Below, one piece after another: positions 1 to 64,000 of a stretch of 64,000 nt of DNA (its first letter is position 1; the number at the start of each line of letters is the position of its first letter). The notes beneath the pieces are model-generated. The model had not been told where the DNA came from and did no database searches. It saw nothing but the letters and a program-made list of their open reading frames with translations. Source of the DNA: Candidatus Sulfotelmatobacter sp. (lineage in GTDB: Bacteria; Vulcanimicrobiota; Vulcanimicrobiia; Vulcanimicrobiales; Vulcanimicrobiaceae); the NCBI GenBank assembly GCA_035504415.1, contig DATJRY010000017.1:397263-461262 (forward strand), written 5' to 3'. A program made the translations under genes and the position numbers.

Positions 1-1
1 C

Positions 2-136
2 GCGCCCGCGCCCGCGCACGATCTCGGCGGCGACCGCGCGCTGGCGCCCGCGATCGCGTCGCTGACGCGCCTGGTCCGCTCGGGCGCGTTCGCCGGCTAC
101 GCCGCCGAGCTGCTCCCGACGGCGGCGCCGGCGTGA
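2..136 (+). CDS. hutH: C-terminal end of a probable histidine ammonia-lyase (partial)
   Basis: Only the last 44 residues are in the window; the gene begins upstream. The tail has the pattern DLGGDRALAPAI followed by LVRSGAF, which resembles the DR-LAP-I...V-G ending of histidine ammonia-lyases (histidine to urocanate plus ammonia). The stop codon overlaps the GTG start of hutG (GTGA), so the two are translationally coupled, and other Hut genes lie within 9 kb. The identification rests on a short tail plus context and could be wrong; the reading frame itself is well supported by the coupling. Confidence 0.45.
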   Translation, partial: APAPAHDLGGDRALAPAIASLTRLVRSGAFAGYAAELLPTAAPA

Positions 137-951
137 GCGAGCACGCGGCCGAGCTGCGGCGCGGCGAGGGCGCGCTGGTGATCAGCGTCCCCCACGTCGG
201 GACCGAGCTGCCGCCGGCGCTGGCGGCGCGGCTGACCGACGCCGGGCGCACGCTGATCGACACCGATTGGTACGTCGACCGGCTCTATCCGTTCGCGCGC
301 GATCTCGACGCGACCGTGCTGTGCGCGCGGTGGTCGCGCTATCTGGTCGACGTCAACCGCGATCCGTCCGGCGCCTCGCTCTACCCCGGCCAGCGGACGA
401 CCTCGGTCTGCCCGATCGAGACGTTCGAGGGCCAGCCGCTCTACGCCGCGGGCGACGAGCCCGGTGCGGCCGAGATCGCGCAGCGCTGCGCCGGCGCGTT
501 CGAACCGTATCACGCCGCGCTGCGCGCCGAGCTCGAGCGGGTGCGCGCGTTGCACGGCTACGTGGTCCTGCTCGACGCGCACTCGATCTGGGGCCGGTTG
601 CCGCTGCTGTTCGAGGGCGAGCTGCCCGACCTCAATCTGGGCACCAACGACGGCCGCTCGTTGCCGCCCCGGATGCGCGAGTCGGCGCGCGTGGCCGCCG
701 AGGCGAGCACCTACTCCGTCGTCCTCGACGGACGCTTCAAGGGCGGTTTCATCACCCGCAGCTACGGGAAACCCGCCGACGGCGTCTACGCGATCCAGAT
801 CGAGCTGAACCAGCGGACGTACCTGGCCGACGGTTCGCGCACGGCGTGGGACGACGCCAAGGCCGCGCGGCTCTCGCGCGTCCTGCACCGCGTCTGTCAG
901 GCGCTGCTCGCGTCGGCTGCGACGCTGACCCACTCGCCCACCCACTCGTAA
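133..951 (+). CDS. hutG: N-formylglutamate amidohydrolase (HutG type)
   Basis: A 272-residue cytoplasmic enzyme of the N-formylglutamate amidohydrolase family, expected to split N-formylglutamate into glutamate and formate as the last step of the five-step histidine pathway. Visible family motifs are ISVPHVGTELP near residue 17, DTDWYVDRLY near 43, VDVNRDPSGASLYPGQ near 72 and LLDAHSIWG near 147, with RSYGKPA and IQIELNQRTYL towards the C-terminus; the length is usual for the family. The GTG start overlaps the stop of the preceding gene. It matches the HutF gene at 7526, because HutF makes exactly this substrate, so the organism appears to use the HutF-HutG route rather than direct formimidoylglutamate hydrolysis. 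Confidence 0.88.
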   Translation: MSEHAAELRRGEGALVISVPHVGTELPPALAARLTDAGRTLIDTDWYVDRLYPFARDLDATVLCARWSRYLVDVNRDPSGASLYPGQRTTSVCPIETFEGQPLYAAGDEPGAAEIAQRCAGAFEPYHAALRAELERVRALHGYVVLLDAHSIWGRLPLLFEGELPDLNLGTNDGRSLPPRMRESARVAAEASTYSVVLDGRFKGGFITRSYGKPADGVYAIQIELNQRTYLADGSRTAWDDAKAARLSRVLHRVCQALLASAATLTHSPTHS

Positions 952-967
952 GGAGAAGACCCGCTCC

Positions 968-1690
968 ATGGCTGACAAGCACTCGATCGCGCGTGCCGAG
1001 TTCGTTCCGTTCGGCGGCGACCGGCGCGCCTATTACGCGCTGCCGGCCGGCGCCGGCCCTTTCCCCGGCGTCCTGGTCTACCAAGAGGCGTTCGGCGTCA
1101 ACGAGTACATGCAGAGCGAAGTGCGGCGCTGCGCCGAGCACGGCTACGCGGCGATCGCGCCCGACTTGTTCCACGGTGAGGTCTTCCCGTACGAGTTCGA
1201 CAAGGTGTTGCCGAAGCTGCAGACGCTCACCGACGAGGGGATGCTGGCCGACGTCAACGACGCGATCGCGTTCCTCGACGCGCAGCCGCAGGTGGCCAAG
1301 AGCGCGCTGGGCGCGGTCGGCTTCTGCATGGGCGGCCGGCTCGCGTTTCTGTCGGCGGTCGCGCTGCCGCGCGTCGGCGCGGCCGTGTCGTTCTACGGCG
1401 GCGGCATCGCGCCGGATCAGCCGCGCCACTTCAAGCCGCTGGCCGATCGCGTCCCCGACGTGCACGGACGGCTGCTGCTGATCTACGGCGCCGACGATCA
1501 GTCGATCGCGCCGACCGAGCACGGCCGTTTGGCGCAAGCGCTCTCCGAGGCGAAGAAGGACTACGGCATCCGCGTCTATCCGGGCGCCGGCCACGGCTTC
1601 GCCTCGCGCGACCGGGAGAGCTATCGACCTGCGGTGGCGCAGGCCGCCTGGGACGAGACCTTCGCCGTCTTCGCGGCGACGTTGCGCTAG
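968..1690 (+). CDS. Dienelactone hydrolase family protein
   Basis: A 240-residue alpha/beta hydrolase of the dienelactone hydrolase type, probably cytoplasmic. The Cys nucleophile is visible in GFCMGGR (Cys120), with Glu40 in VYQEAFG, Asp177 in GADDQS and His209 in GAGHGF completing the arrangement known for carboxymethylenebutenolidase. An AGGAGA site lies just before the ATG. It starts 16 bp after hutG and is probably cotranscribed, but no step in histidine breakdown needs such an enzyme, so the substrate is unknown. The family also contains general esterases. Confidence 0.85.
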   Translation: MADKHSIARAEFVPFGGDRRAYYALPAGAGPFPGVLVYQEAFGVNEYMQSEVRRCAEHGYAAIAPDLFHGEVFPYEFDKVLPKLQTLTDEGMLADVNDAIAFLDAQPQVAKSALGAVGFCMGGRLAFLSAVALPRVGAAVSFYGGGIAPDQPRHFKPLADRVPDVHGRLLLIYGADDQSIAPTEHGRLAQALSEAKKDYGIRVYPGAGHGFASRDRESYRPAVAQAAWDETFAVFAATLR

Positions 1691-1792
1691 CGATACCGGT
1701 AGCCGGGCGTTCCCGGCAGGCGGGAACGCACGGCTCCGCCGCCGTCTTAACGGAGACCTGACGATCGGTCCGTTGGGGCGTGCGCCTGCTCG

Positions 1793-1807
1793 GCCGATCT
1801 TGAAGGC
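1793..1807 (+). promoter_or_regulatory. Possible leaderless promoter element of chemoreceptor 1
   Basis: The octamer GCCGATCT lies exactly 7 bp before the ATG. The same octamer with the same 7-bp spacing stands before the second chemoreceptor at 4070, although the rest of the two upstream regions differs. It resembles the -10 element of flagellar sigma-28 promoters (GCCGATAA), but I see no matching -35 TAAA element. Conservation of position is seen; promoter function is inference. Confidence 0.3.
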
Positions 1808-3904
1808 ATGAAGCTACGGATCGGCGCTCAAATCGGCGCGGGTTTCGCCGTGCCCATCGTCGCGCTCGCGGTCGTGCTGGCCGTCGTCTCGGTCTTGTTC
1901 GCGCACATGCAGCAGATGCGCGCCGACACGGTCGCCAAGCGCGACATCGCGCGCACCGTGCACGACTTCCAGTACAACAACCTGCTTCAGCGCTACGCGA
2001 CCGTGCGGCACACGCTCGGCATGAAGACGGCACCGCAGATGTTCGACGACGCGGTTGCCCGGGTCGGTGACGACCTCTCGAAGCTGCGCGCACAGTCGGC
2101 GAGCGTGCCGGGCCTGACGACGCTGATCGACGACGCGGGGCAGCGCAGCACCGGGATCACCGGCCGGCTGCGCACGATCTCGCAGATCATCAATCGCGAA
2201 AAAGCCGGTCTCGATCCGAACTCGGTCGAGTTCAAGACCATCGACGCGCATCGCGTCGCGATGCGCACGCAGAACGACGTCGACAACAAAGCCATCGACG
2301 CCGACATCGCCCAGATGTCGAGCATCACCTCGGCGGCGGAGGAGTCCTCGCAAGCCGCGCTCGACCGCGAGCTGCAGGAGATCTATCTCGGGATGCTGGC
2401 CCTGGGCGCGCTGACCGTGCTGGCGACGATCGTGCTGGCGGTGTGGCTGACCCGGCGCATCACCTCGCGCCTCGGGCGGGTCGCGCAGGCGCTGCGCGAC
2501 GTCGTCCGCGAGGATTTCGGGAGCCTCTCGAGCGCGATGCAGCGGCTGGCGCACGGTGACCTGCGCGGCGGCTTCCACTCGACGCGGCCGGCCATGGGTG
2601 CCGACGGCGGCGATGAGATCGCCGACCTCATCCGCAGCTACGACGAGCTGGCCGAAGGCATGACCGCCATCGCCGGCGAGGTCGACGCCGGTCTCTCGAA
2701 CCTGCGCCAGCTGATCACCGGCGTCGTCGGTGCCTCGCGCAACCTCGCGCTGGCCTCGGAGCAGACCTCCAGCGCGGCCAACCAAGCCTCGCGCGCGGTC
2801 GAGCAGATCGCACGGTCGGTCGACAGCGTCGCCACCGGCGCGCGCGACCAGGCCGAGCAGATCACGCGCGCCGGCGCGGCGATCGAAGAGCTGGCGCGCT
2901 CGGCGGAGATGATCGCCGACGGCGCGGTGCACCAAGCCGAGGCGATCGGCGTCGCGACGACCGGGATTCAGCGGCTCGACGACGGGATCGAATCGCTCTC
3001 GAGCCACGGCGGCGAGCTGGCGCGCTCGGCCCGCGACGCCTCGGAACAGTCCGACGGCGGCAGCGACGCGGTCGCCGCGACGCGCGACACGATGCAGAAG
3101 CTGCGCGGCGTCTCGCAAGGCGCCGCCGACGCGATGGTCGCGCTCGAAGGCCGGTCGACCCAGGTCGAAGAGATCGTGCGCGCGATCGAGGAGATCGCGG
3201 ATCAGACCAACCTGCTCGCGCTCAACGCCGCCATCGAAGCGGCGCGCGCCGGCGAGCACGGCCGCGGCTTCGCGGTCGTCGCCGACGAAGTCCGTAAGTT
3301 GGCGGAACGCTCGTCGCAGGCGACGCGCGAGATCTCGCAGATCCTCTCCGCGATCCGGCGCGAGACCGTCGCGGCCGCGGAGGCGATGCGCACCTCGGAC
3401 GCCTCGGTCGCGAGCGGTCTGAGCGTCGCCGAGCGCGCGGGGACCGCGCTCGAAGGCGTCGAGCGCGCCATCTCGGCGACGGCGTCCGTCGCGGAAGAGC
3501 TGGCGCGCCGCGCGCTGGCGATGCGCGAGGCCTCGCTGCAAGTCACGCAGAGCGTCGCGACGGCGTCGGCCGGCGTCGAAGAGAACGCCGCGGCGGCGAC
3601 GCAGATGAAGCAGACGACGCGCGACGTCAGCGCGGCGATCCTGCCGGTCGCGGCGGCGGCCGAAGAGCAGTCCGCGGCGGCACATCAAGCCGCGCTGGCG
3701 ACCAGCGAGCTGGCCTCGGGCGTGCAAGAAGTCGACGCGACGGCGCGCTCGTTGCGCGACGAGGCCGAGCGCCTCGACGCGCTGGTCGCGCGCTTCGTCG
3801 TCGAGGGCGAGGGGACGGCCAAGCCGGCCGACGCGCGGCTGTCGCGCGCGGAGCACCTCCACCTGGTCGTCTCGACGCCGGAACGCGCGGCGCTGGCCGG
3901 CTGA
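1808..3904 (+). CDS. Methyl-accepting chemotaxis protein 1
   Basis: A 698-residue transmembrane chemoreceptor. It has an N-terminal membrane segment (about residues 10-33), a periplasmic sensor of roughly 155 residues that looks like a four-helix bundle, a second membrane segment (about 192-216, ending in TRRI), a HAMP region and a long cytoplasmic signalling domain. The hairpin tip for CheA/CheW binding is canonical: [20 protein letters not shown] followed by [19 protein letters not shown] see no C-terminal CheR/CheB pentapeptide. The next gene is a close paralogue: the signalling halves are nearly identical while the sensor halves differ, as expected after tandem duplication with diverging ligand specificity. 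No other chemotaxis gene is in the window. Confidence 0.93.
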
Positions 3905-4069
3905 CCGATCGCCGCGGGTTGAAGCCGGCCGGGATGGGGTTGGGCAGGTCGGCGTCGGTCGGCCGCATCCCGATCGCGCGGCTCGCGACTCCGTCAAGAG
4001 AACTGAACCGGCGCTTGATCATCGCTTGACGCAAGTCCCCGCTTTCGGCACCGTCCGCGTGCTTGCCCA

Positions 4070-4084
4070 GCCGATCTTTCTCGT
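4070..4084 (+). promoter_or_regulatory. Possible leaderless promoter element of chemoreceptor 2
   Basis: GCCGATCT followed by exactly 7 bp and the ATG, the same arrangement as before chemoreceptor 1. The 180 bp between the two receptors otherwise show no strong terminator and no recognisable -35, so separate transcription is suggested by this repeated element only. Confidence 0.3.
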
Positions 4085-6145
4085 ATGAAGCTTCGCATCG
4101 CGGCGCAGGTGGCCGTGCCCGTGGCCGTTCCGATTCTGGCCCTGGCGTGCACGCTGGGGGCGGTCTGGGTGCTGTTCGGGCAGCTGCAGTCGCTCCAGAC
4201 CGATTCGCGTGCCAAGCGCGACATCGCGCGCAGCGTCCACGACACGGAGCTGCGGACCTGGCAGCTGCGCTACGCGCTGGTGCGCTACTCGGTCGGTGCC
4301 GCCAACGCGCTGCCGATGTTCAACCAGGCTTCGGACCGGCTCGACAAGGACGTCGACGAGCTCGGGCCGCAACTGCGCAACGAGCCCGACATGGCGCTGA
4401 TCTACGCCGACTTGAAGCAGCACGTCGGCTCGCTGTCCGGCCGGCTGCACATGACGCTCGGCCTGATCGGACGCCAGCAGCGGCTCGATCGCAACTCGGC
4501 GGCCTACAAGGCCATCGATCGCGAGCGTGCCGGGTACCGCAAGGCGACCGATGCGGACGCGAACGGCATCGACGACGACATCGGCCAGCTCACCGCGATG
4601 ACCGACGGCGACGAAGCCGACGCGCGCGCGACCTTCGACGGCCGCTTGCGCGCGGTGGAGCTGGGGCTGATCGCGCTCGGCCTGGCCGCACTGCTGCTGA
4701 CGGTCGGCATCACCCTGGTGCTGACGCGCCGCATCGCCGCGCGCTTGGCGCGCGTCGCGCAAGCGCTGCGCGCGGTCGTCACCGAGGACTTCGCGGGGCT
4801 CTCGTACGCCGTCCGCGGCCTGGCCGAGGGCAACCTGTGCGGCAGCTTCACGTCGGCGCGCGAGCCGATCGGCGACGTCGGCGGCGACGAGATCGCCGAG
4901 GTCGTGCGCAGCTACGACGAGCTGGCCGAAGGGCTGGGGCAGCTCGCGCTCGAGGTCGACGCGGGTCTGGCGAACCTGCGCTCGCTGATCGCCGGCGTCG
5001 TCGGCGCGTCGCGCAGCCTCGCGCTGGCCTCGGAGCAGACGTCCAGCGCGGCCAACGAAGCTTCGCGCGCGGTCGAGCAGATCGCGCGCTCGGTCGACAG
5101 CGTCGCCACCGGTGCGCGCGATCAGGCCGAGCAGATCGCGCGCGCGGGCGCGGCGATCGAAGAGCTGGCCCGTTCGGCCGAGTCGATCGCCGAGGGCGCG
5201 GCCCATCAGGCCGAAGCGATCGGCGTCGCCACCACCGGGATCGGGCAGCTGGACGACGGGATCGAGTCGCTCTCGAGCCACGGCGGCGAGCTGGCGCGCT
5301 CGGCGCGCGACGCCTCGGAACAGTCGGGCGGCGGCAGCGACGCGGTCGCCGCCACCCGCGCCACGATGGAGAACCTGCGCGGCGTCTCGCAGGGCGCCGC
5401 CGACGCGATGCTCGCGCTCGAAGGGCGTTCGGCGCAGGTCGGCGAGATCGTGCGCGCGATCGAGGAGATCGCGGATCAGACCAACCTGCTCGCGCTCAAC
5501 GCCGCCATCGAAGCGGCGCGCGCCGGCGAGCACGGCCGCGGCTTCGCCGTCGTCGCCGACGAGGTCCGCAAGCTGGCCGAGCGTTCGTCCGAAGCGACGC
5601 GCGAGATCTCGCAGATCCTCTCCGCGATCCGGCGCGAAACCGTGGCCGCCGCGGAAGCGATGCGCACCTCGGACGCCTCGGTGGCGAGCGGTCTGAACGT
5701 CGCCGAGCGTGCCGGCACGGCCCTCGAGGGCGTCGAGCGTGCGATCTCCGCGACCACCGCGGTCGCGGAAGAGCTGGCGCGGCGGGCACTCGCGATGCGC
5801 GAGGCCTCGCTGCAGGTCACGCAGAGCGTCGCCACCGCCTCGGCGGGGGTCGAGCAGAACGCGGCCGCCGCGACGCAGATGAAAGTCACCACGCGCGACG
5901 TCAGCGCGGCGATCCTGCCGGTCGCGGCGGCGGCCGAAGAGCAGTCCGCGGCGGCACATCAAGCCGCGCTGGCGACCAGCGAGCTGGCCTCGGGCGTGCA
6001 AGAGGTCGACGCGACGGCGCGCTCGCTGCGCGAGCAAGCCGAAGCGCTCGACGCGTTGGTCGCGCACTTCGTCGTCGAGGAGAAATCGGCGCCGCTGCAG
6101 CCGCCGCAGGCCGGCGACGTCCCCTTCCTGCGGCTCGTCAGTTGA
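4085..6145 (+). CDS. Methyl-accepting chemotaxis protein 2
   Basis: A 686-residue paralogue of the preceding gene with the same plan: membrane segment (about 10-33), helical periplasmic sensor, second membrane segment ending at TRRI, HAMP, and a methyl-accepting signalling domain with the same hairpin tip ([20 protein letters not shown]). The sensor region shares the KRDIAR-VHD start and the spacing of its helices but differs widely in residues, so the ligand is probably different. Its placement between hutG and hutI makes histidine-related compounds possible ligands, but this is guesswork from position. No terminal pentapeptide tether is seen. Confidence 0.93.
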
Positions 6146-6276
6146 GCCGGCACCCGTCGGCGGCGCACGCCTTGGAAGGCGCCTTCGTGCTGAGTGCGGC
6201 GCTGGTGTCGGCGCAGCTGCACGCGCGCACGCCGGTGCCGAACGGGACCGGGCCCGAGGCGCGCTTGCGCAGCGCG

Positions 6277-7527
6277 TTAGCGGCGTTCGAGAACGCGCTC
6301 GACCGCGTGCTCCCGGCCGGCCACGACGACGCCCGCGCAGCGGTGCGTTCCCAGCCAATAGCATAGCTCGGCCGGCTGCGCGACCTCCCAGAGCGCCAGA
6401 TCGCAGCGCGCGCCGACCCGCAACTCGCCGCGATCGCGCAGGCCCAGCGCGCGCGCCGCGTTGCGCGTGACGCCGGCCAGCGCCTCGTGCGGCGCCAGCC
6501 CCCACAGCACGCAGGCCAAGTTCATCGCCGTCGGCAGCGTGCCGACCGGCGAGGTCCCGGGGTTGCAGTCCGTCGCCAGCGCGATCGGAACGCCGTGCGC
6601 ACGCAGCGCCGCCAGTGGCGGCGCGACGGTTTCGCGCAAGTAGTGGAACGCGCCCGGCAGCAGCACGGCGACCGTCCCCGCCGCCGCCAGCGCGGCGACG
6701 CCGCCTTCCTCGGTGTGCTCGAGGTGGTCGGCCGAGAGCGCGCCGTGCGCGGCGGCGAGCAGCGCGCCGCCGGTGTCCTCGAGCTGATCGGCGTGGACCT
6801 TCACCGCCAACCCGTGCGCGCGCGCGGCCTCGAGCACGCGCGCGCTCTCGGCCGCGTCGAACGCGATCCCCTCGCAGAAAACGTCGACCGCGTCGGCCAA
6901 CCGCTCACGCGCGACGCGCGGGATCATCGTCTCGCACACCAGCGCGACGTACTCGGCGCGGCGCGCCGCGTAGTCGGGCGGCACGACGTGCGCGCCCAGA
7001 TACGTCGTGCGCACGCTGATGCCCAGCTCGCCGCCCAGCCGGCGGCCGACGCGCAGCAGGCGCAGCTCGGTCTCGACGTCGAGCCCGTAGCCGGACTTGC
7101 TCTCGAGGGTCGTCGTCCCGCTCGCGATCATCGCGCGCACGCGCTCCGCGGCGGCGGCGAAGAGCGTCGCTTCGTCGCTCGCGCGCGTGCGGGCGACCGT
7201 GTACGCGATGCCGCTGCCGCCCTGCGCCGCGTCGGCGTAGCGCTGGCCGGCGACGCGCCGCGCGAAATCGTCGATCCGGTCGCCGCCGAACACGACGTGC
7301 GTGTGCGGATCGATCAGGCCGGGCGTGATCCAGCGGCCGCCGGCATCGATCACGCGCGCGCCGCGCGCGGCGGACGCGGCGGGAAGCTCCGCGCGCGGTC
7401 CGATCCACACGATCGCACCCTCGCGTGCCGCGAGCGCACCGTCGTCGATCGTGCCGTAGGGATCGGCGCCGGGCGTCATCGTCGCGAGCCGGGCGTTCAC
7501 CCACAGCGTGTCGTACGAGGTCACCAT
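6277..7527 (-). CDS. hutI: Imidazolonepropionase
   Basis: A 416-residue amidohydrolase that opens the ring of 4-imidazolone-5-propionate to N-formimidoylglutamate, the third step of histidine breakdown. The metal-binding HTHVVFGG motif follows ITPGLIDP near the N-terminus; GTTTLESKSGYGLD, the HADQ metal motif, ALSADHLEHT and LATDCNPGTSP follow in the order usual for HutI. I chose the ATG at 7527 because the homologous region begins there (VNARLATM); a longer in-frame extension upstream lies wholly inside hutF. Its ATG and the hutF ATG share the four bases CATG, so neither gene has its own upstream gap. The C-terminal end has VVVAGREHAVE, a normal HutI ending. Confidence 0.93.
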   Translation of the reverse strand: MVTSYDTLWVNARLATMTPGADPYGTIDDGALAAREGAIVWIGPRAELPAASAARGARVIDAGGRWITPGLIDPHTHVVFGGDRIDDFARRVAGQRYADAAQGGSGIAYTVARTRASDEATLFAAAAERVRAMIASGTTTLESKSGYGLDVETELRLLRVGRRLGGELGISVRTTYLGAHVVPPDYAARRAEYVALVCETMIPRVARERLADAVDVFCEGIAFDAAESARVLEAARAHGLAVKVHADQLEDTGGALLAAAHGALSADHLEHTEEGGVAALAAAGTVAVLLPGAFHYLRETVAPPLAALRAHGVPIALATDCNPGTSPVGTLPTAMNLACVLWGLAPHEALAGVTRNAARALGLRDRGELRVGARCDLALWEVAQPAELCYWLGTHRCAGVVVAGREHAVERVLERR

Positions 7528-8815
7528 GCGGCTCTTCGCGCGTGAAGCGTTCCTCCCCGGGGGCTGGGCCCCCGACGTCGCGTTCGAGCTGGCCGCCGAC
7601 GGGACGATCCTGACGGTCGAGCCGGGCACCGAGCCGGGCGGCGCGGAGGTGATCGACGGGCCGGTCATGCCGGGGATGCCGAACCTGCACTCGCACGCGT
7701 TCCAGCGCGCGATGGCCGGGACGGCCGAGCGGCGCGGTGTCGGCGGCGACGACTTCTGGGGCTGGCGCCAGACGATGTACGCGCTGGCGAACCGGCTCGA
7801 TCCCGACGCGCTGCGCGCGCTGGCGGCCGACGTCTACCGCGCGATGGTGGCCGCCGGCTACACCGCCGTCGCCGAGTTCCACTATCTCCATCGCGATGCG
7901 AACGGAGCCTGGTACGCCGATCGCGCGATCATGGCGCGCGCGCTGGTCGAGGCCGCACGCGAGGCGGGGATCGCGATCTGCCTGCTGCCAGCGCTCTACG
8001 CGCACGCCGACATCGGCGGCGCACCGTTGCGCGAGGAGCAGCGCCGCTTCGCGATCGATGTCGACGACGTGCTCGAGATCGCGCGCACGCTGCGCGCCGA
8101 CTACGCGCGCGATCCCGACGTCGTCGTCGGCGCCTGTGCGCACTCGCTGCGCGCGGTCACGCCCGAGCAGCTGCGCGCGCTGCTGGCCGGCTCGCCGTCC
8201 GACGTGCCGGTCCACGTGCACGCGGCGGAGCAGTTGCGCGAGGTCGAGGCGGTGCGCGCCGCGTTGGGCGCCGCGCCGGTCGCCTGGCTGCTCGACAACT
8301 TCGCGGTCGACGCGCGCTGGTGTCTGGTCCACGCGACGCACCTCGAAGACGCCGAGCGCGACGCGCTGGCGCGCAGCGGCGCCGTCGCCGGCCTGTGCCC
8401 GACGACCGAAGCGAACCTGGGCGACGGGCTGTTCCCGCTGCACCCGTACCTCGCCGCGCGCGGCGCGATCGGGGTCGGTTCCGACAGCAACGTCTCGCTG
8501 GCGCCGGCCGAGGAGCTGCGCTGGCTCGAGTACGGCCAGCGGCTCACCCAACGCCGGCGCATCGTCGCCGCGCTCGATCCCGGCGCCTCGGCCGGCGAGA
8601 CGCTCTACGCGCGCGCCGCCGCGGGCGGTGCCCAGGCGTGCGGCTTCGCCGCCGGCGCGCTGGCACCGGGTAACCGCGCCGACCTGATCGTGCTCGACGA
8701 CACGATCCCGCCGCTGGCGGGCGCGCCGCCCAGCGAGCTCGTCGACCGCTACGTCTTCGCCAGCGACCGCGCGCAGCCGCTGCGCGTCATGATCCGCGGC
8801 CGCTGGCGCACGTAG
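7526..8815 (+). CDS. hutF: Formimidoylglutamate deiminase
   Basis: A 429-residue amidohydrolase expected to convert N-formimidoylglutamate to N-formylglutamate and ammonia. Evidence is PGMPNLHSHAFQRAMAG with the metal-binding HSH near residue 60, AEFHYLHRD, the VHVHAAEQ segment and GSDSNVSLAPAEELRWLEYG, all typical of HutF. I take the ATG at 7526, preceded by GAGG six bases upstream, rather than a GTG six codons earlier. Together with hutI and hutG it gives a nearly complete HutF-HutG pathway; urocanase is not in the window. Divergent from hutI with overlapping start codons. Confidence 0.93.
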   Translation: MRLFAREAFLPGGWAPDVAFELAADGTILTVEPGTEPGGAEVIDGPVMPGMPNLHSHAFQRAMAGTAERRGVGGDDFWGWRQTMYALANRLDPDALRALAADVYRAMVAAGYTAVAEFHYLHRDANGAWYADRAIMARALVEAAREAGIAICLLPALYAHADIGGAPLREEQRRFAIDVDDVLEIARTLRADYARDPDVVVGACAHSLRAVTPEQLRALLAGSPSDVPVHVHAAEQLREVEAVRAALGAAPVAWLLDNFAVDARWCLVHATHLEDAERDALARSGAVAGLCPTTEANLGDGLFPLHPYLAARGAIGVGSDSNVSLAPAEELRWLEYGQRLTQRRRIVAALDPGASAGETLYARAAAGGAQACGFAAGALAPGNRADLIVLDDTIPPLAGAPPSELVDRYVFASDRAQPLRVMIRGRWRT

Positions 8816-8852
8816 GAGCCGGAGTTCGGCGGCTGGTGGGTACGAACGAGCG

Positions 8853-10844
8853 ATGTCGTTGCGTGACCGCCTGCTGGCTTCCGATCCGCCGCTCGAGCGC
8901 TTGCGGCTGATGCTGCGCGCGACGCTCGCGATGCTTGCGACCGGCGGGATCGTGCTGCTCGCGATGCGGTTCGGCGTGGTGGCCGGACCGGCCGCGCTGA
9001 TCGGCGTCCTGGTGGCCTTGTGGACGACGCTGATGGCGAACGATCCGGCGCCGCGCGATCGCCGGGTCACGGCCGCGCTGCTGCCGCTCGCGGCCGCCTC
9101 GGGCGTCGCCTTCGCGGCGGCGCTGGCGGCGGTGAGCCCGATCCTGGGCGCACTGGGGCTGCTGGCGATCACCTTTCCGTGCGAGTGGGCGCGGCGGTAC
9201 GGACCGCGCGGCTTCGGCCTGGGGATGATGGCGCTGTTGACGGCGTTCTTCACGCTGTGGGTGAACGTGCCGTTGGCGCAGGTTCCCGGCGCGCTGCTGG
9301 CGATCGCGATCGGCTCGGCGTGCGCGTGGCTCGCGCACTTCGTCGTCGTGACCGACTCGCCGCTGCTGGTGCTGCGCTCGGCGCGGATCGCGCTGCGCGC
9401 GCGGATGCGCGTCTTCGCCGGCGTCGTCCGCGCGGTCGCCGAAGCGGAGCCGCACGCGCCGTGGCACGCGCTGCGCGGCGAGGCGGTCGCGCTCGACGCC
9501 GCCGCGCTCGCCGTCGATCGCGTCTTCGCGGAAAAGATGCTGGGGCTCGACGAGCAGACCCGGCAGGCCGCCCGGCTGGCGGTGCTCGACGCGGAGCTGG
9601 CCGCCGATCGACTCGCCGAGCTGGCCGTCGCGAGCGACCGCGGCGTGCGCCTTGCCGCCGCCCCCGCGCTCGACGCGTTCGCGCACGGTGACGCGGCAGC
9701 CGCGAAAACCGCCGCGGCGCCGCTGGCCGGACACAACGCGCTGGCCGGCGCGGTCGTGAGTCTCGTCGAGGCCGACGCGCGCGCGGCGAGCGTCCTCGAC
9801 GGCGCCGCGCGAGCGCGTCCGGCGGGGGACAAGGACGCGCCGATTCCGCCCGGACCGCGGCCGCCGGAGATCGGCGGCATGGCGCCGACGACGCGCATCG
9901 CCTGGCAGGTCACCGTCGCCGCCTGCGCGGCGATGGCGATCGGCGCCGCGCTGCCGCCGCACCTGCCGTACTGGGCCGTCTTGACCGCGTACGTGGTCGC
10001 GAACCAAGTCGCTTCGTCGGGCGAGACCCGGCGGCGATCGATCGCGCGGGTGGTCGGGACGATGGCCGGCGTCGCGATCGGGACGGCGCTGGTCTCGCTG
10101 CTGCAGGGACGGCACGCGGTGGAGCTGCTGCTGATTTTGTTCTGCGCGATGGCGGCGCTGTACGCGTTCCGCTGGCGCTACTGGCTGTTCACGTTCTTCC
10201 TGACGGCGCTGATCGCGATGGCGTACGATCTGGTCGGTCGGCCGGCCGACCAGCTGTTGCTGGCGCGATTGACCGAGACGCTGATCGGCGGCGTGTGCGG
10301 CGGCTTGGCCGCGACCTTCGTGGTGCCGCTGCGCACGCGGGCCGTGGTTGCCGCGACGGCACGCGGGTTCGCCGACAAGCTGCGCGCGAGCGTGCATGCC
10401 AGCACCGACGCGCTGCGAGGACGTGACGCCCGACCGCTCGACGCGGCCCGCGCCCTCGACGCGCAGCTGCAAGAGCTGCTGGCTCGCGTGCGTCCGCTCG
10501 CCGAGGGCCCGCGCAGCGACGTCCCCGCGCCGGCGAAGGAGCAGACCCTGACGACGCTGGCCGATTGCGCGTATCGCGCTCGCCTGCTGGCCCGCGAAGC
10601 GCTGGGCGCGCACGCCAGCGTGCCGAACGAGCCGATCGCGGCGGGCGAGCGCGAGGTCGACGCCGCGGTCGACGCGTTCGCGGACGTGCTGGCGCAGGTT
10701 CCCGGCGCCTCCGGCGCGGTCTTCGTTCCGAGCACGGTCCCGCCCGACGGCGCGGGCGACGCCCTCGCACCCCTGCGCCGCATCGCCGAGGACGTGGCGC
10801 TGCTCGCCGTGGCGGCGCGCGAGGTGTTGACCCCGCCCGCCTGA
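8853..10844 (+). CDS. FUSC family transporter (aromatic acid efflux-like)
   Basis: A 663-residue inner-membrane protein of the fusaric-acid-resistance superfamily. It has two sets of hydrophobic helices (about residues 17-160 and 345-480), each followed by a soluble helical region, the usual duplicated plan of YccS/AaeB-like proteins. The second half carries the FUSC-type segment PYWAVLTAYVVANQ followed by TRRRSIARVVGTMAGVAIG. Members export small aromatic acids or related compounds; the substrate here is unknown. It lies 37 bp after hutF on the same strand and may be read through, but I see no partner adaptor or outer-membrane gene. Confidence 0.8.
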   Translation: MSLRDRLLASDPPLERLRLMLRATLAMLATGGIVLLAMRFGVVAGPAALIGVLVALWTTLMANDPAPRDRRVTAALLPLAAASGVAFAAALAAVSPILGALGLLAITFPCEWARRYGPRGFGLGMMALLTAFFTLWVNVPLAQVPGALLAIAIGSACAWLAHFVVVTDSPLLVLRSARIALRARMRVFAGVVRAVAEAEPHAPWHALRGEAVALDAAALAVDRVFAEKMLGLDEQTRQAARLAVLDAELAADRLAELAVASDRGVRLAAAPALDAFAHGDAAAAKTAAAPLAGHNALAGAVVSLVEADARAASVLDGAARARPAGDKDAPIPPGPRPPEIGGMAPTTRIAWQVTVAACAAMAIGAALPPHLPYWAVLTAYVVANQVASSGETRRRSIARVVGTMAGVAIGTALVSLLQGRHAVELLLILFCAMAALYAFRWRYWLFTFFLTALIAMAYDLVGRPADQLLLARLTETLIGGVCGGLAATFVVPLRTRAVVAATARGFADKLRASVHASTDALRGRDARPLDAARALDAQLQELLARVRPLAEGPRSDVPAPAKEQTLTTLADCAYRARLLAREALGAHASVPNEPIAAGEREVDAAVDAFADVLAQVPGASGAVFVPSTVPPDGAGDALAPLRRIAEDVALLAVAAREVLTPPA

Positions 10845-10884
10845 CCGGGTTTCAGCGCGCGGTGCCGCCGGGTATCGCCTCGAC

Positions 10885-12891
10885 GTGCGTCTGCAGACCT
10901 GCGCTTCGCTGGCTGGGCTCGTGGTGGTCGTCCTCGCGGCAGGCACCGTGCTGCCCGCGCGCGGCGCGGCCACGTCGGCGTTCACGCCCGCGCAGGCCAC
11001 GCGCGGCGAGTTCATCTTCGTGAAGACCTGCGCGACCTGTCATGGCGCGCAGCTCGAGGGCGCGGCGGGGCCGCCGCTACAAGGCGCGAGCTTCGGCACC
11101 TCGCTGACGACGGGCCACCTGACGACCGCGACGCTGTACGCCTTCATCCGCGGCAGCATGCCGATGAACGCGCCGGGGAGCCTGACCCCGCAGCAGTATC
11201 TCGACGTGCTGGCGTTCATCCTGAGCAAGAACGGGTATCCGTCCGGCGACCGCCCGCTCGGCGAGAGTTCGCTCGCGCAGGTCGCGCTGCTGCCGTTTCC
11301 ACGCAACGCCGCCAACCCGGCGCCGGCGCTGACGGCGGCGCCGCGGTCGTCCGCGCACGTACCGGCCGGCGCGCGGGTCACGCTCGACGACGCGGCGCTG
11401 CGCGCCGCGCCGCGCGACGCGAACGACTGGCCGTTGCCGGGACGCACGTACGACAACGAGCGCTACTCGCCGCTGGCGCAGATCACGACCGCGAACGTCG
11501 GCCGGCTGACGCCGGCCGCGATCGTCCACACCGGGATGTTCGCCAGCTTCGAGACGACGCCGCTGGTCGCCGACGGCGTCATGTACATCACCACGCCGGT
11601 CGTCGGCCACCGCATGAAGATCATGGCCGTGAACGCCGCCACCGGTGCGACGCTGTGGAGCACGTCGTACGCGATCGGCTACTTCAAGGGCTGCTGCGGG
11701 GCCAACAACCGCGGTCCGGCGCTGGCCTACGGTAACCTCTACGTGACGACCATGGACGCCAAGCTGGTCGCGTTCGACGCGCGCACTGGCGCGGAGCGCT
11801 GGGAGACCCGCGTCGCGGACCCGCACGCCGGCTACTCCGAGAGCATGGCGCCGCAGATCGACGACGGCGAAGTCATCGTCGGCAGCGCGGGCGGCGAGTG
11901 GGCGCTGCGCGGCTTCATCGCCGCCTACGACGCGCACACCGGCAAGCAGCGCTGGCGCTGGTACACGACCGATCCCAAGAGCTTCGCCGGCGACTCCTGG
12001 AAGCACGGTGGCGGCACGGTGTGGACGACGCCCGCGCTCGATCCGCGCACGGGGCTCGTGATCTTCGGCGTCGGCAACCCCAACCCGGACATCTTCGGAT
12101 CGGTGCGGGCCGGCGACAACCGCTACACCGACAGCATCGTCGCCCTGGACGCGCGCACCGGCCGCCTGCGCTGGTACTATCAGGAGGTCAAGCACGACGT
12201 CTGGGACTACGACGCCGCCAGCAACGTCGTGCTCTTCGACGTGCGCAACCACGGGCGTACGATCCATGCCGCGGGCGAGGCCGGCAAGGTCGGGTGGTTC
12301 TTCATCGTCGACCGCGCGACGGGAAAGCTGATTCGCAAGTCGGCCCCGTACGTGCGAATGAACGCCAACATGTTCGGACTGCACCACGTGCTGCCGGGCG
12401 CCAACGGCGGCTCGGAGTGGTCGCCGCCCGCGTACTCGCCGCGCACCCACGACGTCTACGTGCTCGGCATCAATCAGCTGATGGACTTCAAACCGTCGAC
12501 CGTCACGCACGCGCCGGGCTTCATGAACGTCGGCAGCGTCTTCACGAGCACCTACAAGCCGACCGTCCAAACCGGAACCTTCAGCGCGATCGACACGCAG
12601 ACCGGCAAGATCGCCTGGCAGCACCCGACGGCGAAGCCGCTGATCGGCGGCGCGCTGGCGACGGCCGGCGACCTGGTCTTCGTCGGCGAGGGCACGGGGA
12701 CGCTGGACGCCTTCGACGCGCGCACCGGGCGCGAGCTCTGGCACCACACGTTTCCGTGCGGGGTCGATGCGCCGCCGATCTCGTACGCGGTCGACGGCGT
12801 GCAGTACGTCGCCGTCGCGGCCGGCGGCAACTTCCAGTTGAACTACGCGCGCGGCGACGAGGTCGCGATCTTCCGGCTGCCGCGGCGCTAG
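10885..12891 (+). CDS. PQQ-dependent dehydrogenase with N-terminal cytochrome c domain (copy 1)
   Basis: A 668-residue exported protein. A signal peptide (about 1-28) precedes a class I cytochrome c domain with heme site CATCH (Cys49, Cys52, His53) and a likely axial Met in the SMPMNAPG segment, then a PQQ-type eight-bladed propeller. Propeller hallmarks are the adjacent cysteines Cys270-Cys271 (a vicinal disulfide in alcohol quinoproteins), GSAGGEWALRG, GVGNPNPD, the segment YYQEVKHDVWDYD, and several A-D-TG---W blade motifs. Such enzymes oxidise alcohols or similar compounds in the periplasm and pass electrons to cytochromes. The cytochrome is at the front, the reverse of classical quinohemoprotein alcohol dehydrogenases. 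A paralogue is at 44910. Start is a GTG. Its stop codon directly abuts that of the next, convergent gene. Confidence 0.85.
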   Translation: MRLQTCASLAGLVVVVLAAGTVLPARGAATSAFTPAQATRGEFIFVKTCATCHGAQLEGAAGPPLQGASFGTSLTTGHLTTATLYAFIRGSMPMNAPGSLTPQQYLDVLAFILSKNGYPSGDRPLGESSLAQVALLPFPRNAANPAPALTAAPRSSAHVPAGARVTLDDAALRAAPRDANDWPLPGRTYDNERYSPLAQITTANVGRLTPAAIVHTGMFASFETTPLVADGVMYITTPVVGHRMKIMAVNAATGATLWSTSYAIGYFKGCCGANNRGPALAYGNLYVTTMDAKLVAFDARTGAERWETRVADPHAGYSESMAPQIDDGEVIVGSAGGEWALRGFIAAYDAHTGKQRWRWYTTDPKSFAGDSWKHGGGTVWTTPALDPRTGLVIFGVGNPNPDIFGSVRAGDNRYTDSIVALDARTGRLRWYYQEVKHDVWDYDAASNVVLFDVRNHGRTIHAAGEAGKVGWFFIVDRATGKLIRKSAPYVRMNANMFGLHHVLPGANGGSEWSPPAYSPRTHDVYVLGINQLMDFKPSTVTHAPGFMNVGSVFTSTYKPTVQTGTFSAIDTQTGKIAWQHPTAKPLIGGALATAGDLVFVGEGTGTLDAFDARTGRELWHHTFPCGVDAPPISYAVDGVQYVAVAAGGNFQLNYARGDEVAIFRLPRR

Positions 12892-13089
12892 CTACGGCGC
12901 GCGGTGGCTGCCGGCGCGCGTCTTGGCGACGCGCGCCGGCGTGCGCGGCGCTTCGGTGCGCGCGACCGACGCGTAGACCTCGTCTCGTCCGAGCATACAG
13001 TCGCACTGCAGGTTTTTCCCATGACACCCGTCGGGATAGTGCAGCGAGGCCGTGTGCCGGCAGCTCGGGCAGAGCATCAGATAGTCCAC
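12892..13089 (-). CDS. Small cysteine-rich protein, probable zinc binder
   Basis: A predicted 65-residue protein with a Cys cluster near the start: LCPSCRHTASLHYPDGCHG then LQCDCMLG. Five cysteines and two nearby histidines in about 30 residues look like a metal (zinc) site; the C-terminal 20 residues are basic. I chose the GTG at 13089 because GGTGGGG lies 6 bases upstream; an ATG 12 bases downstream is the alternative. The stop codon directly abuts that of the upstream-facing PQQ gene (TAGCTA). I do not recognise a named family. Confidence 0.55.
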   Translation of the reverse strand: MDYLMLCPSCRHTASLHYPDGCHGKNLQCDCMLGRDEVYASVARTEAPRTPARVAKTRAGSHRAP

Positions 13090-13268
13090 GCGTTTGACCC
13101 CACCGATTCCACACAACAGCGCGCCGACGGATCGGTCTCCCGGCCCCGCCGGGACGTCGACGCACCTGCTCAGATACCCGGCGCCGCGCGCGCGAAAACG
13201 CAGGCAAGCAGGCTGCCGTCGGGCGATAATCGCGCGCCGCGCGCGGGTACAACGTACGCCAACGCACC

Positions 13269-13712
13269 ATGAACACCACACGCACGCTCACCGGCATCGT
13301 CCTGGCCGCCTCGCTCGCCACCCTCGGCATGCGACCCGCTCCGGCATCGGCCAACGCGACCGGCTGGATCATCGGTGGCGCGGCCGCCGCCGCCGGCACG
13401 CTCTTGATCATCAACCACAACAAGAAGGTGCACGAGAAGTACGCCGCCTACGATCACGAGGTCGCGGCGGAGCAGGCCGCGGCGAACAATGCGCAGGCCG
13501 CGTACGCCGCCGAGCACCAGGCGTACGTGCACGAAGCGGCGCTGGTCGCCGAGTACAAGCACGAGACCGCGGTGCAGCACCGCATCGTCGTCGGGCTCGA
13601 GCAGCAGCTGCGCGAGCGCGGCCGGCCGGCCGGCCAGGTCGCGTCCAGCGGCCGCGCGCCCGCGACGCTGAAGCCGGCCGCCGACGGCTCCTACGGCTGG
13701 GGCACGCTCTGA
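13269..13712 (+). CDS. Secreted or membrane-anchored helical protein, unknown function
   Basis: A 147-residue protein with a signal peptide (about 1-28, APASANA), a hydrophobic Gly/Ala stretch (about 34-48, WIIGGAAAAAGTLLII), then a charged, Ala-rich helix (about 50-115) likely to form a coiled coil with repeated AAYAAEHQAYVHEA-type segments. The C-terminal 30 residues are Gly/Pro/Ala-rich and end in YGWGTL. Resembles small envelope-anchored proteins, but no family is recognised. It is followed 2 bp later by a lipoprotein gene, so the pair is probably cotranscribed. A GATAAT at 13225-13230 could be its -10. Confidence 0.6.
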   Translation: MNTTRTLTGIVLAASLATLGMRPAPASANATGWIIGGAAAAAGTLLIINHNKKVHEKYAAYDHEVAAEQAAANNAQAAYAAEHQAYVHEAALVAEYKHETAVQHRIVVGLEQQLRERGRPAGQVASSGRAPATLKPAADGSYGWGTL

Positions 13713-13714
13713 CG

Positions 13715-14083
13715 ATGCGCGCGCCGGCGCTCGTCGCGGCGATCGCGTTCGCGGCGCTCGTCGCGGGCTGCTCGCGGCCCACCGGGCCGCAGCAGTTGGC
13801 GGTCGCCACGACGCGCGCGGTGTACGCGAACAACGTGAACGCGGCGGTCGCGAACTTCGAGCCGGCGCTGCGCAGTCAGGTCACGAGCGCGTCGGTCGCG
13901 CAGCTCTCCGACGCGATGCACGCGATGGGCGCGATGCACGGGTTCAGCGTCGCCGGCAGCACGCCGGCGCAAGGGCGCTACGACTACACGGTCGCCTTCG
14001 ACAAAGGCCGGATGTTGGTTCAGCTTCGGCTCGACGGCGACCGGCGCATCGCGGCGTACCGCATCACGCCGCTGGCGCAGTAG
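13715..14083 (+). CDS. Small lipoprotein, unknown function
   Basis: A 122-residue protein with a clear lipoprotein signal: hydrophobic residues 4-17 and lipobox LVAGC (Cys19). The mature part has alternating strands and helices (FEPALRSQVTSASVAQLSDA, then a YDYTVAFDKG...VQLRLDGDRRIAAYRI end) reminiscent of small NTF2-like or DUF3887-type periplasmic domains. Begins 2 bp after the preceding gene and likely shares its mRNA. Function unknown. Confidence 0.65.
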   Translation: MRAPALVAAIAFAALVAGCSRPTGPQQLAVATTRAVYANNVNAAVANFEPALRSQVTSASVAQLSDAMHAMGAMHGFSVAGSTPAQGRYDYTVAFDKGRMLVQLRLDGDRRIAAYRITPLAQ

Positions 14084-14130
14084 CGCGGGCGGGCGCCAGG
14101 ACGCGGCCGCCCCGCCGCCAAGTCGTCCGC

Positions 14131-15911
<1,781 letters not shown>

Positions 15912-15915
<4 letters not shown>

Positions 15916-17717
15916 CGGCGGTGGCCACCGCGGCTGCGCCGGTTGCGCCGCGCCGCCGCGAGCTCGATTTCCAGCTCTACGACGTGCTCGACCTCGAAGA
16001 GCTGCTGCGCTTTCCGTACTACGCCGAGCACGACCGCGCGACCGTCGACGGCATCCTCGACACCGCCTACGCGATCGCCGGCGAGGTCTACGCGCCGTTC
16101 GCCGCCGCGCTCGACGCCTACCCGTTCCGGCTCGTCGACGGTGAGGTCGCGATGCCCGACGCGCTCAAGGCCGCCGTGCGCGCGTACGTCGACGCCGGCT
16201 TCGTCGGCGCGACCTTTTCGGCCGAGGACGGCGGCCTGCAGCTGCCCGACACCGTCACCTCGGCGGCCGGGCTCGTCTTCTCGGCCGCCAACAACGGGGC
16301 CAACGGCTACACGTTCCTGACCATCGGCGCCGCGCATCTGTTGGCCGCGTTCGCGAACGACGAGCAGCGCGAGCGCTGGATGGCGCCGCTCGTCGAGGGG
16401 CGCTACCTGGGCACGATGGCGCTCTCCGAACCGCAAGCGGGCAGCTCGCTGGGCGACATCACCACCAAGGCCGAACCGGCCGGCGACGGCACGTACCGGC
16501 TGACCGGAACGAAGATGTGGATCTCGGCCGCCGAGCACGACTTGGCCGAGAACATCGTCAACCTGGTGCTGGCCAAGATCCCCGGCGGACCGCCGGGCGT
16601 GAAGGGCAGCTCGCTCTTCATCGTGCCGAAGTATTTGGTCGACGCGCAGGGCCGGCGCGCGCAGCGCAACGACGTCGTCGTGACCGGGCTCAACCACAAG
16701 CTCGGCCAGCGCGGTATCATCAACACGGTGCTGACCTTCGGTGAGCGCGGTGCGTGCGTCGGCTACCTGGTCGGCGAACCGCACGACGGGATGCGCCAGA
16801 TGTTCCACATGATGAACGAGGCGCGCATCGCGGTCGGCGCAGGCGCCAGCGCGCTCAACGTCGCCGCGTACGAGTATGCGTTGCAATACGCCAAAGACCG
16901 TCCGCAAGGCCGGCGCTTGACCGACAAGAACCCGCTCGCGCCGCCGGTGCCGATCGTCGAGCACGCCGACGTCAAACGAATGCTGCTGCGCGCCAAAGCG
17001 ATCGCCGAAGGCGGGCTGGCGCTGGTGCTGTGGTGCAGCCGGCTGATCGACGTCACCAAGGCCCACCCCGACGCGCAGGCGCGCACCGACGCCGAGCTGC
17101 TGGTCGACGTGCTGACGCCGGTCGCCAAGACCTGGCCCTCGGAGCGCGGCGTGGAGTGCACGTCGCTTGCGATCCAAGTGCTGGGCGGGTACGGCTACTC
17201 GCCGGAGTATCCGGTCGAGCGACACCTGCGCGATCAGCGCCTCAACCCGATCCACGAAGGCACGACCGGGATTCAAGGGCTCGACCTGCTGGGCCGCAAG
17301 CTGCGCCTGCACGACGGCGCGGGCCTGCGGCTGTTCCTGGCCGCGCTGGCCGGCGAAGTCGATGCGGCGGCCGGCGTCGAGCTGTTGCGCGAGGAGCGCG
17401 CCGCGCTGAGCGCGGCGAGCGCGACGCTCGAACGGGTGACGCGCGCGCTGCTCGCCGCGCAGCTGACGCTCGGCCCGGAGCGCGCGCTGGCCGAGTCGAC
17501 CGACTACCTCGACGCGTTCGGCACGCTGGCCGTCGCCGGCCGCTGGCTGGCGATGGCGCGCGCGGCCGCCGCGTCGCCGCCCGGCGACTTCACCGCCGGC
17601 AAGCTCGCCACGTGCCGGTATTTCTTTCGCCACTTCGTCGCCGATGCGGTCGCGACGCTCGAACGAATCGAGCAGCTCGACGACGTGATCGTCGGCGTCG
17701 CACCGGAGATGCTGTAA
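15912..17717 (+). CDS. Acyl-CoA dehydrogenase
   Basis: A 601-residue FAD-dependent dehydrogenase of the long acyl-CoA dehydrogenase class (DmdC/FadE-like, longer than the about 380-residue core enzymes). Motifs: MALSEPQAGSSLGD and LTGTKMWISAAEHD in the middle domain, LGGYGYSPEYPVER and then NPIHEGTTGIQ, whose Glu at about residue 449 is the expected catalytic base. A C-terminal extension of about 130 residues is normal for this class. The ATG overlaps the ligase stop (ATGA). It introduces the alpha-beta double bond in an acyl-CoA. Which electron acceptor it uses is not visible; no ETF gene is in the window. Confidence 0.92.
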
Positions 17718-17721
17718 GCAC

Positions 17722-18486
17722 ATGGACTTGGGGATCGCCGGCAAGCTCGCGTTGATCACCGGCGGCAGCTCGGGGATCGGACGGGCCGTCGCGCTCGGCT
17801 TGGCGGCCGAGGGCGCGCGCATCGCGGTCGCCGCGCGCCGCGGCGAGGAGCTCGACGAGGTCGTCGCCGCCGCCCGTGCGGCGGGCAGCCCGCAAGCGCA
17901 CGGCTACGCGGTCGATCTCACCGACCCGGCCTCGATCGCCAAGCTGCTCGACCAGATGCGTGCCGCGCAGGGCGATCCGCAGATCGCCGTGCTCAACGGC
18001 GGCGGCCCGAAGCCGGGCGCCTTCACCGACATGCAACTGGCCGACTGGGACGCGGCCTACCAGCTGCTGCTGCGTTCGATGCTGCAGCTGGTCGAAGCGG
18101 TGCTGCCGCCGATGCGCGCGGGTAAGTGGGGCCGCATCGTCAACCTCGCCTCGACCTCGATCAAGGCGCCCATCCCCAACCTCGCGCTCTCGAACACCTT
18201 CCGCGCCGGCCTGTTGGGCGCGCTCAAGACGCTCTCGCGGGAGGTCGCGGCCGACAACGTGACCGTCAACGTCATCGCCACCGGCCGCATCCTGACCGAT
18301 CGCGCGCGCAGCATGTACAACGATCCCGCCGCGATGCAGAAAGCCGCCGCGGAGATCCCCGCCAAGCACTTCGCCTCGCCCGAGGAGTACGCGCCGCTGG
18401 TGGTGTTCTTGTGCTCGCAGGCCGCCGGCTACGTCACCGGCACGACGATTCCGATCGACGGCGGTTTGTTGATGGGCCTGAGCTGA
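17722..18486 (+). CDS. SDR-family protein with atypical catalytic site
   Basis: A 254-residue Rossmann-fold protein. The dinucleotide site TGGSSGIG (residues 13-20) and a C-terminal YVTGTTIPIDGG are normal for short-chain dehydrogenases. The usual YxxxK pair is missing: where it should stand the sequence is LALSNTFRAGLLG, giving Ser157 and Arg161 instead of Tyr and Lys. A subgroup annotated as 3-oxoacyl-ACP reductase-like shares this change, so it is probably a family trait rather than damage. Located 4 bp after the acyl-CoA dehydrogenase and likely in the same operon. Activity cannot be assumed. Confidence 0.85.
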   Translation: MDLGIAGKLALITGGSSGIGRAVALGLAAEGARIAVAARRGEELDEVVAAARAAGSPQAHGYAVDLTDPASIAKLLDQMRAAQGDPQIAVLNGGGPKPGAFTDMQLADWDAAYQLLLRSMLQLVEAVLPPMRAGKWGRIVNLASTSIKAPIPNLALSNTFRAGLLGALKTLSREVAADNVTVNVIATGRILTDRARSMYNDPAAMQKAAAEIPAKHFASPEEYAPLVVFLCSQAAGYVTGTTIPIDGGLLMGLS

Positions 18487-18489
18487 CGC

Positions 18490-19545
18490 TCAGCGCCAGA
18501 CCGGGTTGACCGCGTAGCGGCTGGGAGCCAGCTGCAGGTACTGCACGACGCGCGGACGCGTCGCGCGGTTGGGACTGCTGCCGTGCGGCAGCGCGTGGTG
18601 CCAGATCACCAGACTGCGCGCGGGCGCCGCGATCGGCACCGCGCCTAGCGCGTCGACGCGGTCTTGCCGGCGCGGATCGGCGTCCGGCGGGAGCGACGCC
18701 AGCCACGCCTCGACGCGGCGGTGAAAGCCGGGCACGCAGGTGAACGCGCCTTGGTCCGGCGCGACGTCCTCGAGATAGAGAATCCCCTGCAGTCCGAACG
18801 GAATCGGCGGCGTGAGGCTGGTGTCCCAGTGCAGGTGCGGGCCGGGAAACGTCCAGCCTTCGCGCTCGGGTGGGTTGAAGCCGACCTGGTCGACGTTGGG
18901 CCACAGGTCCTCACGGCCCCACAATTGCGCGAAGGCGCGAAAGACGCGCGGCGCGCGGCGGTTCGCTTCGATCGCCGCGTGCTGCAACAGCGGGACCCAG
19001 ATGCTGTGGCCTTGCGGTCCGTCGTACCAGCTGTCCGGCCGTGAACGCTCGGCGCCGACGAACGACCAGATCGCGGCGGCGGCGTCGGCGCACTGCGCCG
19101 CCGGGACCGCATCGGGGACGACGACGTAGCCGTGCTCGGCGAAGAACGCCAGCGCCGCGTCGTCGAGCACCGGCGCCTCGTCGACGCCGGGCGGGGCCCC
19201 GACGTCTTCGCCGCGCAGCGCGGCGTTCAAGCGCGCGACGTTGTCGGGCGCCAGCCGGGACCCGACGCGTTCCGCGACGGCCGTCTCGAACGCCGCGAAG
19301 CTCGGCCACGTATCGTGGGCCAGCGAGAACGCCTCGCGCAGGTTGAGCCCGAGCCCACGAATGACCAGGTCGTCGCGATCCCACTCGTGCCGATCCTCGT
19401 CCGTCTTCGGGAGGCAGGCGCGCGCGCGCATCGTCCGCGACCACAGGCGTTTGAGGTGCACGACCCCGAGCGCGCCGAGGTCTTCCGCGTCGGCCAGGTC
19501 GGGCGGTCGAGGAGGGTTCGTCTCGGGGCGAGTAGCCGCCGTCAT
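18490..19545 (-). CDS. Phytanoyl-CoA dioxygenase family protein
   Basis: A 351-residue Fe(II)/2-oxoglutarate-type oxygenase of the PhyH family. The iron ligands are visible: HLHWD (His-x-Asp) in GPHLHWDTS, and a distal His in VIWHHALPHGS followed by an arginine-rich NRATRPR that would bind the co-substrate. FFAEHGYVVVPDAV begins the catalytic domain near residue 135; the first 130 residues form an additional N-terminal region without a known match. I start at 19545, where the ATG shares CATG with the divergent marC start; a longer frame upstream lies inside marC. Substrate unknown. Converges on the SDR gene with a 3-bp gap. Confidence 0.8.
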   Translation of the reverse strand: MTAATRPETNPPRPPDLADAEDLGALGVVHLKRLWSRTMRARACLPKTDEDRHEWDRDDLVIRGLGLNLREAFSLAHDTWPSFAAFETAVAERVGSRLAPDNVARLNAALRGEDVGAPPGVDEAPVLDDAALAFFAEHGYVVVPDAVPAAQCADAAAAIWSFVGAERSRPDSWYDGPQGHSIWVPLLQHAAIEANRRAPRVFRAFAQLWGREDLWPNVDQVGFNPPEREGWTFPGPHLHWDTSLTPPIPFGLQGILYLEDVAPDQGAFTCVPGFHRRVEAWLASLPPDADPRRQDRVDALGAVPIAAPARSLVIWHHALPHGSSPNRATRPRVVQYLQLAPSRYAVNPVWR

Positions 19546-20182
19546 GGACGTCCGCTTCGCCGCGACCGCGCTCGCCACCGCGTTCACGATCATCGACCCG
19601 ATCGGGATGATCCCGCTGACGCTCTCGGCGACCGCGCGCGCCACGCCGGTGCAGCGTTCGGCGATCGTCGACCGGGCCGTGCTGGTGGCCGCCGGCGTGA
19701 TGCTGTTCATGGCCGTCCTGGGCCGCGCGCTGCTCAGCTACCTGGGGATCACCCTGCCGGCGTTCACGATCGCCGGTGGCATCCTGCTGCTGCTGATCGC
19801 GATCGACATGCTGTTCGCGCGTCCGGTCGGCGCGAAGGGGACGCAAGCCGAGGAGCGCGAGGCGGCCGAGACGCTCAACCCCGCCGTCTTCCCGCTGGCG
19901 GTGCCGATGATCGCCGGACCCGGCACGATCGCGACGATCTTGCTCCTGGTGAGCCTCGCGCACGGCGATCGCGAACGGCTGCTGGTGGTGTTCGGCGCGT
20001 TCGTGGCGGCGCTGATCGTCACGTGGGCGTGCATGCGCGGCGCGACGCTGGTGCTGCGCGCGATCGGCAAGACCGGCATCCACGTCGTCACCCGGCTGCT
20101 CGGGATCATCCTCGCGGCGCTGGCGGTGCAGTTCATGCTCAACGGCATCCTCGAGTCGCCGCTCTTCCCGCACGGCGGATGA
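19544..20182 (+). CDS. MarC family membrane protein
   Basis: A 212-residue inner-membrane protein with six predicted helices. The N-terminal FTIIDPIGMIPLTL and the central FPLAVPMIAGPGTIATI are signatures of the MarC/NAAT family, proposed small-molecule transporters whose function is poorly known despite the historical link to multiple antibiotic resistance. The ATG at 19544 overlaps the divergent dioxygenase start. Converges on the AHSA1 gene with a 9-bp gap. Confidence 0.88.
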   Translation: MDVRFAATALATAFTIIDPIGMIPLTLSATARATPVQRSAIVDRAVLVAAGVMLFMAVLGRALLSYLGITLPAFTIAGGILLLLIAIDMLFARPVGAKGTQAEEREAAETLNPAVFPLAVPMIAGPGTIATILLLVSLAHGDRERLLVVFGAFVAALIVTWACMRGATLVLRAIGKTGIHVVTRLLGIILAALAVQFMLNGILESPLFPHGG

Positions 20183-20191
20183 GGCTGAGCG

Positions 20192-20638
20192 CTACGCGTC
20201 GGACGCCACGTCGGCCAGGTGGTCCAAGATGATGCCCCAGCCTCGCGTATGGCCCTCGTGCATCGCGAGCGTGGGCAGACGCTCGTGCGTCAGCACGAGA
20301 TCGGTCTCGTCGCCGCGCGAGGTGAGCTCGAGGGTGACCAGCGTGTCCACGCCGTCGGTCAGCGGACCGGTCCAGGTGAACACGAGCTTGCGCGGCCGGT
20401 CGATCTGCACGTAGGTGCCGGACACCTCGCGCCGGGAGTCCTGCGATGACATGACCAGGCTGAAGGCTCCGCCGGGGCGCAGGTCGCAGGTCGCTTTGCA
20501 ATCGACCGGGCCCGGATAGGGGCTCATCCAGCGGACCATCAGCTCGGGTTTGGTCCACAGGTCGAAGATCTGCTCGGCGCCGGCGCGCACGCGGCGGCGT
20601 ATCCGCACGGTCGGTCCCGTCGCGTCATCGCGAACCAT
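20192..20638 (-). CDS. SRPBCC/AHSA1-domain protein
   Basis: A 148-residue START-like protein of the AHSA1 type. The N-terminal VRIRRRVRAGAEQIFDLWT and MVRWMSPYPG, then a long beta sheet and the C-terminal helix end HTRGWGIILDHLADV are typical. Such proteins bind small hydrophobic ligands and often accompany an ArsR-type repressor. It begins inside the last 14 bp of the regulator gene and is therefore coupled to it. Probably cytoplasmic; ligand unknown. Confidence 0.85.
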   Translation of the reverse strand: MVRDDATGPTVRIRRRVRAGAEQIFDLWTKPELMVRWMSPYPGPVDCKATCDLRPGGAFSLVMSSQDSRREVSGTYVQIDRPRKLVFTWTGPLTDGVDTLVTLELTSRGDETDLVLTHERLPTLAMHEGHTRGWGIILDHLADVASDA

Positions 20639-21023
20639 GCTTGCGATCCTTCCGGCGTGACGTGCCTTCGCTCTCGAGCTCGCGCAGCACGGACTCCATG
20701 GCGTCGAGCCGGTGTTCCCAATACGAGCGCGTCCGCTCGATCCAGCCGTCGACCTCGTCCAGCGAACGAACGTTGATGGAGAGAATGTGGTCGCGGCCCC
20801 GCTTGTGCCGCTCGATCACGCCGCTCGCTTCCAGCACGCGGATGTGCTTCGACACCGCGTTCAACGACATGTGGAAGGGCTGGGCGACCTCGGTCACCCG
20901 CGCCTCGCCGCGCGAGAGCCGCTCGATGATCGCCCGTCGCGTCGGATCGGCCAGCGCGGCAAACACCGCGTCCAGGCGCGCGGTGCGCGACGCGGGCGTC
21001 CTCCCGGCTTCGATCTTGGTCAT
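20625..21023 (-). CDS. ArsR-type winged-helix repressor
   Basis: A 132-residue regulator. FAALADPTRRAIIERLSRGEARVTEVAQ and SLNAVSKHIRVLEASGVIERHKRGRDH form the winged helix-turn-helix of the ArsR/SmtB group; no metal-binding cysteines are present, and it belongs to the subgroup paired with AHSA1 proteins. I take the ATG at 21023 with GGCGGA just upstream; a GTG at 21035 is the alternative. It is divergent from a secreted hydrolase, and the 120 bp between contain two copies of an operator-like palindrome, so it most likely represses both itself and the hydrolase. Confidence 0.88.
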   Translation of the reverse strand: MTKIEAGRTPASRTARLDAVFAALADPTRRAIIERLSRGEARVTEVAQPFHMSLNAVSKHIRVLEASGVIERHKRGRDHILSINVRSLDEVDGWIERTRSYWEHRLDAMESVLRELESEGTSRRKDRKHGSR

Positions 21024-21057
21024 GTGTCCGCCCACGTGATGCTCGCTGCTGCTGATA

Positions 21058-21117
21058 TTCTACCCGAAGGTTGACAATCCGTCGAGCTCGGGCTTATATT
21101 CAACCTATAGGTTGAAT
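21058..21117 (+). promoter_or_regulatory. Promoter of the secreted hydrolase with two operators
   Basis: TTGACA at 21071-21076 and TATATT at 21095-21100, 18 bp apart, form a near-consensus promoter reading towards the hydrolase. A perfect 20-bp palindrome, ATTCAACCTATAGGTTGAAT (21098-21117), overlaps the -10. A second, degenerate copy (TTCTACCCGAAGGTTGAC, 21058-21075; 13 of 18 positions match) overlaps the -35. Their centres are 41 bp apart, about four helical turns. On the other strand TAGAAT around 21057-21062 could be the -10 for the arsR gene. This fits a repressor covering both divergent promoters. Confidence 0.75.
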
Positions 21118-21142
21118 TATTTCGATCATGAAGGAGAGCTCG

Positions 21143-21904
21143 ATGGGAATCAAACCCGTTGCCGCCGCGACGGCAGCGGCCGCACTGCTGAGCGGCGCCG
21201 TCGCGCCGGCGCAGGCCGCGCCGACCACCAACATCGTCATCGTTCACGGAGCATTCGCCGACGGCTCCGGGTGGCGCGGCGTGGCCGACATCCTCGAGAA
21301 GGACGGCTACACGGTCAGCGTCGTGCAGATACCGTTGACGTCACTCGCCGACGACGTCGCGGCGACGAAACGCGTGCTGGCGATGCAACACGGCCCGACG
21401 CTTCTCGTCGGTCACAGTTACGGCGGCGTCGTCGTCACGGAAGCGGGCGAAGCGCCGAACGTCGTCGGCCTCGTCTACGTCGCCGCGTTCATCCCCGACA
21501 CGGGCGAAAGCGCGGTCAGCCTGCTGTCGTCGGCTCCCGCCGCGAACGACGACATGCGTGCCACCGAGGACGGCTTCCTGTACATCGACCCGGCAGCCTT
21601 TCCGGCCGATTTCGCCGCCGACGTCCCGCCGGCCGAAGCGAGCTTCATGGCGCGTTCGCAGCCGATGCTTTCGGCGAAGGACGCCGGGAGCGCGCCGGTG
21701 ACCACCGCCGCTTGGCACCGGAAGAAGAGCTGGGCGCTGGTCGCGACCGACGACCACAACATCAATCCCGATCTCGAGCGCACCATGGCCAAGCGCGCCG
21801 GCAGCGAAACGATTGAAGTCGCCGGCAGCCACGCGGTCTACCGATCCCGCCCCGACGAGGTGGCACGGTTCATCGAACGTGCCGCGAAGGCGTCCGGCCA
21901 ATGA
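21143..21904 (+). CDS. Secreted alpha/beta hydrolase (esterase-like)
   Basis: A 253-residue hydrolase with a signal peptide (about 1-26, APAQAA). IVIVHGAFADGSGW is the oxyanion region, the nucleophile is Ser92 in VGHSYGG, and the C-terminal ATDDHNI and AGSHAVYRSRP supply the likely Asp and His. This is the EstC/salicylate-esterase-like group often seen with ArsR control. I start at the ATG at 21143, which has AAGGAG six bases upstream, rather than the ATG 15 bp earlier. Expression is probably induced when the divergently encoded ArsR-type repressor leaves its operators. Substrate unknown. Confidence 0.88.
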   Translation: MGIKPVAAATAAAALLSGAVAPAQAAPTTNIVIVHGAFADGSGWRGVADILEKDGYTVSVVQIPLTSLADDVAATKRVLAMQHGPTLLVGHSYGGVVVTEAGEAPNVVGLVYVAAFIPDTGESAVSLLSSAPAANDDMRATEDGFLYIDPAAFPADFAADVPPAEASFMARSQPMLSAKDAGSAPVTTAAWHRKKSWALVATDDHNINPDLERTMAKRAGSETIEVAGSHAVYRSRPDEVARFIERAAKASGQ

Positions 21905-21905
21905 G

Positions 21906-21958
21906 CCGTTCATGACGAACGGATCGCCGGCCGGCCCTGCGAGGTCACCGGCGATCCG
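21906..21958. terminator. Stem-loop between convergent genes
   Basis: Two overlapping inverted repeats fill the gap between the convergent hydrolase and lipoprotein operons. CCGTTC/GAACGG (21906-21911, 21917-21922) has a 5-base loop. CGGATCGCCGG/CCGGCGATCCG (21920-21930, 21948-21958) is a perfect 11-bp stem with a 17-base loop. There is no T-run on either side, so intrinsic termination is uncertain; a barrier for both converging transcripts is plausible. Confidence 0.5.
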
Positions 21959-21988
21959 CCCGCGCGCCCACACCCGAGCAGGTCAGGG

Positions 21989-23629
21989 CTAGGGCACGAT
22001 TGCCATCGGTCCGGAGACGGCGTTGATGTACGCGTCGATCGTGACCGCGCTGGGGAGGCTCGACGCGGCCAGCTGTTCGATCTCCGGGATGCTGCTGAGC
22101 GACGCCCACAGGTTGCCGCCGCCGTCGACCACCAGCGGCATCGAACCGCCGCTGTTGTAGAACGAGCTGTCGAACAGCGTCGTCGTCAGCGCGGTCGAGC
22201 CGGCCGCGAAGTAGGCGATGTCCTGATTCGCCTCGTCGTTGACGTACAGACCGCCGGAGGCGTCGAGCGCGATCGGACCCGGCTGCGCGAGCGAGGGATC
22301 CGAGAGCTGCGTCCCGGGCGTCTTCGTTCCGGCCGGGTAGACGTTGACGTAGCCGGCGCTGTCGCTCTCGTAGACGTCGCCGCTCGCGTCGACTGCGATG
22401 CCCGCGGGTTCCGAGAGCTGCGCGCTCCCGCCGCTGATCGTGAACGACGCGGTGCTCGCGTTCGGCGCGAACTCGGCGATGCTCGGGGGCGGTTGGCGAA
22501 AGCCGCCGCCGGTCAACACCCAGAGGTCGTCGTTCTTGTCGACCGCCAGCGCCAGCGCGCCGCCGACGCCGGTCGTGATCGACCGCCCGGCGCTCTCCGC
22601 GCCCGGCGAGAAGACCGAGACGGCGAACGATTCGCCCAGGCCCAGGAACGAGGCGTGCACGGCGTAGATCGTACCGTCGGACGCCGCCGCGATGCTGTTG
22701 GCGATCGTCAGCCCCTCGCAGGCGCAGACCGGAAACTGCGCGACGGTCTTGAGCGATTCCAGGCTGACGGCGGTGATGAGGGTGCCGGCGGCGATGACCA
22801 TCGCGGGCGTGAACGTGTACGCGGTCGTGCCGCTGACCGGCGCCGGCGTCGTGCCGTCGCCGAGGGTCGCATCCTGCACGGTCGCGCTGATCGCGACCGT
22901 CTGGCCGCCGGCGCTCCCGCCGCTCGCGCGCAGCACGTACGCGAACGGATCGCTGTTCTGCGCCGAGGCGACGCCGGCGTAACTGCCACCGGTGCTCATG
23001 CTCACGGTGGTGACGCTCGGCGCGCCGGGGCCGATGATGACGTTGCCGTCCACGTCGAGCGCTTCGACCTCGACCGGCTGCGCGAACAAGCCGGGGACGT
23101 GATACGGCGGCTTGGTTCCGTCGACCGTCGCGGCCGCGCCGGGCACGATCACGACCGACGCGGTCGCGGCCGCCAGCGTCAGACCGATCGGCGTCGCGAC
23201 GCCGGAGGCGATCGTCGCGCGCACGACGTTGCGCGAGAGGACGTTGCCGGCGCCGTCGGTGAGCTGCAGCGAGAACGTGTCGCTGCCGGCCGGCGCGACG
23301 ACTTGGAACGTGCATTGCAGTTGCGCCGCCTGCGTCACGCAGCCCGGCGACTGGGGCGTGAGACCGTAGGTCGACGCCGTCCCGCCGTTGACGGCGACGA
23401 CCAAGTTCGCGCTCGAGGGCGAGACGTAGCGCGGCGCGCGCCGGTTGGCGGCGCTCGACGCGCCGGCGCGCGGGACGGCGATGGTGAGCGTCGCGCGCGT
23501 CGCGCCGCTCGGCGCCGACGGCGCGCCGGGCGTCGTGGCCGGCGTGGCGGGGACCGTCGAGCCGCCGCGGCCCGAACAAGCGGCCAGCGCGAACAGCGTG
23601 CCGGCAGCGAGCAATCGTTTCACCTGCAT
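21989..23629 (-). CDS. NHL/beta-propeller lipoprotein
   Basis: A 546-residue lipoprotein: lipobox LAAC (Cys18), a Thr/Pro-rich linker, an Ig-like region starting at RAPRYVSPSSANLVVAVNGG (about 70-200), then a propeller from about residue 270 with repeated units such as GTIYAVHAS, DLWVLTGGG, GDVYESDSAGYVNVY and GLYVNDEANQDI. The propeller resembles NHL/Vgb-like sequences used for binding or sensing; no catalytic residue is evident. It is the last gene of the coupled lipoprotein operon, starting 3 bp after the previous stop. Its N-terminal domain is homologous to that of the 692-residue lipoprotein at 24088. Confidence 0.75.
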   Translation of the reverse strand: MQVKRLLAAGTLFALAACSGRGGSTVPATPATTPGAPSAPSGATRATLTIAVPRAGASSAANRRAPRYVSPSSANLVVAVNGGTASTYGLTPQSPGCVTQAAQLQCTFQVVAPAGSDTFSLQLTDGAGNVLSRNVVRATIASGVATPIGLTLAAATASVVIVPGAAATVDGTKPPYHVPGLFAQPVEVEALDVDGNVIIGPGAPSVTTVSMSTGGSYAGVASAQNSDPFAYVLRASGGSAGGQTVAISATVQDATLGDGTTPAPVSGTTAYTFTPAMVIAAGTLITAVSLESLKTVAQFPVCACEGLTIANSIAAASDGTIYAVHASFLGLGESFAVSVFSPGAESAGRSITTGVGGALALAVDKNDDLWVLTGGGFRQPPPSIAEFAPNASTASFTISGGSAQLSEPAGIAVDASGDVYESDSAGYVNVYPAGTKTPGTQLSDPSLAQPGPIALDASGGLYVNDEANQDIAYFAAGSTALTTTLFDSSFYNSGGSMPLVVDGGGNLWASLSSIPEIEQLAASSLPSAVTIDAYINAVSGPMAIVP

Positions 23630-23632
23630 CTC

Positions 23633-24091
23633 CTAGTTCACCGTGATCGCGGCGGCCGAGACCGAGACCGCGACCGACACACTGTGGCCGTTGGCGTCGC
23701 TGACGGTGACGGCGCACGTGCCGGGACCGACCGGCGTCACCGCGTAGCTCGCGGTGCCGCCCGACGAGCCGCCGCTGACCGTCGCGATCGCGCCGGTGAG
23801 CGGGTTACAGGTGTTGGTCTGCGTGTACGCTCCGCTGTAGCCGCTCTCGCTGACCGTGAACGTGGCCGGCGCGTTCGAGCTGAACGCGATCGACGTCGTC
23901 GACGCTTGCAGCTGCGTCGCCGCCGGCGTCGGGCTGGCCGTCGCGCCGCTTGCGGGTGTCGGGGTGGGCGTCGGGGCGGACGTGGTGCCGAGCGCGGCCG
24001 GCGTCGCGCCGCCGCCGCCGCCGCAGGCGGCCAGCGCGAGCGCGGCGAGCGCGCCGAGCACGACGAGGCGAGAAGACGTGCGTCGCATCAT
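23633..24091 (-). CDS. Small lipoprotein with Ig-like domain
   Basis: A 152-residue lipoprotein: lipobox LAAC (Cys23) followed by five glycines, a PTPTPTP spacer and a single Ig-like beta domain (about 60-152; QLQASTTSIAFSSNAPATF, NTCNPLTG, GPGTCAVTVSDANGHS). Two cysteines in the domain (in NTCNP and GTCAV) could form a disulfide. The first ATG overlaps the stop of the upstream gene (ATGA). Such domains are usually adhesive or structural; no specific function can be given. Confidence 0.7.
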   Translation of the reverse strand: MMRRTSSRLVVLGALAALALAACGGGGGATPAALGTTSAPTPTPTPASGATASPTPAATQLQASTTSIAFSSNAPATFTVSESGYSGAYTQTNTCNPLTGAIATVSGGSSGGTASYAVTPVGPGTCAVTVSDANGHSVSVAVSVSAAAITVN

Positions 24092-26166
24092 TTGAACGGC
24101 ACCGCTCCGATCTGACCGTAGGCGTTGTCGAGCATCCACAGGGTGCGATCGCCGCGGTCGACCAGACCGGCGATGACCGAAGACTGCGGAATCAGGTTGG
24201 CATAGGTGTACACCGCGCGCGTCGTCGGGTTGACGACGGTGACGTCGGCGTAGCTGGAGAAGAAGCCGCTGCCGGGTAGCTCCGCGAACCACAGGTTGTG
24301 GTCGGAGCCCAGCGCCGCGGCGCCGTACGCGCCGGCCGGTACGCCGCCGGTGATGAGCTGCACGGTTTTGGTGGCCGGTGCGATCGAGCCGATCGTCGAG
24401 GTCCCCGCGTTGCTGTAGCTGTCGAACCACACGTTGCCGTCGGGCCCGTTCACCAGCTGCAACGGACTCTGATCGGGGAACGCGGGCGTGCTGACCGGCG
24501 TCACGACGTAGCTGCCGGCGGCGACGTCGAGGCGACCGACGGCGTCGTTGCCGCCGTCGGCGAACCAGATCCCGTTGTCGGGACCGAGCACCATCGACAT
24601 CATCGGCTGACCGAACGGGTTCGCCGGCGTGGCGGCGTCGGGTGTCTGATATTCGACGATCGCGCCGCTGCCGGTGTTGATGCTGCCCAACCAGCTGGGC
24701 TGGCCGACGTTCAGCGGCGGCTGGTTCAGCCCCTGATCGTAGAACCACATCGTCCCGGTCGGGCCGGCGACGATCCCGGTGACGTTCGCGTTCGCTTCCA
24801 GGCCGGTGGTGTAGGTCGCGACGTTGCTCGTGCTCGGCGTCAGCTCGCCGACGCTCGAGCCGGCGGCGAACCATGCATTGCCTTGCGCGTCGAACGCGAC
24901 CGCGTACGGTCCGGCGAACGGCGCGGCGACCGTGTACGAGGTGTACGTCTTCGCGACCGGGTCGAACGAGGTGAGCTGACCCTGACCGTCGTCGGCGGTC
25001 CACAGCTTGCCGTCGGGCGATTCGACGAGACCGTAGGGCTGCAAGAGCCGGTGGTCGCTCCCGTAACCGGCGTAGCTGCCCGGGTGCGGCGCGACCGTCA
25101 GCGTCACCGGTGCGGTGAAGGCGCCGTTGCCGATCTGCAGCTGCGTGACGTCGAAGGTCGTGTGCGGCACGATCGTCGCCACCGCGCTGCCGCTCTGGAG
25201 CGGTCCGCCGGCGATGCTGACGCTGGCGTCGGCCGCGTTCGCGACCGTGGCGGTGAAGCTGCCGGTGAAGCCGGCCTGCGTCAGCGTCGCCGCGACGCCG
25301 GAGCTCGCGTCGTCGTACACCAGCAGCGGCTGCGGCGCGACCGAGAGCGGCGCCGCCGTCAGCGTCGCGCTCACGCCGGTTCCGGTGGCCTGGATCGCTC
25401 CGTTCACCAGCTGTTTGCTCGCATCGAAGGTGACGGTCACGACCGTGCCGGGTTGGGTGACGCTGGCGGTCGAGAGCGAGAGCGCGTGGGTCGGGTCGCT
25501 GAAGATCTGCAGCCCGATCGACGAGGCGTAGGGGCCGGCGCCCACGATCGTCGCGCCCGACGCGTCGAGCGCGTCGAGCGTGACCGCGTAGCGATGGATC
25601 GCGCCGTCGTCGACCAGCGGCAAGACGCTCGGCGAGAAGGCGATGCTGGCCGGCACGCCGCCGAGCGAGAGCGCGACCGGCGCCGCGCTCGTCGCGGTCA
25701 CCGTCTCGGCAACGGTCGTCGTCGCCAGCGCGGTGCCGCTGCCGTTGCTCGACTGAAAGGTCGAGATCGCGAACACGTCCTGGCCGATCGCCGCTGCGGC
25801 GCTGATCGTGCACACCAGCGCGCCGCCGCTGCCGGTGGCGCAGCCGGGCGCGTTCGCCGCCAGCGCGGCGATCGTCGGCGTCAGCGTCACGGTCGCACCG
25901 TTGACGCTCTGCACGGCGATGCGGACCGAGCCGGTGTTCGGCGAGACGTAGCGCGGCAAGCGCAGGTGTGCGCTGGTGCCGCTCGCGGTCGGTACCGTGA
26001 TCGTGAACTGCTCCGCGAGCTGCGCCGTCCCCGACGGGACCGGCGTGGGCGTCGGCGTGCTCCCGCTCGTGCGCGGCAGCGAGCTGGTGCCGCCGCCGCC
26101 GCCGCACGCCTGGAGCGCGCAGACGGCCAGCACCGCGACGCCGGCGGTCAGGTGTCGGATGGTCAT
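24088..26166 (-). CDS. Vgb-like propeller lipoprotein with Ig-like domain
   Basis: A 692-residue lipoprotein: lipobox LQAC (Cys21) then five glycines, a PTPTPVP linker, an Ig-like region beginning LPRYVSPNTGSVRIAVQSVNG (about 70-380), and a propeller (about 390-692) with blades such as GSDHRLLQPYGLVESPDGKL, GNAWFAAGSSVGELTP, TGTMWFYDQG, GIWFADGGNDAVGRL and GNVWFDSYSNAGTS. The W-F-D/E blade pattern is that of virginiamycin B lyase-like proteins, but most such homologues are not lyases, and I cannot identify the catalytic His and Glu. The ATG overlaps the stop of the protease gene. Confidence 0.75.
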   Translation of the reverse strand: MTIRHLTAGVAVLAVCALQACGGGGGTSSLPRTSGSTPTPTPVPSGTAQLAEQFTITVPTASGTSAHLRLPRYVSPNTGSVRIAVQSVNGATVTLTPTIAALAANAPGCATGSGGALVCTISAAAAIGQDVFAISTFQSSNGSGTALATTTVAETVTATSAAPVALSLGGVPASIAFSPSVLPLVDDGAIHRYAVTLDALDASGATIVGAGPYASSIGLQIFSDPTHALSLSTASVTQPGTVVTVTFDASKQLVNGAIQATGTGVSATLTAAPLSVAPQPLLVYDDASSGVAATLTQAGFTGSFTATVANAADASVSIAGGPLQSGSAVATIVPHTTFDVTQLQIGNGAFTAPVTLTVAPHPGSYAGYGSDHRLLQPYGLVESPDGKLWTADDGQGQLTSFDPVAKTYTSYTVAAPFAGPYAVAFDAQGNAWFAAGSSVGELTPSTSNVATYTTGLEANANVTGIVAGPTGTMWFYDQGLNQPPLNVGQPSWLGSINTGSGAIVEYQTPDAATPANPFGQPMMSMVLGPDNGIWFADGGNDAVGRLDVAAGSYVVTPVSTPAFPDQSPLQLVNGPDGNVWFDSYSNAGTSTIGSIAPATKTVQLITGGVPAGAYGAAALGSDHNLWFAELPGSGFFSSYADVTVVNPTTRAVYTYANLIPQSSVIAGLVDRGDRTLWMLDNAYGQIGAVPFK

Positions 26167-28169
26167 TGGTTGGTCACCGCCTTGATGAGCGCGCGCGCGA
26201 ACGGAACGCCGAGCCCGGTCACCTGGTCGTAACCGGTGCCGGCTTGATAGCCGGGATCGAGCGGCGGCGAGGTCGGACCGGGCTGCGCGACGACTTGCGC
26301 GTTGTCGCCGTAGACGACGTCGTAGAACGTCTGCGCGTAGGCCGGCAGCACCGTGCCGTTCTTGGAATAGAAGCCGTACAGCAGCGGTGCCGCGTTGCCC
26401 AGCCGGTAGCTCTTGGCGCCTTGCGCGGTCGCGCAGGTTGGCGCCGACGCGCAGGCTTGCAGCACCAGCGCCCACATCGCCGCCATCTCGGGCGCCGCGA
26501 CGCTGGTGCCGCCGATCGACTCGACGACGGGGCTGAAGGCGGCGTTGATCAGCGTCGACATCCCGGTCTCGGGATCGCCGAGCAGCGAGTCGTCGGGGAC
26601 GTTGCGCGTGCTGCCGATCAGGCCGGGAATCCCTTGCTGCCATGGCGTGAGGCTGGTCGAGAAGTACGCCGAGACGCCGCCGCCGCTGCCGCCCGAACCG
26701 TCGCTGGTTTCCAAGCCCCAGGCGGTGATCTGATTGGTGAGGTTGCCGAAACGGTCGAGTGGAACGGTGACCCCGCCGACCGCGGCGACGTTCGGATCGG
26801 TCGACGGATAGCTCACGCACGGCTGATCGATCGCGGCCTGATAGACCGGACGCTGGCAGCCTTCCGCGCCGGCGTCGCCCGAGGAGACGAAGACCGCGAT
26901 CCCCTCGGCTGCGAGCGCGGCGAACTCTTCGGGTCCCAGGCCCGCGGTGGGATCGTTGGCGGGACCGAACTCCAGGCCGACCTGCGCTTGTTCGGGGCCG
27001 CCGTAGCTCAAGCTGAGCACGTCGGCCTTGTCGTCGGCGATCGCTTGTTGGATCTCGTCGTCGGCGACGTCGAGGCCGATCAAGTCGATCGGCGTCGTGC
27101 CGCTGCCGCACGGCGGCGGCGTGACGTTGCCGCTGTTGTCCTCGCAGTATCCCGGCAAGTAGCCGAGATAGAAGAGCACCTGCGCGCCCGGCGCGAGCGA
27201 GGCGGCCGCCTCGGTGTCGATCTGCGCCTCGCCGTCCTCGGGGTTGCAGCCGGGCAGCGTTCCGCCGCACAGCGCCGTCACCGGCGGCGGCGTCTGGAAG
27301 CCGGTGTCGGGCGGGTTCTCGATGCCGTTCTGCGCGATGGCCGCGTCGGTGACGTCGACCTGGCTGACGGGCGCGACGCTGGTGGAGAACATCGTGCCGT
27401 AGGCGGGAACGTCGGCGGCGCTGATCGGACCGGTGCCGATGATGCCGACCGAGATGCCGGTGCCGGTGTAGCCGGCGTCGTAGGCGCCGGTGTAGTCGAA
27501 CGCGTTGCGGATCTGCAGCGGACCGTAGCCGCTGGTCGTGATCGCGCCGCCGCTGATCGGCACGTAGTTGCGGAACTGCCGCTTGGCGGTGACCAGCCGG
27601 GTGATCGCGCTGACCGGCAGCGCGCGGGTGAAGTGCGGCGTCGTGTGCGGCGCCAGGAACGTCGTCGTTCCGGCGCGGTAGACGCCGAAGGTGGTCTGGA
27701 AGGCCTGTTCGAGCGCGTGCTGCGGGCCGCTGACGAACAGCGAGAGGTGCTGCGGCCAGGTCGCGACGCGCAGACCGTAGCCGGCGAAGTACGCGGCGAC
27801 GGCGTTGAGCGACGCGCTCGACGCGCCGTACTGCGCGCCGATCTGCTGCGGGGTCAGAAAGTGCCGATAGCTGGCCGAGCCCGGCGTGCTGGCGGCGGCG
27901 GCGTAGCGCGCCAGACCGTCGGCGTTCTGCAGCTGCAGCGCGACGTCGACGCCCATCGTGCCGACGTTGGCCGGCCCGACGTACTGCGCGCCGGCCGGCG
28001 CGTCGGCGCCGTAGGCGAAGGTGGCGGCGCCGGCGGTGGCGGCGTTGCTGCCGCCGGACGACGTCGGCGTCGCCGGCAGCGCGCCGGCGTGGCCGCCGCC
28101 GCCGCTGCAAGCGGAGAGCGCGACGGCGGCGATCAGCGTCGCGGCCAGCGTGGAAGCGGTGCGATTCAC
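26163..28169 (-). CDS. S53 (sedolisin/kumamolisin) family peptidase, lipoprotein
   Basis: A 668-residue acid serine peptidase with a lipobox (LSAC, Cys21) and Gly-rich spacer. An activation propeptide (about 60-205, with ASYRHFLTPQQIGAQYG) precedes the catalytic domain. Catalytic residues are visible: Glu314 and Asp318 in GEAQIDTE, oxyanion Asp432 in VSSGDAG, and Ser556 in GGTSVAAP. The C-terminal YDVVYGDN and GYDQVTGLGVP carry the calcium site. Starts at a GTG with GGAGGAG upstream; that start overlaps the stop of the 28166 gene. Usually such peptidases are secreted and work at low pH; here anchoring in a membrane is implied. Confidence 0.9.
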   Translation of the reverse strand: MNRTASTLAATLIAAVALSACSGGGGHAGALPATPTSSGGSNAATAGAATFAYGADAPAGAQYVGPANVGTMGVDVALQLQNADGLARYAAAASTPGSASYRHFLTPQQIGAQYGASSASLNAVAAYFAGYGLRVATWPQHLSLFVSGPQHALEQAFQTTFGVYRAGTTTFLAPHTTPHFTRALPVSAITRLVTAKRQFRNYVPISGGAITTSGYGPLQIRNAFDYTGAYDAGYTGTGISVGIIGTGPISAADVPAYGTMFSTSVAPVSQVDVTDAAIAQNGIENPPDTGFQTPPPVTALCGGTLPGCNPEDGEAQIDTEAAASLAPGAQVLFYLGYLPGYCEDNSGNVTPPPCGSGTTPIDLIGLDVADDEIQQAIADDKADVLSLSYGGPEQAQVGLEFGPANDPTAGLGPEEFAALAAEGIAVFVSSGDAGAEGCQRPVYQAAIDQPCVSYPSTDPNVAAVGGVTVPLDRFGNLTNQITAWGLETSDGSGGSGGGVSAYFSTSLTPWQQGIPGLIGSTRNVPDDSLLGDPETGMSTLINAAFSPVVESIGGTSVAAPEMAAMWALVLQACASAPTCATAQGAKSYRLGNAAPLLYGFYSKNGTVLPAYAQTFYDVVYGDNAQVVAQPGPTSPPLDPGYQAGTGYDQVTGLGVPFARALIKAVTNQ

Positions 28170-29578
28170 AGGGCTCCTCCCGAACGGTGCAGGCGCGCGG
28201 CCGCCGCGCGCGCCAGCTGGGCGGCGCGCTGGACACGGGCGGCCAAGACGGCGCGCTCGAAGCGCGCGTGCAGCACGGCGCCGACGTCGAGCCGGGCGCC
28301 CGGCACGCTCGCCGCGCTCGCGGTGCCGCGAGCGCGGCGCGCGCCGCTCAGCGTGAGGCCGGGGATCGTCGAGCTCGGCTGCATCCCGAGCGTCTCGGTG
28401 ACGGTCGCGATCTCGAGCGGCGGGGTCATGGTGAACGCGAACGCCTGATCGCCGCTGAAGTCGTAGTCGAACGTCTGCTGGTCGGTCGAGACCGTGCACA
28501 GCACCCCGTAGCCCGGCGCGACGTAGCGCGTCGTCGTTTCCTGCTCGGTGTAGCCCAGGATGGTGTCGGTGCGTGCGATCGTCTGCGCCAGCGCCGTCGC
28601 TTGCGCCGGGAACGCCGCGGTCAGCCCGCAGCCGGACGGAATCGTCTGCGTCCCCTGGTCCAGATCGTTCTCGTCGTAGAGCGCCGGCGCGTTGCCGTAC
28701 CACGTGGGCACTTGGAAGGTCTGGTACGGGGCGACGGTCGTGTCGAGTCCGAGATACTCGTTGATCGTGATCAGCGCGGGACCCGAGGCTTGCGGTTCCG
28801 GCGGGCTGTAGGTGATCGTCAGCGTCTCGCCGTTGGCCTCGAACGCGAACGTTCCGCTGCCGTCGGCGTTCTCTTGGATGTCGCCGACGCCGTCGGCGCC
28901 GGCGACCGCGTAGTTGGGCGGGTAGGTGGTCTTCTCGTTGTAGGTGCCGTCGTCGTTGACGGTGCGCACGACGGTGATCGGCGAACCGCTCGCGTCGCCC
29001 GCGACGGCCTCGTCGATCGTCGCGCCCGGACCGTTCGACCAGCGCGCGCCGGCGGTCTCCGGTAGCTGGTCGAGCACGTCGGCCGGCGTCGCCAACGTCG
29101 TCTGCGTGTCGCCCGCCTCGTCGGCGAACTGCGAGCCGTACGCGAGCAGCTGCGTGTTGGTCAGCGCTTCGTAGGCGTCGGTGGTCGACGTCGTCGTCTT
29201 GAGCCCGCTGCTGAGCGCGTCGGTCTCGGCATCGTGCAGATCGACCAGACCCGCGGTGCCGTTGAAGTTCTGCCCGGCGGCGACGGTGACGGTTTGCGTC
29301 ACGTTCGTCGTCGTCGTGGCGATCGGTTCCGGCGAAGCGCCGGGAGGGGTGATCTCGGTGAAGGTCTGGAAGCTTTGCACCAGTTGCCCCGCGTAGACGA
29401 ACGTGTCTCCAGCGGCGAGCGCGTTCGGTGACGGCGCCGGCGTGGGCGTCGCCGTCGCCACGGGCGTCGGACTGACCGACTGCGTGCCGGCGGCCGGAGT
29501 GACGGTCCCGGACCCGCCGCCGCTACATGCGGCCAGGCCCGTACATAGGAGGGCAATAGCAATTAACCCGGAGCGCAT
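28166..29578 (-). CDS. Lipoprotein of unknown function, first gene of the operon
   Basis: A 470-residue lipoprotein: lipobox LAAC (Cys18), SGGGSG, then a PTPTPAPSP linker and a mature domain from about residue 55 (DTFVYAGQLVQSFQTF) rich in Thr, Asp and aromatic residues with predicted strands, followed by a shorter C-terminal region of basic and helical character (RGTASAASVPGARLD to the end). No catalytic motif or family is recognised. I start at the ATG at 29578, where the signal begins, with GGGGGAG upstream. It leads the five-gene lipoprotein series and faces a BTAD-type regulator. Confidence 0.65.
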   Translation of the reverse strand: MRSGLIAIALLCTGLAACSGGGSGTVTPAAGTQSVSPTPVATATPTPAPSPNALAAGDTFVYAGQLVQSFQTFTEITPPGASPEPIATTTTNVTQTVTVAAGQNFNGTAGLVDLHDAETDALSSGLKTTTSTTDAYEALTNTQLLAYGSQFADEAGDTQTTLATPADVLDQLPETAGARWSNGPGATIDEAVAGDASGSPITVVRTVNDDGTYNEKTTYPPNYAVAGADGVGDIQENADGSGTFAFEANGETLTITYSPPEPQASGPALITINEYLGLDTTVAPYQTFQVPTWYGNAPALYDENDLDQGTQTIPSGCGLTAAFPAQATALAQTIARTDTILGYTEQETTTRYVAPGYGVLCTVSTDQQTFDYDFSGDQAFAFTMTPPLEIATVTETLGMQPSSTIPGLTLSGARRARGTASAASVPGARLDVGAVLHARFERAVLAARVQRAAQLARAAAARLHRSGGAL

Positions 29579-29594
29579 ACGACGTGACTCCCCC

Positions 29595-32489
29595 GTGAAC
29601 GACCCGTCCGGGTTTCCGACCCGGAACGTTCCGCATGTCGTAGCACCGCGCCGTAAATCGATCGTAAACGGGGTCGCGCGACGTTCCGCGCACGCGCCCG
29701 ACGTCGCGTTACGCTTGCTCGGCCACTTCGAGTTACGTGTCGCCGGCGTCGCGTCGCCGCCGCCGGCGACGGTCAAAGCCCGCTCGCTGCTCGCCTATCT
29801 TGCCGGACGAGCCGGAGAACGCATCCGTCGCGAGACGGTGATGAGCGAGTTCTGGCCCGACGCCGACCCGACCAGCGCGCGCAACAACTTCAAGACCGCG
29901 CTCTCCTCGATTCGCAAAGCGTTTCGCGACGCCGGCGTCGATCCGTCGGGCGTGCTCGAAGCGGGTCGCGAGGTCGTGCGCTGGATCGCCGGCGTCGCCA
30001 TCGACGCCGTCGAGTTCGAGCGCAGCTCGGTCGACGTCCCGGCCGAGCGCGCACGCGCGCTCGCGCTCTACCAAGGCGAGCTGCTTCCGGGCGACTACGC
30101 GCCCTGGGCGAGCGAGCTGCGCGACCGGTTGGCGGCGCGCTACGAGGACATGCTGCGCGCCGAGCTGGCCGAGCGGCCCTCGCCGGCGCTGGCCAACCGC
30201 ATCTTACTGCTCGATCCGTACTGCGGCGACGCCTACCTGCTGCTGATCGAAGACGCGCTGCGGGCGGGCAATCGCCGCGAAGCGCAGTTCGTCTATCACC
30301 GCTACGCGGCGGCGCTGGCCGACCTCGGGGCGGCGCCCAGCTCGGAGCTGGCGGTGCGCGTGGGCGCCCGCGAGCAGACGCCGCCGGTCGCCGCGCTCGG
30401 CTTCGTCGGCCGCGCCAGCGAGCTGGCCGAGATCGCGGCGTGGTTGGCCGACGAGGCCGCCGCGCCGGCGCTGATCGTCAGCGGCTTGGCCGGGATCGGC
30501 AAGTCGGCCCTGCTCGCGCACGCGCGCGGCGCGCTGCACGGCTTCGCGGCGGCGCTCGCGAGCGGACGGCGCGGCGTGCACGAGGCGCGCCCCGAAACGC
30601 TCGCCGCCGTGCGCGCGGCGCACCCCGACGCGCGCGAGCTCGTGCTGGGTCCGCTGCGTCCCGACGAGGTCGCGCTGGCGCTCGCGCGCTGCTTCCCGGC
30701 CGACGACGCGCGCCGGCTGGGTGAGTCGGTCTGGCCGCGCGCGCAAGGTCACCCGCTGCTGGTGCAGGCCGAGATCCAGCGTCTCGCCGACGCGCGCGGC
30801 GGACACTCGCCGCTGGCACCGCACTTTCCGCGCGCGGTCGAGCGCCGCTTCGAGGAGCAGCTGCAGGCCGCCGGCGACGACGCCGAGCGCGTCGCCGAGC
30901 TGCTCGCGCTCGAGCCGCAGCTCGACGGCGACGATCTGGTCGCGCTGCTCGATTGGAGCAGCGAACGCGTCGGCGACGCGCGCGAACGGCTGATCGCGTT
31001 CGGCATCCTGGCCGACGCGCCGCCGATCCGGCTGAGCTTCGGGCTGTTCGGCGAGGTCGCGCTGCGGCGGCTGACGCCGGCCCGGCGGCACCAGACGATC
31101 GCGCGCATCGCCGAGCGGCTCGCGCTGCACGAGCATCCCAGCGCGAAGGTGCGCGTCGCCGAGCATCTGGTCACGCTTGGACGGCCGCGTGAGGCGGCGC
31201 AATCGTACGCCGACGCCGGCCGCGCGTACGTCGCGTTCGCCGGCTGGAGCAGCGCGCTCGACGCCTTCGACGCCGGCATCGCGGTACTCGAACCGCTGGC
31301 GACGTCGGCGGCCGCGACGGCGTTGCTGCGCGAGCTGTACCTCGCGCGCGGCACCGCGCAATATCACGCCGGCCAATTCCAGGCCGCGGTGCACTCGCTC
31401 GACGGTGCGCTCGAGCTGAGCGAGCCGGAGACGGACGCCGCCGCGCGCGCCGGCGCGCTGGTGACGATGGGCAACGCGCTCATCTCGCTCAATCATCTCG
31501 ACGCGGCGCACGCGGTCGCACGCCAAGCCGCCGCGGAAGCGCAGCGCGGGGGCGCGTTGGCGAGCGAGCTGGAGGCGCACAGTCTCACCGCGCGGCTGCG
31601 TTTCATCGAAGGCGCGAGCGAGGACGCGTTCGCGTGTGCGACGCCGGCCTATGCGCGAGCGCGCGACGCCGGCGAGTGGACCGTCGCCTCGGCGCTGGCG
31701 CAGTCGGCGGCCGACGCCGCGCGGCGCGGGCTGCGCTTCGCGGATTGTTACGTGTGGGTTGGCTTGCAGCTCGAAGCCGCCGTCTTGGCCGGCCCCGTCC
31801 TCGAAGCGCAGGCGCACTATGCGATCGGCTCGGTCGACTACGCGGTGAACCGGCTCGACGCGGCCGTCGAACGGGTGCGGGAGGCGCTGCGCATCATCGC
31901 CGGCGTGCGGCGCCGGCGCGCGCTCGGATCGGTCCCGCTCGGACACTTCGAGTGGCATGCGCGCCTGGCGCTGGCGCACACGCTCTCGGCGTCGGGCAAG
32001 CTGGAGGCCGCGCTGGTCGAGTCCGAGCGGGTCGTCCATTCGCCGTGGGCGCGCAACACGCCGATCAACGCCATCATGACCTTCTCGACGCTGGTCGACA
32101 TCCGGCTCGCCAGCGGGCGGTCCGAAGACGTCGCCGTCGCGCTGGCGATGGAGTCGCGCTTTCCGATGCTCCCCGAAGATCACCGCGGCGCCTTCCTCGA
32201 CCGCTTGGCGCGTGCGCGCTTGGCGGCCCTGGTCCAGCCGGCCGGCGTGGCGGCGATGGCGCTACGGCGCACCTTCGCCCTGATCGAACGGGCCGAGCCG
32301 CGCTTCCCCGATCAGATCCACATCGCGTACGAGAAGCTGGCGCCGGCGGCGCGCGGGATCGACGAGGGGCTGGCCGAGCGTGCCGCCGAGGCGGGGCGCC
32401 GGCACCGGCGCCGGGTCGTCGAGGCGGCCGGCGCGCTGTGGTGCGAAACGCCGGCGCAGAAAATTTTTGGATTGACAGCAATTAACTAG
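29595..32489 (+). CDS. BTAD/AAA/TPR transcriptional regulator
   Basis: About 964 residues. An N-terminal OmpR-like winged helix plus bacterial transcriptional activator domain (LRLLGHFELRV, SLLAYLAGRAGERIRRETV, FWPDADPTSARNNFKTALSSIRKAF), then a P-loop ATPase with Walker A GLAGIGKSALL at about residue 297, and a long C-terminal array of TPR-like helices (Ala-rich, ALDAFDAGIAVLEP, AAVHSLDGALELSEPE). This is the plan of SARP/LuxR-type signal-transducing ATPases. The start is uncertain: I use the GTG at 29595, but no good ribosome site is seen and a start about 100 bp downstream is possible. Divergent from the lipoprotein operon, which it may control. Confidence 0.7.
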   Translation: MNDPSGFPTRNVPHVVAPRRKSIVNGVARRSAHAPDVALRLLGHFELRVAGVASPPPATVKARSLLAYLAGRAGERIRRETVMSEFWPDADPTSARNNFKTALSSIRKAFRDAGVDPSGVLEAGREVVRWIAGVAIDAVEFERSSVDVPAERARALALYQGELLPGDYAPWASELRDRLAARYEDMLRAELAERPSPALANRILLLDPYCGDAYLLLIEDALRAGNRREAQFVYHRYAAALADLGAAPSSELAVRVGAREQTPPVAALGFVGRASELAEIAAWLADEAAAPALIVSGLAGIGKSALLAHARGALHGFAAALASGRRGVHEARPETLAAVRAAHPDARELVLGPLRPDEVALALARCFPADDARRLGESVWPRAQGHPLLVQAEIQRLADARGGHSPLAPHFPRAVERRFEEQLQAAGDDAERVAELLALEPQLDGDDLVALLDWSSERVGDARERLIAFGILADAPPIRLSFGLFGEVALRRLTPARRHQTIARIAERLALHEHPSAKVRVAEHLVTLGRPREAAQSYADAGRAYVAFAGWSSALDAFDAGIAVLEPLATSAAATALLRELYLARGTAQYHAGQFQAAVHSLDGALELSEPETDAAARAGALVTMGNALISLNHLDAAHAVARQAAAEAQRGGALASELEAHSLTARLRFIEGASEDAFACATPAYARARDAGEWTVASALAQSAADAARRGLRFADCYVWVGLQLEAAVLAGPVLEAQAHYAIGSVDYAVNRLDAAVERVREALRIIAGVRRRRALGSVPLGHFEWHARLALAHTLSASGKLEAALVESERVVHSPWARNTPINAIMTFSTLVDIRLASGRSEDVAVALAMESRFPMLPEDHRGAFLDRLARARLAALVQPAGVAAMALRRTFALIERAEPRFPDQIHIAYEKLAPAARGIDEGLAERAAEAGRRHRRRVVEAAGALWCETPAQKIFGLTAIN

Positions 32490-32597
32490 CCCCTGCGTAC
32501 TTGTCTCGTCGCGGGGACTAGCGATATCGCTAGCGCTTCGTTGCCGTTCGGGATCGCGGCGTTCGGCTCACTCGGTCAGCTAGCCGAGTTCCACTAG
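32486..32597. promoter_or_regulatory. Intergenic CTAG-rich region with palindromes
   Basis: The gap before the LuxR-type gene holds five CTAG tetranucleotides (32486, 32518, 32530, 32580, 32594). CTAGCGATATCGCTAG (32518-32533) is a perfect 16-bp palindrome, and CTAGCCCC...GGGGACTAG flanks it as a larger imperfect inverted repeat. CTCGG/CCGAG (32571-32588) makes another small stem. Likely a regulator binding region or RNA structure; no T-run, so not a typical terminator. Confidence 0.45.
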
Positions 32598-32677
32598 CGC
32601 CGGCATGCCGCCGAGTGTTCGCTTGGGTCCCTTGGCTGCGGGCGGCGTCCCGCCGGTGGCAGGAAGCGGTGACGATT

Positions 32678-34093
32678 ATGCCGCTCCTCCGCATAATGCC
32701 AAAGCCGACCCGGACGCGTTCCGACCTGGCCGACGCTGCGCGTGTCTTCTCGACCGGCGAGTATCAGGCCGCGCTGACCCGCTTTCGAGACGGTGCGCGC
32801 CCGCGCGGTCTGGAGGGCCTGGAGCAGAGCTACCGCGAGGCGCCCCCCGGCGACGAGCGAGCGCAGGCGGCGTACTGGTCGGCCTGGGCCGCCTACGCGG
32901 AGCGGCGCTTCGACGTCGCGGAGCGGTGGTTGGCGCGCGCGCTCGACGAGGCGCGCGGGAGCTTGTACGCGCGCGGGCTGGCCCTGAGCGGCTGGGTGGC
33001 CGAGGCGCGCGGCGACTTCGGCGCCGCGACGCGCGCCTACCGGCTCGCGCTCGGCGCGCTCCGCGAGCGCACCGAACGCGACGACGAGTTGGCGGTCGCG
33101 ATCCTGCGAACGCTGGGCAGCCTGGCCGTGGAGCTGGGCGACACGGAACTAGCCGACTACGTCGCGGCCCAGGCGCGCGGCGTGACGGGTGCCGACGCGG
33201 TGCTGCGGTTCCAGCTCGACGTGCAATTGGGTCTGGCCGCGCTCAACCGCGGTGACGTCGACGGCGCGCTCGACCGCCTCGACGCCGCGGAGCACGCGGC
33301 GAGCCGGTCCGCGCTGCGCGCGCACGCGATGCTCGAGCGCGCGGAGATCTACCGTTTGCTCGACGAGCCGACCGCGGCGCGCCGGCTGGTGGCGCGCGCG
33401 GTGCGCGAGCTCGGCACGGTCGACTGGGCCACGGCGGAAGTCGAAGATCTCAGCGCGCTGCTCGAGTCGGTCGTGCTCGCGGCGCGCTTCGGCGAACCGG
33501 CCGCGACGGAATGGCTCGCGCGCTACTTCGAGCTGGCCGGCGCGGGCGACGCGGCGTTCGTGCAGGACCCGCGCGTGCACGCCCGCGAGGTGCACGCGCG
33601 CGCGGCGACCGCGAGCGAGGACGCCGAGCGCGCGCGTTTGCTGCGCGACGCGCTCGATCGCTGGGAGTCGCTGCGCTACGTACGCCGTGCGCTGACGGCG
33701 GCGGCCGAGCTGGCCGCGCGCGGCGAACGCATCGAGTCGGCACGCCTGCGCGCGCTGGTCGACGCGCTGCCCACGCATCCGCTCGCGCAACAGCTGCAGC
33801 GCCGGCTCGGTTCGGCCGAGCTCGGCGCCGGCGGGGCCGTCGTGCTCTCGCCCGAGCAGCGGCGCGTCCTCGAGGCGCTCTGCGCCGGCGTCTCGGTACG
33901 CACGATGGCGCAAGAGTGGGGCCGCAGCGAGTTCACCATTCGCAACCACCTCAAGAAGCTGTTCGCGAAGCTGCAGGTCGTCAGCTCGGCGGCGCTGGTC
34001 GCGAAGGCGATGAGCTCCGGCATCGTCGGCGCCGCGCCGAAGGTGCCCCCGGCTCGACCGCCGCGCGGCAAGGGCGGCGCCCAGGAAGGCTGA
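32678..34093 (+). CDS. LuxR-type regulator with TPR-like N-terminal domain
   Basis: About 471 residues. Most of the protein is an Ala/Arg-rich helical repeat region (TPR-like, FSTGEYQAALTRFRDGA, AAYWSAWAAYAERRFDVAERW, ALNRGDVDGALDRLDAAEHA). The C-terminal 65 residues are a LuxR-type helix-turn-helix: LSPEQRRVLEALCAGVSVRT, then WGRSEFTIRNHLKKLFAKL. No ATP-binding or receiver domain is seen. Start uncertain: several ATG codons lie at 32615, 32678 and 32696 and none has a clear ribosome site. Follows the BTAD regulator after a structured 188-bp gap; the two may act in one pathway. Confidence 0.7.
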   Translation: MPLLRIMPKPTRTRSDLADAARVFSTGEYQAALTRFRDGARPRGLEGLEQSYREAPPGDERAQAAYWSAWAAYAERRFDVAERWLARALDEARGSLYARGLALSGWVAEARGDFGAATRAYRLALGALRERTERDDELAVAILRTLGSLAVELGDTELADYVAAQARGVTGADAVLRFQLDVQLGLAALNRGDVDGALDRLDAAEHAASRSALRAHAMLERAEIYRLLDEPTAARRLVARAVRELGTVDWATAEVEDLSALLESVVLAARFGEPAATEWLARYFELAGAGDAAFVQDPRVHAREVHARAATASEDAERARLLRDALDRWESLRYVRRALTAAAELAARGERIESARLRALVDALPTHPLAQQLQRRLGSAELGAGGAVVLSPEQRRVLEALCAGVSVRTMAQEWGRSEFTIRNHLKKLFAKLQVVSSAALVAKAMSSGIVGAAPKVPPARPPRGKGGAQEG

Positions 34094-34116
34094 CCCGCGG
34101 CGTCGTCTCTTCCCGC

Positions 34117-35424
34117 ATGACGACGCAGGCTGGTTCGATCGACGGCTTGACCCCGAGCACCGCGGAGACGGCGCCGATCCCCGCGCCGGGCGTGATGGCG
34201 GTCGATTTCGAGCAGCGGGTCGACTTCCCGCGGCTGCGCGAGTACCGGCTGCGCCGCGCGCGCGCCGCGCTCGAGGCCAGCGAGCTGGGCGCGCTGCTGC
34301 TGTTCGACGTCAACAACATCCGCTATGTCAGCTCGACGATGATCGGCGAGTGGTCGCGCGACAAGATGACGCGCTATTGTCTGCTGGCCCGCGGCCGCGC
34401 GCCGATCGTGTGGGACTTCGGCTCGGCGGCCAAGCATCACCGTCTGCACGCGCCCTGGCTCGATCCGCACGACTGCAAGGCCGGATTGCTCGGGCTGCGC
34501 GGCGCGATCGCGCCGGACGTCGGCCTGTTCGAGGGCGCGGCCGCCGAGCTGGCCTCGCTGTTGAAGGAAGCCGGCGTCGAGAAGCTGCCGGTCGGCATCG
34601 ACATCCTCGAGCCGCCGCTCTTGTTCGCGCTGCAGCAGCACAACATCACCGTGCGCGACGGGCAGCAAGTCATGCACGACGCGCGCATGATCAAGTCGGA
34701 AGACGAGATCATGCTGCTGAGCACGTCGGCGGCGCTGGTCGACGGCGCTTATCAGGACATCGTCGAGGCCCTCAAACCCGGCGTCCGCGAGAACCAGATC
34801 GTGGCGCTGGCGACCAAGAAGCTCTACGACCTGGGTTCCGACGACGTCGAGTCGATCAACGCGGTCTCGGGCGAGCGCTGCAACCCGCACCCGCACAACT
34901 TCTCGGACCGGCTGATCCGGCCCGGCGATCAGGCGTTCTTCGACATCATGTCGGCCTTCAACGGTTACCGCACGTGCTACTACCGCACGTTCAGCGTCGG
35001 CTACGCGACGCCGGCGCAGCGGGACGCCTACAAGCAGTGCCGCGAGTGGATCGATCGCTCGATCGCGCTGATCCGCCCGGGGGTGGGAACCGACGAGGTC
35101 GCGCGCGCGTGGCCGAAGGCGCAAGAGTTCGGCTTCTCGAGCGAGATGGAAGCGTTCGGTCTGCAGTTCGGCCATGGGCTGGGGCTGGCGCTGCACGAAC
35201 GCCCGGTCATCTCGCGGCTCAACTCGCTCGAGCACCCGATGGAGATCCAGGTCGGCATGGTGTTCGCGCTCGAGACGTACTGCCCGGCCGGCGACGGCTA
35301 CTCGGCGGCGCGCATCGAGGAAGAGATCGTCGTGACCGAGCGCGGCCCGAGCATCATCACGCGCTTCCCGGCGCAGGAGCTGTTCATCACCAACCCCTAC
35401 GATTACGGCAGCCGGCCGCGGTGA
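34117..35424 (+). CDS. M24-fold (creatinase/aminopeptidase P-like) protein lacking one metal ligand
   Basis: A 435-residue pita-bread protein. The N-terminal creatinase domain (LLLFDVNNIRYVSSTMIGEW) and the C-terminal catalytic domain are complete. Compared with aminopeptidase P, the ligands are Asp276 (AFFDIMS), His353 (GHGLG), Glu386 (ALETYCP) and Glu401 (RIEEEIV), but the second Asp is replaced by Cys287 in GYRTCYYRTF. Loss of that Asp also occurs in creatinase, so a non-peptidase amidino- or amidohydrolase role is plausible; DddP-type lyases share the fold as well. It starts 13 bp before a five-gene ABC transporter series followed by RidA and a dehydrogenase, so its substrate is probably imported by that transporter. 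Confidence 0.8.
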   Translation: MTTQAGSIDGLTPSTAETAPIPAPGVMAVDFEQRVDFPRLREYRLRRARAALEASELGALLLFDVNNIRYVSSTMIGEWSRDKMTRYCLLARGRAPIVWDFGSAAKHHRLHAPWLDPHDCKAGLLGLRGAIAPDVGLFEGAAAELASLLKEAGVEKLPVGIDILEPPLLFALQQHNITVRDGQQVMHDARMIKSEDEIMLLSTSAALVDGAYQDIVEALKPGVRENQIVALATKKLYDLGSDDVESINAVSGERCNPHPHNFSDRLIRPGDQAFFDIMSAFNGYRTCYYRTFSVGYATPAQRDAYKQCREWIDRSIALIRPGVGTDEVARAWPKAQEFGFSSEMEAFGLQFGHGLGLALHERPVISRLNSLEHPMEIQVGMVFALETYCPAGDGYSAARIEEEIVVTERGPSIITRFPAQELFITNPYDYGSRPR

Positions 35425-35436
35425 TCGCGTAAGCCG

Positions 35437-36303
35437 ATGAACGTGCTGCAGATCGCCGTCGACGGGATTCTCCTCGGCGGCGTGCTGGCGCTCTCGGCGC
35501 TCGGCTTCAACGTCATCTTCGGCGTGATGCGGGTGGTCAATCTCGCGCACGGCGACTTCGTCGTGCTGGCGGCGGTCTTCTCGGCCTGGGCGTTCGCGCA
35601 GCTGGGAATCAACCCGCTGCTGCTCTTGCCGCTGACGGTCGCGGTCGGCTTCGTCGCCGGCGCGCTGATCCACCGCTTCTTGCTGCGGCGGCTGCCGCCC
35701 GAGGTGTCCTCGGCCGAAGCGGCGTCGCTGACGCTGACCTTCGGACTCTCGTACTTCCTGATCGGCTTGGGGATGATCGTCTTCGGCGGCCGTTTCGTCT
35801 CGGTGCCGTATCTGACCGGCGCGTTCCACCTGGGCGGGATCGCGATCTCGCAGGCGCGCCTGCTGGCCTTCGTCGTGGCCGTCGTCCTCTCGCTGATCTT
35901 CGCCTACGTGCTGCGCACGACGCTGCTGGGCCGCGCGATCCGCGCGACCAGCCAGAATCTCGAAGGCGCGCTGGCCTGCGGGATCGACGTCGACCGCGTG
36001 CGCACGCTGGCGTTCGCGATCGGCACCGCGGTCGCGACCGCCGCGGGGACGCTGATGAGCTTCGTCGCCAGCCTGAACGCCGGGCAAGGCGTCGCGTTCA
36101 CCGTCAACGCCTTCGCGGTCGTCGTCATCGGCGGCTTGGGCAACTACACCGGCGCGATCGTCGGCGCGCTGATCCTGGGGCTCACCGAGTCGTTCGCCAG
36201 TTACGTGCTCGGCGCGACGCTGGCCGAAGCCGCACCCTACGTCTTGTTCATCCTGGTCCTGCTGGTCGCGCCGGCCGGCATCTTGGGACGCCGCACCGCA
36301 TGA
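35437..36303 (+). CDS. Branched-chain amino acid-type ABC permease LivH
   Basis: A 288-residue inner-membrane permease of the LivH family, with about eight hydrophobic segments. Signature stretches are GVMRVVNLAHGDF near residue 31, the cytoplasmic loop LGRAIRATSQNLEGALACGIDV and FVASLNAGQGVAFTVNAFAVVVIGG. It would form a heterodimer with LivM encoded next (ATGA overlap). Similar systems import branched-chain amino acids, urea, amides or related compounds. Confidence 0.9.
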   Translation: MNVLQIAVDGILLGGVLALSALGFNVIFGVMRVVNLAHGDFVVLAAVFSAWAFAQLGINPLLLLPLTVAVGFVAGALIHRFLLRRLPPEVSSAEAASLTLTFGLSYFLIGLGMIVFGGRFVSVPYLTGAFHLGGIAISQARLLAFVVAVVLSLIFAYVLRTTLLGRAIRATSQNLEGALACGIDVDRVRTLAFAIGTAVATAAGTLMSFVASLNAGQGVAFTVNAFAVVVIGGLGNYTGAIVGALILGLTESFASYVLGATLAEAAPYVLFILVLLVAPAGILGRRTA

Positions 36304-37217
36304 GGCGTCCGCTGCCGATCGCGCTCGCGGTCGTCGCGATCGCGCTGCTGGTGCTCGCGCCGCTCGCGCTCAACGGCTACGTGATCAACCTGCTCTACAC
36401 GACGCTGCTGTCGGTCGCGCTGGCCTACGGGTGGAACCTGATCTCCGGCTACGCCGGCTACTTCTCGTTCGGCCAGATCGCGTTCTTCGGCTTGGGCGCG
36501 TACGCGACCGGCCTGCTGGTGAAGGACCTGAACTGGGAGTGGGTGCTGGCGGCGCTGGCCGGCGGCGGCGTCGCCTGCGCGCTGGCCGTGCCGCTCGGTT
36601 ACGTGATGCTGCGCCTGCGCGGGCCGTTCTTCGCGATGGGGATGTTCGGCATGGCGCAGCTGGTGCGCGTGCTGGTGACGGCGCTGCCGGCCAGCGGCGC
36701 CGGCGCGGGCTTGTATCTCTCGCCTGACTTCAACGTCGCCGACGCGTACTATTGGACGCTGGCGATCGCGGTCGGCGCGATCGCGCTGACTTTCTGGGTC
36801 GATCGCAGCGCGTTCGGCCTGCGCCTGCAGGCGCTGCGCGAGGACGAGCAGGTCGCCGGCACGCTCGGCGTCGACGTCACCCGCGCCAAGATGGCGGCGT
36901 TCACGCTCAGCGCGCTCATCCCGGGCCTGCTGGGCGGGGGGTACGCGTTGTTCCTCACCTACATCGAGCCCGACGCCGTCTTCTCGTCGCGCCTGGACCT
37001 GCAGTCGATCGTGATGGCGATCCTGGGCGGGGTCGGGACGGTGTGGGGGCCGCTGGTCGGCGGCGTCGTGATGACGCAGATCTCCGAAGCGCTGTGGGCG
37101 CGCTTCCCGGAGATCTACCTGATGATCTTCGGCGGGCTGCTGGTCGTGCTGCTGCTGCTCTTGCCGCGCGGGATCGTCCCCGCGCTCTCCAAGCTGCTGG
37201 CGGAGCGGCGGCGATGA
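36300..37217 (+). CDS. Branched-chain amino acid-type ABC permease LivM
   Basis: A 305-residue inner-membrane permease. GYAGYFSFGQIAFFGLGAYA near residue 53 is the LivM hallmark, followed by GLRLQALREDEQVAGTLGVD in the cytoplasmic coupling loop and AILGGVGTVWGPLVGGVV. About nine hydrophobic segments. Overlaps LivH at its start and LivG at its end by 4 bp, so the complex is made from one mRNA. Confidence 0.92.
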   Translation: MRRPLPIALAVVAIALLVLAPLALNGYVINLLYTTLLSVALAYGWNLISGYAGYFSFGQIAFFGLGAYATGLLVKDLNWEWVLAALAGGGVACALAVPLGYVMLRLRGPFFAMGMFGMAQLVRVLVTALPASGAGAGLYLSPDFNVADAYYWTLAIAVGAIALTFWVDRSAFGLRLQALREDEQVAGTLGVDVTRAKMAAFTLSALIPGLLGGGYALFLTYIEPDAVFSSRLDLQSIVMAILGGVGTVWGPLVGGVVMTQISEALWARFPEIYLMIFGGLLVVLLLLLPRGIVPALSKLLAERRR

Positions 37218-37948
37218 GCGACTCGCTGCTGGTCGTCGACGACGTCTCGCTGTCCTTCGGCGGCGTGCGCGCGCTGGCCGGCGTCTCGCTCGAGGTGCGC
37301 GCCGGCGAGATCCTGGCCTTGATCGGTCCCAACGGCGCCGGCAAGACGACGCTGTTCAACGTCATCAGCGGCGTGTTCCGGCCCGCGCGCGGCGACGTGC
37401 GGTTCTTGGGCCGCTCGATCGTGCGAGCCGCGCCGCATCGCATCGCGCGCGCCGGGATCGCGCGCACCTATCAGGTCGTGCGCCCGTTCGGCCGGCTGAC
37501 CGTGGTCGACAACGTCGCCGTCGGCGCGCTGCTCCACGAGCCGACGATCGCCCGCGCGCGGCGCGACGCGCGCGAGATCGTCGGCTTCGTCGGCCTGGAC
37601 GCGTACGCCGATCGTCCCGCCGCCTCGCTGACGCTCACCCAGCGCAAGCGGTTGGAAGTGGCGCGCGCGCTGGCGCTGCGGCCCAAGCTGCTCTTGCTCG
37701 ACGAGGTCATGGCGGGTTTGACACCGACCGAGATGGACGGGATGGCGGAGTTCGTGCTGCGCCTGCACGAGCGCGGCATCGCCGCCGTCGCCGGCGTCGA
37801 GCACGTCATGCGGTTGATCATGCGCATCTCGGACCGGATCGTCGTGCTCGACGCCGGCAAGCTGATCGCGCAGGGGACGCCCGAACAGATTCGGCGCGAT
37901 CCGGCCGTGATCGAAGCGTATCTCGGCGCCCCGCTCGGTGACGGATGA
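37214..37948 (+). CDS. ABC transporter ATPase LivG
   Basis: A 244-residue ATPase. Walker A is GPNGAGKTTL near residue 37; a Q-loop lies in ARTYQVVRPF; the signature region reads SLTLTQRKRLEVARAL, where the usual LSGGQ is changed to LTLTQ, common in some LivG relatives; Walker B is LLLLDEVMAG. The C-terminal VIEAYLG ending is typical of LivG. Starts with an ATGA overlap at LivM and ends with one at LivF. Confidence 0.9.
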   Translation: MSDSLLVVDDVSLSFGGVRALAGVSLEVRAGEILALIGPNGAGKTTLFNVISGVFRPARGDVRFLGRSIVRAAPHRIARAGIARTYQVVRPFGRLTVVDNVAVGALLHEPTIARARRDAREIVGFVGLDAYADRPAASLTLTQRKRLEVARALALRPKLLLLDEVMAGLTPTEMDGMAEFVLRLHERGIAAVAGVEHVMRLIMRISDRIVVLDAGKLIAQGTPEQIRRDPAVIEAYLGAPLGDG

Positions 37949-38658
37949 GCCTGCTCGCGGTCGCCGGCTTGGAAGCCGGCTACGGTGACTTTCGCGCGCT
38001 GCACGGCGTCGGGTTCACCGTCGAGCCGGGCGAGATCGTCACCATCATCGGCAGCAACGGGGCCGGCAAGACGACGACGCTCAAGAGCGTGATCGGGATC
38101 GTGCGGCCGTCCGCCGGAACGATCGTCTTCGACGGGCAGCGCATCGACGGCCGGCCGCCGCGCGAGATCGTCGAGCGCGGGCTGGCGCTGGTCCCCGAAG
38201 GCCGTCATCTCTTCCGCGAGATGACGGTCGAGGAGAACCTGCTCGTGGGCGCCCATCCGCCGCGGGTGCGCGCGACCGGCCGGCGCCGGCTGGCCGCGAT
38301 CTACGAGCGCTTCGCGCAATTGCCGGCGCTGCGGGCGCGTTTGGCAGGCACGCTGTCGGGCGGTCAACAACAGGTGGTTGCCATCGCTCGGGCCCTGATG
38401 TCGGATCCGCGCCTGCTCTTGTTGGACGAACCTTCGCTCGGCCTCGCGCCGAAGACGACGCTCGAGATCTTCGGCGTCGTGCGCGACGTCAACCGCGACG
38501 GAGTCGCCGTCGTCCTGGTCGAGCAGAACGCGGTCCAAGCGCTCGAGCTGGCGTCGCGCGCCTACGTGCTGACCGAAGGCAAGACCGTCATGGAAGGAAC
38601 CGCCGCCGCGATTCGCGGCAACGCCGACGTGCAACGTCGCTTCTTGGGAGAGGTGTGA
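37945..38658 (+). CDS. ABC transporter ATPase LivF
   Basis: A 237-residue ATPase. Walker A GSNGAGKTTTLKS near residue 35, signature TLSGGQQQVVAIARALM, Walker B LLLLDEPSLGLAP and the switch-type segment VVLVEQNAVQALELA identify LivF. Forms a heterodimer with LivG on the permease pair. Overlaps LivG by 4 bp and precedes the binding protein by 5 bp. Confidence 0.92.
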   Translation: MSLLAVAGLEAGYGDFRALHGVGFTVEPGEIVTIIGSNGAGKTTTLKSVIGIVRPSAGTIVFDGQRIDGRPPREIVERGLALVPEGRHLFREMTVEENLLVGAHPPRVRATGRRRLAAIYERFAQLPALRARLAGTLSGGQQQVVAIARALMSDPRLLLLDEPSLGLAPKTTLEIFGVVRDVNRDGVAVVLVEQNAVQALELASRAYVLTEGKTVMEGTAAAIRGNADVQRRFLGEV

Positions 38659-38663
38659 TCGTC

Positions 38664-39851
38664 ATGAACAGACTCCGTTTCTTGTCGGCGAGCGGTGCCG
38701 CGGCACTGGCGCCCGCGCTGCAGCCGCTGCCGGCGGCGGCACAAGGCGCGCCGATCGTGGTCGGCGCCTCCCTCTCGCTGACCGGCATCTTCGCCGACGG
38801 CGGAAAGTACTCGCTCGAAGGCTATCAGCTGTGGATCAAGCAGCAGAACGCCAAAGGCGGCGTGCTCGGGCGTCAGCTCGCGCTCAAGTACTACGACGAT
38901 CAGAGCGATCCGGCGACCGGCGTGCGCCTCTACGAGCGGCTGATCAACGAGGACAAGGTCGACGTCATCATGGGCCCCTACGGGACCGCGATCACGGCGC
39001 CGGCGGCGAACGTCGCCGAGCGCTACAAGATGCCGATGATCTGCCCCGAGACGGCCGACGTCGCGATGTTCCAGCGCGGCTTCCGCTACATCTTCCAGGG
39101 CCTGGGACCGGTGCAGACCTATCTGTTCGGCGTCCTCTCGATCGCGCACGACCATCACTTCAAGTCGCTGGCGGTGATCGGACCCGACACGGCCTTCGCG
39201 CACTCGCTGGCCGACGCTGTCCCCGGGGTCGCACGCGGCTTCGGGCAGGCCGTCGTCTACCAAGAGTTCTACCCGGCGCGCGCCAGCGATTTCTCCTCGG
39301 TGATCGAGAAGGTCAAGGCCGCCAACCCCGACGTGCTGCTGGCGATGGCGTTCCCCAACGACTCGATCGGCGTGCTGCGGCAGCTCAAGGTGTCGAACTA
39401 CGCTCCCAAGATGTTCTACGAAGCGATCGGGCCGTCCGATCCGCGCTTCGCCGAGAGCGCCGGCGCCGACGTCGACGGCGTTTTCTCGGTCACCGGCTGG
39501 GACGCCGCGGGCACCTCGCGCGAGAACCAAGCCTTCAAGTCCAGCTACAGGGCCGAGTTCCACCGCGACCCCGACTATCACGCCGCCAGCAACTTCTCGG
39601 CGCTCGAGGTCTTGGCGGCCGCGATCAAGAGCGCGGGCTCGCTCGACCACGACAAGCTGCGCGACGCGCTGGCCGCGGTGCGGATCAAGACGCTGCTCGG
39701 CGAGTGGCGCGTCGATCCGCGCACCGGCATCCAGCTCGGCTACACCTCGTACATCCTGCAGTGGCAGAAGGGCAAGCAGGTCATCGTGTACCCGGGCAAC
39801 GCCGCGCACGGCAAGCCGATCGTGCCGTTTCCCGCCTGGTCGGGGCGATGA
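38664..39851 (+). CDS. ABC transporter periplasmic binding protein (LivK-like)
   Basis: A 395-residue type I periplasmic binding protein. A signal peptide (about 1-28, PLPAAAQG) leads to IVVGASLSLTGIFADGGKYS, the start of the Leu/Ile/Val-binding fold, and then VIMGPYGTAITAPAANVAE and FSALEVLAAAIKSAGSLDHD. Typical amide/branched-chain-type receptor, but the ligand cannot be read. I use the ATG at 38664, with GGGAGAGG before it; a GTG 9 bp upstream is possible. The stop overlaps the RidA start (ATGA). Confidence 0.9.
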   Translation: MNRLRFLSASGAAALAPALQPLPAAAQGAPIVVGASLSLTGIFADGGKYSLEGYQLWIKQQNAKGGVLGRQLALKYYDDQSDPATGVRLYERLINEDKVDVIMGPYGTAITAPAANVAERYKMPMICPETADVAMFQRGFRYIFQGLGPVQTYLFGVLSIAHDHHFKSLAVIGPDTAFAHSLADAVPGVARGFGQAVVYQEFYPARASDFSSVIEKVKAANPDVLLAMAFPNDSIGVLRQLKVSNYAPKMFYEAIGPSDPRFAESAGADVDGVFSVTGWDAAGTSRENQAFKSSYRAEFHRDPDYHAASNFSALEVLAAAIKSAGSLDHDKLRDALAAVRIKTLLGEWRVDPRTGIQLGYTSYILQWQKGKQVIVYPGNAAHGKPIVPFPAWSGR

Positions 39852-40282
39852 GCGCGCACCTCGAGACGATCCATCACGAGGGCTACGACCCGACCATCAA
39901 CTCGCTGTTCGTGCCGGCCATCAAGGTCGCGAGCGGAAAGCTCGTCTTCATCTCGGGCGTGACCGGCGCGCCCGTCTATCACGATCACCCGCATGTCCCG
40001 GCCGTCTTCGACGCGATGCCGCTCGACGCCGAGTCGCAAGCGCGCATCGCGTACGAGCACCTCGCGCTGGCGTTGAGCGCGGCCGGCTGCACGCCGGGCG
40101 ACGTCGTTTGCCTGACCCGGTTCTTCACCCACATCGCGCAAGACCAAGACGCCATCAACCGCGTGCAGGGCGAGTTCTTCCGCGGACACCTACCGACCAG
40201 CACGACGGTCGAGGTCAAACGGCTGGCGACCGATCCGCGCTTGCGCCTGGAGATCCAGGCGATCGCGGTCGCGCCCGCCTGA
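39848..40282 (+). CDS. RidA/YjgF family protein
   Basis: A 144-residue trimer-forming protein of the RidA superfamily. KLVFISGVTGAP, IAYEHLALALSAAGCTPGDVVCLTRF and an end with RLATDPRLRLEIQAIAVAP match the fold; in the last motif the Arg used for imine hydrolysis in RidA is in DPRLRLEI. Family members hydrolyse reactive enamines or imines, or act as deaminases or amidohydrolases in catabolic operons. Within this transporter operon a catabolic role is likely. Overlaps the binding-protein gene by 4 bp. Confidence 0.85.
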   Translation: MSAHLETIHHEGYDPTINSLFVPAIKVASGKLVFISGVTGAPVYHDHPHVPAVFDAMPLDAESQARIAYEHLALALSAAGCTPGDVVCLTRFFTHIAQDQDAINRVQGEFFRGHLPTSTTVEVKRLATDPRLRLEIQAIAVAPA

Positions 40283-40310
40283 TCCGTCCTTTGCCACACA
40301 GGAGCATCTC

Positions 40311-41240
40311 GTGACCACACACCATCTGCGGGTCGGCATCGTCGGCCTGGGCGACATGGGCGCCGGCATGGCGGAACGCCTGCTCGACGCCGGCTTTCCG
40401 CTGACCGGCTGGAATCGCACGCGCGCCAAGGCGGAGCGCTTCGCCACGCGCGGCATGGCCGTCGCGGGCAGCCCGCGCGAGGTCGCCGAGCGCAGCGATC
40501 TGATCATCTCGATGGTGACCGACAACGCGGCGCTGAACGCCGTGCTCGACGGGGAGGACGGCATCCTGGCGGGCTTGCAGAAGGGCGCGATCTTCGCCGA
40601 GATGAGCACGACCTCGCCCACGCTGGTGCGCGCGGTCGCCCAACGCGTCGCCGAGCGCGGCGCGCACCTGCTCGACGCGCCGGTGCTGGGCAGCATCCTC
40701 ACCTTGCGCCAAGGCAACCTGCTGGTCATGGTCGGTGGCCCGCAGGCGTCGTATGCGCGCGCCGAACCGGCCTTCCAGGCGATCGGTTCGACGGTGCGTC
40801 ACGTGGGCGAGGTCGGCCAGGCCAAGGCGCTCAAGCTGGCGGCGAATCTCAACCTGGCCGTGCAAGTCGTCGCGATGAGCGAAGGCGTCGTGTTGGCCGA
40901 GAAGATGGGGATCGACCGCCGGCTCGCACTCGAGACGCTGCTCGGCGGCGTGATCGCCTCGCCGGCACTCAAGTACCGCATGCCCTTCGCGCTCGAGCCC
41001 CCCGACTACGCCTGGTTCGACGTCACCATGATCCAGAAGGACTTGCAGCTGGCGCTGGACCTCGCGCACGAGATCGGGGTCCCGCTGGGCACCGGCGCGT
41101 CGGCGCAGCAGAGCTTCACCGCCGCGCGCGGTTTCGGCTACGCGAAGGAAGACTTCGCCGTCGTTCTGCACGCCGTCGCCGCCGAAGCGGGGATCGCGCG
41201 CGACCCGAAAACCGTCCCGCCGTACTCCGGAGCGCACTGA
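40311..41240 (+). CDS. 3-hydroxyisobutyrate dehydrogenase-family oxidoreductase
   Basis: A 309-residue NAD(P)-dependent dehydrogenase. GIVGLGDMGAGMAERLL is the Rossmann motif near residue 7 with WNRTRAKAE marking the cofactor pocket (Arg suggests NADPH preference), LDAPVLGS is the substrate-loop motif (usually DAPVSGG), and the catalytic Lys is in GQAKALKLAANLNL. Starts at GTG with CAGGAG upstream. Last gene of the transporter operon, so it probably reduces a beta-hydroxyacid or semialdehyde formed from the imported substrate. Confidence 0.88.
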   Translation: MTTHHLRVGIVGLGDMGAGMAERLLDAGFPLTGWNRTRAKAERFATRGMAVAGSPREVAERSDLIISMVTDNAALNAVLDGEDGILAGLQKGAIFAEMSTTSPTLVRAVAQRVAERGAHLLDAPVLGSILTLRQGNLLVMVGGPQASYARAEPAFQAIGSTVRHVGEVGQAKALKLAANLNLAVQVVAMSEGVVLAEKMGIDRRLALETLLGGVIASPALKYRMPFALEPPDYAWFDVTMIQKDLQLALDLAHEIGVPLGTGASAQQSFTAARGFGYAKEDFAVVLHAVAAEAGIARDPKTVPPYSGAH

Positions 41241-41260
41241 CGCTCGTTTCAGCGCGTGCA

Positions 41261-41281
41261 TCGGCAGGTACAAACTGCCGA
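41261..41281. promoter_or_regulatory. Inverted repeat upstream of hemerythrin gene
   Basis: TCGGCAG (41261-41267) and CTGCCGA (41275-41281) form a perfect inverted repeat with a 7-bp spacer, ending 24 bp before the ATG. The spacer contains TACAAA, a possible -10. It could be an operator or the hairpin ending the preceding operon; no T-run follows, so I favour an operator. Confidence 0.4.
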
Positions 41282-41305
41282 CTGCATTCGCACGGAGGAG
41301 CGGCA

Positions 41306-41866
41306 ATGGATGTCCTGACCATCATCAAGCAAGAGCACCGGGAAGTGGGGGCGCTGATCGACGACGCCGACGGGTGCGACCCCGGCGACCAGCGCCTGGT
41401 CGAGCTTGCGCGCGAGATCGAACAGAAGCTCTCGCTCCACCTCGCCATCGAAGAGCGCCTGTTCTACGCGCAGCTGCGCAAGCGCGCGGAGGAGCAAGAA
41501 CAGCAGGTCGACGTGTTCGAAGCGTACACCGAGCACGCGGTGGCGCGGGCGCTGATGGAGATGCTGCGCTCGGGCCGCAAGCCGGACGAGAAGTTCAAGG
41601 CCGAGCTGCAAGTCCTGGGCGAGAGCGTGAAGCACCACGTCGAGGAAGAGGAGTCGAAGGTCTTCTCGGTCGCCAAGAAACTGCTCGACGCCGAGGAGCT
41701 CGACGCGATCGGCGCGAGCTGGGAACGCGCCAAACAGCGCGGCGTGAGCGAAACCTCGACGCGCTCGCCGCGCCCGGCGGCACGCGCCGGCGGCGCCAAG
41801 AAGCGCGTCGGCGCGCCCCGCAAGAAAGCCGCCAAGAAGTCGGCGGGACGCAAGACGCGCCGCTGA
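41306..41866 (+). CDS. Hemerythrin-domain protein with lysine-rich tail
   Basis: A 186-residue protein: a hemerythrin HHE four-helix bundle (about 1-140) with candidate di-iron ligands His11, His45, Glu49/50, His77, His110/111 and Glu113-115, then a C-terminal tail of about 45 residues that is very basic (KKRVGAPRKKAAKKSAGRK), like histone H1 or other DNA-binding tails. Hemerythrin domains bind O2, NO or sense redox state. An AGGAGCGG site lies before the ATG. The tail is seen; DNA binding is inference. Confidence 0.85.
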   Translation: MDVLTIIKQEHREVGALIDDADGCDPGDQRLVELAREIEQKLSLHLAIEERLFYAQLRKRAEEQEQQVDVFEAYTEHAVARALMEMLRSGRKPDEKFKAELQVLGESVKHHVEEEESKVFSVAKKLLDAEELDAIGASWERAKQRGVSETSTRSPRPAARAGGAKKRVGAPRKKAAKKSAGRKTRR

Positions 41867-42001
41867 GGGCGCGTCGGGCGCTTCGTACGGGCGGCCGGTT
41901 TGCGGGCGCCCGACGATCGCCGAACGCTCGCTTGGTCGCCAGGGGAGCAGATCGGCGCGGGCGGGTCGTGGGGTCCCTTGGCACTCTTTCGACGCGATTC
42001 G

Positions 42002-42137
42002 TGTTATAGTAGCCGCGCAGGGCCGGCCGACGGCGTCCGTCTCGCCCTGTCGCGTACGAGTCGGTTCCCGTGGTCGCTCAGGCAACTCTGGTACATGGCA
42101 CGTCTTAGAAACAAACAGGCGCCTGGAGTCAGACCCC
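42002..42137 (+). promoter_or_regulatory. Extended -10 promoter and long 5' leader of the zinc-ribbon gene
   Basis: TGTTATAGT (42002-42010) is an extended -10 element (TGn plus TATAGT). The start codon lies 127 bp downstream, so the leader would be about 120 nt, unusually long for this compact genome. The possible -35 TTGGCA at 41978 is too far (21 bp), which fits dependence on the extended -10. GGAG at 42125-42128 is the likely ribosome site. The gap 41867-42137 holds no credible gene. Confidence 0.6.
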
Positions 42138-42485
42138 ATGTATACAGATGAGACCTTGAGCTGCGTTGATTGCGCGCAGCCGTTCACGTTTTCCGCCGGC
42201 GAGCAGTCCTTCTTTGCCGAGAAGGGCTTCACGAACAAGCCGAACCGTTGCCCGGATTGCCGTGCGGCCCGTAAGGCCCAGCGCGGAGCCGGTGGTGGCG
42301 GCGGCGGCGGGTTCGGCGGTGGCCGTTCCGGCGGAGGCGGCTACGGTGGCAGCCGTCCGCAACGCGAGATGTTCTCCGCGACCTGCAGTGGTTGCGGCGG
42401 CGTCGCGCAGGTGCCGTTCCAGCCGCGTGGCGACAAGCCCGTGTACTGCCGCACCTGCTTCGACGCGCGTAGCCACTCGCGCTAA
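42138..42485 (+). CDS. Zinc-ribbon plus CxxC-x17-CxxC domain protein
   Basis: A 115-residue protein with two zinc-binding parts. N-terminal: DETLSCVDCAQPFTFSAGEQ and FFAEKGFTNKPNRCPDCR (CxxC...CxxC), the probable zinc-ribbon family. Then a Gly-rich linker of about 30 residues (GGGGGGGFGGG) and a second domain, CSGC-x17-CRTC, the CxxC-x17-CxxC family. Such proteins are short, widespread in several phyla and of unknown function, perhaps nucleic-acid binding. The linker resembles RGG-like low-complexity linkers. Its own promoter and terminator make it a single-gene unit. Confidence 0.85.
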   Translation: MYTDETLSCVDCAQPFTFSAGEQSFFAEKGFTNKPNRCPDCRAARKAQRGAGGGGGGGFGGGRSGGGGYGGSRPQREMFSATCSGCGGVAQVPFQPRGDKPVYCRTCFDARSHSR

Positions 42486-42505
42486 GCGGCGTCCATGACG
42501 AAGAG

Positions 42506-42537
42506 CGGCCCGGTTTCGACCGGGTCGTTTTTCTTTT
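42506..42537 (+). terminator. Rho-independent terminator
   Basis: CGGCCCGGT-TTCG-ACCGGGTCG forms a 9-bp stem (one G-U pair) with a UUCG-type tetraloop (42506-42527), followed directly by TTTTTCTTTT. This is the only textbook intrinsic terminator I find in the window; it ends the zinc-ribbon transcript and lies beside the convergent VWA gene end. Confidence 0.9.
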
Positions 42538-43849
42538 ACGCCGTCGCGCGCAGCAGGTCGCCGAGCGTGCGTTCGAGGTCGCGCACGCTGCTGCAAACGC
42601 GCGCCACGTCGCAGAACGGCAGATAGCGCAACATCTCCGAGTCGCCGCTGCCCCATGACGAGCGCGTCTCGGGGTTGAGCCAGACCACGCGCCGCGCGCG
42701 CGCGGCCAGGGCGGCCAGCACGTCGACCCGGGGGTTGCCATAGTTGCTGCGCGCATCGCCGACGATCAGGATCGAGGTGCGGCGGTCGACGCGGTCGAGC
42801 CACTCGAGGGCCAGCTCGGCCAGCGAGCGGCCGTAGTCGGTGGCGCCGAAACCGATCACCCGCAAGATCGAGGCGATCGCCTCGTCGACCGGTTGGCGTT
42901 CGAGCAGCTCGGTCACCTCGACCAACCGGTTCGAGAAGGCGAAGGCGTGCACGTCGGCCAGCGCCTCGCGCAAGCTGAACAGGAACAGCAGGAAGAACTG
43001 CGCGGTGGCCGCGACCGAGCCGCTGACGTCGCACAGCGCCAGCACGCGCGGCTTCTCGATGCGCCGCCGCTTCCAGACCGTGCGAAACGGCACGCCGTCG
43101 GTGCCGGCGTTGGCGCGCATCGTGTGGCGCACGTCGAGCACGCCGCGGCGCGCGCGGCGGCGCGTTCGCCCGTAGCGGGTCGCGAGCCGTTTCGCCAACT
43201 GCCGCACGATGATCCGCAGGCGCGCGTGATCGCGCCGGTCGACGTGGGTGAAGCGGGTCGTCGCCAGGTACTCGTCGCGCCAGCGCTCGTTCTCCGGCGC
43301 GGCCAGGTCCAGGCGGCGCGCGATCAGCGCGCGCACCTGCTCGCGCAGCGCCGCCCGCCGCTCGTCGAGCATCTGGGCGAGGACGACCGCCTGCGGATCG
43401 CCCGCGCGCAGCGCGGCGATCTCGCGATCGAGCTGGCGCAGCCCGAGCCGTTCGAGGATCCGGTAGGCGGCCAGGTTCGCCTGCGTCGAGAGCCGGATCG
43501 CGCCCACGCCGGTCTCGTTGGCAGCCGTCTCCAGCGCCGCGGTCAGCGCCGCGCCGCCGCCGCCGAGCAACAGCCCGCCCAAGGCGGACGCGACGCGTTC
43601 GGCGCCCCCCGGCGGCTGCACATCCGCCACCGCGGGGGCGCTCGAGAAATAGCGTTCGAAGCACTCGTCGAACACGCGCTCTTCGTCGGCGGACTTGGCC
43701 AGCACCAGCGCCAGCGCGTCTTTGAGCCGCGCGCGGTCCGCGTAGCCGACCAGCGCCAGCGCCTGCGCCGCATCGATGCTCTCGGCGGGCGAGACCGGGA
43801 GGCCCGCGCGGCGCGCGGTCTGGAGGAAGTCGACCAGCGGTGGGATCAC
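42536..43849 (-). CDS. VWA-domain protein, CoxE-like
   Basis: A 437-residue protein. The N-terminus (PPLVDFLQTARRAGLPVSPAESIDA) and the rest of the first 230 residues are typical CoxE-like helical sequence; the C-terminal half is a von Willebrand factor A domain with the metal-binding DVSGSVAATA (DxSxS) and GFGATDYGRSL; VKRRRIEKPRVLALCD precedes it. CoxE-like proteins work with MoxR/CoxD ATPases in maturing metalloenzymes (proven for CO dehydrogenase). GTG start overlaps the stop of the MoxR gene (GTGA). The PQQ dehydrogenase gene at 44910 is a possible client, from proximity only. Confidence 0.87.
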   Translation of the reverse strand: MIPPLVDFLQTARRAGLPVSPAESIDAAQALALVGYADRARLKDALALVLAKSADEERVFDECFERYFSSAPAVADVQPPGGAERVASALGGLLLGGGGAALTAALETAANETGVGAIRLSTQANLAAYRILERLGLRQLDREIAALRAGDPQAVVLAQMLDERRAALREQVRALIARRLDLAAPENERWRDEYLATTRFTHVDRRDHARLRIIVRQLAKRLATRYGRTRRRARRGVLDVRHTMRANAGTDGVPFRTVWKRRRIEKPRVLALCDVSGSVAATAQFFLLFLFSLREALADVHAFAFSNRLVEVTELLERQPVDEAIASILRVIGFGATDYGRSLAELALEWLDRVDRRTSILIVGDARSNYGNPRVDVLAALAARARRVVWLNPETRSSWGSGDSEMLRYLPFCDVARVCSSVRDLERTLGDLLRATA

Positions 43850-44775
43850 GCCGGCCGCCGCGCCAGCAGCGCGGGCAGCTCGCGGGTTGCGGTCGCGACG
43901 TCGGTCTCGATCTTCAGCAGCACGGTCAGCGTCTCGCGCACGACCTCGACCCCCAGCTCGTCGACGTGCAGCAGCACCAGCACGCGCGCCCAGTCGATCG
44001 TCTCGCCGACCGACGGCGGTTTGCGCAGGTCGAGCCCGCGCAGCGCGTGGACGAACGCCACCAGCTGCGCGCGCAAACGCTCGCCGATCTCGGGGACGCG
44101 GGTGGCGACGATCCGTTCTTCCAGCGCCGCCTCGGGAAACCCGATGTGCAGGTGCAAGCAGCGCCGCTTGAGCGCGTCGCCCAGGTCGCGCGTGCTGTTC
44201 GAGGTCAGCACGACCAGCGGCGGCACGGCCGCGGTGATCGTCCCGATTTCCGGGATGGTGACTTGGTAGTCGGCCAACAGCTCGAGCAAGAACGCTTCGA
44301 ACTCGGCGTCGGCCTTGTCGATCTCGTCGATCAGCAGCACCGCGCCGGCCGGCTCGCGCAGCGCGCGCAGCAGCGGTCGCGGCGCGAGGAACTGCTCGGA
44401 GAAAAAGAGGTCGTCGAGGCCGCGCAGGCGGGCCAGCGCCCCGTCGAGATCGCCGGCCTCGCGCAGCGTCTCGCCGAGCCGGTCGCGCAGCAGCTGCGTG
44501 TAGAGCAGCTGTTTGCCGTACTGCCACTCGTAGAGCGCCTTCGCCTCGTCGAGGCCCTCGTAGCACTGCATCCGCACCAGCGGCAGCCCCAGCTGCTGCG
44601 CGGCGGCCCGCGCCAGCTCCGTCTTGCCGACGCCGGCCGGCCCTTCGACCAGGATCGGCTTGTGCAGCGCCCGCGCGAGAAAGACCGCGGTCGCGATCCG
44701 GCGGCTGGCGATGTAGCCGACGGCCGCGAGGCCGTCGCTGACGGCGTCGATCGCGACGCGGGGTGCCTCATCCAT
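43846..44775 (-). CDS. MoxR-family AAA ATPase (CoxD-like)
   Basis: A 309-residue AAA+ ATPase. Walker A GPAGVGKTELARA near residue 45; RMQCYEGLDEAKALYEWQYG is the MoxR/CoxD signature; Walker B VLLIDEIDKAD near residue 147; sensor 1 LTSNSTRDL; arginine region LKRRCLHLHI. Acts with the VWA protein encoded just downstream as a chaperone pair that remodels or loads cofactors into metalloenzymes. Divergent from the PQQ dehydrogenase; the 134-bp gap should contain promoters for both, but I find only weak candidates (TATCAT at 44887). Confidence 0.9.
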   Translation of the reverse strand: MDEAPRVAIDAVSDGLAAVGYIASRRIATAVFLARALHKPILVEGPAGVGKTELARAAAQQLGLPLVRMQCYEGLDEAKALYEWQYGKQLLYTQLLRDRLGETLREAGDLDGALARLRGLDDLFFSEQFLAPRPLLRALREPAGAVLLIDEIDKADAEFEAFLLELLADYQVTIPEIGTITAAVPPLVVLTSNSTRDLGDALKRRCLHLHIGFPEAALEERIVATRVPEIGERLRAQLVAFVHALRGLDLRKPPSVGETIDWARVLVLLHVDELGVEVVRETLTVLLKIETDVATATRELPALLARRPA

Positions 44776-44909
44776 GGTGGTGAGAAAATGGCGCTTGCCG
44801 CATCGCGCATCCTGCCCGGCGGCACCGTTCGTGCAGGCGAAACCTCGTCCGAAGTGCTAGTGCCTGGAAGTATTCTCCGTCCCGGCTATCATTTCAGCAA
44901 GGAGCGACT

Positions 44910-46967
44910 ATGAGCGATCCTGTCCATGGTATGAAGTCGCCGGTCTGGCGTGCGGCAACGGCGGTGGGAGCGCTGGCGTTGCTGATCACGGGTGCAGTCA
45001 CCAGTGCCCAGACCACCGGTGGCTACACGGCGGCCCAGGCCAACTCCGGCGCCACCGTGTACGCCAGCCGCTGTGCCGTCTGTCACGGTACGAGCCTGCA
45101 AGGCGGCGCCGGACCCACGCTGGTCGGCGCGGCCTTCAAGAAGTCGATCAACGCGTCGTACAAGACCGGCGCCGATCTGCTCGACTTCATCAGCAAGCAG
45201 ATGCCGGCGGATGCGCCCGGCACGCTGAGCGCGCAGCAGTACGCCGACGTCACCGCCTTCGTCATCTCGAAGAACGGCTATCCCGCCAACTCGACGACAT
45301 TCAGCGCCGCCAACGCGGGCGATCTGAAGCTCGCCGGCGTGACCACGTCGGCGGCCGCGATGGCTGCGGAACCGAAAGTCGAGATCGTGCGCGCGGCGGC
45401 GCCGATCACCAAGCAGTTCGGCCCGATCCCCGGCGGTGCCAACGTCAGCGTCACCGACGCGATGATCAGCCGCGGCTGGTCGAGTCCCGCCGACTGGCTG
45501 GTCAACGGCCGCACCTGGGACAACGATCGCTACTCGCCGCTCTCGCAGATCAGCACGTCGAACGTGCGATCGCTCCAGCTGGTGGCGATCGCGCAGACGG
45601 GCTTCACCGCCAGCTTCGAGACCACGCCGATCGTCGTGGGCGGCGTCATGTACGCCTCGACGCCGGTCGTCAACAACCAGATGAAGGTCGTCGCCATGAA
45701 CGCCGCCACCGGCGCGCGCATCTGGGAGACGACCTACACGCTCACGCCGTTCAAGATCTGCTGCGGTCCGGTCAACCGCGGCGTCACCGTCGCGTACGGC
45801 AACGTCTACTTCTTGACCCTCGACGACCGGCTGGTCGCGCTCGACGCGCGCACCGGCGCGCTCAAGTGGCGCGTACAGGTCGCGGACCCGTCGGTCGGCT
45901 ACTCCGAGACGATGACGCCGCAAGTCTACGACGGTATGATCCTGATCGGCAGCGCCGGCGGCGAGTGGGCGATCCGCGGCTTCGACGCCGCGTACAACGC
46001 GCACACGGGCAAGCAGATCTGGCGCTGGAACGCGACCGACCCGAGCACGTATTCGGGCGACTCGTGGAAGAGCGGCGGCGGGATGAACTGGACGACGCCC
46101 GCGCTCGATCCCAAGCTGGGCCTCTTGATCTTCAGCACCGGCAACCCGAACCCCGACCTCTACGGCGACAAGCGCAAGGGCGACAACCGCTGGAGCGACT
46201 CGATCGTGGCGCTCGACGTGCACACCGGCAAGATGAAGTGGTACTACCAAGAGGTCAAGCACGACGTCTGGGACTACGACGCCGTCAGCCCGGTCGTGCT
46301 CTTCGACGTGCACAAGAACGGCCGGACGATCCCGGCCGCGGGCGAGGCGGGCAAAGTCGGCTGGTTCTTCATCGTCGACCGGCGCACCGGCAAGCTCATC
46401 ACCCGCTCGCAGAACTACGTCGCGATGTCGCGCAACATGTTCTCGCAGCCGACCAAGACCGGCGTGAAGATGCTGCCGGGCGCCAACGGCGGGGCCGAGT
46501 GGTCGCCGCCGGCGTTCTCGCCGCAGACGCACGACGTCTACGTGCTGGCGATGGACCAGCTGATGAACTTCCAGACCGAGCCGGCGGTGAACACGCCCGG
46601 CCAGCTGCGGCTGGGCAGCGCGTTCACCAACGTCGCGCCGGGCGGTCTCCAAGACGGACGACTGGTCGCGATCAACGTCGACACCGGTAAAGTCGACTGG
46701 ACCCACATGACCAAACAGCCGCTGATCGGCGGCGCGCTCGCCACGGCGGGCGGTCTCGTGTTCTACGGTGAGGGCGACGGCACGTTCGCCGCCGTCAACG
46801 CGCGCACGGGTCAGGTCATCTGGCACTACGGACTGGGCGCCGGCGTCAACGCTCCGCCCGTCAGCTACTCGGTCGGCGGCAAGCAGTACATCGCCGTCGC
46901 GGCCGGTGGCAACTTCCAGCTGGGCTACCCGCTGGGCGATACGATCGCGATCTTCACGCTCAAGTAG
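44910..46967 (+). CDS. PQQ-dependent dehydrogenase with N-terminal cytochrome c domain (copy 2)
   Basis: A 685-residue periplasmic protein, paralogue of the gene at 10885. Signal peptide (about 12-34), cytochrome c with CAVCH (Cys55, Cys58, His59) and likely axial Met98 (KQMPADAPG), then a PQQ propeller. The vicinal Cys284-Cys285 (KICCGPVNRG), GSAGGEWAIRG, STGNPNPD, GDNRWSDSIVALD and YYQEVKHDVWDYD are all conserved. Most residues in the propeller match copy 1, with different substrate-facing and linker parts, so the substrates may differ. A clear AAGGAG ribosome site lies before the ATG. Electron acceptor not encoded nearby. Confidence 0.87.
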   Translation: MSDPVHGMKSPVWRAATAVGALALLITGAVTSAQTTGGYTAAQANSGATVYASRCAVCHGTSLQGGAGPTLVGAAFKKSINASYKTGADLLDFISKQMPADAPGTLSAQQYADVTAFVISKNGYPANSTTFSAANAGDLKLAGVTTSAAAMAAEPKVEIVRAAAPITKQFGPIPGGANVSVTDAMISRGWSSPADWLVNGRTWDNDRYSPLSQISTSNVRSLQLVAIAQTGFTASFETTPIVVGGVMYASTPVVNNQMKVVAMNAATGARIWETTYTLTPFKICCGPVNRGVTVAYGNVYFLTLDDRLVALDARTGALKWRVQVADPSVGYSETMTPQVYDGMILIGSAGGEWAIRGFDAAYNAHTGKQIWRWNATDPSTYSGDSWKSGGGMNWTTPALDPKLGLLIFSTGNPNPDLYGDKRKGDNRWSDSIVALDVHTGKMKWYYQEVKHDVWDYDAVSPVVLFDVHKNGRTIPAAGEAGKVGWFFIVDRRTGKLITRSQNYVAMSRNMFSQPTKTGVKMLPGANGGAEWSPPAFSPQTHDVYVLAMDQLMNFQTEPAVNTPGQLRLGSAFTNVAPGGLQDGRLVAINVDTGKVDWTHMTKQPLIGGALATAGGLVFYGEGDGTFAAVNARTGQVIWHYGLGAGVNAPPVSYSVGGKQYIAVAAGGNFQLGYPLGDTIAIFTLK

Positions 46968-46979
46968 CGCGAAGCGCGG

Positions 46980-48554
46980 TTACTCGGCGGCGACGGGCGC
47001 GGGGCCCGTCGCCGGTCCGGGTCGTTTCAGGAACAGCACGAGCAGGACGCCCAGCGCGCTGACCGGCACCAGCGCCAGAATGGCGTCGGCGAAGCCGAGG
47101 TTCGTCGCCTGGACGAGCACCGCGCGCGCCAGCAGCGCCAGCGCGTGCGGGACGTCGGCACGCAGCAGCGGATTGGCCGCGGTCGCGGCCGAGCGCAGGA
47201 TGTCGGCGTGGAAGTACGTGCGCCGGTCGAAGATCGTGATCAGCATCGTGCTGGCGATCGAGGCGCCCAGCTGGAACGAAAGGCTGATGAACGAGCTGGC
47301 CTTCGGCCCGTCCTGCGGCACCACGGTGCCGATCACGCTGACCAGCAGCGGGACCAGCAGCATCGACTGGCCGATCCCGCTGAGCACCAGCAGCGGCCCG
47401 AAGGTGCCGAAGTCGCTGCCGGTCGTCATCCGCTGCGCGATGAGGAAGAAGCTTGCGCCGCTGGTCGCGCAGCCGAGCACCAGCAGCGCGCGCGGGTCCA
47501 ATCGCGTCGCGAGGCGGGCGACGAACGGCGTGCAGACGAGCACGGGCGCCGCGCGCAACAGCATCAACAGGCCGCTGAGCATGGCGGTGAAGCCGAGAAT
47601 CCCTTGCGTGTACTGCGGCAGCATGATGGTCGGGCCGAAGACGACGGCGCCCATCAGGATCGCGCTGCCCACGCCGACCCGCACGTTGCGGTAGCGGAAG
47701 ATCCGCAGGTCGACGATCGGCGTCTTCGTTCCCCACAGCTCCCACAGGGCGAAGGCGATGAGTCCGAGCACCGAGGCGCAGGCGAAGAGCACGATGCGGT
47801 CCGAGCCGAACCAGTCGTTGCGTTCGCCTTCGTCGAGGACGTACTGCAGCGAGCCCAGCCCGACGACCAGCAGCGCGACGCCGAGCGCGTCGAACGGCAG
47901 GCGCCGCGGCGGCGCCGGATTGCGCAGCGTCGTCAGGATGATCAGCGCCGCGATCGTGCCCGGGACGACGTTGATCTCGAACACCCACGGCCAGGAGAAG
48001 TTGTCGGTCAGCGCGCCGCCCAGCGTCGGCCCGAGCGCGGGTCCCAGCGTCAGCGCGACGGCGAACAGGGCGGAGCTGGCCCCGATCTTCTCCGGCGGCA
48101 GCGTCTCGCGCAGGATGATCTGTGAGGTCGCGATCAGCGCGCCGCCGAACGCGCCCTGCACGATGCGGTACAGGACGAGGGTCGAGAGCGTCGTTGCCGT
48201 TCCGCACAAGAACGAGGCGGCGGTGAAGCCGATGATCGAGATAGCGTAGTACTGGCGGCGCCCGAAGCGCTGCAGCAGGAACGGCGCCAGCGGGATCGCG
48301 ACGACGTTCGAGATGATGTACCCGGTGACGATCCACGCGCCGTCGTCGATCGACGCACCGACGTTGCCTTCGATCGTCGGCAGCGCGACGTTGACGATCG
48401 TCGCGTCGAGCGTCTGCAGCAGCGCGGCCAGCATGACGCCCACGACGATCAGCGTGCGGCGCCGGCCGTACTCCACGACCGAGACCGGAGCGGGCGCCGC
48501 CGTCGGGCCCGGCCGGCCCGTCGCCGCGAGCCGAGGGAGCGCCGCCTGTGCCAT
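46980..48554 (-). CDS. DHA2-family MFS exporter (EmrB/QacA-like)
   Basis: A 524-residue efflux permease with 14 predicted membrane helices. Motifs: LDATIVNVALPTIEG (motif D1-like) near residue 49, WIVTGYIISNVVAIPLAPFL, GRRQYYAISIIGF (motif A), ALTLGPALGPTLGGALTDN (motif C) which marks drug-proton antiporters. No EmrA-like adaptor in the operon. Divergent from a TetR regulator, with an overlapping strong promoter and a palindrome: TTGACA-N18-TATAAA reads straight into the ATG with only 6 bases between, so the mRNA is probably leaderless. The substrate is unknown. Confidence 0.88.
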   Translation of the reverse strand: MAQAALPRLAATGRPGPTAAPAPVSVVEYGRRRTLIVVGVMLAALLQTLDATIVNVALPTIEGNVGASIDDGAWIVTGYIISNVVAIPLAPFLLQRFGRRQYYAISIIGFTAASFLCGTATTLSTLVLYRIVQGAFGGALIATSQIILRETLPPEKIGASSALFAVALTLGPALGPTLGGALTDNFSWPWVFEINVVPGTIAALIILTTLRNPAPPRRLPFDALGVALLVVGLGSLQYVLDEGERNDWFGSDRIVLFACASVLGLIAFALWELWGTKTPIVDLRIFRYRNVRVGVGSAILMGAVVFGPTIMLPQYTQGILGFTAMLSGLLMLLRAAPVLVCTPFVARLATRLDPRALLVLGCATSGASFFLIAQRMTTGSDFGTFGPLLVLSGIGQSMLLVPLLVSVIGTVVPQDGPKASSFISLSFQLGASIASTMLITIFDRRTYFHADILRSAATAANPLLRADVPHALALLARAVLVQATNLGFADAILALVPVSALGVLLVLFLKRPGPATGPAPVAAE

Positions 48555-48597
48555 TGACCGTTTATATGATACATGTCATGATTATGTCAATGATGAC
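48554..48597. promoter_or_regulatory. Overlapping divergent promoters and operator for exporter and TetR gene
   Basis: Minus strand: TTGACA (48590-48585), 18 bp, TATAAA (48566-48561), then CGGTCA and the exporter ATG at 48554. Plus strand: TTGACC (48554-48559), 17 bp, CATGAT (48577-48582) for tetR. The inverted repeat GTCATGAT/ATGATGAC (48575-48582, 48590-48597; one mismatch, 7-bp spacer) covers the exporter -35 and the tetR -10, so one bound repressor would block both. Confidence 0.65.
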
Positions 48598-48633
48598 GGG
48601 AATCATGAAAAAGCCCGCCGTACGCCTCCCTCG

Positions 48634-49206
48634 ATGAAGGTCACGCGCGAGCAGGCCCAGGCCAACCACGAGCGGATCGTCGACGCGGCGGCGGTGCTGT
48701 TCCGCGAGCGCGGCTTCGAGGGCGTCGGGGTCGCCGAGATCATGGAACGCGCCGGCTTGACGCACGGCGGCTTCTACGGGCACTTCGGCTCGAAGGACGA
48801 GTTGGCGGCGGCGGCCTGCACGCGCGCCGTCCAGACGCGACGCGACGCTTGGGCTCCGCTGCTCGAGGAGAACCCCGAGGCGGCGCTGGCGACGTTCGTG
48901 CGGACGTATCTCTCGGAGGGGCACCGGACCCACCGCGGCAGCGGCTGCCCGTTCGCGGCATTGGCCGGCGAGGCCCCGCGCCAAGCGCCGCCGGTGCGGC
49001 GGGCCTTCGCGGACGGGCTGCGCGGCTACGTGGAACGCTTCGCGAACCTCGTTCCGGGGCGGAGCGCGGCGGCGCGCCGGCGCAAGGCGATCGCGGTGCT
49101 CTCGGGCCTGGTCGGTGCGCTCACGCTGGCGCGCGCCGTCGACGACCGCGCGCTGGCCGGCGAGATCCTGGCCGCCGGCATCGCCGCCTACGCGCCCGAG
49201 GCCTAA
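48634..49206 (+). CDS. TetR-family repressor
   Basis: A 190-residue regulator. The helix-turn-helix part (residues 10-55) is typical: ANHERIVDAAAVLFRERGFE, VGVAEIMERAGLTHGGFYGH and FGSKDELAAAA; the C-terminal helical domain (TYLSEGHRTHRGSGCPFAAL) resembles the subgroup of TetR proteins that repress MFS or oxidoreductase genes in response to electrophiles or other small molecules, with one Cys in GSGCPFA. Divergent from the exporter gene, whose promoter overlaps its own, so it most likely represses the exporter and itself. Confidence 0.88.
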   Translation: MKVTREQAQANHERIVDAAAVLFRERGFEGVGVAEIMERAGLTHGGFYGHFGSKDELAAAACTRAVQTRRDAWAPLLEENPEAALATFVRTYLSEGHRTHRGSGCPFAALAGEAPRQAPPVRRAFADGLRGYVERFANLVPGRSAAARRRKAIAVLSGLVGALTLARAVDDRALAGEILAAGIAAYAPEA

Positions 49207-49244
49207 CCGAAACCGAACATAGGCGAACGGGTTGGGAAGAGACC

Positions 49245-49284
49245 GTTCGCGACGCGTTCACCCGGCCGGGAGAGAATCGGGCGC
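49245..49284 (+). promoter_or_regulatory. Direct-repeat promoter of the small protein gene at 49285
   Basis: GTTCGCGACGC (49245-49255) and GTTCACCCGGC (49256-49266) are adjacent 11-bp direct repeats. They start 27 and 16 bp before the -10-like hexamer GAGAAT (49272-49277), which is 7 bp before the ATG. No ribosome site is present. Also GCGAACGG/CCGTTCGC (49223-49230, 49243-49250) forms a perfect inverted repeat with a 12-bp spacer that overlaps the first direct repeat. Confidence 0.65.
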
Positions 49285-49692
49285 ATGCTTGGGTTCGACC
49301 GGCTCGACCTCCACGCCCACACCGCTGCCCACGGCGCGTTCGCGCAGGCACGCGACCTTTCGGTCGCGCTCCCCGTCGTCGCCTGGCTGGTGGAGCGCGG
49401 CGCCGCGCGCCTCGAAGGCGAGCTCGCGCCGCACGCGACGCTCGGCTTCGCGCGTACGTCCTGGTCCACGTTCGCGTTTTCCGTGACGCCTCGCTCGCAC
49501 GGCGCGGTCTACGCGGGGACCGTGCAGCTGACGACCATCGCGCCCGGTCACACGCGGCTCGTCGTTCGCGGTCACATCGCGCACGGCGCGAACAGCGATC
49601 GCGCGCGCGACCGGGACGCTGTCGAGACCTGCGTGCGCAGCGTGCTCGACCGCCTCACGCGGGAGATCCGGGACCCGAAGAACGCCGCGTGA
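49285..49692 (+). CDS. Small protein of unknown function, possibly SRPBCC-like
   Basis: A 135-residue protein with no recognised catalytic motif. FDRLDLHAHTAAHGAFAQARDL, then beta-rich TLGFARTSWSTFAFSVTP, and a C-terminal helix ETCVRSVLDRLTREI; the strand pattern and final long helix suggest a START/SRPBCC-like small-molecule fold, though this is weak. Its promoter carries the same 11-bp GTTC repeats as acetate kinase, UspA and the ba3 oxidase genes, so it probably belongs to that regulon. It lies 56 bp before the UspA gene, which has its own promoter of the same class. Confidence 0.5.
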   Translation: MLGFDRLDLHAHTAAHGAFAQARDLSVALPVVAWLVERGAARLEGELAPHATLGFARTSWSTFAFSVTPRSHGAVYAGTVQLTTIAPGHTRLVVRGHIAHGANSDRARDRDAVETCVRSVLDRLTREIRDPKNAA

Positions 49693-49709
49693 ACGCACGC
49701 TCCACGGAG

Positions 49710-49748
49710 CTTCATACGCCGTTCGCGGCCGCCGTTTAGGCTGCGGGC
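49710..49748 (+). promoter_or_regulatory. Direct-repeat promoter of uspA-phosphoketolase
   Basis: CTTCATACGCC (49710-49720) and GTTCGCGGCCG (49721-49731) are in direct-repeat register, starting 27 and 16 bp before TAGGCT (49737-49742), which is 6 bp before the ATG. Same geometry as the other cluster promoters; the first repeat is imperfect (CTTC for GTTC). No ribosome site. Confidence 0.6.
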
Positions 49749-50615
49749 ATGGACACACGGCACGTTCGTTCGATCCTCGTCCCGATGGACGGCTCAGCCG
49801 CGGCGGATGCGGCCTTCGCGCTCGCTCTGCGGCTGGCCGCGCCGGACGGCGAGGTCATCGTCACCCACGTCATCGACCGGGCCACGATCGCCGCGGAGTG
49901 CGTCACCCCGTACGGCGGCGATCCGACCCCGGTTCTCGCGGCGCTCGACGAGGACGAAGAGACGCTCCTCGAACGGGCGCGGGAGCAGGCGCACGCGGCG
50001 AACGTTCGCTGCTTGACGCTGGCGGCGGACGGCAACCCGATCCGGGAGATCTGCTCGCTGGCCCGCCAGCGGAAGGTCGACGCGATCGCGATGGGCACCC
50101 ACGGGCGCCGCGGACTCGCGCGCCTGATCCTGGGCAACACCGCGGCCGGCGTGCTGCACCAGACGGACGTCCCGACCTTCGTGGTGCACGAGGAGAGCGC
50201 CGAGCTGGCCGCCCGACCGTTCCGTCAGATTCTGGTCGCGCTCGACCCCTCGGCCGGCGCACGTAACGCCGTTCGGGCTGCGATCGATCTGGCGGCGCAC
50301 GATGGGGGAGCCGTGTTCTTCGCGCACGTGGCCGAGCGCGACGACGGCGCCGCCGAACGGCAGGCGCTGCAAGAAGGTCGCCGCCTGGCCCACGCCGCGC
50401 ACGTCTCGACCGATGCCGCGACGCTCGGCGGCGATCCGGTCGAAGCGCTGCTGGTCGCCGCCGAGACCATGCACGCCAATCTGATCGCGGTCGGCGCGCA
50501 CCGCAACGCGACGGGCGGTTTCCGCATGGGCAGCGTCGCCGAGGCGATCGCCCGCACGAGCCCGGTGCCCGTGCTCGTCGTCCCCGTCACGCCGGTCGCC
50601 GCGGCGGCGCGCTGA
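49749..50615 (+). CDS. Universal stress protein (two UspA domains)
   Basis: A 288-residue protein with tandem UspA domains (about 1-140 and 150-285). Both carry the ATP-binding pattern: GTHGRRGLARLILGNTA in the first and GAHRNATGGFRMGSVAEA in the second (G-2x-G-9x-G(S/T)-type). Such proteins are often induced by low oxygen or stationary phase. Followed by the phosphoketolase gene after 2 bp, so one mRNA. The start has no ribosome site and sits 6 bp after a -10-like element, implying leaderless translation. Confidence 0.92.
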   Translation: MDTRHVRSILVPMDGSAAADAAFALALRLAAPDGEVIVTHVIDRATIAAECVTPYGGDPTPVLAALDEDEETLLERAREQAHAANVRCLTLAADGNPIREICSLARQRKVDAIAMGTHGRRGLARLILGNTAAGVLHQTDVPTFVVHEESAELAARPFRQILVALDPSAGARNAVRAAIDLAAHDGGAVFFAHVAERDDGAAERQALQEGRRLAHAAHVSTDAATLGGDPVEALLVAAETMHANLIAVGAHRNATGGFRMGSVAEAIARTSPVPVLVVPVTPVAAAAR

Positions 50616-50617
50616 GC

Positions 50618-52984
50618 ATGGAAGCGACGCTGCTGACGACCGACGTTCGCCTCGAACGGCTCGACCGGTATTGGCGGGCAGCGAACTATCTCGCCGCAGC
50701 GCAGCTCTACCTGCGCCACAACCCGCTGCTCCGCCGTCCGCTCGAAGCGGACGACTGCAAACGGCGCGTGCTGGGCCACTGGGGCACTGTGCCGGGCTTG
50801 AATCTGATCTACGCGCACCTCAACCGGCTGATCGCCGACCGCGATCTCGACGCGATGCTGGTCGTCGGACCCGGTCACGGCGCGCCGGCCGTCTACGCCA
50901 ACCTCTACCTCGAAGGAACGCTCGGCCAGACCGACCCGCGCTATACGCGTGGCGAGGACGGGATGCAGGCGCTGCTGCGCGACTTCTCGTGGCCGGGCGG
51001 ACTGCCCAGCCACCTCACCGCGCGCACGCCCGGCACCCTGCACGAGGGCGGTGAGCTCGGCTATGCGCTCTCGCACGCGTACGGGATCGCGCTCGACGAC
51101 CCGCAGGCGTTCGTCGCGTGCGTGATCGGTGACGGCGAAGCCGAGACCGGCCCGCTGGCGGCTTCGTGGCTCTCGCACGCCTTCTGCGATCCGGCCACCA
51201 GCGGCGCGGTGCTGCCGATCCTGCACCTCAACGGCTACAAGCTGTCGGCGCCGAGCGTGCTGGCCCGCATGCCGCGTGCGACCGTGCACGACTACCTGTG
51301 CGGGATGGGATATCAGCCGCTGTTCGTCGAGGTCGACGAGGACGACGCCCGTGACACGGTGCACGCCGCGCTGTGGCGCGCGCTCGACGACGCGGCCGAC
51401 CTGCTCGACGACCGTCGCCGCCGCGCGCGGCTCGGCGCGACGCCGTTGTCGCCGCCGGTGCTGGTGCTGGTCAGCCCCAAAGGGATGACCGGCCCGCGCA
51501 CGCTCGACGGCCTGCCGGTCGAAGGGACGCCGCGCGCGCACGGCATCCCGGTCGACGATCCGTACGGCAACGCCGCCCACCGCGCGGTCGTCGAGCAGTG
51601 GCTGCGCTCGTACCGGCCCGACGAGCTCTTCAGCGCGACCGGCAACCCGATCGCCGACGTGTTGGCGTGCTTGCCGCCGCCGGCGCGACGGTTGGGGCGC
51701 AACCCGCGCGCCAACGGCGGCAACCTGCGCGTGCCGCTGAGCCTGCCGCCGATCGACGAGTATGCCACGGCGGTCGGCGCGCCCGGCGCCGCGAGCTGTT
51801 CGGCGACGCACGCCCTGGGCAATTGGCTCGCGGCGACGCTGGAAGCGAACGCCGAGCAGCGCAACCTGCGCGTCTTCTCGCCCGACGAAGCCGTTTCGAA
51901 CAAGCTCGACGGACTGTTCGACGTCACCGCGCGCGCGTGGACCCTGCCGGTCGCGTTCAGCGACACGCACCTCGCCCGCAACGGCCGCGTGATGGAGATG
52001 CTCAGCGAGCACACCTGCGAGGGCTGGATGGAAGGCTACGTCCTCTCGGGGCGGCACGGCCTGTTCGCCTCGTACGAAGGCTTCGTGCCGATCGTCGACT
52101 CGATGGTCGCGCAGTACGCCAAGTGGTTGAAAACCGCGGCCGGCGTGCCGTGGCGCGCGCCGGTCTCGGCGCTCAACTTCCTGATGACCTCGCACGTGTG
52201 GCGGCAGGAGCACAACGGGTACTCGCACCAAGGCCCGGGCTTCGTCAACACGGTGCTGGAGGCGAAGGCCGACTACGTGCGCGTCTACCTCCCGCCCGAT
52301 GCCAACAGCCTGCTGTGCGTCGCCGAGCACACGCTGCGCACGACCGACCGGATCAACGTCGTCGTCGCGCCCAAGCAGGATGCGCCGCAATGGCTCGACC
52401 TGGCGGCCGCGCGCGCGCATCTCGCGCTCGGCGCGGCCCGCTGGGCATGGGCCGCCGACGACCCCGATCCCGACGTCGTGCTCGGCTGCGCCGGCGACGT
52501 GATGACGCTCGAGACGCTGGCGGCGGTCTCGCTGCTGCGCGAGCACGCGCCGTCCCTGCGCCTGCGTGTCGTCAACGTCGTCGACCTGTTCGCGCTGACC
52601 TCACCCGAGCTGCACCCACACGGCACCGGCGACGAGGCGTTCGTCGAGTTGTTCGGCACGACGCCGCCGGTGGTGTTCGCGTACCACGGATACCCGAGAA
52701 CCGTGCACGAGCTGATCTACCGCCGGCCGCGGCCGGAACGCTTCCACGTCCACGGCTACGTCGAGGAAGGATCGACGACCACGCCGTTCGACATGACCGT
52801 CCTCAACCACGCCAGCCGCTACGATCTCGCGCTCGACGTCCTGCGGCGCGCGCGCGAACGGAGCGTCGTCGTCCCCGACGCCGCGATCGCCGCGTTCGAG
52901 GGCGCGCTCGCGCGGCACGCGGCGTTCATCCGCCGCGAAGGGTACGACCTGCCGGAGGTCACGGGATGGACGTGGCGGCGCTGA
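50618..52984 (+). CDS. xfp: Phosphoketolase
   Basis: A 788-residue thiamine-diphosphate enzyme that splits xylulose 5-phosphate (and/or fructose 6-phosphate) with phosphate into acetyl phosphate plus a sugar phosphate. Signatures: [20 protein letters not shown] near residue 50, [37 protein letters not shown] and the TPP motif [12 protein letters not shown]. Length is normal for Xfp. Together with acetate kinase at 54601 it gives an acetyl-phosphate to acetate plus ATP route. Which substrate is preferred cannot be read. The 3' end overlaps the convergent hybrid kinase gene by 26 bp. Confidence 0.95.
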
Positions 52985-54515
52985 CCCCGCCGCGGCCCAG
53001 CCACAGCTCGACGACGCGGCGCAGATCGGCCAGGCGCACGGGCTTGGCCAGATAGTCGTCCATTCCGGCGGCCAGGCACGCCAAGCGATCGTCCTCGAAC
53101 GCGTTGGCGGTCATCGCCACGATCGGAACGCGCGGCGTCCCGCGCTGCGCTTCCTCCGCGCGGATGGCCCGCGTCGCCGCCAGCCCGTCGAGGACCGGCA
53201 TGTGACAGTCCATGAACACCAGCGCGACGTCGCCGTCGCGCACCGCCGCGACGGCGGCGGCGCCGTCCTCCACCATCACGACACGCACGCCGAGCCGCTC
53301 GAATTGCTGCTCGAGCACCTCGCGCAGCGCGGCGTTGTCCTCGGCGACGAGCACGCTGCCGCGGACCTCGCGCTGGGCGACGCGTTCGACCTCGCTCGCC
53401 ACGGCCGCGGCCTGCTCGAGCGCGAAGCGCGCGGTGAACCAGAAGGTCGAGCCGTGTCCCGGCGCGCTCTCGACGCCGATCTCACCGCCCATCAGCGTCG
53501 CCAGCTGGCGCGAGATCGAGAGGCCGAGTCCCGTCCCGCCGTGACGCCGCGTCGTCGAGGCGTCGGCCTGCACGAACGGCTCGAACAGCCGCTCGACGAG
53601 CGCGGGCTCGACGCCGATCCCCGTGTCCTCGACCTCGAAACGCACCACCATCTCGGCGGCGGTCGTCGCCAGCGGCACGGCGCGCACGACGATCCGGCCG
53701 CGTTCGGTGAACTTGACCGCGTTGCCGATGAGATTGAGCAGGATCTGGCGCAAGCGCCCGACATCGCCGCGCAGTGCGACCCGCACGCGCGGGTCGATGA
53801 AGGTCTGGAGCTCCACCCCCTTGGCGTGCGCCTGCGGCGTCAGCACGGCGGCGGCGTCCTCGACCACGGTCTGCATGAGCAGCTTCGTGACTTGGAGCTC
53901 GAGCGCGCCGGCCTCGATCTTCGAGAAGTCGAGCACGTCGCTGATCAGCGCCATGAGCGCCTCGGCGGAGCGGTTGATCGTCTCGACGTAGACGCGCTGG
54001 CGCGCGTCCAGGTTCGTCTCGGAGAGCAGCTCGGCGCTGCCGATGATCGCGGTCAGCGGCGTGCGCAATTCGTGGCTCATGGTGGCGACGAACTGCGACT
54101 TGACCTTCGAGGCGGCCAGCGCGCTGTCGCGCTGCGTGCGCATCTCCTGCGCGCGCTTGCGTTCGGTGATGTCGATGATCGCCGCCAGGACGAACGTGCC
54201 GTCGGGCGTTTCGACCGGGTTGAGACCGATCTCGATCGGCACCTCGGTCCCGTCGCGCCGCAGCCCGTAGAGGTCGCGGCCGGCGCCCATCGGCCGGCCG
54301 ATCGGGGCGCCCAGGTAGCCCGCTCGCAGGGCGGGATGGGCGGCGCGAAGCCGGGCCGGCACCAGCGTCTCGACCGAGCGCCCGAGCAGCTCCTCGTGGT
54401 CGTATCCGAAGAGGCGCTCACCCTGCTCGTTGACGAGCACGATCGCGCCGGCGTCGTCGGCGACGACGATCGCGACCGGCGCGGCATGGACGATCAGCCG
54501 CAGATGATCCCGCAT
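52959..54515 (-). CDS. PAS-containing hybrid histidine kinase with receiver domain, no Hpt
   Basis: A 518-residue cytoplasmic kinase. One PAS domain (about 5-118, [21 protein letters not shown], DITERK end), a HisKA domain with His148 in [12 protein letters not shown], an ATPase domain ([30 protein letters not shown]) and a C-terminal receiver with Asp436 ([11 protein letters not shown], then a conserved Thr and Lys). It ends right after the receiver, so there is no Hpt domain. No membrane helix, so the signal is intracellular. Start: ATG at 54515 with GGGGGAGG upstream; a GTG at 54536 is possible. Partners likely encoded nearby: the 63-residue H-box protein and OmpR-type regulator. Confidence 0.9.
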
Positions 54516-54549
54516 CGGACACGCAACCTCCCCCACCGCGGCGAACGAC

Positions 54550-54600
54550 GTTCACCTCGGGTTCCACCCAAGTTCACCGCGGGGACGCACGATCTCCCGC
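54550..54600 (+). promoter_or_regulatory. Direct-repeat promoter of acetate kinase
   Basis: Three adjacent 11-bp repeats: GTTCACCTCGG (54550-54560), GTTCCACCCAA (54561-54571), GTTCACCGCGG (54572-54582). They start 38, 27 and 16 bp before CACGAT (54588-54593), which is 7 bp before the GTG. The clearest example of the class found in this cluster. GAACGACGTTC (54543-54553) is also an inverted repeat overlapping the first unit. Confidence 0.7.
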
Positions 54601-55767
54601 GTGCAGTTCCTCACCGTCAACGCCGGCTCGACCTCGGTCAAGGTCGAGCGATACGAGCTGGCGTCGGGTACGCTTCCCTCGCTCGACGAACCACCGGCGG
54701 CCGTCCTCAGCCGCTGCTTCGCTCCGACCGCGGCGGAGGAGGTGCTGCCGGCGCTGCTGCGCGACGGCGACGTGGTCGCCCATCGCGTCGTGGCCGTGCC
54801 GCCCGATTGGAACGCGGTCACGACGTTCGACGCCGCCGCCGCCGATCGGATGGGGACCGCTGCCGGCAGCGCGCCGCTGCACGACGCGCTCGCGTTGCGG
54901 CTGCGCGCCGTGGTCGCGCACGCGGACCCGACGGTCGTACAGGTCGCCGTCGCCGACAGCGCGTTCCACCGCACCTTGCCGGCTGCCGCCACGACCTACG
55001 CGGTCCCGCGCGCATGGACGCGGGTGGGCCTGCGGCGCCGCGGCTATCACGGCTTGAGCCATGAGTACGCGGTGCACCGCGGCGCGCGGCTCGCCGGTCT
55101 GGACGTCCGGCGCTGCCGCGCGGCGACGCTGCACCTCGGCGGCGGGTCGTCGCTGTGCGCGATTCGCGACGGGGCCAGCATCGATACGACGATGGGGCTG
55201 ACCCCGCTCGAGGGGGTTCCGATGGCGACGCGCTGCGGCGCGGTCGATCCGGGCCTCCTGCTCGAGGCGTTGCGGCGCGGCGCGACGCCCGCCTCGCTCG
55301 AGCGCATTCTCGAGCGGGAGTCCGGCCTGCTGGGTATCTCGGGCCGCAGCGGCGACGTGCGCGTCCTGCTCGATGCCGCCGACGATCCCGATGCGCGCTT
55401 GGCGCTCGACGTCTTGGCCTGGCGGGTGCGCACGTCGTTGGGCGCGATCGTGGCCGCGCTGGGCCGCGTCGACCTGGTCGTCTTCACCGGCGGGATCGGC
55501 GAGAACGTGCCGGCGCTGCGCGCCGCGGCGATCGCGGGACTCGAAGGGCACGGCGCGCAGCTCGACGAGCGGGTCAATCGCCACCAAGGCGGGGACGGTC
55601 GGATCGACGCGGCGTCGAGCACGATCGCCGTCGCGGTCGTCACGGCGCGGGAGGGCTGGCAGCTAGCGCGCTTCGCCGCTCGATTCCTCGCCGCGGACGG
55701 ACACTTCGCCCAAGAGGACGTCGATCTGCTCGAGCGCCCGCAGGACGAGATCCAGGCGTTCGGGTGA
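54601..55767 (+). CDS. ackA: Acetate kinase
   Basis: A 388-residue ASKHA-fold kinase converting acetyl phosphate plus ADP to acetate plus ATP (reversible). Recognised by FLTVNAGSTSVKV at the N-terminus, FHRTLPAAA with the conserved region before the YGFHG-like RRRGYHGLSHEYAV, LHLGGGSSLCAI and the phosphate motif FTGGIGENVPALR; slightly shorter than the usual 400 residues. Starts at GTG without ribosome site behind a three-repeat promoter. Uses the product of phosphoketolase encoded at 50618. The 3' end overlaps the H-box gene on the other strand by 105 bp. Confidence 0.93.
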   Translation: MQFLTVNAGSTSVKVERYELASGTLPSLDEPPAAVLSRCFAPTAAEEVLPALLRDGDVVAHRVVAVPPDWNAVTTFDAAAADRMGTAAGSAPLHDALALRLRAVVAHADPTVVQVAVADSAFHRTLPAAATTYAVPRAWTRVGLRRRGYHGLSHEYAVHRGARLAGLDVRRCRAATLHLGGGSSLCAIRDGASIDTTMGLTPLEGVPMATRCGAVDPGLLLEALRRGATPASLERILERESGLLGISGRSGDVRVLLDAADDPDARLALDVLAWRVRTSLGAIVAALGRVDLVVFTGGIGENVPALRAAAIAGLEGHGAQLDERVNRHQGGDGRIDAASSTIAVAVVTAREGWQLARFAARFLAADGHFAQEDVDLLERPQDEIQAFG

Positions 55768-55854
55768 GGGCGCGATGACGCCGTCGCGAAACGCCTCGAC
55801 GTTCGCCACCGCGACCGCCAGCTGGTTGCGGATCTCGTGCAGCGCCGCTCTCAC
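55663..55854 (-). CDS. Stand-alone histidine-phosphoacceptor (H-box) protein, 63 residues
   Basis: A 63-residue protein made only of a HisKA-like hairpin. LHEIRNQLAVAVANVEAF matches a kinase H-box (phosphoacceptor candidate His6 in HEIRN), followed by a second helix SPERLDLVLRALEQIDVLL. No ATP-binding domain follows. The GTG start overlaps the stop of the response regulator (GTGA), arguing that it is real and made with its partner. Overlaps the end of ackA antisense by 105 bp. Structurally it could act like Spo0B, a dimeric phosphotransferase evolved from a kinase, linking the hybrid kinase to the regulator. This role is inference; a degenerate kinase remnant is the alternative. Confidence 0.65.
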   Translation of the reverse strand: MRAALHEIRNQLAVAVANVEAFRDGVIAPSPERLDLVLRALEQIDVLLGEVSVRGEESSGEAR

Positions 55855-56561
55855 GCGGGTGCGATCATCTTGTAGCCCACCCCGAAGACGGTGATGACGT
55901 AGCGCGGACGTGTCGGATCGGCCTCGATGCGCGCGCGCAGGTTCGCCACGTGGCGGTCGAGCGTGCGATCGTAGACGTCGCCGTCGACGCTGACCCGCTC
56001 GATCAGCTGCTCGCGGGTCAGCGTCTGGCCGACGTGCTCGGCCAAGACGTCGAGCAGCTTGAACTGCGTCGGCGTGAGCATGACCGGTTTGCCGTCGACG
56101 GTGACTTCGTGGCCGACCGGGTCGATCGCGATCCCGCCGACGCGGCGAATCGTGCGCGCGGCGGCCGCCGGCGAGGTTGCCCCGCGCTCCGCGCGGCGCA
56201 GGACGGTTCGTACGCGCGCCACCACCTCGCGCGGACTGAACGGTTTGGCGACGTAGTCGTCGGCCCCGAGCTCCAGACCGACGACGCGGTCGATCTCCTC
56301 GCCGCGGGCGGTCAGCATGATGATCGGCACGTCACGGGTGGCTCGCACGCGGCGCAGCACGTCGGTGCCCGGAAAGCCCGGCAAGTTGATGTCCAGGATC
56401 AACAGGTCGGGGTGGTGCTGCTCGTCCAACGCGACGGCGGTCGGCCCGTCGGCGGCGCGCAGCACGCTGAAGCCGTCCTCGATCAGGTAGTGCTCGAGGA
56501 CGTCGACCAGAGCGGGCTCGTCGTCGACGAGCAGCACGGTTCGGGCACGCGCGCTTTCCAC
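55851..56561 (-). CDS. OmpR/PhoB-type response regulator
   Basis: A 236-residue two-domain regulator. The receiver (1-120) has the acidic pair in LLVDDEPA, phosphoacceptor Asp57 in LLILDINLPG, Thr84 in MLTARG and Lys107 in VAKPF. The winged helix (about 140-236) reads LTPTQFKLLDVLAEHVGQ and ends TVFGVGYKM. Members of this family bind direct repeats about 11 bp apart, exactly what is seen upstream of ackA, uspA, the ba3 oxidase and two small genes. No sensor kinase is directly linked; the H-box gene follows with a GTGA overlap. Starts at GTG 56561. I find no such repeat before its own gene. Confidence 0.9.
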   Translation of the reverse strand: MESARARTVLLVDDEPALVDVLEHYLIEDGFSVLRAADGPTAVALDEQHHPDLLILDINLPGFPGTDVLRRVRATRDVPIIMLTARGEEIDRVVGLELGADDYVAKPFSPREVVARVRTVLRRAERGATSPAAAARTIRRVGGIAIDPVGHEVTVDGKPVMLTPTQFKLLDVLAEHVGQTLTREQLIERVSVDGDVYDRTLDRHVANLRARIEADPTRPRYVITVFGVGYKMIAPA

Positions 56562-56611
56562 GGTACCCGAGCGTTCACGGGTCCGGCGCGCGCCGACCTT
56601 CTGCGCCCGCG

Positions 56612-57115
56612 TCACCCCGGACCGATGGCGGCGCGGCGGTCGGCTTTCTCCCGTTCCTCGAGCCGATAGGCGGTCTCCAAGAAGATGCCGAGGTCGTCCA
56701 ACAGTTGGCGGCAGACGCGCTCGGCGACCGCGTGGCCGACGGCCAGGTCGAACGCCGCCCCCACCGCGCCGCCCGGCGGCTCGTAGCCACCCTGCAAGTC
56801 GAGGATGCAGGACGTGTAGTCGTCGTCGCCGTCGACGCTCAGGGTGCCGTGGAAGACCGGAAACGGGCCCTGGCCGGTCGCTTGCCACGAGAGCTGGTAC
56901 GAGGCGACCATCGTCGCACGATCGTCGGCTCGCCGGATGTGCACGGCGCAGTCGCGTTCCAGCTCGAACGCGGCGAGGCCGGCGATCTCGAGCGGTGCCC
57001 GTAAGGTCAGGACGGTCTGGTCGCCGCGGCGGTGACCGGCCAGGAACCGGTCGATGAAGCCCGGCGCGAGGCCGACGGCGCAGGCGACGGGACGGCGGAG
57101 GTGCAGCTGGCTCAT
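56612..57115 (-). CDS. SRPBCC-like protein
   Basis: A 167-residue protein with a START/SRPBCC-like pattern: ELERDCAVHIRRADD, then SYQLSWQATGQGPFPVFHGTL, the segment YTSCILDLQGGYEPPGGAVG and a long C-terminal helix (FDLAVGHAVAERVCRQLLDDLG). Related proteins often lie beside UspA genes. Function unknown, probably ligand binding. The ATG at 57115 has no ribosome site; its promoter carries the GTTC repeats, divergent from that of the ba3 oxidase. Confidence 0.65.
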   Translation of the reverse strand: MSQLHLRRPVACAVGLAPGFIDRFLAGHRRGDQTVLTLRAPLEIAGLAAFELERDCAVHIRRADDRATMVASYQLSWQATGQGPFPVFHGTLSVDGDDDYTSCILDLQGGYEPPGGAVGAAFDLAVGHAVAERVCRQLLDDLGIFLETAYRLEEREKADRRAAIGPG

Positions 57116-57165
57116 GGTTCGAGCGTAACGACCGGCGCGGCACGGCTCGCGAAGGCCGCGCGAAC
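57116..57165 (-). promoter_or_regulatory. Direct-repeat promoter of the SRPBCC-like gene
   Basis: Read on the minus strand: GTTCGCGCGGC (from 57165), CTTCGCGAGCC (from 57154) and the weaker GTGCCGCGCCG (from 57143), in 11-bp steps. They start 38, 27 and 16 bp before TACGCT (57127-57122), which is 6 bp before the ATG. Same geometry as the other four. Confidence 0.6.
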
Positions 57166-57169
57166 GCCC

Positions 57170-57220
57170 GTTCACGCGCCGTTCCGAAGTTCGCCACCGA
57201 GCGCTGCTAGGCTCACCGAC
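57170..57220 (+). promoter_or_regulatory. Direct-repeat promoter of the ba3 oxidase operon
   Basis: GTTCACGCGCC (57170-57180) and GTTCCGAAGTT (57181-57191) start 38 and 27 bp before TAGGCT (57208-57213), which is 7 bp before the ATG. A third unit in the 16-bp position is degenerate. Same distances as at acetate kinase (51 and 40 bp to the start codon). Confidence 0.65.
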
Positions 57221-57361
57221 ATGCAATCTGACGACGTGCCCGTCGCGGAGACTTCCGTCGACGAGCCTCTTCCCTTGACCATGCGGTTCGTGCTGACCAT
57301 CGGCGCGTGCATCCTCGTCGGCTGGTGTCTCATGTACGCGCTGCTGCGCGCGCGGTGGTGA
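57221..57361 (+). CDS. cbaD: Small membrane subunit of ba3-type cytochrome oxidase (subunit IIa-like)
   Basis: A 46-residue protein with one predicted membrane helix (about 20-42, MRFVLTIGACILVGWCLMYALL) after an acidic N-terminus. Its size, single helix and place just before subunits II and I match subunit IIa of ba3 oxidases (the Thermus cbaD gene order is IIa, II, I). Too short for firm sequence homology, so the call rests on position and topology. Next gene starts 2 bp after its stop. Confidence 0.65.
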   Translation: MQSDDVPVAETSVDEPLPLTMRFVLTIGACILVGWCLMYALLRARW

Positions 57362-57363
57362 GG

Positions 57364-57831
57364 ATGCACGTCCACCGCCTCGAGCGCATCTGGATCGGCA
57401 TGGGCCTAGCGATGCTGGTGTTCTTCATCGCGGTGATCGCGACGTCGGCCGTCGTCGACGGCTTCGTTCCGCCCAGCCGCACGCAAACGATCGACCCGGC
57501 CAAGGTCTCCTCGACCCCGCCGTTCGACCACCCGGGTCTGCACCAGATCGGGCCCGGTCAGTACGAGGCCTACTACGTCGGACACATCTTCTCGTGGGAC
57601 CCGGCGACGATCACCGTCCCGACCGGCGCCCACGTCACCTTCTACCTGACCAGCACCGACGTGATGCACGGCTTCTCGATCCCCGAGACCGGCGTCAACG
57701 CGTCGGTCACGCCCGGCTGGGTGAACGCCGTCTCACAGACCTTCCGCAAGCCCGGCACGTACCTGGTGCTCTGCAACGAGTACTGCGGCGCCGGCCATCA
57801 GCTCATGGCCGCCAAGGTGATCGTGCAATGA
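57364..57831 (+). CDS. cbaB: ba3-type cytochrome c oxidase subunit II
   Basis: A 155-residue protein with one N-terminal membrane helix (about 10-31) and a periplasmic cupredoxin domain with the CuA site: His102 (VMHGF), then CNEYCGAGHQLM giving Cys137, Cys141, His145 and Met148. Compact size and one helix are typical of ba3 (type B) oxidases, while A-type subunit II usually has two. It receives electrons from cytochrome c. The stop overlaps the start of subunit I. Confidence 0.9.
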   Translation: MHVHRLERIWIGMGLAMLVFFIAVIATSAVVDGFVPPSRTQTIDPAKVSSTPPFDHPGLHQIGPGQYEAYYVGHIFSWDPATITVPTGAHVTFYLTSTDVMHGFSIPETGVNASVTPGWVNAVSQTFRKPGTYLVLCNEYCGAGHQLMAAKVIVQ

Positions 57832-59501
57832 GGGTCACGACCTCCCCGCGCGCCGGGTCGACCGATGCGCTCGCGCTCTCCAAGGCCGAGGGCGATCTGG
57901 TCGCGCTCAGCCACGTCTACACCGCGACGCTGGTACTCGGCCTGGGCGCGCTGTTCGGCCTGCTGCAGGGCTTCACGCGCGCGAACTGGATCGTCATGCC
58001 GGCCTGGTTCGACTACTACCGGATGCTGACCGCGCACGGCGTGCTGATGGCGCTGGTCTTCACGACGTTCTTCATCACCGGCTTGTTCACGTACTGCGTC
58101 TACCACGCGATCCCGCGGGTGCGCTCGACGCTGGTCAACCGGATCGGCTACGTCGTCATGCTGATCGGCACCGTGATGGCGACGATCACGATCCTGAGCG
58201 GGAACGCGAGCGTCCTCTACACGTTCTACGCGCCGCTCAAGGCCAGCCCGTTCTTCTATCTGGGCGCGACGCTGCTGGTGGCCGGGACCTGGTTCGTCGC
58301 CTACGACGTGTTCGAGAACGTGGTGTGGTTCAAGCGGCACCATCCCGGCGAGCGCGTCCCGCTGCCCGCGTTCATGGCGGCGACCACCATGGCGATGTGG
58401 GTGATCGCGACCCTGGGCGTCGTCGCGGAGATGCTGATCCTCTTGCCGTGGTCGCTCGGCTGGACGCCGGGCGTCGACGTCGAGCTGACCCGCATGCTGT
58501 TCTGGTACTTCGGCCACCCGCTGGTCTACTTCTGGATCATGGCGGCGTACACGATCTGGTACGCCGTCGTCCCGACGACCTACAAAGGCACCATCTTCAG
58601 CGACGCGCTGACGCGGCTGGCGTTCATCCTGCTGCTGCTGCTCTCGACGCCGGTCGGGCTGCACCACCAGTACCTCGACCCCGGCATCTCGGCGGGCTGG
58701 AAGTTTCTGCACACCGTGCTGACCTTCGGCGTCGTCGTGCCCTCGTTCATGACCGCGTTCGCGATCTTCGCCTCGTTCGAGCGCGCGGCGCGGAACGCGG
58801 GCGTGCGCGGCTTCATCGCCACCGTGCGGTGGCTGCCGTGGCGGGATCCGGTCTTCGCCGGCCCGGCGTTCGGGATGATCCTGTTCATCTTCGGCGGCTT
58901 CGGCGGCATCGTGAACAACTCGTACTCGATGGACGTGCTGGTGCACAACACGATGTGGATCGTCGGTCACTTCCACATCACGGTGGGCGGACCGGCCGCG
59001 CTGACGTTCATCGGCGCGTCGTACCGGCTCGTTCCGCAGCTGACCGGGCGGCGTCTGTTCGCGCCGAAGCTGGCGCTCACGTCGATCTACACCTGGTTCG
59101 TCGGGATGGCGGTCATGTCGCTCTCGATGCACTGGGCCGGGCTGCTGGGCGCGCCGCGGCGCACGTCCGACGTCTCGTACCTGGGCGCGCAGGCCGCGCA
59201 GCTCTGGCACCCCGAGATGGTCGGCGCGGCCGTGGGCGGCGCGCTGGTCGCACTGGGCGTGCTGTTCTTCGTGATCGTCGCGACCGGGACGTTCCTCACC
59301 GATCCGGTCCGCGACGAGCACCAGCCGGAGCTCTCGTTCGCGCCGGCCGATCCGCACGCCGGCCCGACGCCGGCGCTGTTCGACCAGACCGGCCGCTGGG
59401 CGCTGCTCGCGCTGCTGGTGGCGGTGATCTCGTACGCCGGACCGCTGGCGCAGCAGCTCGGCGCGCACGCGTACCTCGCGCCGGGCATGCGCACGTGGTA
59501 G
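57828..59501 (+). CDS. cbaA: ba3-type cytochrome c oxidase subunit I
   Basis: A 557-residue catalytic subunit with 13 or so membrane helices. Ligands are visible: low-spin heme His70 (MLTAHGVLMA) and His383, CuB His230 with crosslink Tyr234 (YFGHPLVYFW), His279-His280 (GLHHQY) and high-spin heme His381 (GHFHITVGG). Spacing equals that of Thermus ba3 (His72, 233, Tyr237, 282, 283, 384, 386) with an offset of 2-3. Type B oxidases have high oxygen affinity and lack the D channel. Reduces O2 to water and pumps protons. Confidence 0.93.
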   Translation: MRVTTSPRAGSTDALALSKAEGDLVALSHVYTATLVLGLGALFGLLQGFTRANWIVMPAWFDYYRMLTAHGVLMALVFTTFFITGLFTYCVYHAIPRVRSTLVNRIGYVVMLIGTVMATITILSGNASVLYTFYAPLKASPFFYLGATLLVAGTWFVAYDVFENVVWFKRHHPGERVPLPAFMAATTMAMWVIATLGVVAEMLILLPWSLGWTPGVDVELTRMLFWYFGHPLVYFWIMAAYTIWYAVVPTTYKGTIFSDALTRLAFILLLLLSTPVGLHHQYLDPGISAGWKFLHTVLTFGVVVPSFMTAFAIFASFERAARNAGVRGFIATVRWLPWRDPVFAGPAFGMILFIFGGFGGIVNNSYSMDVLVHNTMWIVGHFHITVGGPAALTFIGASYRLVPQLTGRRLFAPKLALTSIYTWFVGMAVMSLSMHWAGLLGAPRRTSDVSYLGAQAAQLWHPEMVGAAVGGALVALGVLFFVIVATGTFLTDPVRDEHQPELSFAPADPHAGPTPALFDQTGRWALLALLVAVISYAGPLAQQLGAHAYLAPGMRTW

Positions 59502-60199
59502 CAGCGCTGGCGCTGCTGCTGGCGACGGCGTCGCCGTTCGTTCCCGAGGAACGGATCGGCGACGCCGTCCCGGACATCCCGCTCGTCGCGCAGGACGGCC
59601 GCCCGTTCTCGCTCGCGCGCGGCGCCGGGCGCGTGCAGGTGGTGACGTTCGTCTACACGCGCTGCGGCGACGAACGCGCGTGTCCGGCGGCGTCGGGGAA
59701 GTTCGCGTGGCTGCAGCGCCATCTCGGAGCCGCGCCGATTCGCTTGGTCGAGATCACGCTCGACCCGGCCTACGACACGCCCGCCGTGCTGCGCCGGTAC
59801 GGGCGCGCGTTCGGCGAGGACCCGGCGCGCTGGACGCTCGTGACCGGCCGGCCGGACGACGTCGCCGACCTCGCGACCCGGCTCGGCATCGCGACGCGCC
59901 GAACGGCGCCGCTGACGATCGTCCACACCGAGGCGGCGATCGTGATCGCGCCGGACGGCACGATCGCCGAGCGCGTCGCGGGCGCGGATTGGGATCCGCT
60001 CGACGTCCTGGCGCTGGCGCGCGCGCGCGCCGAGCAGCGCATCGCGCCGCTCACCGCGCTGCGGTTGTGGCTGGCCGCCGCGGCGGCCACCTGCGGCGCG
60101 GCGTCGGCCGGTCTTTCCGGCGCCGCGATGCTGGGCGTCTTGGCGTTGACGACGGCGCTCGTCGCGGCCGTCTTCGTTCGCGCGCTGCGCGCGCGCTGA
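59495..60199 (+). CDS. Sco/SenC family protein with C-terminal membrane helices
   Basis: A 234-residue protein. A short signal or anchor (about 1-16) leads to PDIPLVAQDGRPFSL and the thioredoxin-like fold with a Cys-x5-Cys copper site in YTRCGDERACP (the subgroup spacing), then the distal His in TIVHTEAAIVI. Unusually, the C-terminus has two hydrophobic segments (about residues 187-208 and 210-230), probably membrane anchors. Sco proteins deliver copper to the CuA site of the preceding subunit II. GTG start; overlaps subunit I by 7 bp. Confidence 0.82.
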   Translation: MVAALALLLATASPFVPEERIGDAVPDIPLVAQDGRPFSLARGAGRVQVVTFVYTRCGDERACPAASGKFAWLQRHLGAAPIRLVEITLDPAYDTPAVLRRYGRAFGEDPARWTLVTGRPDDVADLATRLGIATRRTAPLTIVHTEAAIVIAPDGTIAERVAGADWDPLDVLALARARAEQRIAPLTALRLWLAAAAATCGAASAGLSGAAMLGVLALTTALVAAVFVRALRAR

Positions 60200-60222
60200 A
60201 GCACCCCACGCGATGCCGGCGA

Positions 60223-60734
60223 TCACGGCGCCGGCGTGGCGGGGACGAGCTCGACGTAGGGTGTGGTGGGCGAATCGTCCGGGCCGAGATCCTTCGGTGC
60301 CGGCGTGCCGGCCGGCCCGAGCGCGCGGATGAAGCGGTAGATCGCGCGTTGATCCGCGTCGCTGAGGGAGCGCACGTCGTGCCAGGTCATCGGCGGATGG
60401 CCGCCGCGGGTGCGGACCGCCGCCAGCCACTGTTCCTCGTCGATCTGCTGGAAACGCAGGCGCACGTTGGCCGGATACGCGGTTCCCCACGGGCCGCGAA
60501 AGCCGATCGCCGAGCCGGTCATCCAGCGTTCGGCCGGGAGCATCGCGTCCGAGTCACGCCACCCCGGCGTGTGGCAGTCGTTGCAGGCGCCGAACGCGAC
60601 CAGCGCGCGCCCGCGGGCGAGCACGTCGCTCGCACCCGCGTCGACGGCCGCCGCGCGCGGCGTGGCGTCGAGTGCGGTCAGCGCGAGCAGCGCGAGCAGC
60701 GCGGCGGCACCGAGCAGCGGAGGAGTGGAACGCT

Positions 60735-60738
<4 letters not shown>
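60223..60738 (-). CDS. Periplasmic c-type cytochrome
   Basis: A 171-residue exported protein: signal peptide (about 1-32), one heme site CNDCH (Cys52, Cys55, His56) and a possible axial Met in HPPMTWHD (about residue 117). The long mature part (WRDSDAMLPAERWMTGSAIG, ANVRLRFQQIDEEQWLA) is like diheme-type or electron-transfer cytochromes with one heme retained. The ATG overlaps the stop of the exporter permease (ATGA), so it is made together with a MacAB-like exporter. It faces the Sco gene, separated by 23 bp. Confidence 0.82.
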
Positions 60739-62655
<1,917 letters not shown>

Positions 62656-62659
<4 letters not shown>

Positions 62660-64000
62660 CGCCGCGCGCCGGCGCTGGTCAGCGAGCTCGACGTTCGCGT
62701 CAGTGCCGAGGCCGGCGCCGGCGTCGCGGACGCGGCGCGTTCGCTCGCGTCGGCGACGATCAGCGGGTCGCCGGCGTTCAACGCGCCGCGCAGGGGCGTG
62801 ACCGCCGCTTGCGTCTCGCTGACGAGGACGATGCGTACCGGCACGAGCTGCGGTTGACCCGCGCGGAGCACGAAGACGCGGCCGGTGCGCCCGGCGACGA
62901 CCGTGCGCGTGACGGACGCCATCGTGGTGCCCCACGGCGAGGTCGACGCCGTCGAGGGATGCTGCGTGCCGCCGGCCGGGGGCGCCCACTGCAGCGCCTC
63001 GAGCGGCACGATCAGCGCGCCCGTCACGCTCGCGACGTGAATGGTCGCGTTGGCCGTCATGCCCGGATAGAGCGCGCCGTCGCGGTTGTCGACGTAGACG
63101 ACGGTGTCGTAGGTGACGACGTTGTTGACGGTCGTCGGGTTCTGTCGCACCTGGTAGACGACGCCGTGGAAGGTGCGGTTCGGATAGGCCAGCACGGTGA
63201 AGTCGGCGATCGCGCCGGCGCGGATGCCGCCGACGTCCGGCTCGCCGACGGCGATGTCGACCTCCATCTTCGAGAGGTCTTGTGCGATCGAGAACAGCGT
63301 CGGCGTTTGGAAGCTCGCCGCGACCGTTTGTCCGATCGAGATGTTGCGCGCGATGACCGTGCCGTTCACCGGTGAGGTGATCACGCTTTGGCGGACGTTG
63401 TAGTCGGCTTGCGCGACCTGCGCGCGCTCGACGTCGACGGCCGCGGCGGCGGCGCTCGCGCTCGCGTCGGCGCTGCGGGCCTGGGCGTCGCCGGCGGCGG
63501 CGGTCGCCTCTTGCGCGGCGAGCTGCGCGCGAGCCTGCTCGACCGCCAAGCGCGCCGCCGCGTAGGCGGCCTGGGCGGCGACCGCGGCCGAGACGTCGGC
63601 GTCGGTCTGGTTTTGTGCGATGTAGCCGCGCGCGAGCAGGGCGCGGTCGCGTCGAACGGTGAGGTTCGCGAAGTCGAGCGCGGCTTTGGCCTTCCCGACC
63701 TGCGCGACCGCGGACGCGAGCGCGGCGCGGTCGGCGGCCGCGTTCCGGCCGGCGGCGACGAAGGTCTGCCGCGCGCTCTGCGCCGTGGCGACGCCGGCTG
63801 CGAACTGACGCTGGGACTGCGTCTGCGCCGCGCTGGCCTGGTCGTACGCATCGCGGAAGGTCGTCGGGTCGATCTTCGCCATCACCTGGCCGGCCCGGAC
63901 CTGCGAGTTGTAGTCGACGTCCAGCTCGGCGATCGTCCCGGAGACTTGGGTGCCGACCAGGATCAAGTTCTGCGGATTGACGGTGCCTTCGGCCGTAACC
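62656..64000 (-). CDS. Periplasmic adaptor (MacA/HlyD-like), N-terminus outside window
   Basis: At least 448 residues; the frame continues past the edge with VTAEGTVNPQ and LILVGTQVSGTIAEL, the barrel-sandwich start typical of MacA (the signal/anchor is beyond the window). Then a long Ala/Gln-rich coiled coil (about 60-200, QASAAQTQSQRQFAAGVATA), a second lipoyl half (VITSPVNGTVIARNISIGQT) and a beta-barrel (FTVLAYPNRTFHGVVYQVRQ). It would connect the inner-membrane MacB-like pump to an outer-membrane channel. Its stop overlaps the ATPase start. Confidence 0.88.

Follow-up and report, generated by a model that had tools for sequence, protein, structure and literature searches.

Which protein reads the 11-bp direct repeats that precede five genes of this cluster, and what passes a signal to it when the partner encoded beside it carries no ATPase domain? 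The features of the window (the whole stretch of 64,000 nt that was analyzed) bearing on these questions are collected in Table 1. The reading preferred here, with a probability of roughly 0.6, is that the promoters are activated by the OmpR-type regulator of the cluster and that its DHp-only partner (~60 aa) is a predicted relay, carrying phosphate from a hybrid kinase to this regulator.

Table 1. Features of the cluster in the window; slots are the tetramers at -38/-27/-16 from the hexamer
Feature	Positions	Strand	Remarks
Promoter of the 135-aa gene at 49285	49234..49287	+	slots GGGA/GTTC/GTTC (GTTC at 49245, 49256); GAGAAT 49272-49277; 7 nt to ATG 49285
Regulon gene, 135 aa	49285..49692	+	no Pfam family above cut-off
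Promoter of uspA-xfp	49699..49751	+	slots GCTC 49699, CTTC 49710, GTTC 49721; TAGGCT 49737-49742; 6 nt to ATG 49749
Universal stress protein (uspA), regulon gene	49749..50615	+	two Usp stretches
Phosphoketolase Xfp	50618..52984	+	directly 3' of uspA
Hybrid histidine kinase PAS-HisKA-HATPase-REC	52959..54536	-	proposed phosphate donor
Promoter of ackA	54550..54603	+	slots GTTC at 54550, 54561, 54572; CACGAT 54588-54593; 7 nt to GTG 54601
Acetate kinase family protein (ackA), regulon gene	54601..55767	+	
DHp-only protein	55663..55854	-	63 codons from GTG 55854; stop TAG 55665-55663; H-box HEIRNQL; no ATPase domain
OmpR-type response regulator, likely activator of the regulon	55851..56561	-	Response_reg + Trans_reg_C
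SRPBCC-like gene, 167 aa, regulon gene	56615..57115	-	no Pfam match; label from the original prediction
Promoter of the SRPBCC-like gene	57113..57165	-	slots GTTC/CTTC/GTGC from 57165, 57154, 57143 (descending); TACGCT 57127-57122; 6 nt to ATG 57115
Promoter of cbaDBA	57170..57223	+	slots GTTC 57170, GTTC 57181, CGCC 57192; TAGGCT 57208-57213; 7 nt to ATG 57221
Oxidase operon (regulon)	57221..59501	+	46-aa subunit, CoxB-like subunit II, CoxA-like subunit I

Repeat register and start-codon spacing

GTTC repeats in a fixed 11-bp register had been predicted before all five genes. The pattern is real, with exact GTTC in 9 of the 15 slots (11 of 15 when CTTC is included), but it is degenerate in uspA and in the SRPBCC-like gene. 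A hexamer 6–7 nt ahead of the start codon, with the repeats counted back from it, was read at all five promoters; ackA does have the three repeats attributed to it, and the promoters of the SRPBCC-like gene and cbaD are indeed divergent.

The register was evaluated using start-coupled sites, defined as at least 9 of 12 matches followed by NANNNT and a start codon 5–8 nt on. In the window and 20 homologous regions, 31 such sites were found in the true register, compared with 0–4 in 12 shifted registers and 0–3 at four other periods. A second set, 20 additional stretches selected in part by the motif, gave 14 sites in the true register versus 0–2 in 18 shifts and 0–3 at six periods. The start codon lay at a gap of 6 nt in 31 of 79 held-out sites and at 7 nt in 9 of them, and the other 23 gaps from 0 to 24 nt together held 57 in the same set. 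At loci fetched by the regulator alone, the site list gave 10 and 4 of 38 held-out sites at gaps 6 and 7, respectively. The repeats, their register and the start-codon spacing are thus shown to be real in this genome and in its relatives. Across the genome, the bare GTTC-N7-GTTC was unspecific (113 occurrences versus 61 for the reversed control); specificity resides in its register with hexamer and start codon. A triple STTC repeat, searched in 60 genomes (six in the own genome versus one for the reversed control), was dropped as a genome discriminator, being too unspecific to separate genomes.

A -10-like hexamer 6–7 nt ahead of the start codon, a feature of leaderless promoters, recurs among the held-out sites. 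The retention of this spacing favors the proposal that the mRNAs begin at or near the start codon: RNA polymerase would start at, or within a base of, this codon, and the messages of the five promoters, predicted from sequence to be leaderless, would likely begin right there. Activator site, -10 and start codon would then form one rigid unit, a promoter type in itself. A genome-wide leaderless habit was discarded: TANNNT at gap 6 preceded 4 of 1144 starts in the own stretches (0–3 at other gaps) and 15 of 1842 starts in relatives (1–7 elsewhere). Since this signal is weak, leaderlessness is claimed for this regulon only. In the accessible text of PMC10434106, leaderless genes appear only through a reference.

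The cluster regulator and its predicted regulon

An OmpR-type regulator had been placed in the cluster at 55851, and matches to Response_reg (2.5e-28) and Trans_reg_C (2.3e-21) bore this out, with both a receiver and an OmpR-type winged helix present. Its nearest solved structure was RegX3, also for the DNA-binding domain alone. The motif recurred ahead of homologous genes in relatives having the regulator; it was present at cbaD in G000, G002, G004, G007, G008, G009, G010 (hexamer offset) and G024, and with a 9-nt gap in G025. It was looked for and not found at cbaD of G014 and G023, which lack the regulator and keep the oxidase genes, and the comparison with relatives that had been called for came out in favor of the original prediction. 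G014 is a weak control, with oxidase subunit I split in two frames. In five genomes, held-out profile matches gathered close to the regulator, at 30 kb or less (G000 3/8, G001 8/13, G002 5/8, G007 4/11, G008 2/8; binomial tails 5e-3 to 4e-12). Profile matches per genome in the family averaged 5.7 in 28 DHp+ genomes versus 1.4 in 9 DHp- genomes, as raw counts that include shared ancestry. Because of the register excess, the sites near the regulator, the lack of a cbaD motif in regulator-less genomes and the existence of a separate phosphate regulator (see below), the OmpR-type protein is the likely, putative activator that would read the repeats of the five promoters, and the control originally ascribed to it is favored. 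Two or three monomers would occupy the -35 region in a head-to-tail arrangement, as PhoB does; in the portion of PMC3348028 available, the repeats of the phoA promoter overlap the -35 region.

It is rather improbable that the GTTC repeats are read by another DNA-binding protein, be it a second OmpR-type protein or a factor of unrelated kind, with the cluster regulator a mere neighbor. Such a reader could be sought among the many OmpR-type paralogues of this genome (34 matches), and it would fit the lack of a motif at the regulator's own promoter, here and in most relatives inspected. It would also fit G031, G047, G012 and G035, in which a regulator 53–66% identical coexists with a motif-less cbaD; G031 has no profile match anywhere. 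The clustering of held-out sites at the regulator, the motif-less cbaD of the two regulator-less genomes, the PhoB-like spacing and register and the kinship with RegX3 speak instead for the cluster regulator. G005, without the regulator, has four weak profile matches, as many as the regulator-bearing G009. Autoregulation was rejected, since motif scores of 22–28 ahead of the regulator are confined to G010 and G037. In G012, cbaD sits behind another gene on the same strand. A set of 80 loci related by the regulator alone consisted of distant OmpR-type matches (best 54% identity) and was not used.

The least probable reading is that the repeats belong to the phosphate (Pho) regulon of the host, with a Streptomyces-like GTTCACC box. 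Xfp is a phosphate-using enzyme, as would suit such a regulon. The repeats and core do match the PHO box of S. coelicolor, a GTTCACC core in head-to-tail 11-nt direct repeats in the part of PMC4415409 that was available. However, a PhoB-like regulator, a PhoR-like kinase and pst-like genes (all named by eye) lie together on C7, and the 11-bp repeat ahead of the pstS-like gene, CCTTAATATTA-CCTTAAGGTCG-GCTTACGATGG, is a different one. No profile match was detected in the C7 or phoU stretches, where the best matrix score was 11.2 versus the 17 used for held-out sites. The Pho reading was rejected, with the box not at pst and the cluster regulator under the curated PhoB-type cut-offs (203.9 vs 296.2 for NCBIfam PhoB; 169.4 vs 270; 165.8 vs 471).

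Returning to the cluster regulator, its regulon is a predicted low-oxygen/low-energy set of Usp, Xfp, AckA and a terminal oxidase, with GNAT, P-type ATPase and pyridoxamine oxidase in relatives. The oxidase operon subunits all score below NCBIfam cut-offs. The regulon reaches beyond the window and onto another contig, an extension absent from the original prediction, as were the DHp-only nature of the partner, its other forms in relatives and the four genomes with a related regulator and a motif-less cbaD. What emerges, in a little-known bacterial group (likely Eremiobacterota) for which no regulatory study was found in the open-access literature, is a predicted regulon whose operator code is clear.

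The DHp-only protein and the hybrid kinase

The 3' neighbor of the regulator is a DHp domain with an H-box and without an ATPase domain here; in relatives it is a DHp+ATPase kinase or a DHp fused to a hybrid kinase. The protein matched HisKA with E 0.0018 and 18.7 bits, under the curated 26.9. Its predicted structure has two helices (pLDDT 90.6) that form the DHp hairpin with the H-box His present, and the top Foldseek match was the PhoR DHp (TM 0.81, but E 0.26). A DHp profile run against solved sequences matched no DHp. Structural alignment (VIA-align) was set aside as DHp evidence, since the hairpin fits hundreds of unrelated chains and is too common to inform. ESCRT chains and designed bundles scored as high as kinases in it.

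A length-limited search yielded 43 homologues of 45–70 aa in public data. The impression that the DHp always stands alone was an artefact of this limit, as relatives carry a full DHp+ATPase kinase: the partner at 38 regulator loci was CA-less in 14, fused in 1 and a full kinase in 23. The start of the DHp gene and the stop of the regulator gene share 4 nt, as they do at 15 of 21 loci, including all 10 CA-less ones there. No CA domain follows 3' of the CA-less DHp genes, and the CA matches in CA-less loci lie in hybrid kinases, barring one weak match in L121 (E 0.36) and two in the window at 35 kb (E 0.3–0.6).

The core of the DHp is conserved over 44 sequences with a near-invariant phosphoacceptor His, and CA-less gene pairs gave pN/pS values of 0.16–0.68 in 44 of 45 cases (one undefined). 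Together with the retained start-stop overlap and the short homologues, this makes it very unlikely that the CA-less frame is a decaying remnant without function. Decay would agree with the degraded H-box in the CA-less copies of G038 and G039, and here the frame overlaps the 3' end of ackA on the opposite strand and is thereby constrained in itself.

The PAS of the hybrid kinase has the FixL heme-PAS as its closest solved structure (E 2e-16), with a His and an Arg aligned to FixL His200 and Arg220, which we take to be the heme-ligand (proximal) His and the distal Arg. Each of the 11 kinase genomes has at least one PAS with both residues (in G003, via the fused copy); G004 and G008 have two PAS copies each, one of them with Leu at the aligned His position. 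The His does not prove heme, and heme or oxygen sensing is predicted. Orthologues of at least 400 bits were found in 11 of 60 genomes: G009 (fused), G028 (fused copies) and the nine of this clade whose DHp is CA-less. In 9 of these 11, the orthologue lies no more than 13 kb away from a regulator homologue. Within the regulator's clade, it was present in 10/10 genomes with a CA-less or fused DHp versus 0/5 of the others (Fisher 3e-4, uncorrected for shared ancestry; this count omits G028 and takes G003 as CA-less despite its additional full-kinase locus).

It is possible, although on balance unlikely, that the CA-less DHp is instead a phosphatase of the regulator. Xfp is a producer of acetyl phosphate, which (or other kinases) would charge the regulator, and AckA would drain the pool in a feedback loop; this is compatible with the promoter part of the preferred reading. 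The genes uspA-xfp and ackA carry the promoter, and in G007, G001 and G010 the regulator, DHp and ackA genes form a row on the same strand, joined by xfp in G007. As far as the available text of PMC3510030 goes, phosphatase activity requires no more than the DHp in EnvZ or NtrB, and within the E/DxxT/N motif it is the T/N that counts; the motif here is H-E-x-R-N. In G011, G022, G027 and G034, the CA-less DHp adjoins a PAS kinase that matches without a receiver, an arrangement at odds with relay from a receiver and in keeping with a phosphatase. A kinase partnership is suggested, on the contrary, by the fusions of DHp and hybrid kinase in G009, G003 and G028 and by the 10/10 versus 0/5 co-occurrence; the near-invariant phosphoacceptor His points the same way, although His aids phosphatase activity too.

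Under the preferred relay, loss of the ATPase domain would have made a former kinase a phosphotransfer protein, a phosphatase or both, with the receiver of the hybrid kinase now as its phosphate source. This kinase may sense oxygen or a related gas via its FixL-like PAS and would signal through the DHp and the regulator to the low-oxygen/energy regulon. A more far-reaching version, tentative and somewhat short of even odds, holds that the ATPase domain was shed several times in one family, and that a path now leads from oxygen through a FixL-like hybrid kinase, its receiver, a mini-DHp and a RegX3-like regulator to a clustered leaderless low-oxygen regulon; sister genomes would show the kinase in full, in stripped form and fused to its new donor. 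If true, few kinase-derived phosphotransfer proteins would be as small as the ~60-residue DHp.

Comparison with known systems

PhoB/OmpR activators at pho-box promoters share with this system a two-domain winged-helix regulator, head-to-tail 11-nt repeats and, within what the S. coelicolor source covers, the GTTCACC core. They differ in that the targets here are Usp, Xfp, AckA, oxidase and similar genes rather than phosphate genes, in the start codon 6–7 nt after the hexamer, and in the other repeat letters of the own pstS-like promoter. SenX3-RegX3 of actinobacteria has a membrane sensor kinase as partner and its own gene set. RegX3 is the best solved match, whereas here no membrane sensor kinase adjoins the regulator, the partner is DHp-only and the gene set is another. 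The hybrid kinase, a candidate heme protein, resembles FixL-type heme-PAS kinases in its PAS and the two aligned residues; unlike them, it has a receiver and does not stand beside a FixJ.

DosR, the microoxia regulator of mycobacteria, is NarL-type. The Bradyrhizobium microoxia regulon (FixLJ-FixK2) depends on FixJ/FixK, not on an OmpR-type protein, and its boxes and promoters differ from those described here. A resemblance lies in the genes concerned: for microoxic Bradyrhizobium, the accessible part of PMC6515984 names cbb3 oxidase subunits side by side with universal stress proteins and a phosphoketolase family protein among the differentially expressed.

The CA-less DHp shares with Spo0B, ChpT and PhyT a phosphoacceptor His and no working ATPase. 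Spo0B retains an inactive ATPase-like domain. Kinase-derived phosphotransferases are described, in the available portions of PMC5898713 and PMC3433190, as DHp proteins with a phosphoacceptor His and without a working ATPase that are thought to derive from kinases; ChpT keeps an atypical ATPase fold (PMC3433190), and the catalytic domain of PhyT is called degenerated (PMC5898713). By contrast, the ATPase domain is absent here, the protein has ~57–70 residues and close relatives keep the full kinase. Since no inactive ATPase-like domain is retained, the CA-less DHp is not filed in that group, although it may work like its members. The path from kinase to phosphotransferase has so far been argued from such finished products, and relatives in which the neighbor of one regulator is variously a complete kinase, a DHp on its own or a DHp fused to a hybrid kinase make this path directly testable.

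Direct repeats and their spacing before start codons

Direct reading of the window bore out the original observation of 11-bp repeats before the start codons of five promoters, those of the 135-aa gene at 49285, uspA-xfp, ackA, the SRPBCC-like gene (minus strand) and cbaDBA. The -10-like hexamer lies 6 or 7 nt from the start codon in all five, and ackA has an exact GTTC in 3/3 slots (repeat positions -38, -27 and -16 from the hexamer). GTTC is exact in 9/15 slots, or in 11/15 counting CTTC, and the remaining slots deviate.

The register was analyzed in the window and in 20 stretches from related genomes, each surrounding a homologue of the response regulator encoded in the cluster, with sites defined by at least 9/12 matches, NANNNT and then ATG or GTG 5–8 nt on. 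The true register yielded 31 sites, versus 0–4 in 12 shifted registers and 0–3 for each of the periods 9, 10, 12 and 13. A second sample, another 20 stretches for which the motif was part of the selection, gave 14 sites versus 0–2 (shifts) and 0–3 (periods). Bases were counted in 29 promoters with a gap of 6–7 nt, an ORF of at least 38 aa and, by selection, at least 9/12 matches. Since C dominates the sixth half-site base of the two proximal slots (21/29 and 23/29), a position not used for selection, the half-site approximates (G/C)TTCRC. The distal slot is often GTGAA, the reverse complement of TTCAC, in start-coupled sites of relatives, where divergent promoter pairs also recur.

Start-codon spacing was quantified with a weight matrix of 46 bases ending with the hexamer, from which the start codon was excluded. 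The scan covered the window together with both sets of 20 stretches, the second of which had been picked in part by a model with the start codon in it. Once the 29 training sites and duplicates were taken out, 79 sites scored at least 17; coming from related genomes, they are non-independent. Of these, 31 have ATG or GTG after a gap of 6 nt and 9 after 7 nt; the remaining 23 gaps from 0 to 24 nt held 57 in all. In the subset of 38 sites from loci picked by the regulator alone, the gap was 6 nt in 10 and 7 nt in 4. In textbook numbering a -10 element spans -12 to -7, and with a 6-nt gap +1 would fall on the start codon. We infer from this spacing that the mRNAs of this regulon would be leaderless; across the genome no leaderless habit was evident.

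Features and their locations (G000, own genome; L, stretches; C, contigs)
Feature	Location	Details
pstS-like promoter	L279:6310-6350 (G000 C7)	own 11-bp repeats CCTTAATATTA CCTTAAGGTCG GCTTACGATGG; adjoins PhoB/PhoR-like genes
SRPBCC-like gene's relative on second contig	L229:10486-10982 (G000 C11 near 215.5 kb)	3/3 slots filled, TATCGT, 6-nt gap
Divergent promoter pair	L123 7214-/7274+	
Divergent promoter pair	L234 16773-/16833+	
Divergent promoter pair	L243 9513-/9584+	

The cluster regulator and the genes behind the repeats

The regulator consists of a receiver and an OmpR-type winged helix, and RegX3 is the nearest solved structure for the whole protein and for its DNA-binding part alone. 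Of 102 NCBIfam models matched, 25 were listed, and its score is under the cut-off of every one of these. The PHO box, according to an excerpt of PMC4415409, comprises two direct repeats of 11 nt, with the S. coelicolor core GTTCACC. That the GTTC set is the phosphate regulon was rejected, because contig C7 of the own genome carries pst-like genes together with a PhoB-like regulator and a PhoR-like kinase (all named by eye), with a different 11-bp repeat; the start codon of the pstS-like promoter lies ~50 nt beyond its repeats. The cluster regulator is the likely candidate to bind the GTTC repeats.

Genes following 100 start-coupled sites in relatives (matrix score at least 9) include uspA, xfp, cbaD, SRPBCC-like gene and regulator homologues. 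Pfam analysis of 10 products identified GNAT (twice), a P-type cation ATPase, a pyridoxamine-oxidase-like protein, DoxD, an MmyB-like regulator, HlyD (from the own genome) and a sub-threshold Usp, and no Pfam family for the other two. In the own genome, R1, a sequence-only model of the 29 promoters, detected 13 sites at E ≤0.1: five training sites, three just past the window end (C17, 461.5–464.2 kb), two at C11 215–223 kb and three elsewhere. The top R1 site outside the window is the promoter of the SRPBCC-like gene's relative.

With unlisted R1 rows treated as far, the held-out sites lying no more than 30 kb from the regulator numbered 3/8 in G000 and 8/13, 5/8, 4/11 and 2/8 in the related genomes G001, G002, G007 and G008. 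R1 matches per genome in family f1 averaged 5.7 with the DHp protein (28 genomes) and 1.4 without it (9 genomes); G005, a congener without the regulator, has 4, the bottom of the 4–15 range in its ten sisters. At cbaD of the regulator-less G023 no repeats were found and an SD-like AGGA stands instead, the next subunit being 69% identical. The motif is absent at cbaD of the regulator-less G014, where the gene for oxidase subunit I falls into two adjacent frames (L250), and also in G031, G047, G012 and G035, all possessing a related regulator.

The DHp-only partner and the hybrid kinase

The DHp gene start overlaps the regulator stop by 4 nt, and DHp is the sole domain of its product (HisKA at E 0.0018, which misses the Pfam cut-off). 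Its AlphaFold model has two helices (pLDDT 90.6), best matched in Foldseek by the DHp of PhoR (TM 0.81) and SrrB, at E >0.1. The H-box His is near-invariant across 44 DHp sequences, and homologues carry the source names Candidatus Eremiobacteraeota and Elarobacter. The first homologue search returned 45–70 aa DHp proteins only, an effect of its length limits; loci read directly have, in several relatives, a 219–248 aa kinase (DHp plus ATPase) in the same place. At 38 regulator loci, counting one best regulator each and excluding the G037–G039 tandem loci, extra G028 copies and the contig-edge G053, the partner lacks the ATPase domain (CA) in 14, is fused in 1 and is a full kinase in 23, including G006, so scored although its contig ends partway through that domain. 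The CA-less frame of G034 continues for 120 residues. The ATPase domain was probably lost more than once, because the CA-less label requires 8 changes on the regulator tree, and well-supported branches make at least 3 of them unavoidable. Between CA-less genes, pN/pS was defined for 44 pairs and was <1 in each.

Tandem regulator plus DHp/kinase arrays with three regulators each were observed in L138 (G037), L241 (G039) and L243 (G038), and one CA-less DHp copy in those of G038 and G039 has a degraded H-box. G028 (L132, L245, L269, L270) combines a full DHp+ATPase kinase close to one of its regulators with fusions of DHp and hybrid kinase at other places; a further, separate frame of 233 aa contains DHp and PAS.

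The window's hybrid kinase, the proposed donor, has the domain order PAS-HisKA-HATPase-REC. Its orthologues reach at least 400 bits, a line set after the scores were seen, in 11/60 genomes (G000, G001, G002, G003, G004, G007, G008, G009, G010, G013 and G028); the next-best match (383 bits) belongs to G015, which has neither regulator nor DHp. Nine of the 11 carry a CA-less DHp, and in G009, in G028 and in another copy in G003 the DHp forms the front part of a fusion with such a kinase. Within an 18-row regulator clade, ancestry not corrected, the orthologue is present in 10/10 CA-less or fused genomes versus 0/5 full-kinase genomes (G006, G017, G024, G025, G031), with G028 excluded for having both forms and G003 taken as CA-less despite an extra full-kinase locus. 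In 9/11 genomes no more than 13 kb separates the kinase from a regulator homologue; in G004 and G010 it is on a separate contig. Among solved structures FixL is nearest to the kinase's PAS (E 2e-16), which aligns a His and an Arg with FixL His200 and Arg220, the heme ligand and the distal Arg; at least one PAS retains both in 11/11 genomes, and in G004 and G008, with two PAS copies each, Leu replaces His in one of them. The kinase adjoining the equally CA-less loci of G011, G022, G027 and G034 is matched without a receiver, and Leu replaces Arg in it, which disfavours a single universal relay. Hybrid-kinase matches with one or two in-frame stops occur at G003:C221, G022:C136, G027:C14, G051:C71, G028:C79 and G058:C36.

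A putative relay and its known counterparts

The best explanation, with a probability of roughly 0.6, is that the repeats are read by the cluster regulator, fed by a relay from hybrid kinase through DHp; this figure is held down by the receiver-less kinases at CA-less loci and by the post hoc 400-bit line. Low oxygen, the predicted signal, would act on the hybrid kinase, from which phosphate would pass to its own receiver, to the DHp His and then to the regulator Asp. The phosphorylated regulator would occupy the 11-bp repeats over -35, and transcription would begin at the start codon. A low-oxygen function of the regulon is predicted from gene content (compare the excerpt of PMC6515984) and the PAS.

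Alternatively, the DHp protein could be a phosphatase, with Xfp supplying acetyl phosphate; an isolated DHp can act as a phosphatase, according to part of PMC3510030. The relay and phosphatase acts may also be combined, and the protein would then resemble PhyT, described as bifunctional in an excerpt of PMC5898713.

A search of the open-access literature found no account of such a regulon or such a DHp protein. The repeats, their register and the predicted leaderless spacing are a further case of known promoter logic, and the DHp-only partner with living intermediates, its phosphotransfer being predicted, is a new form among kinase-derived phosphotransferases.
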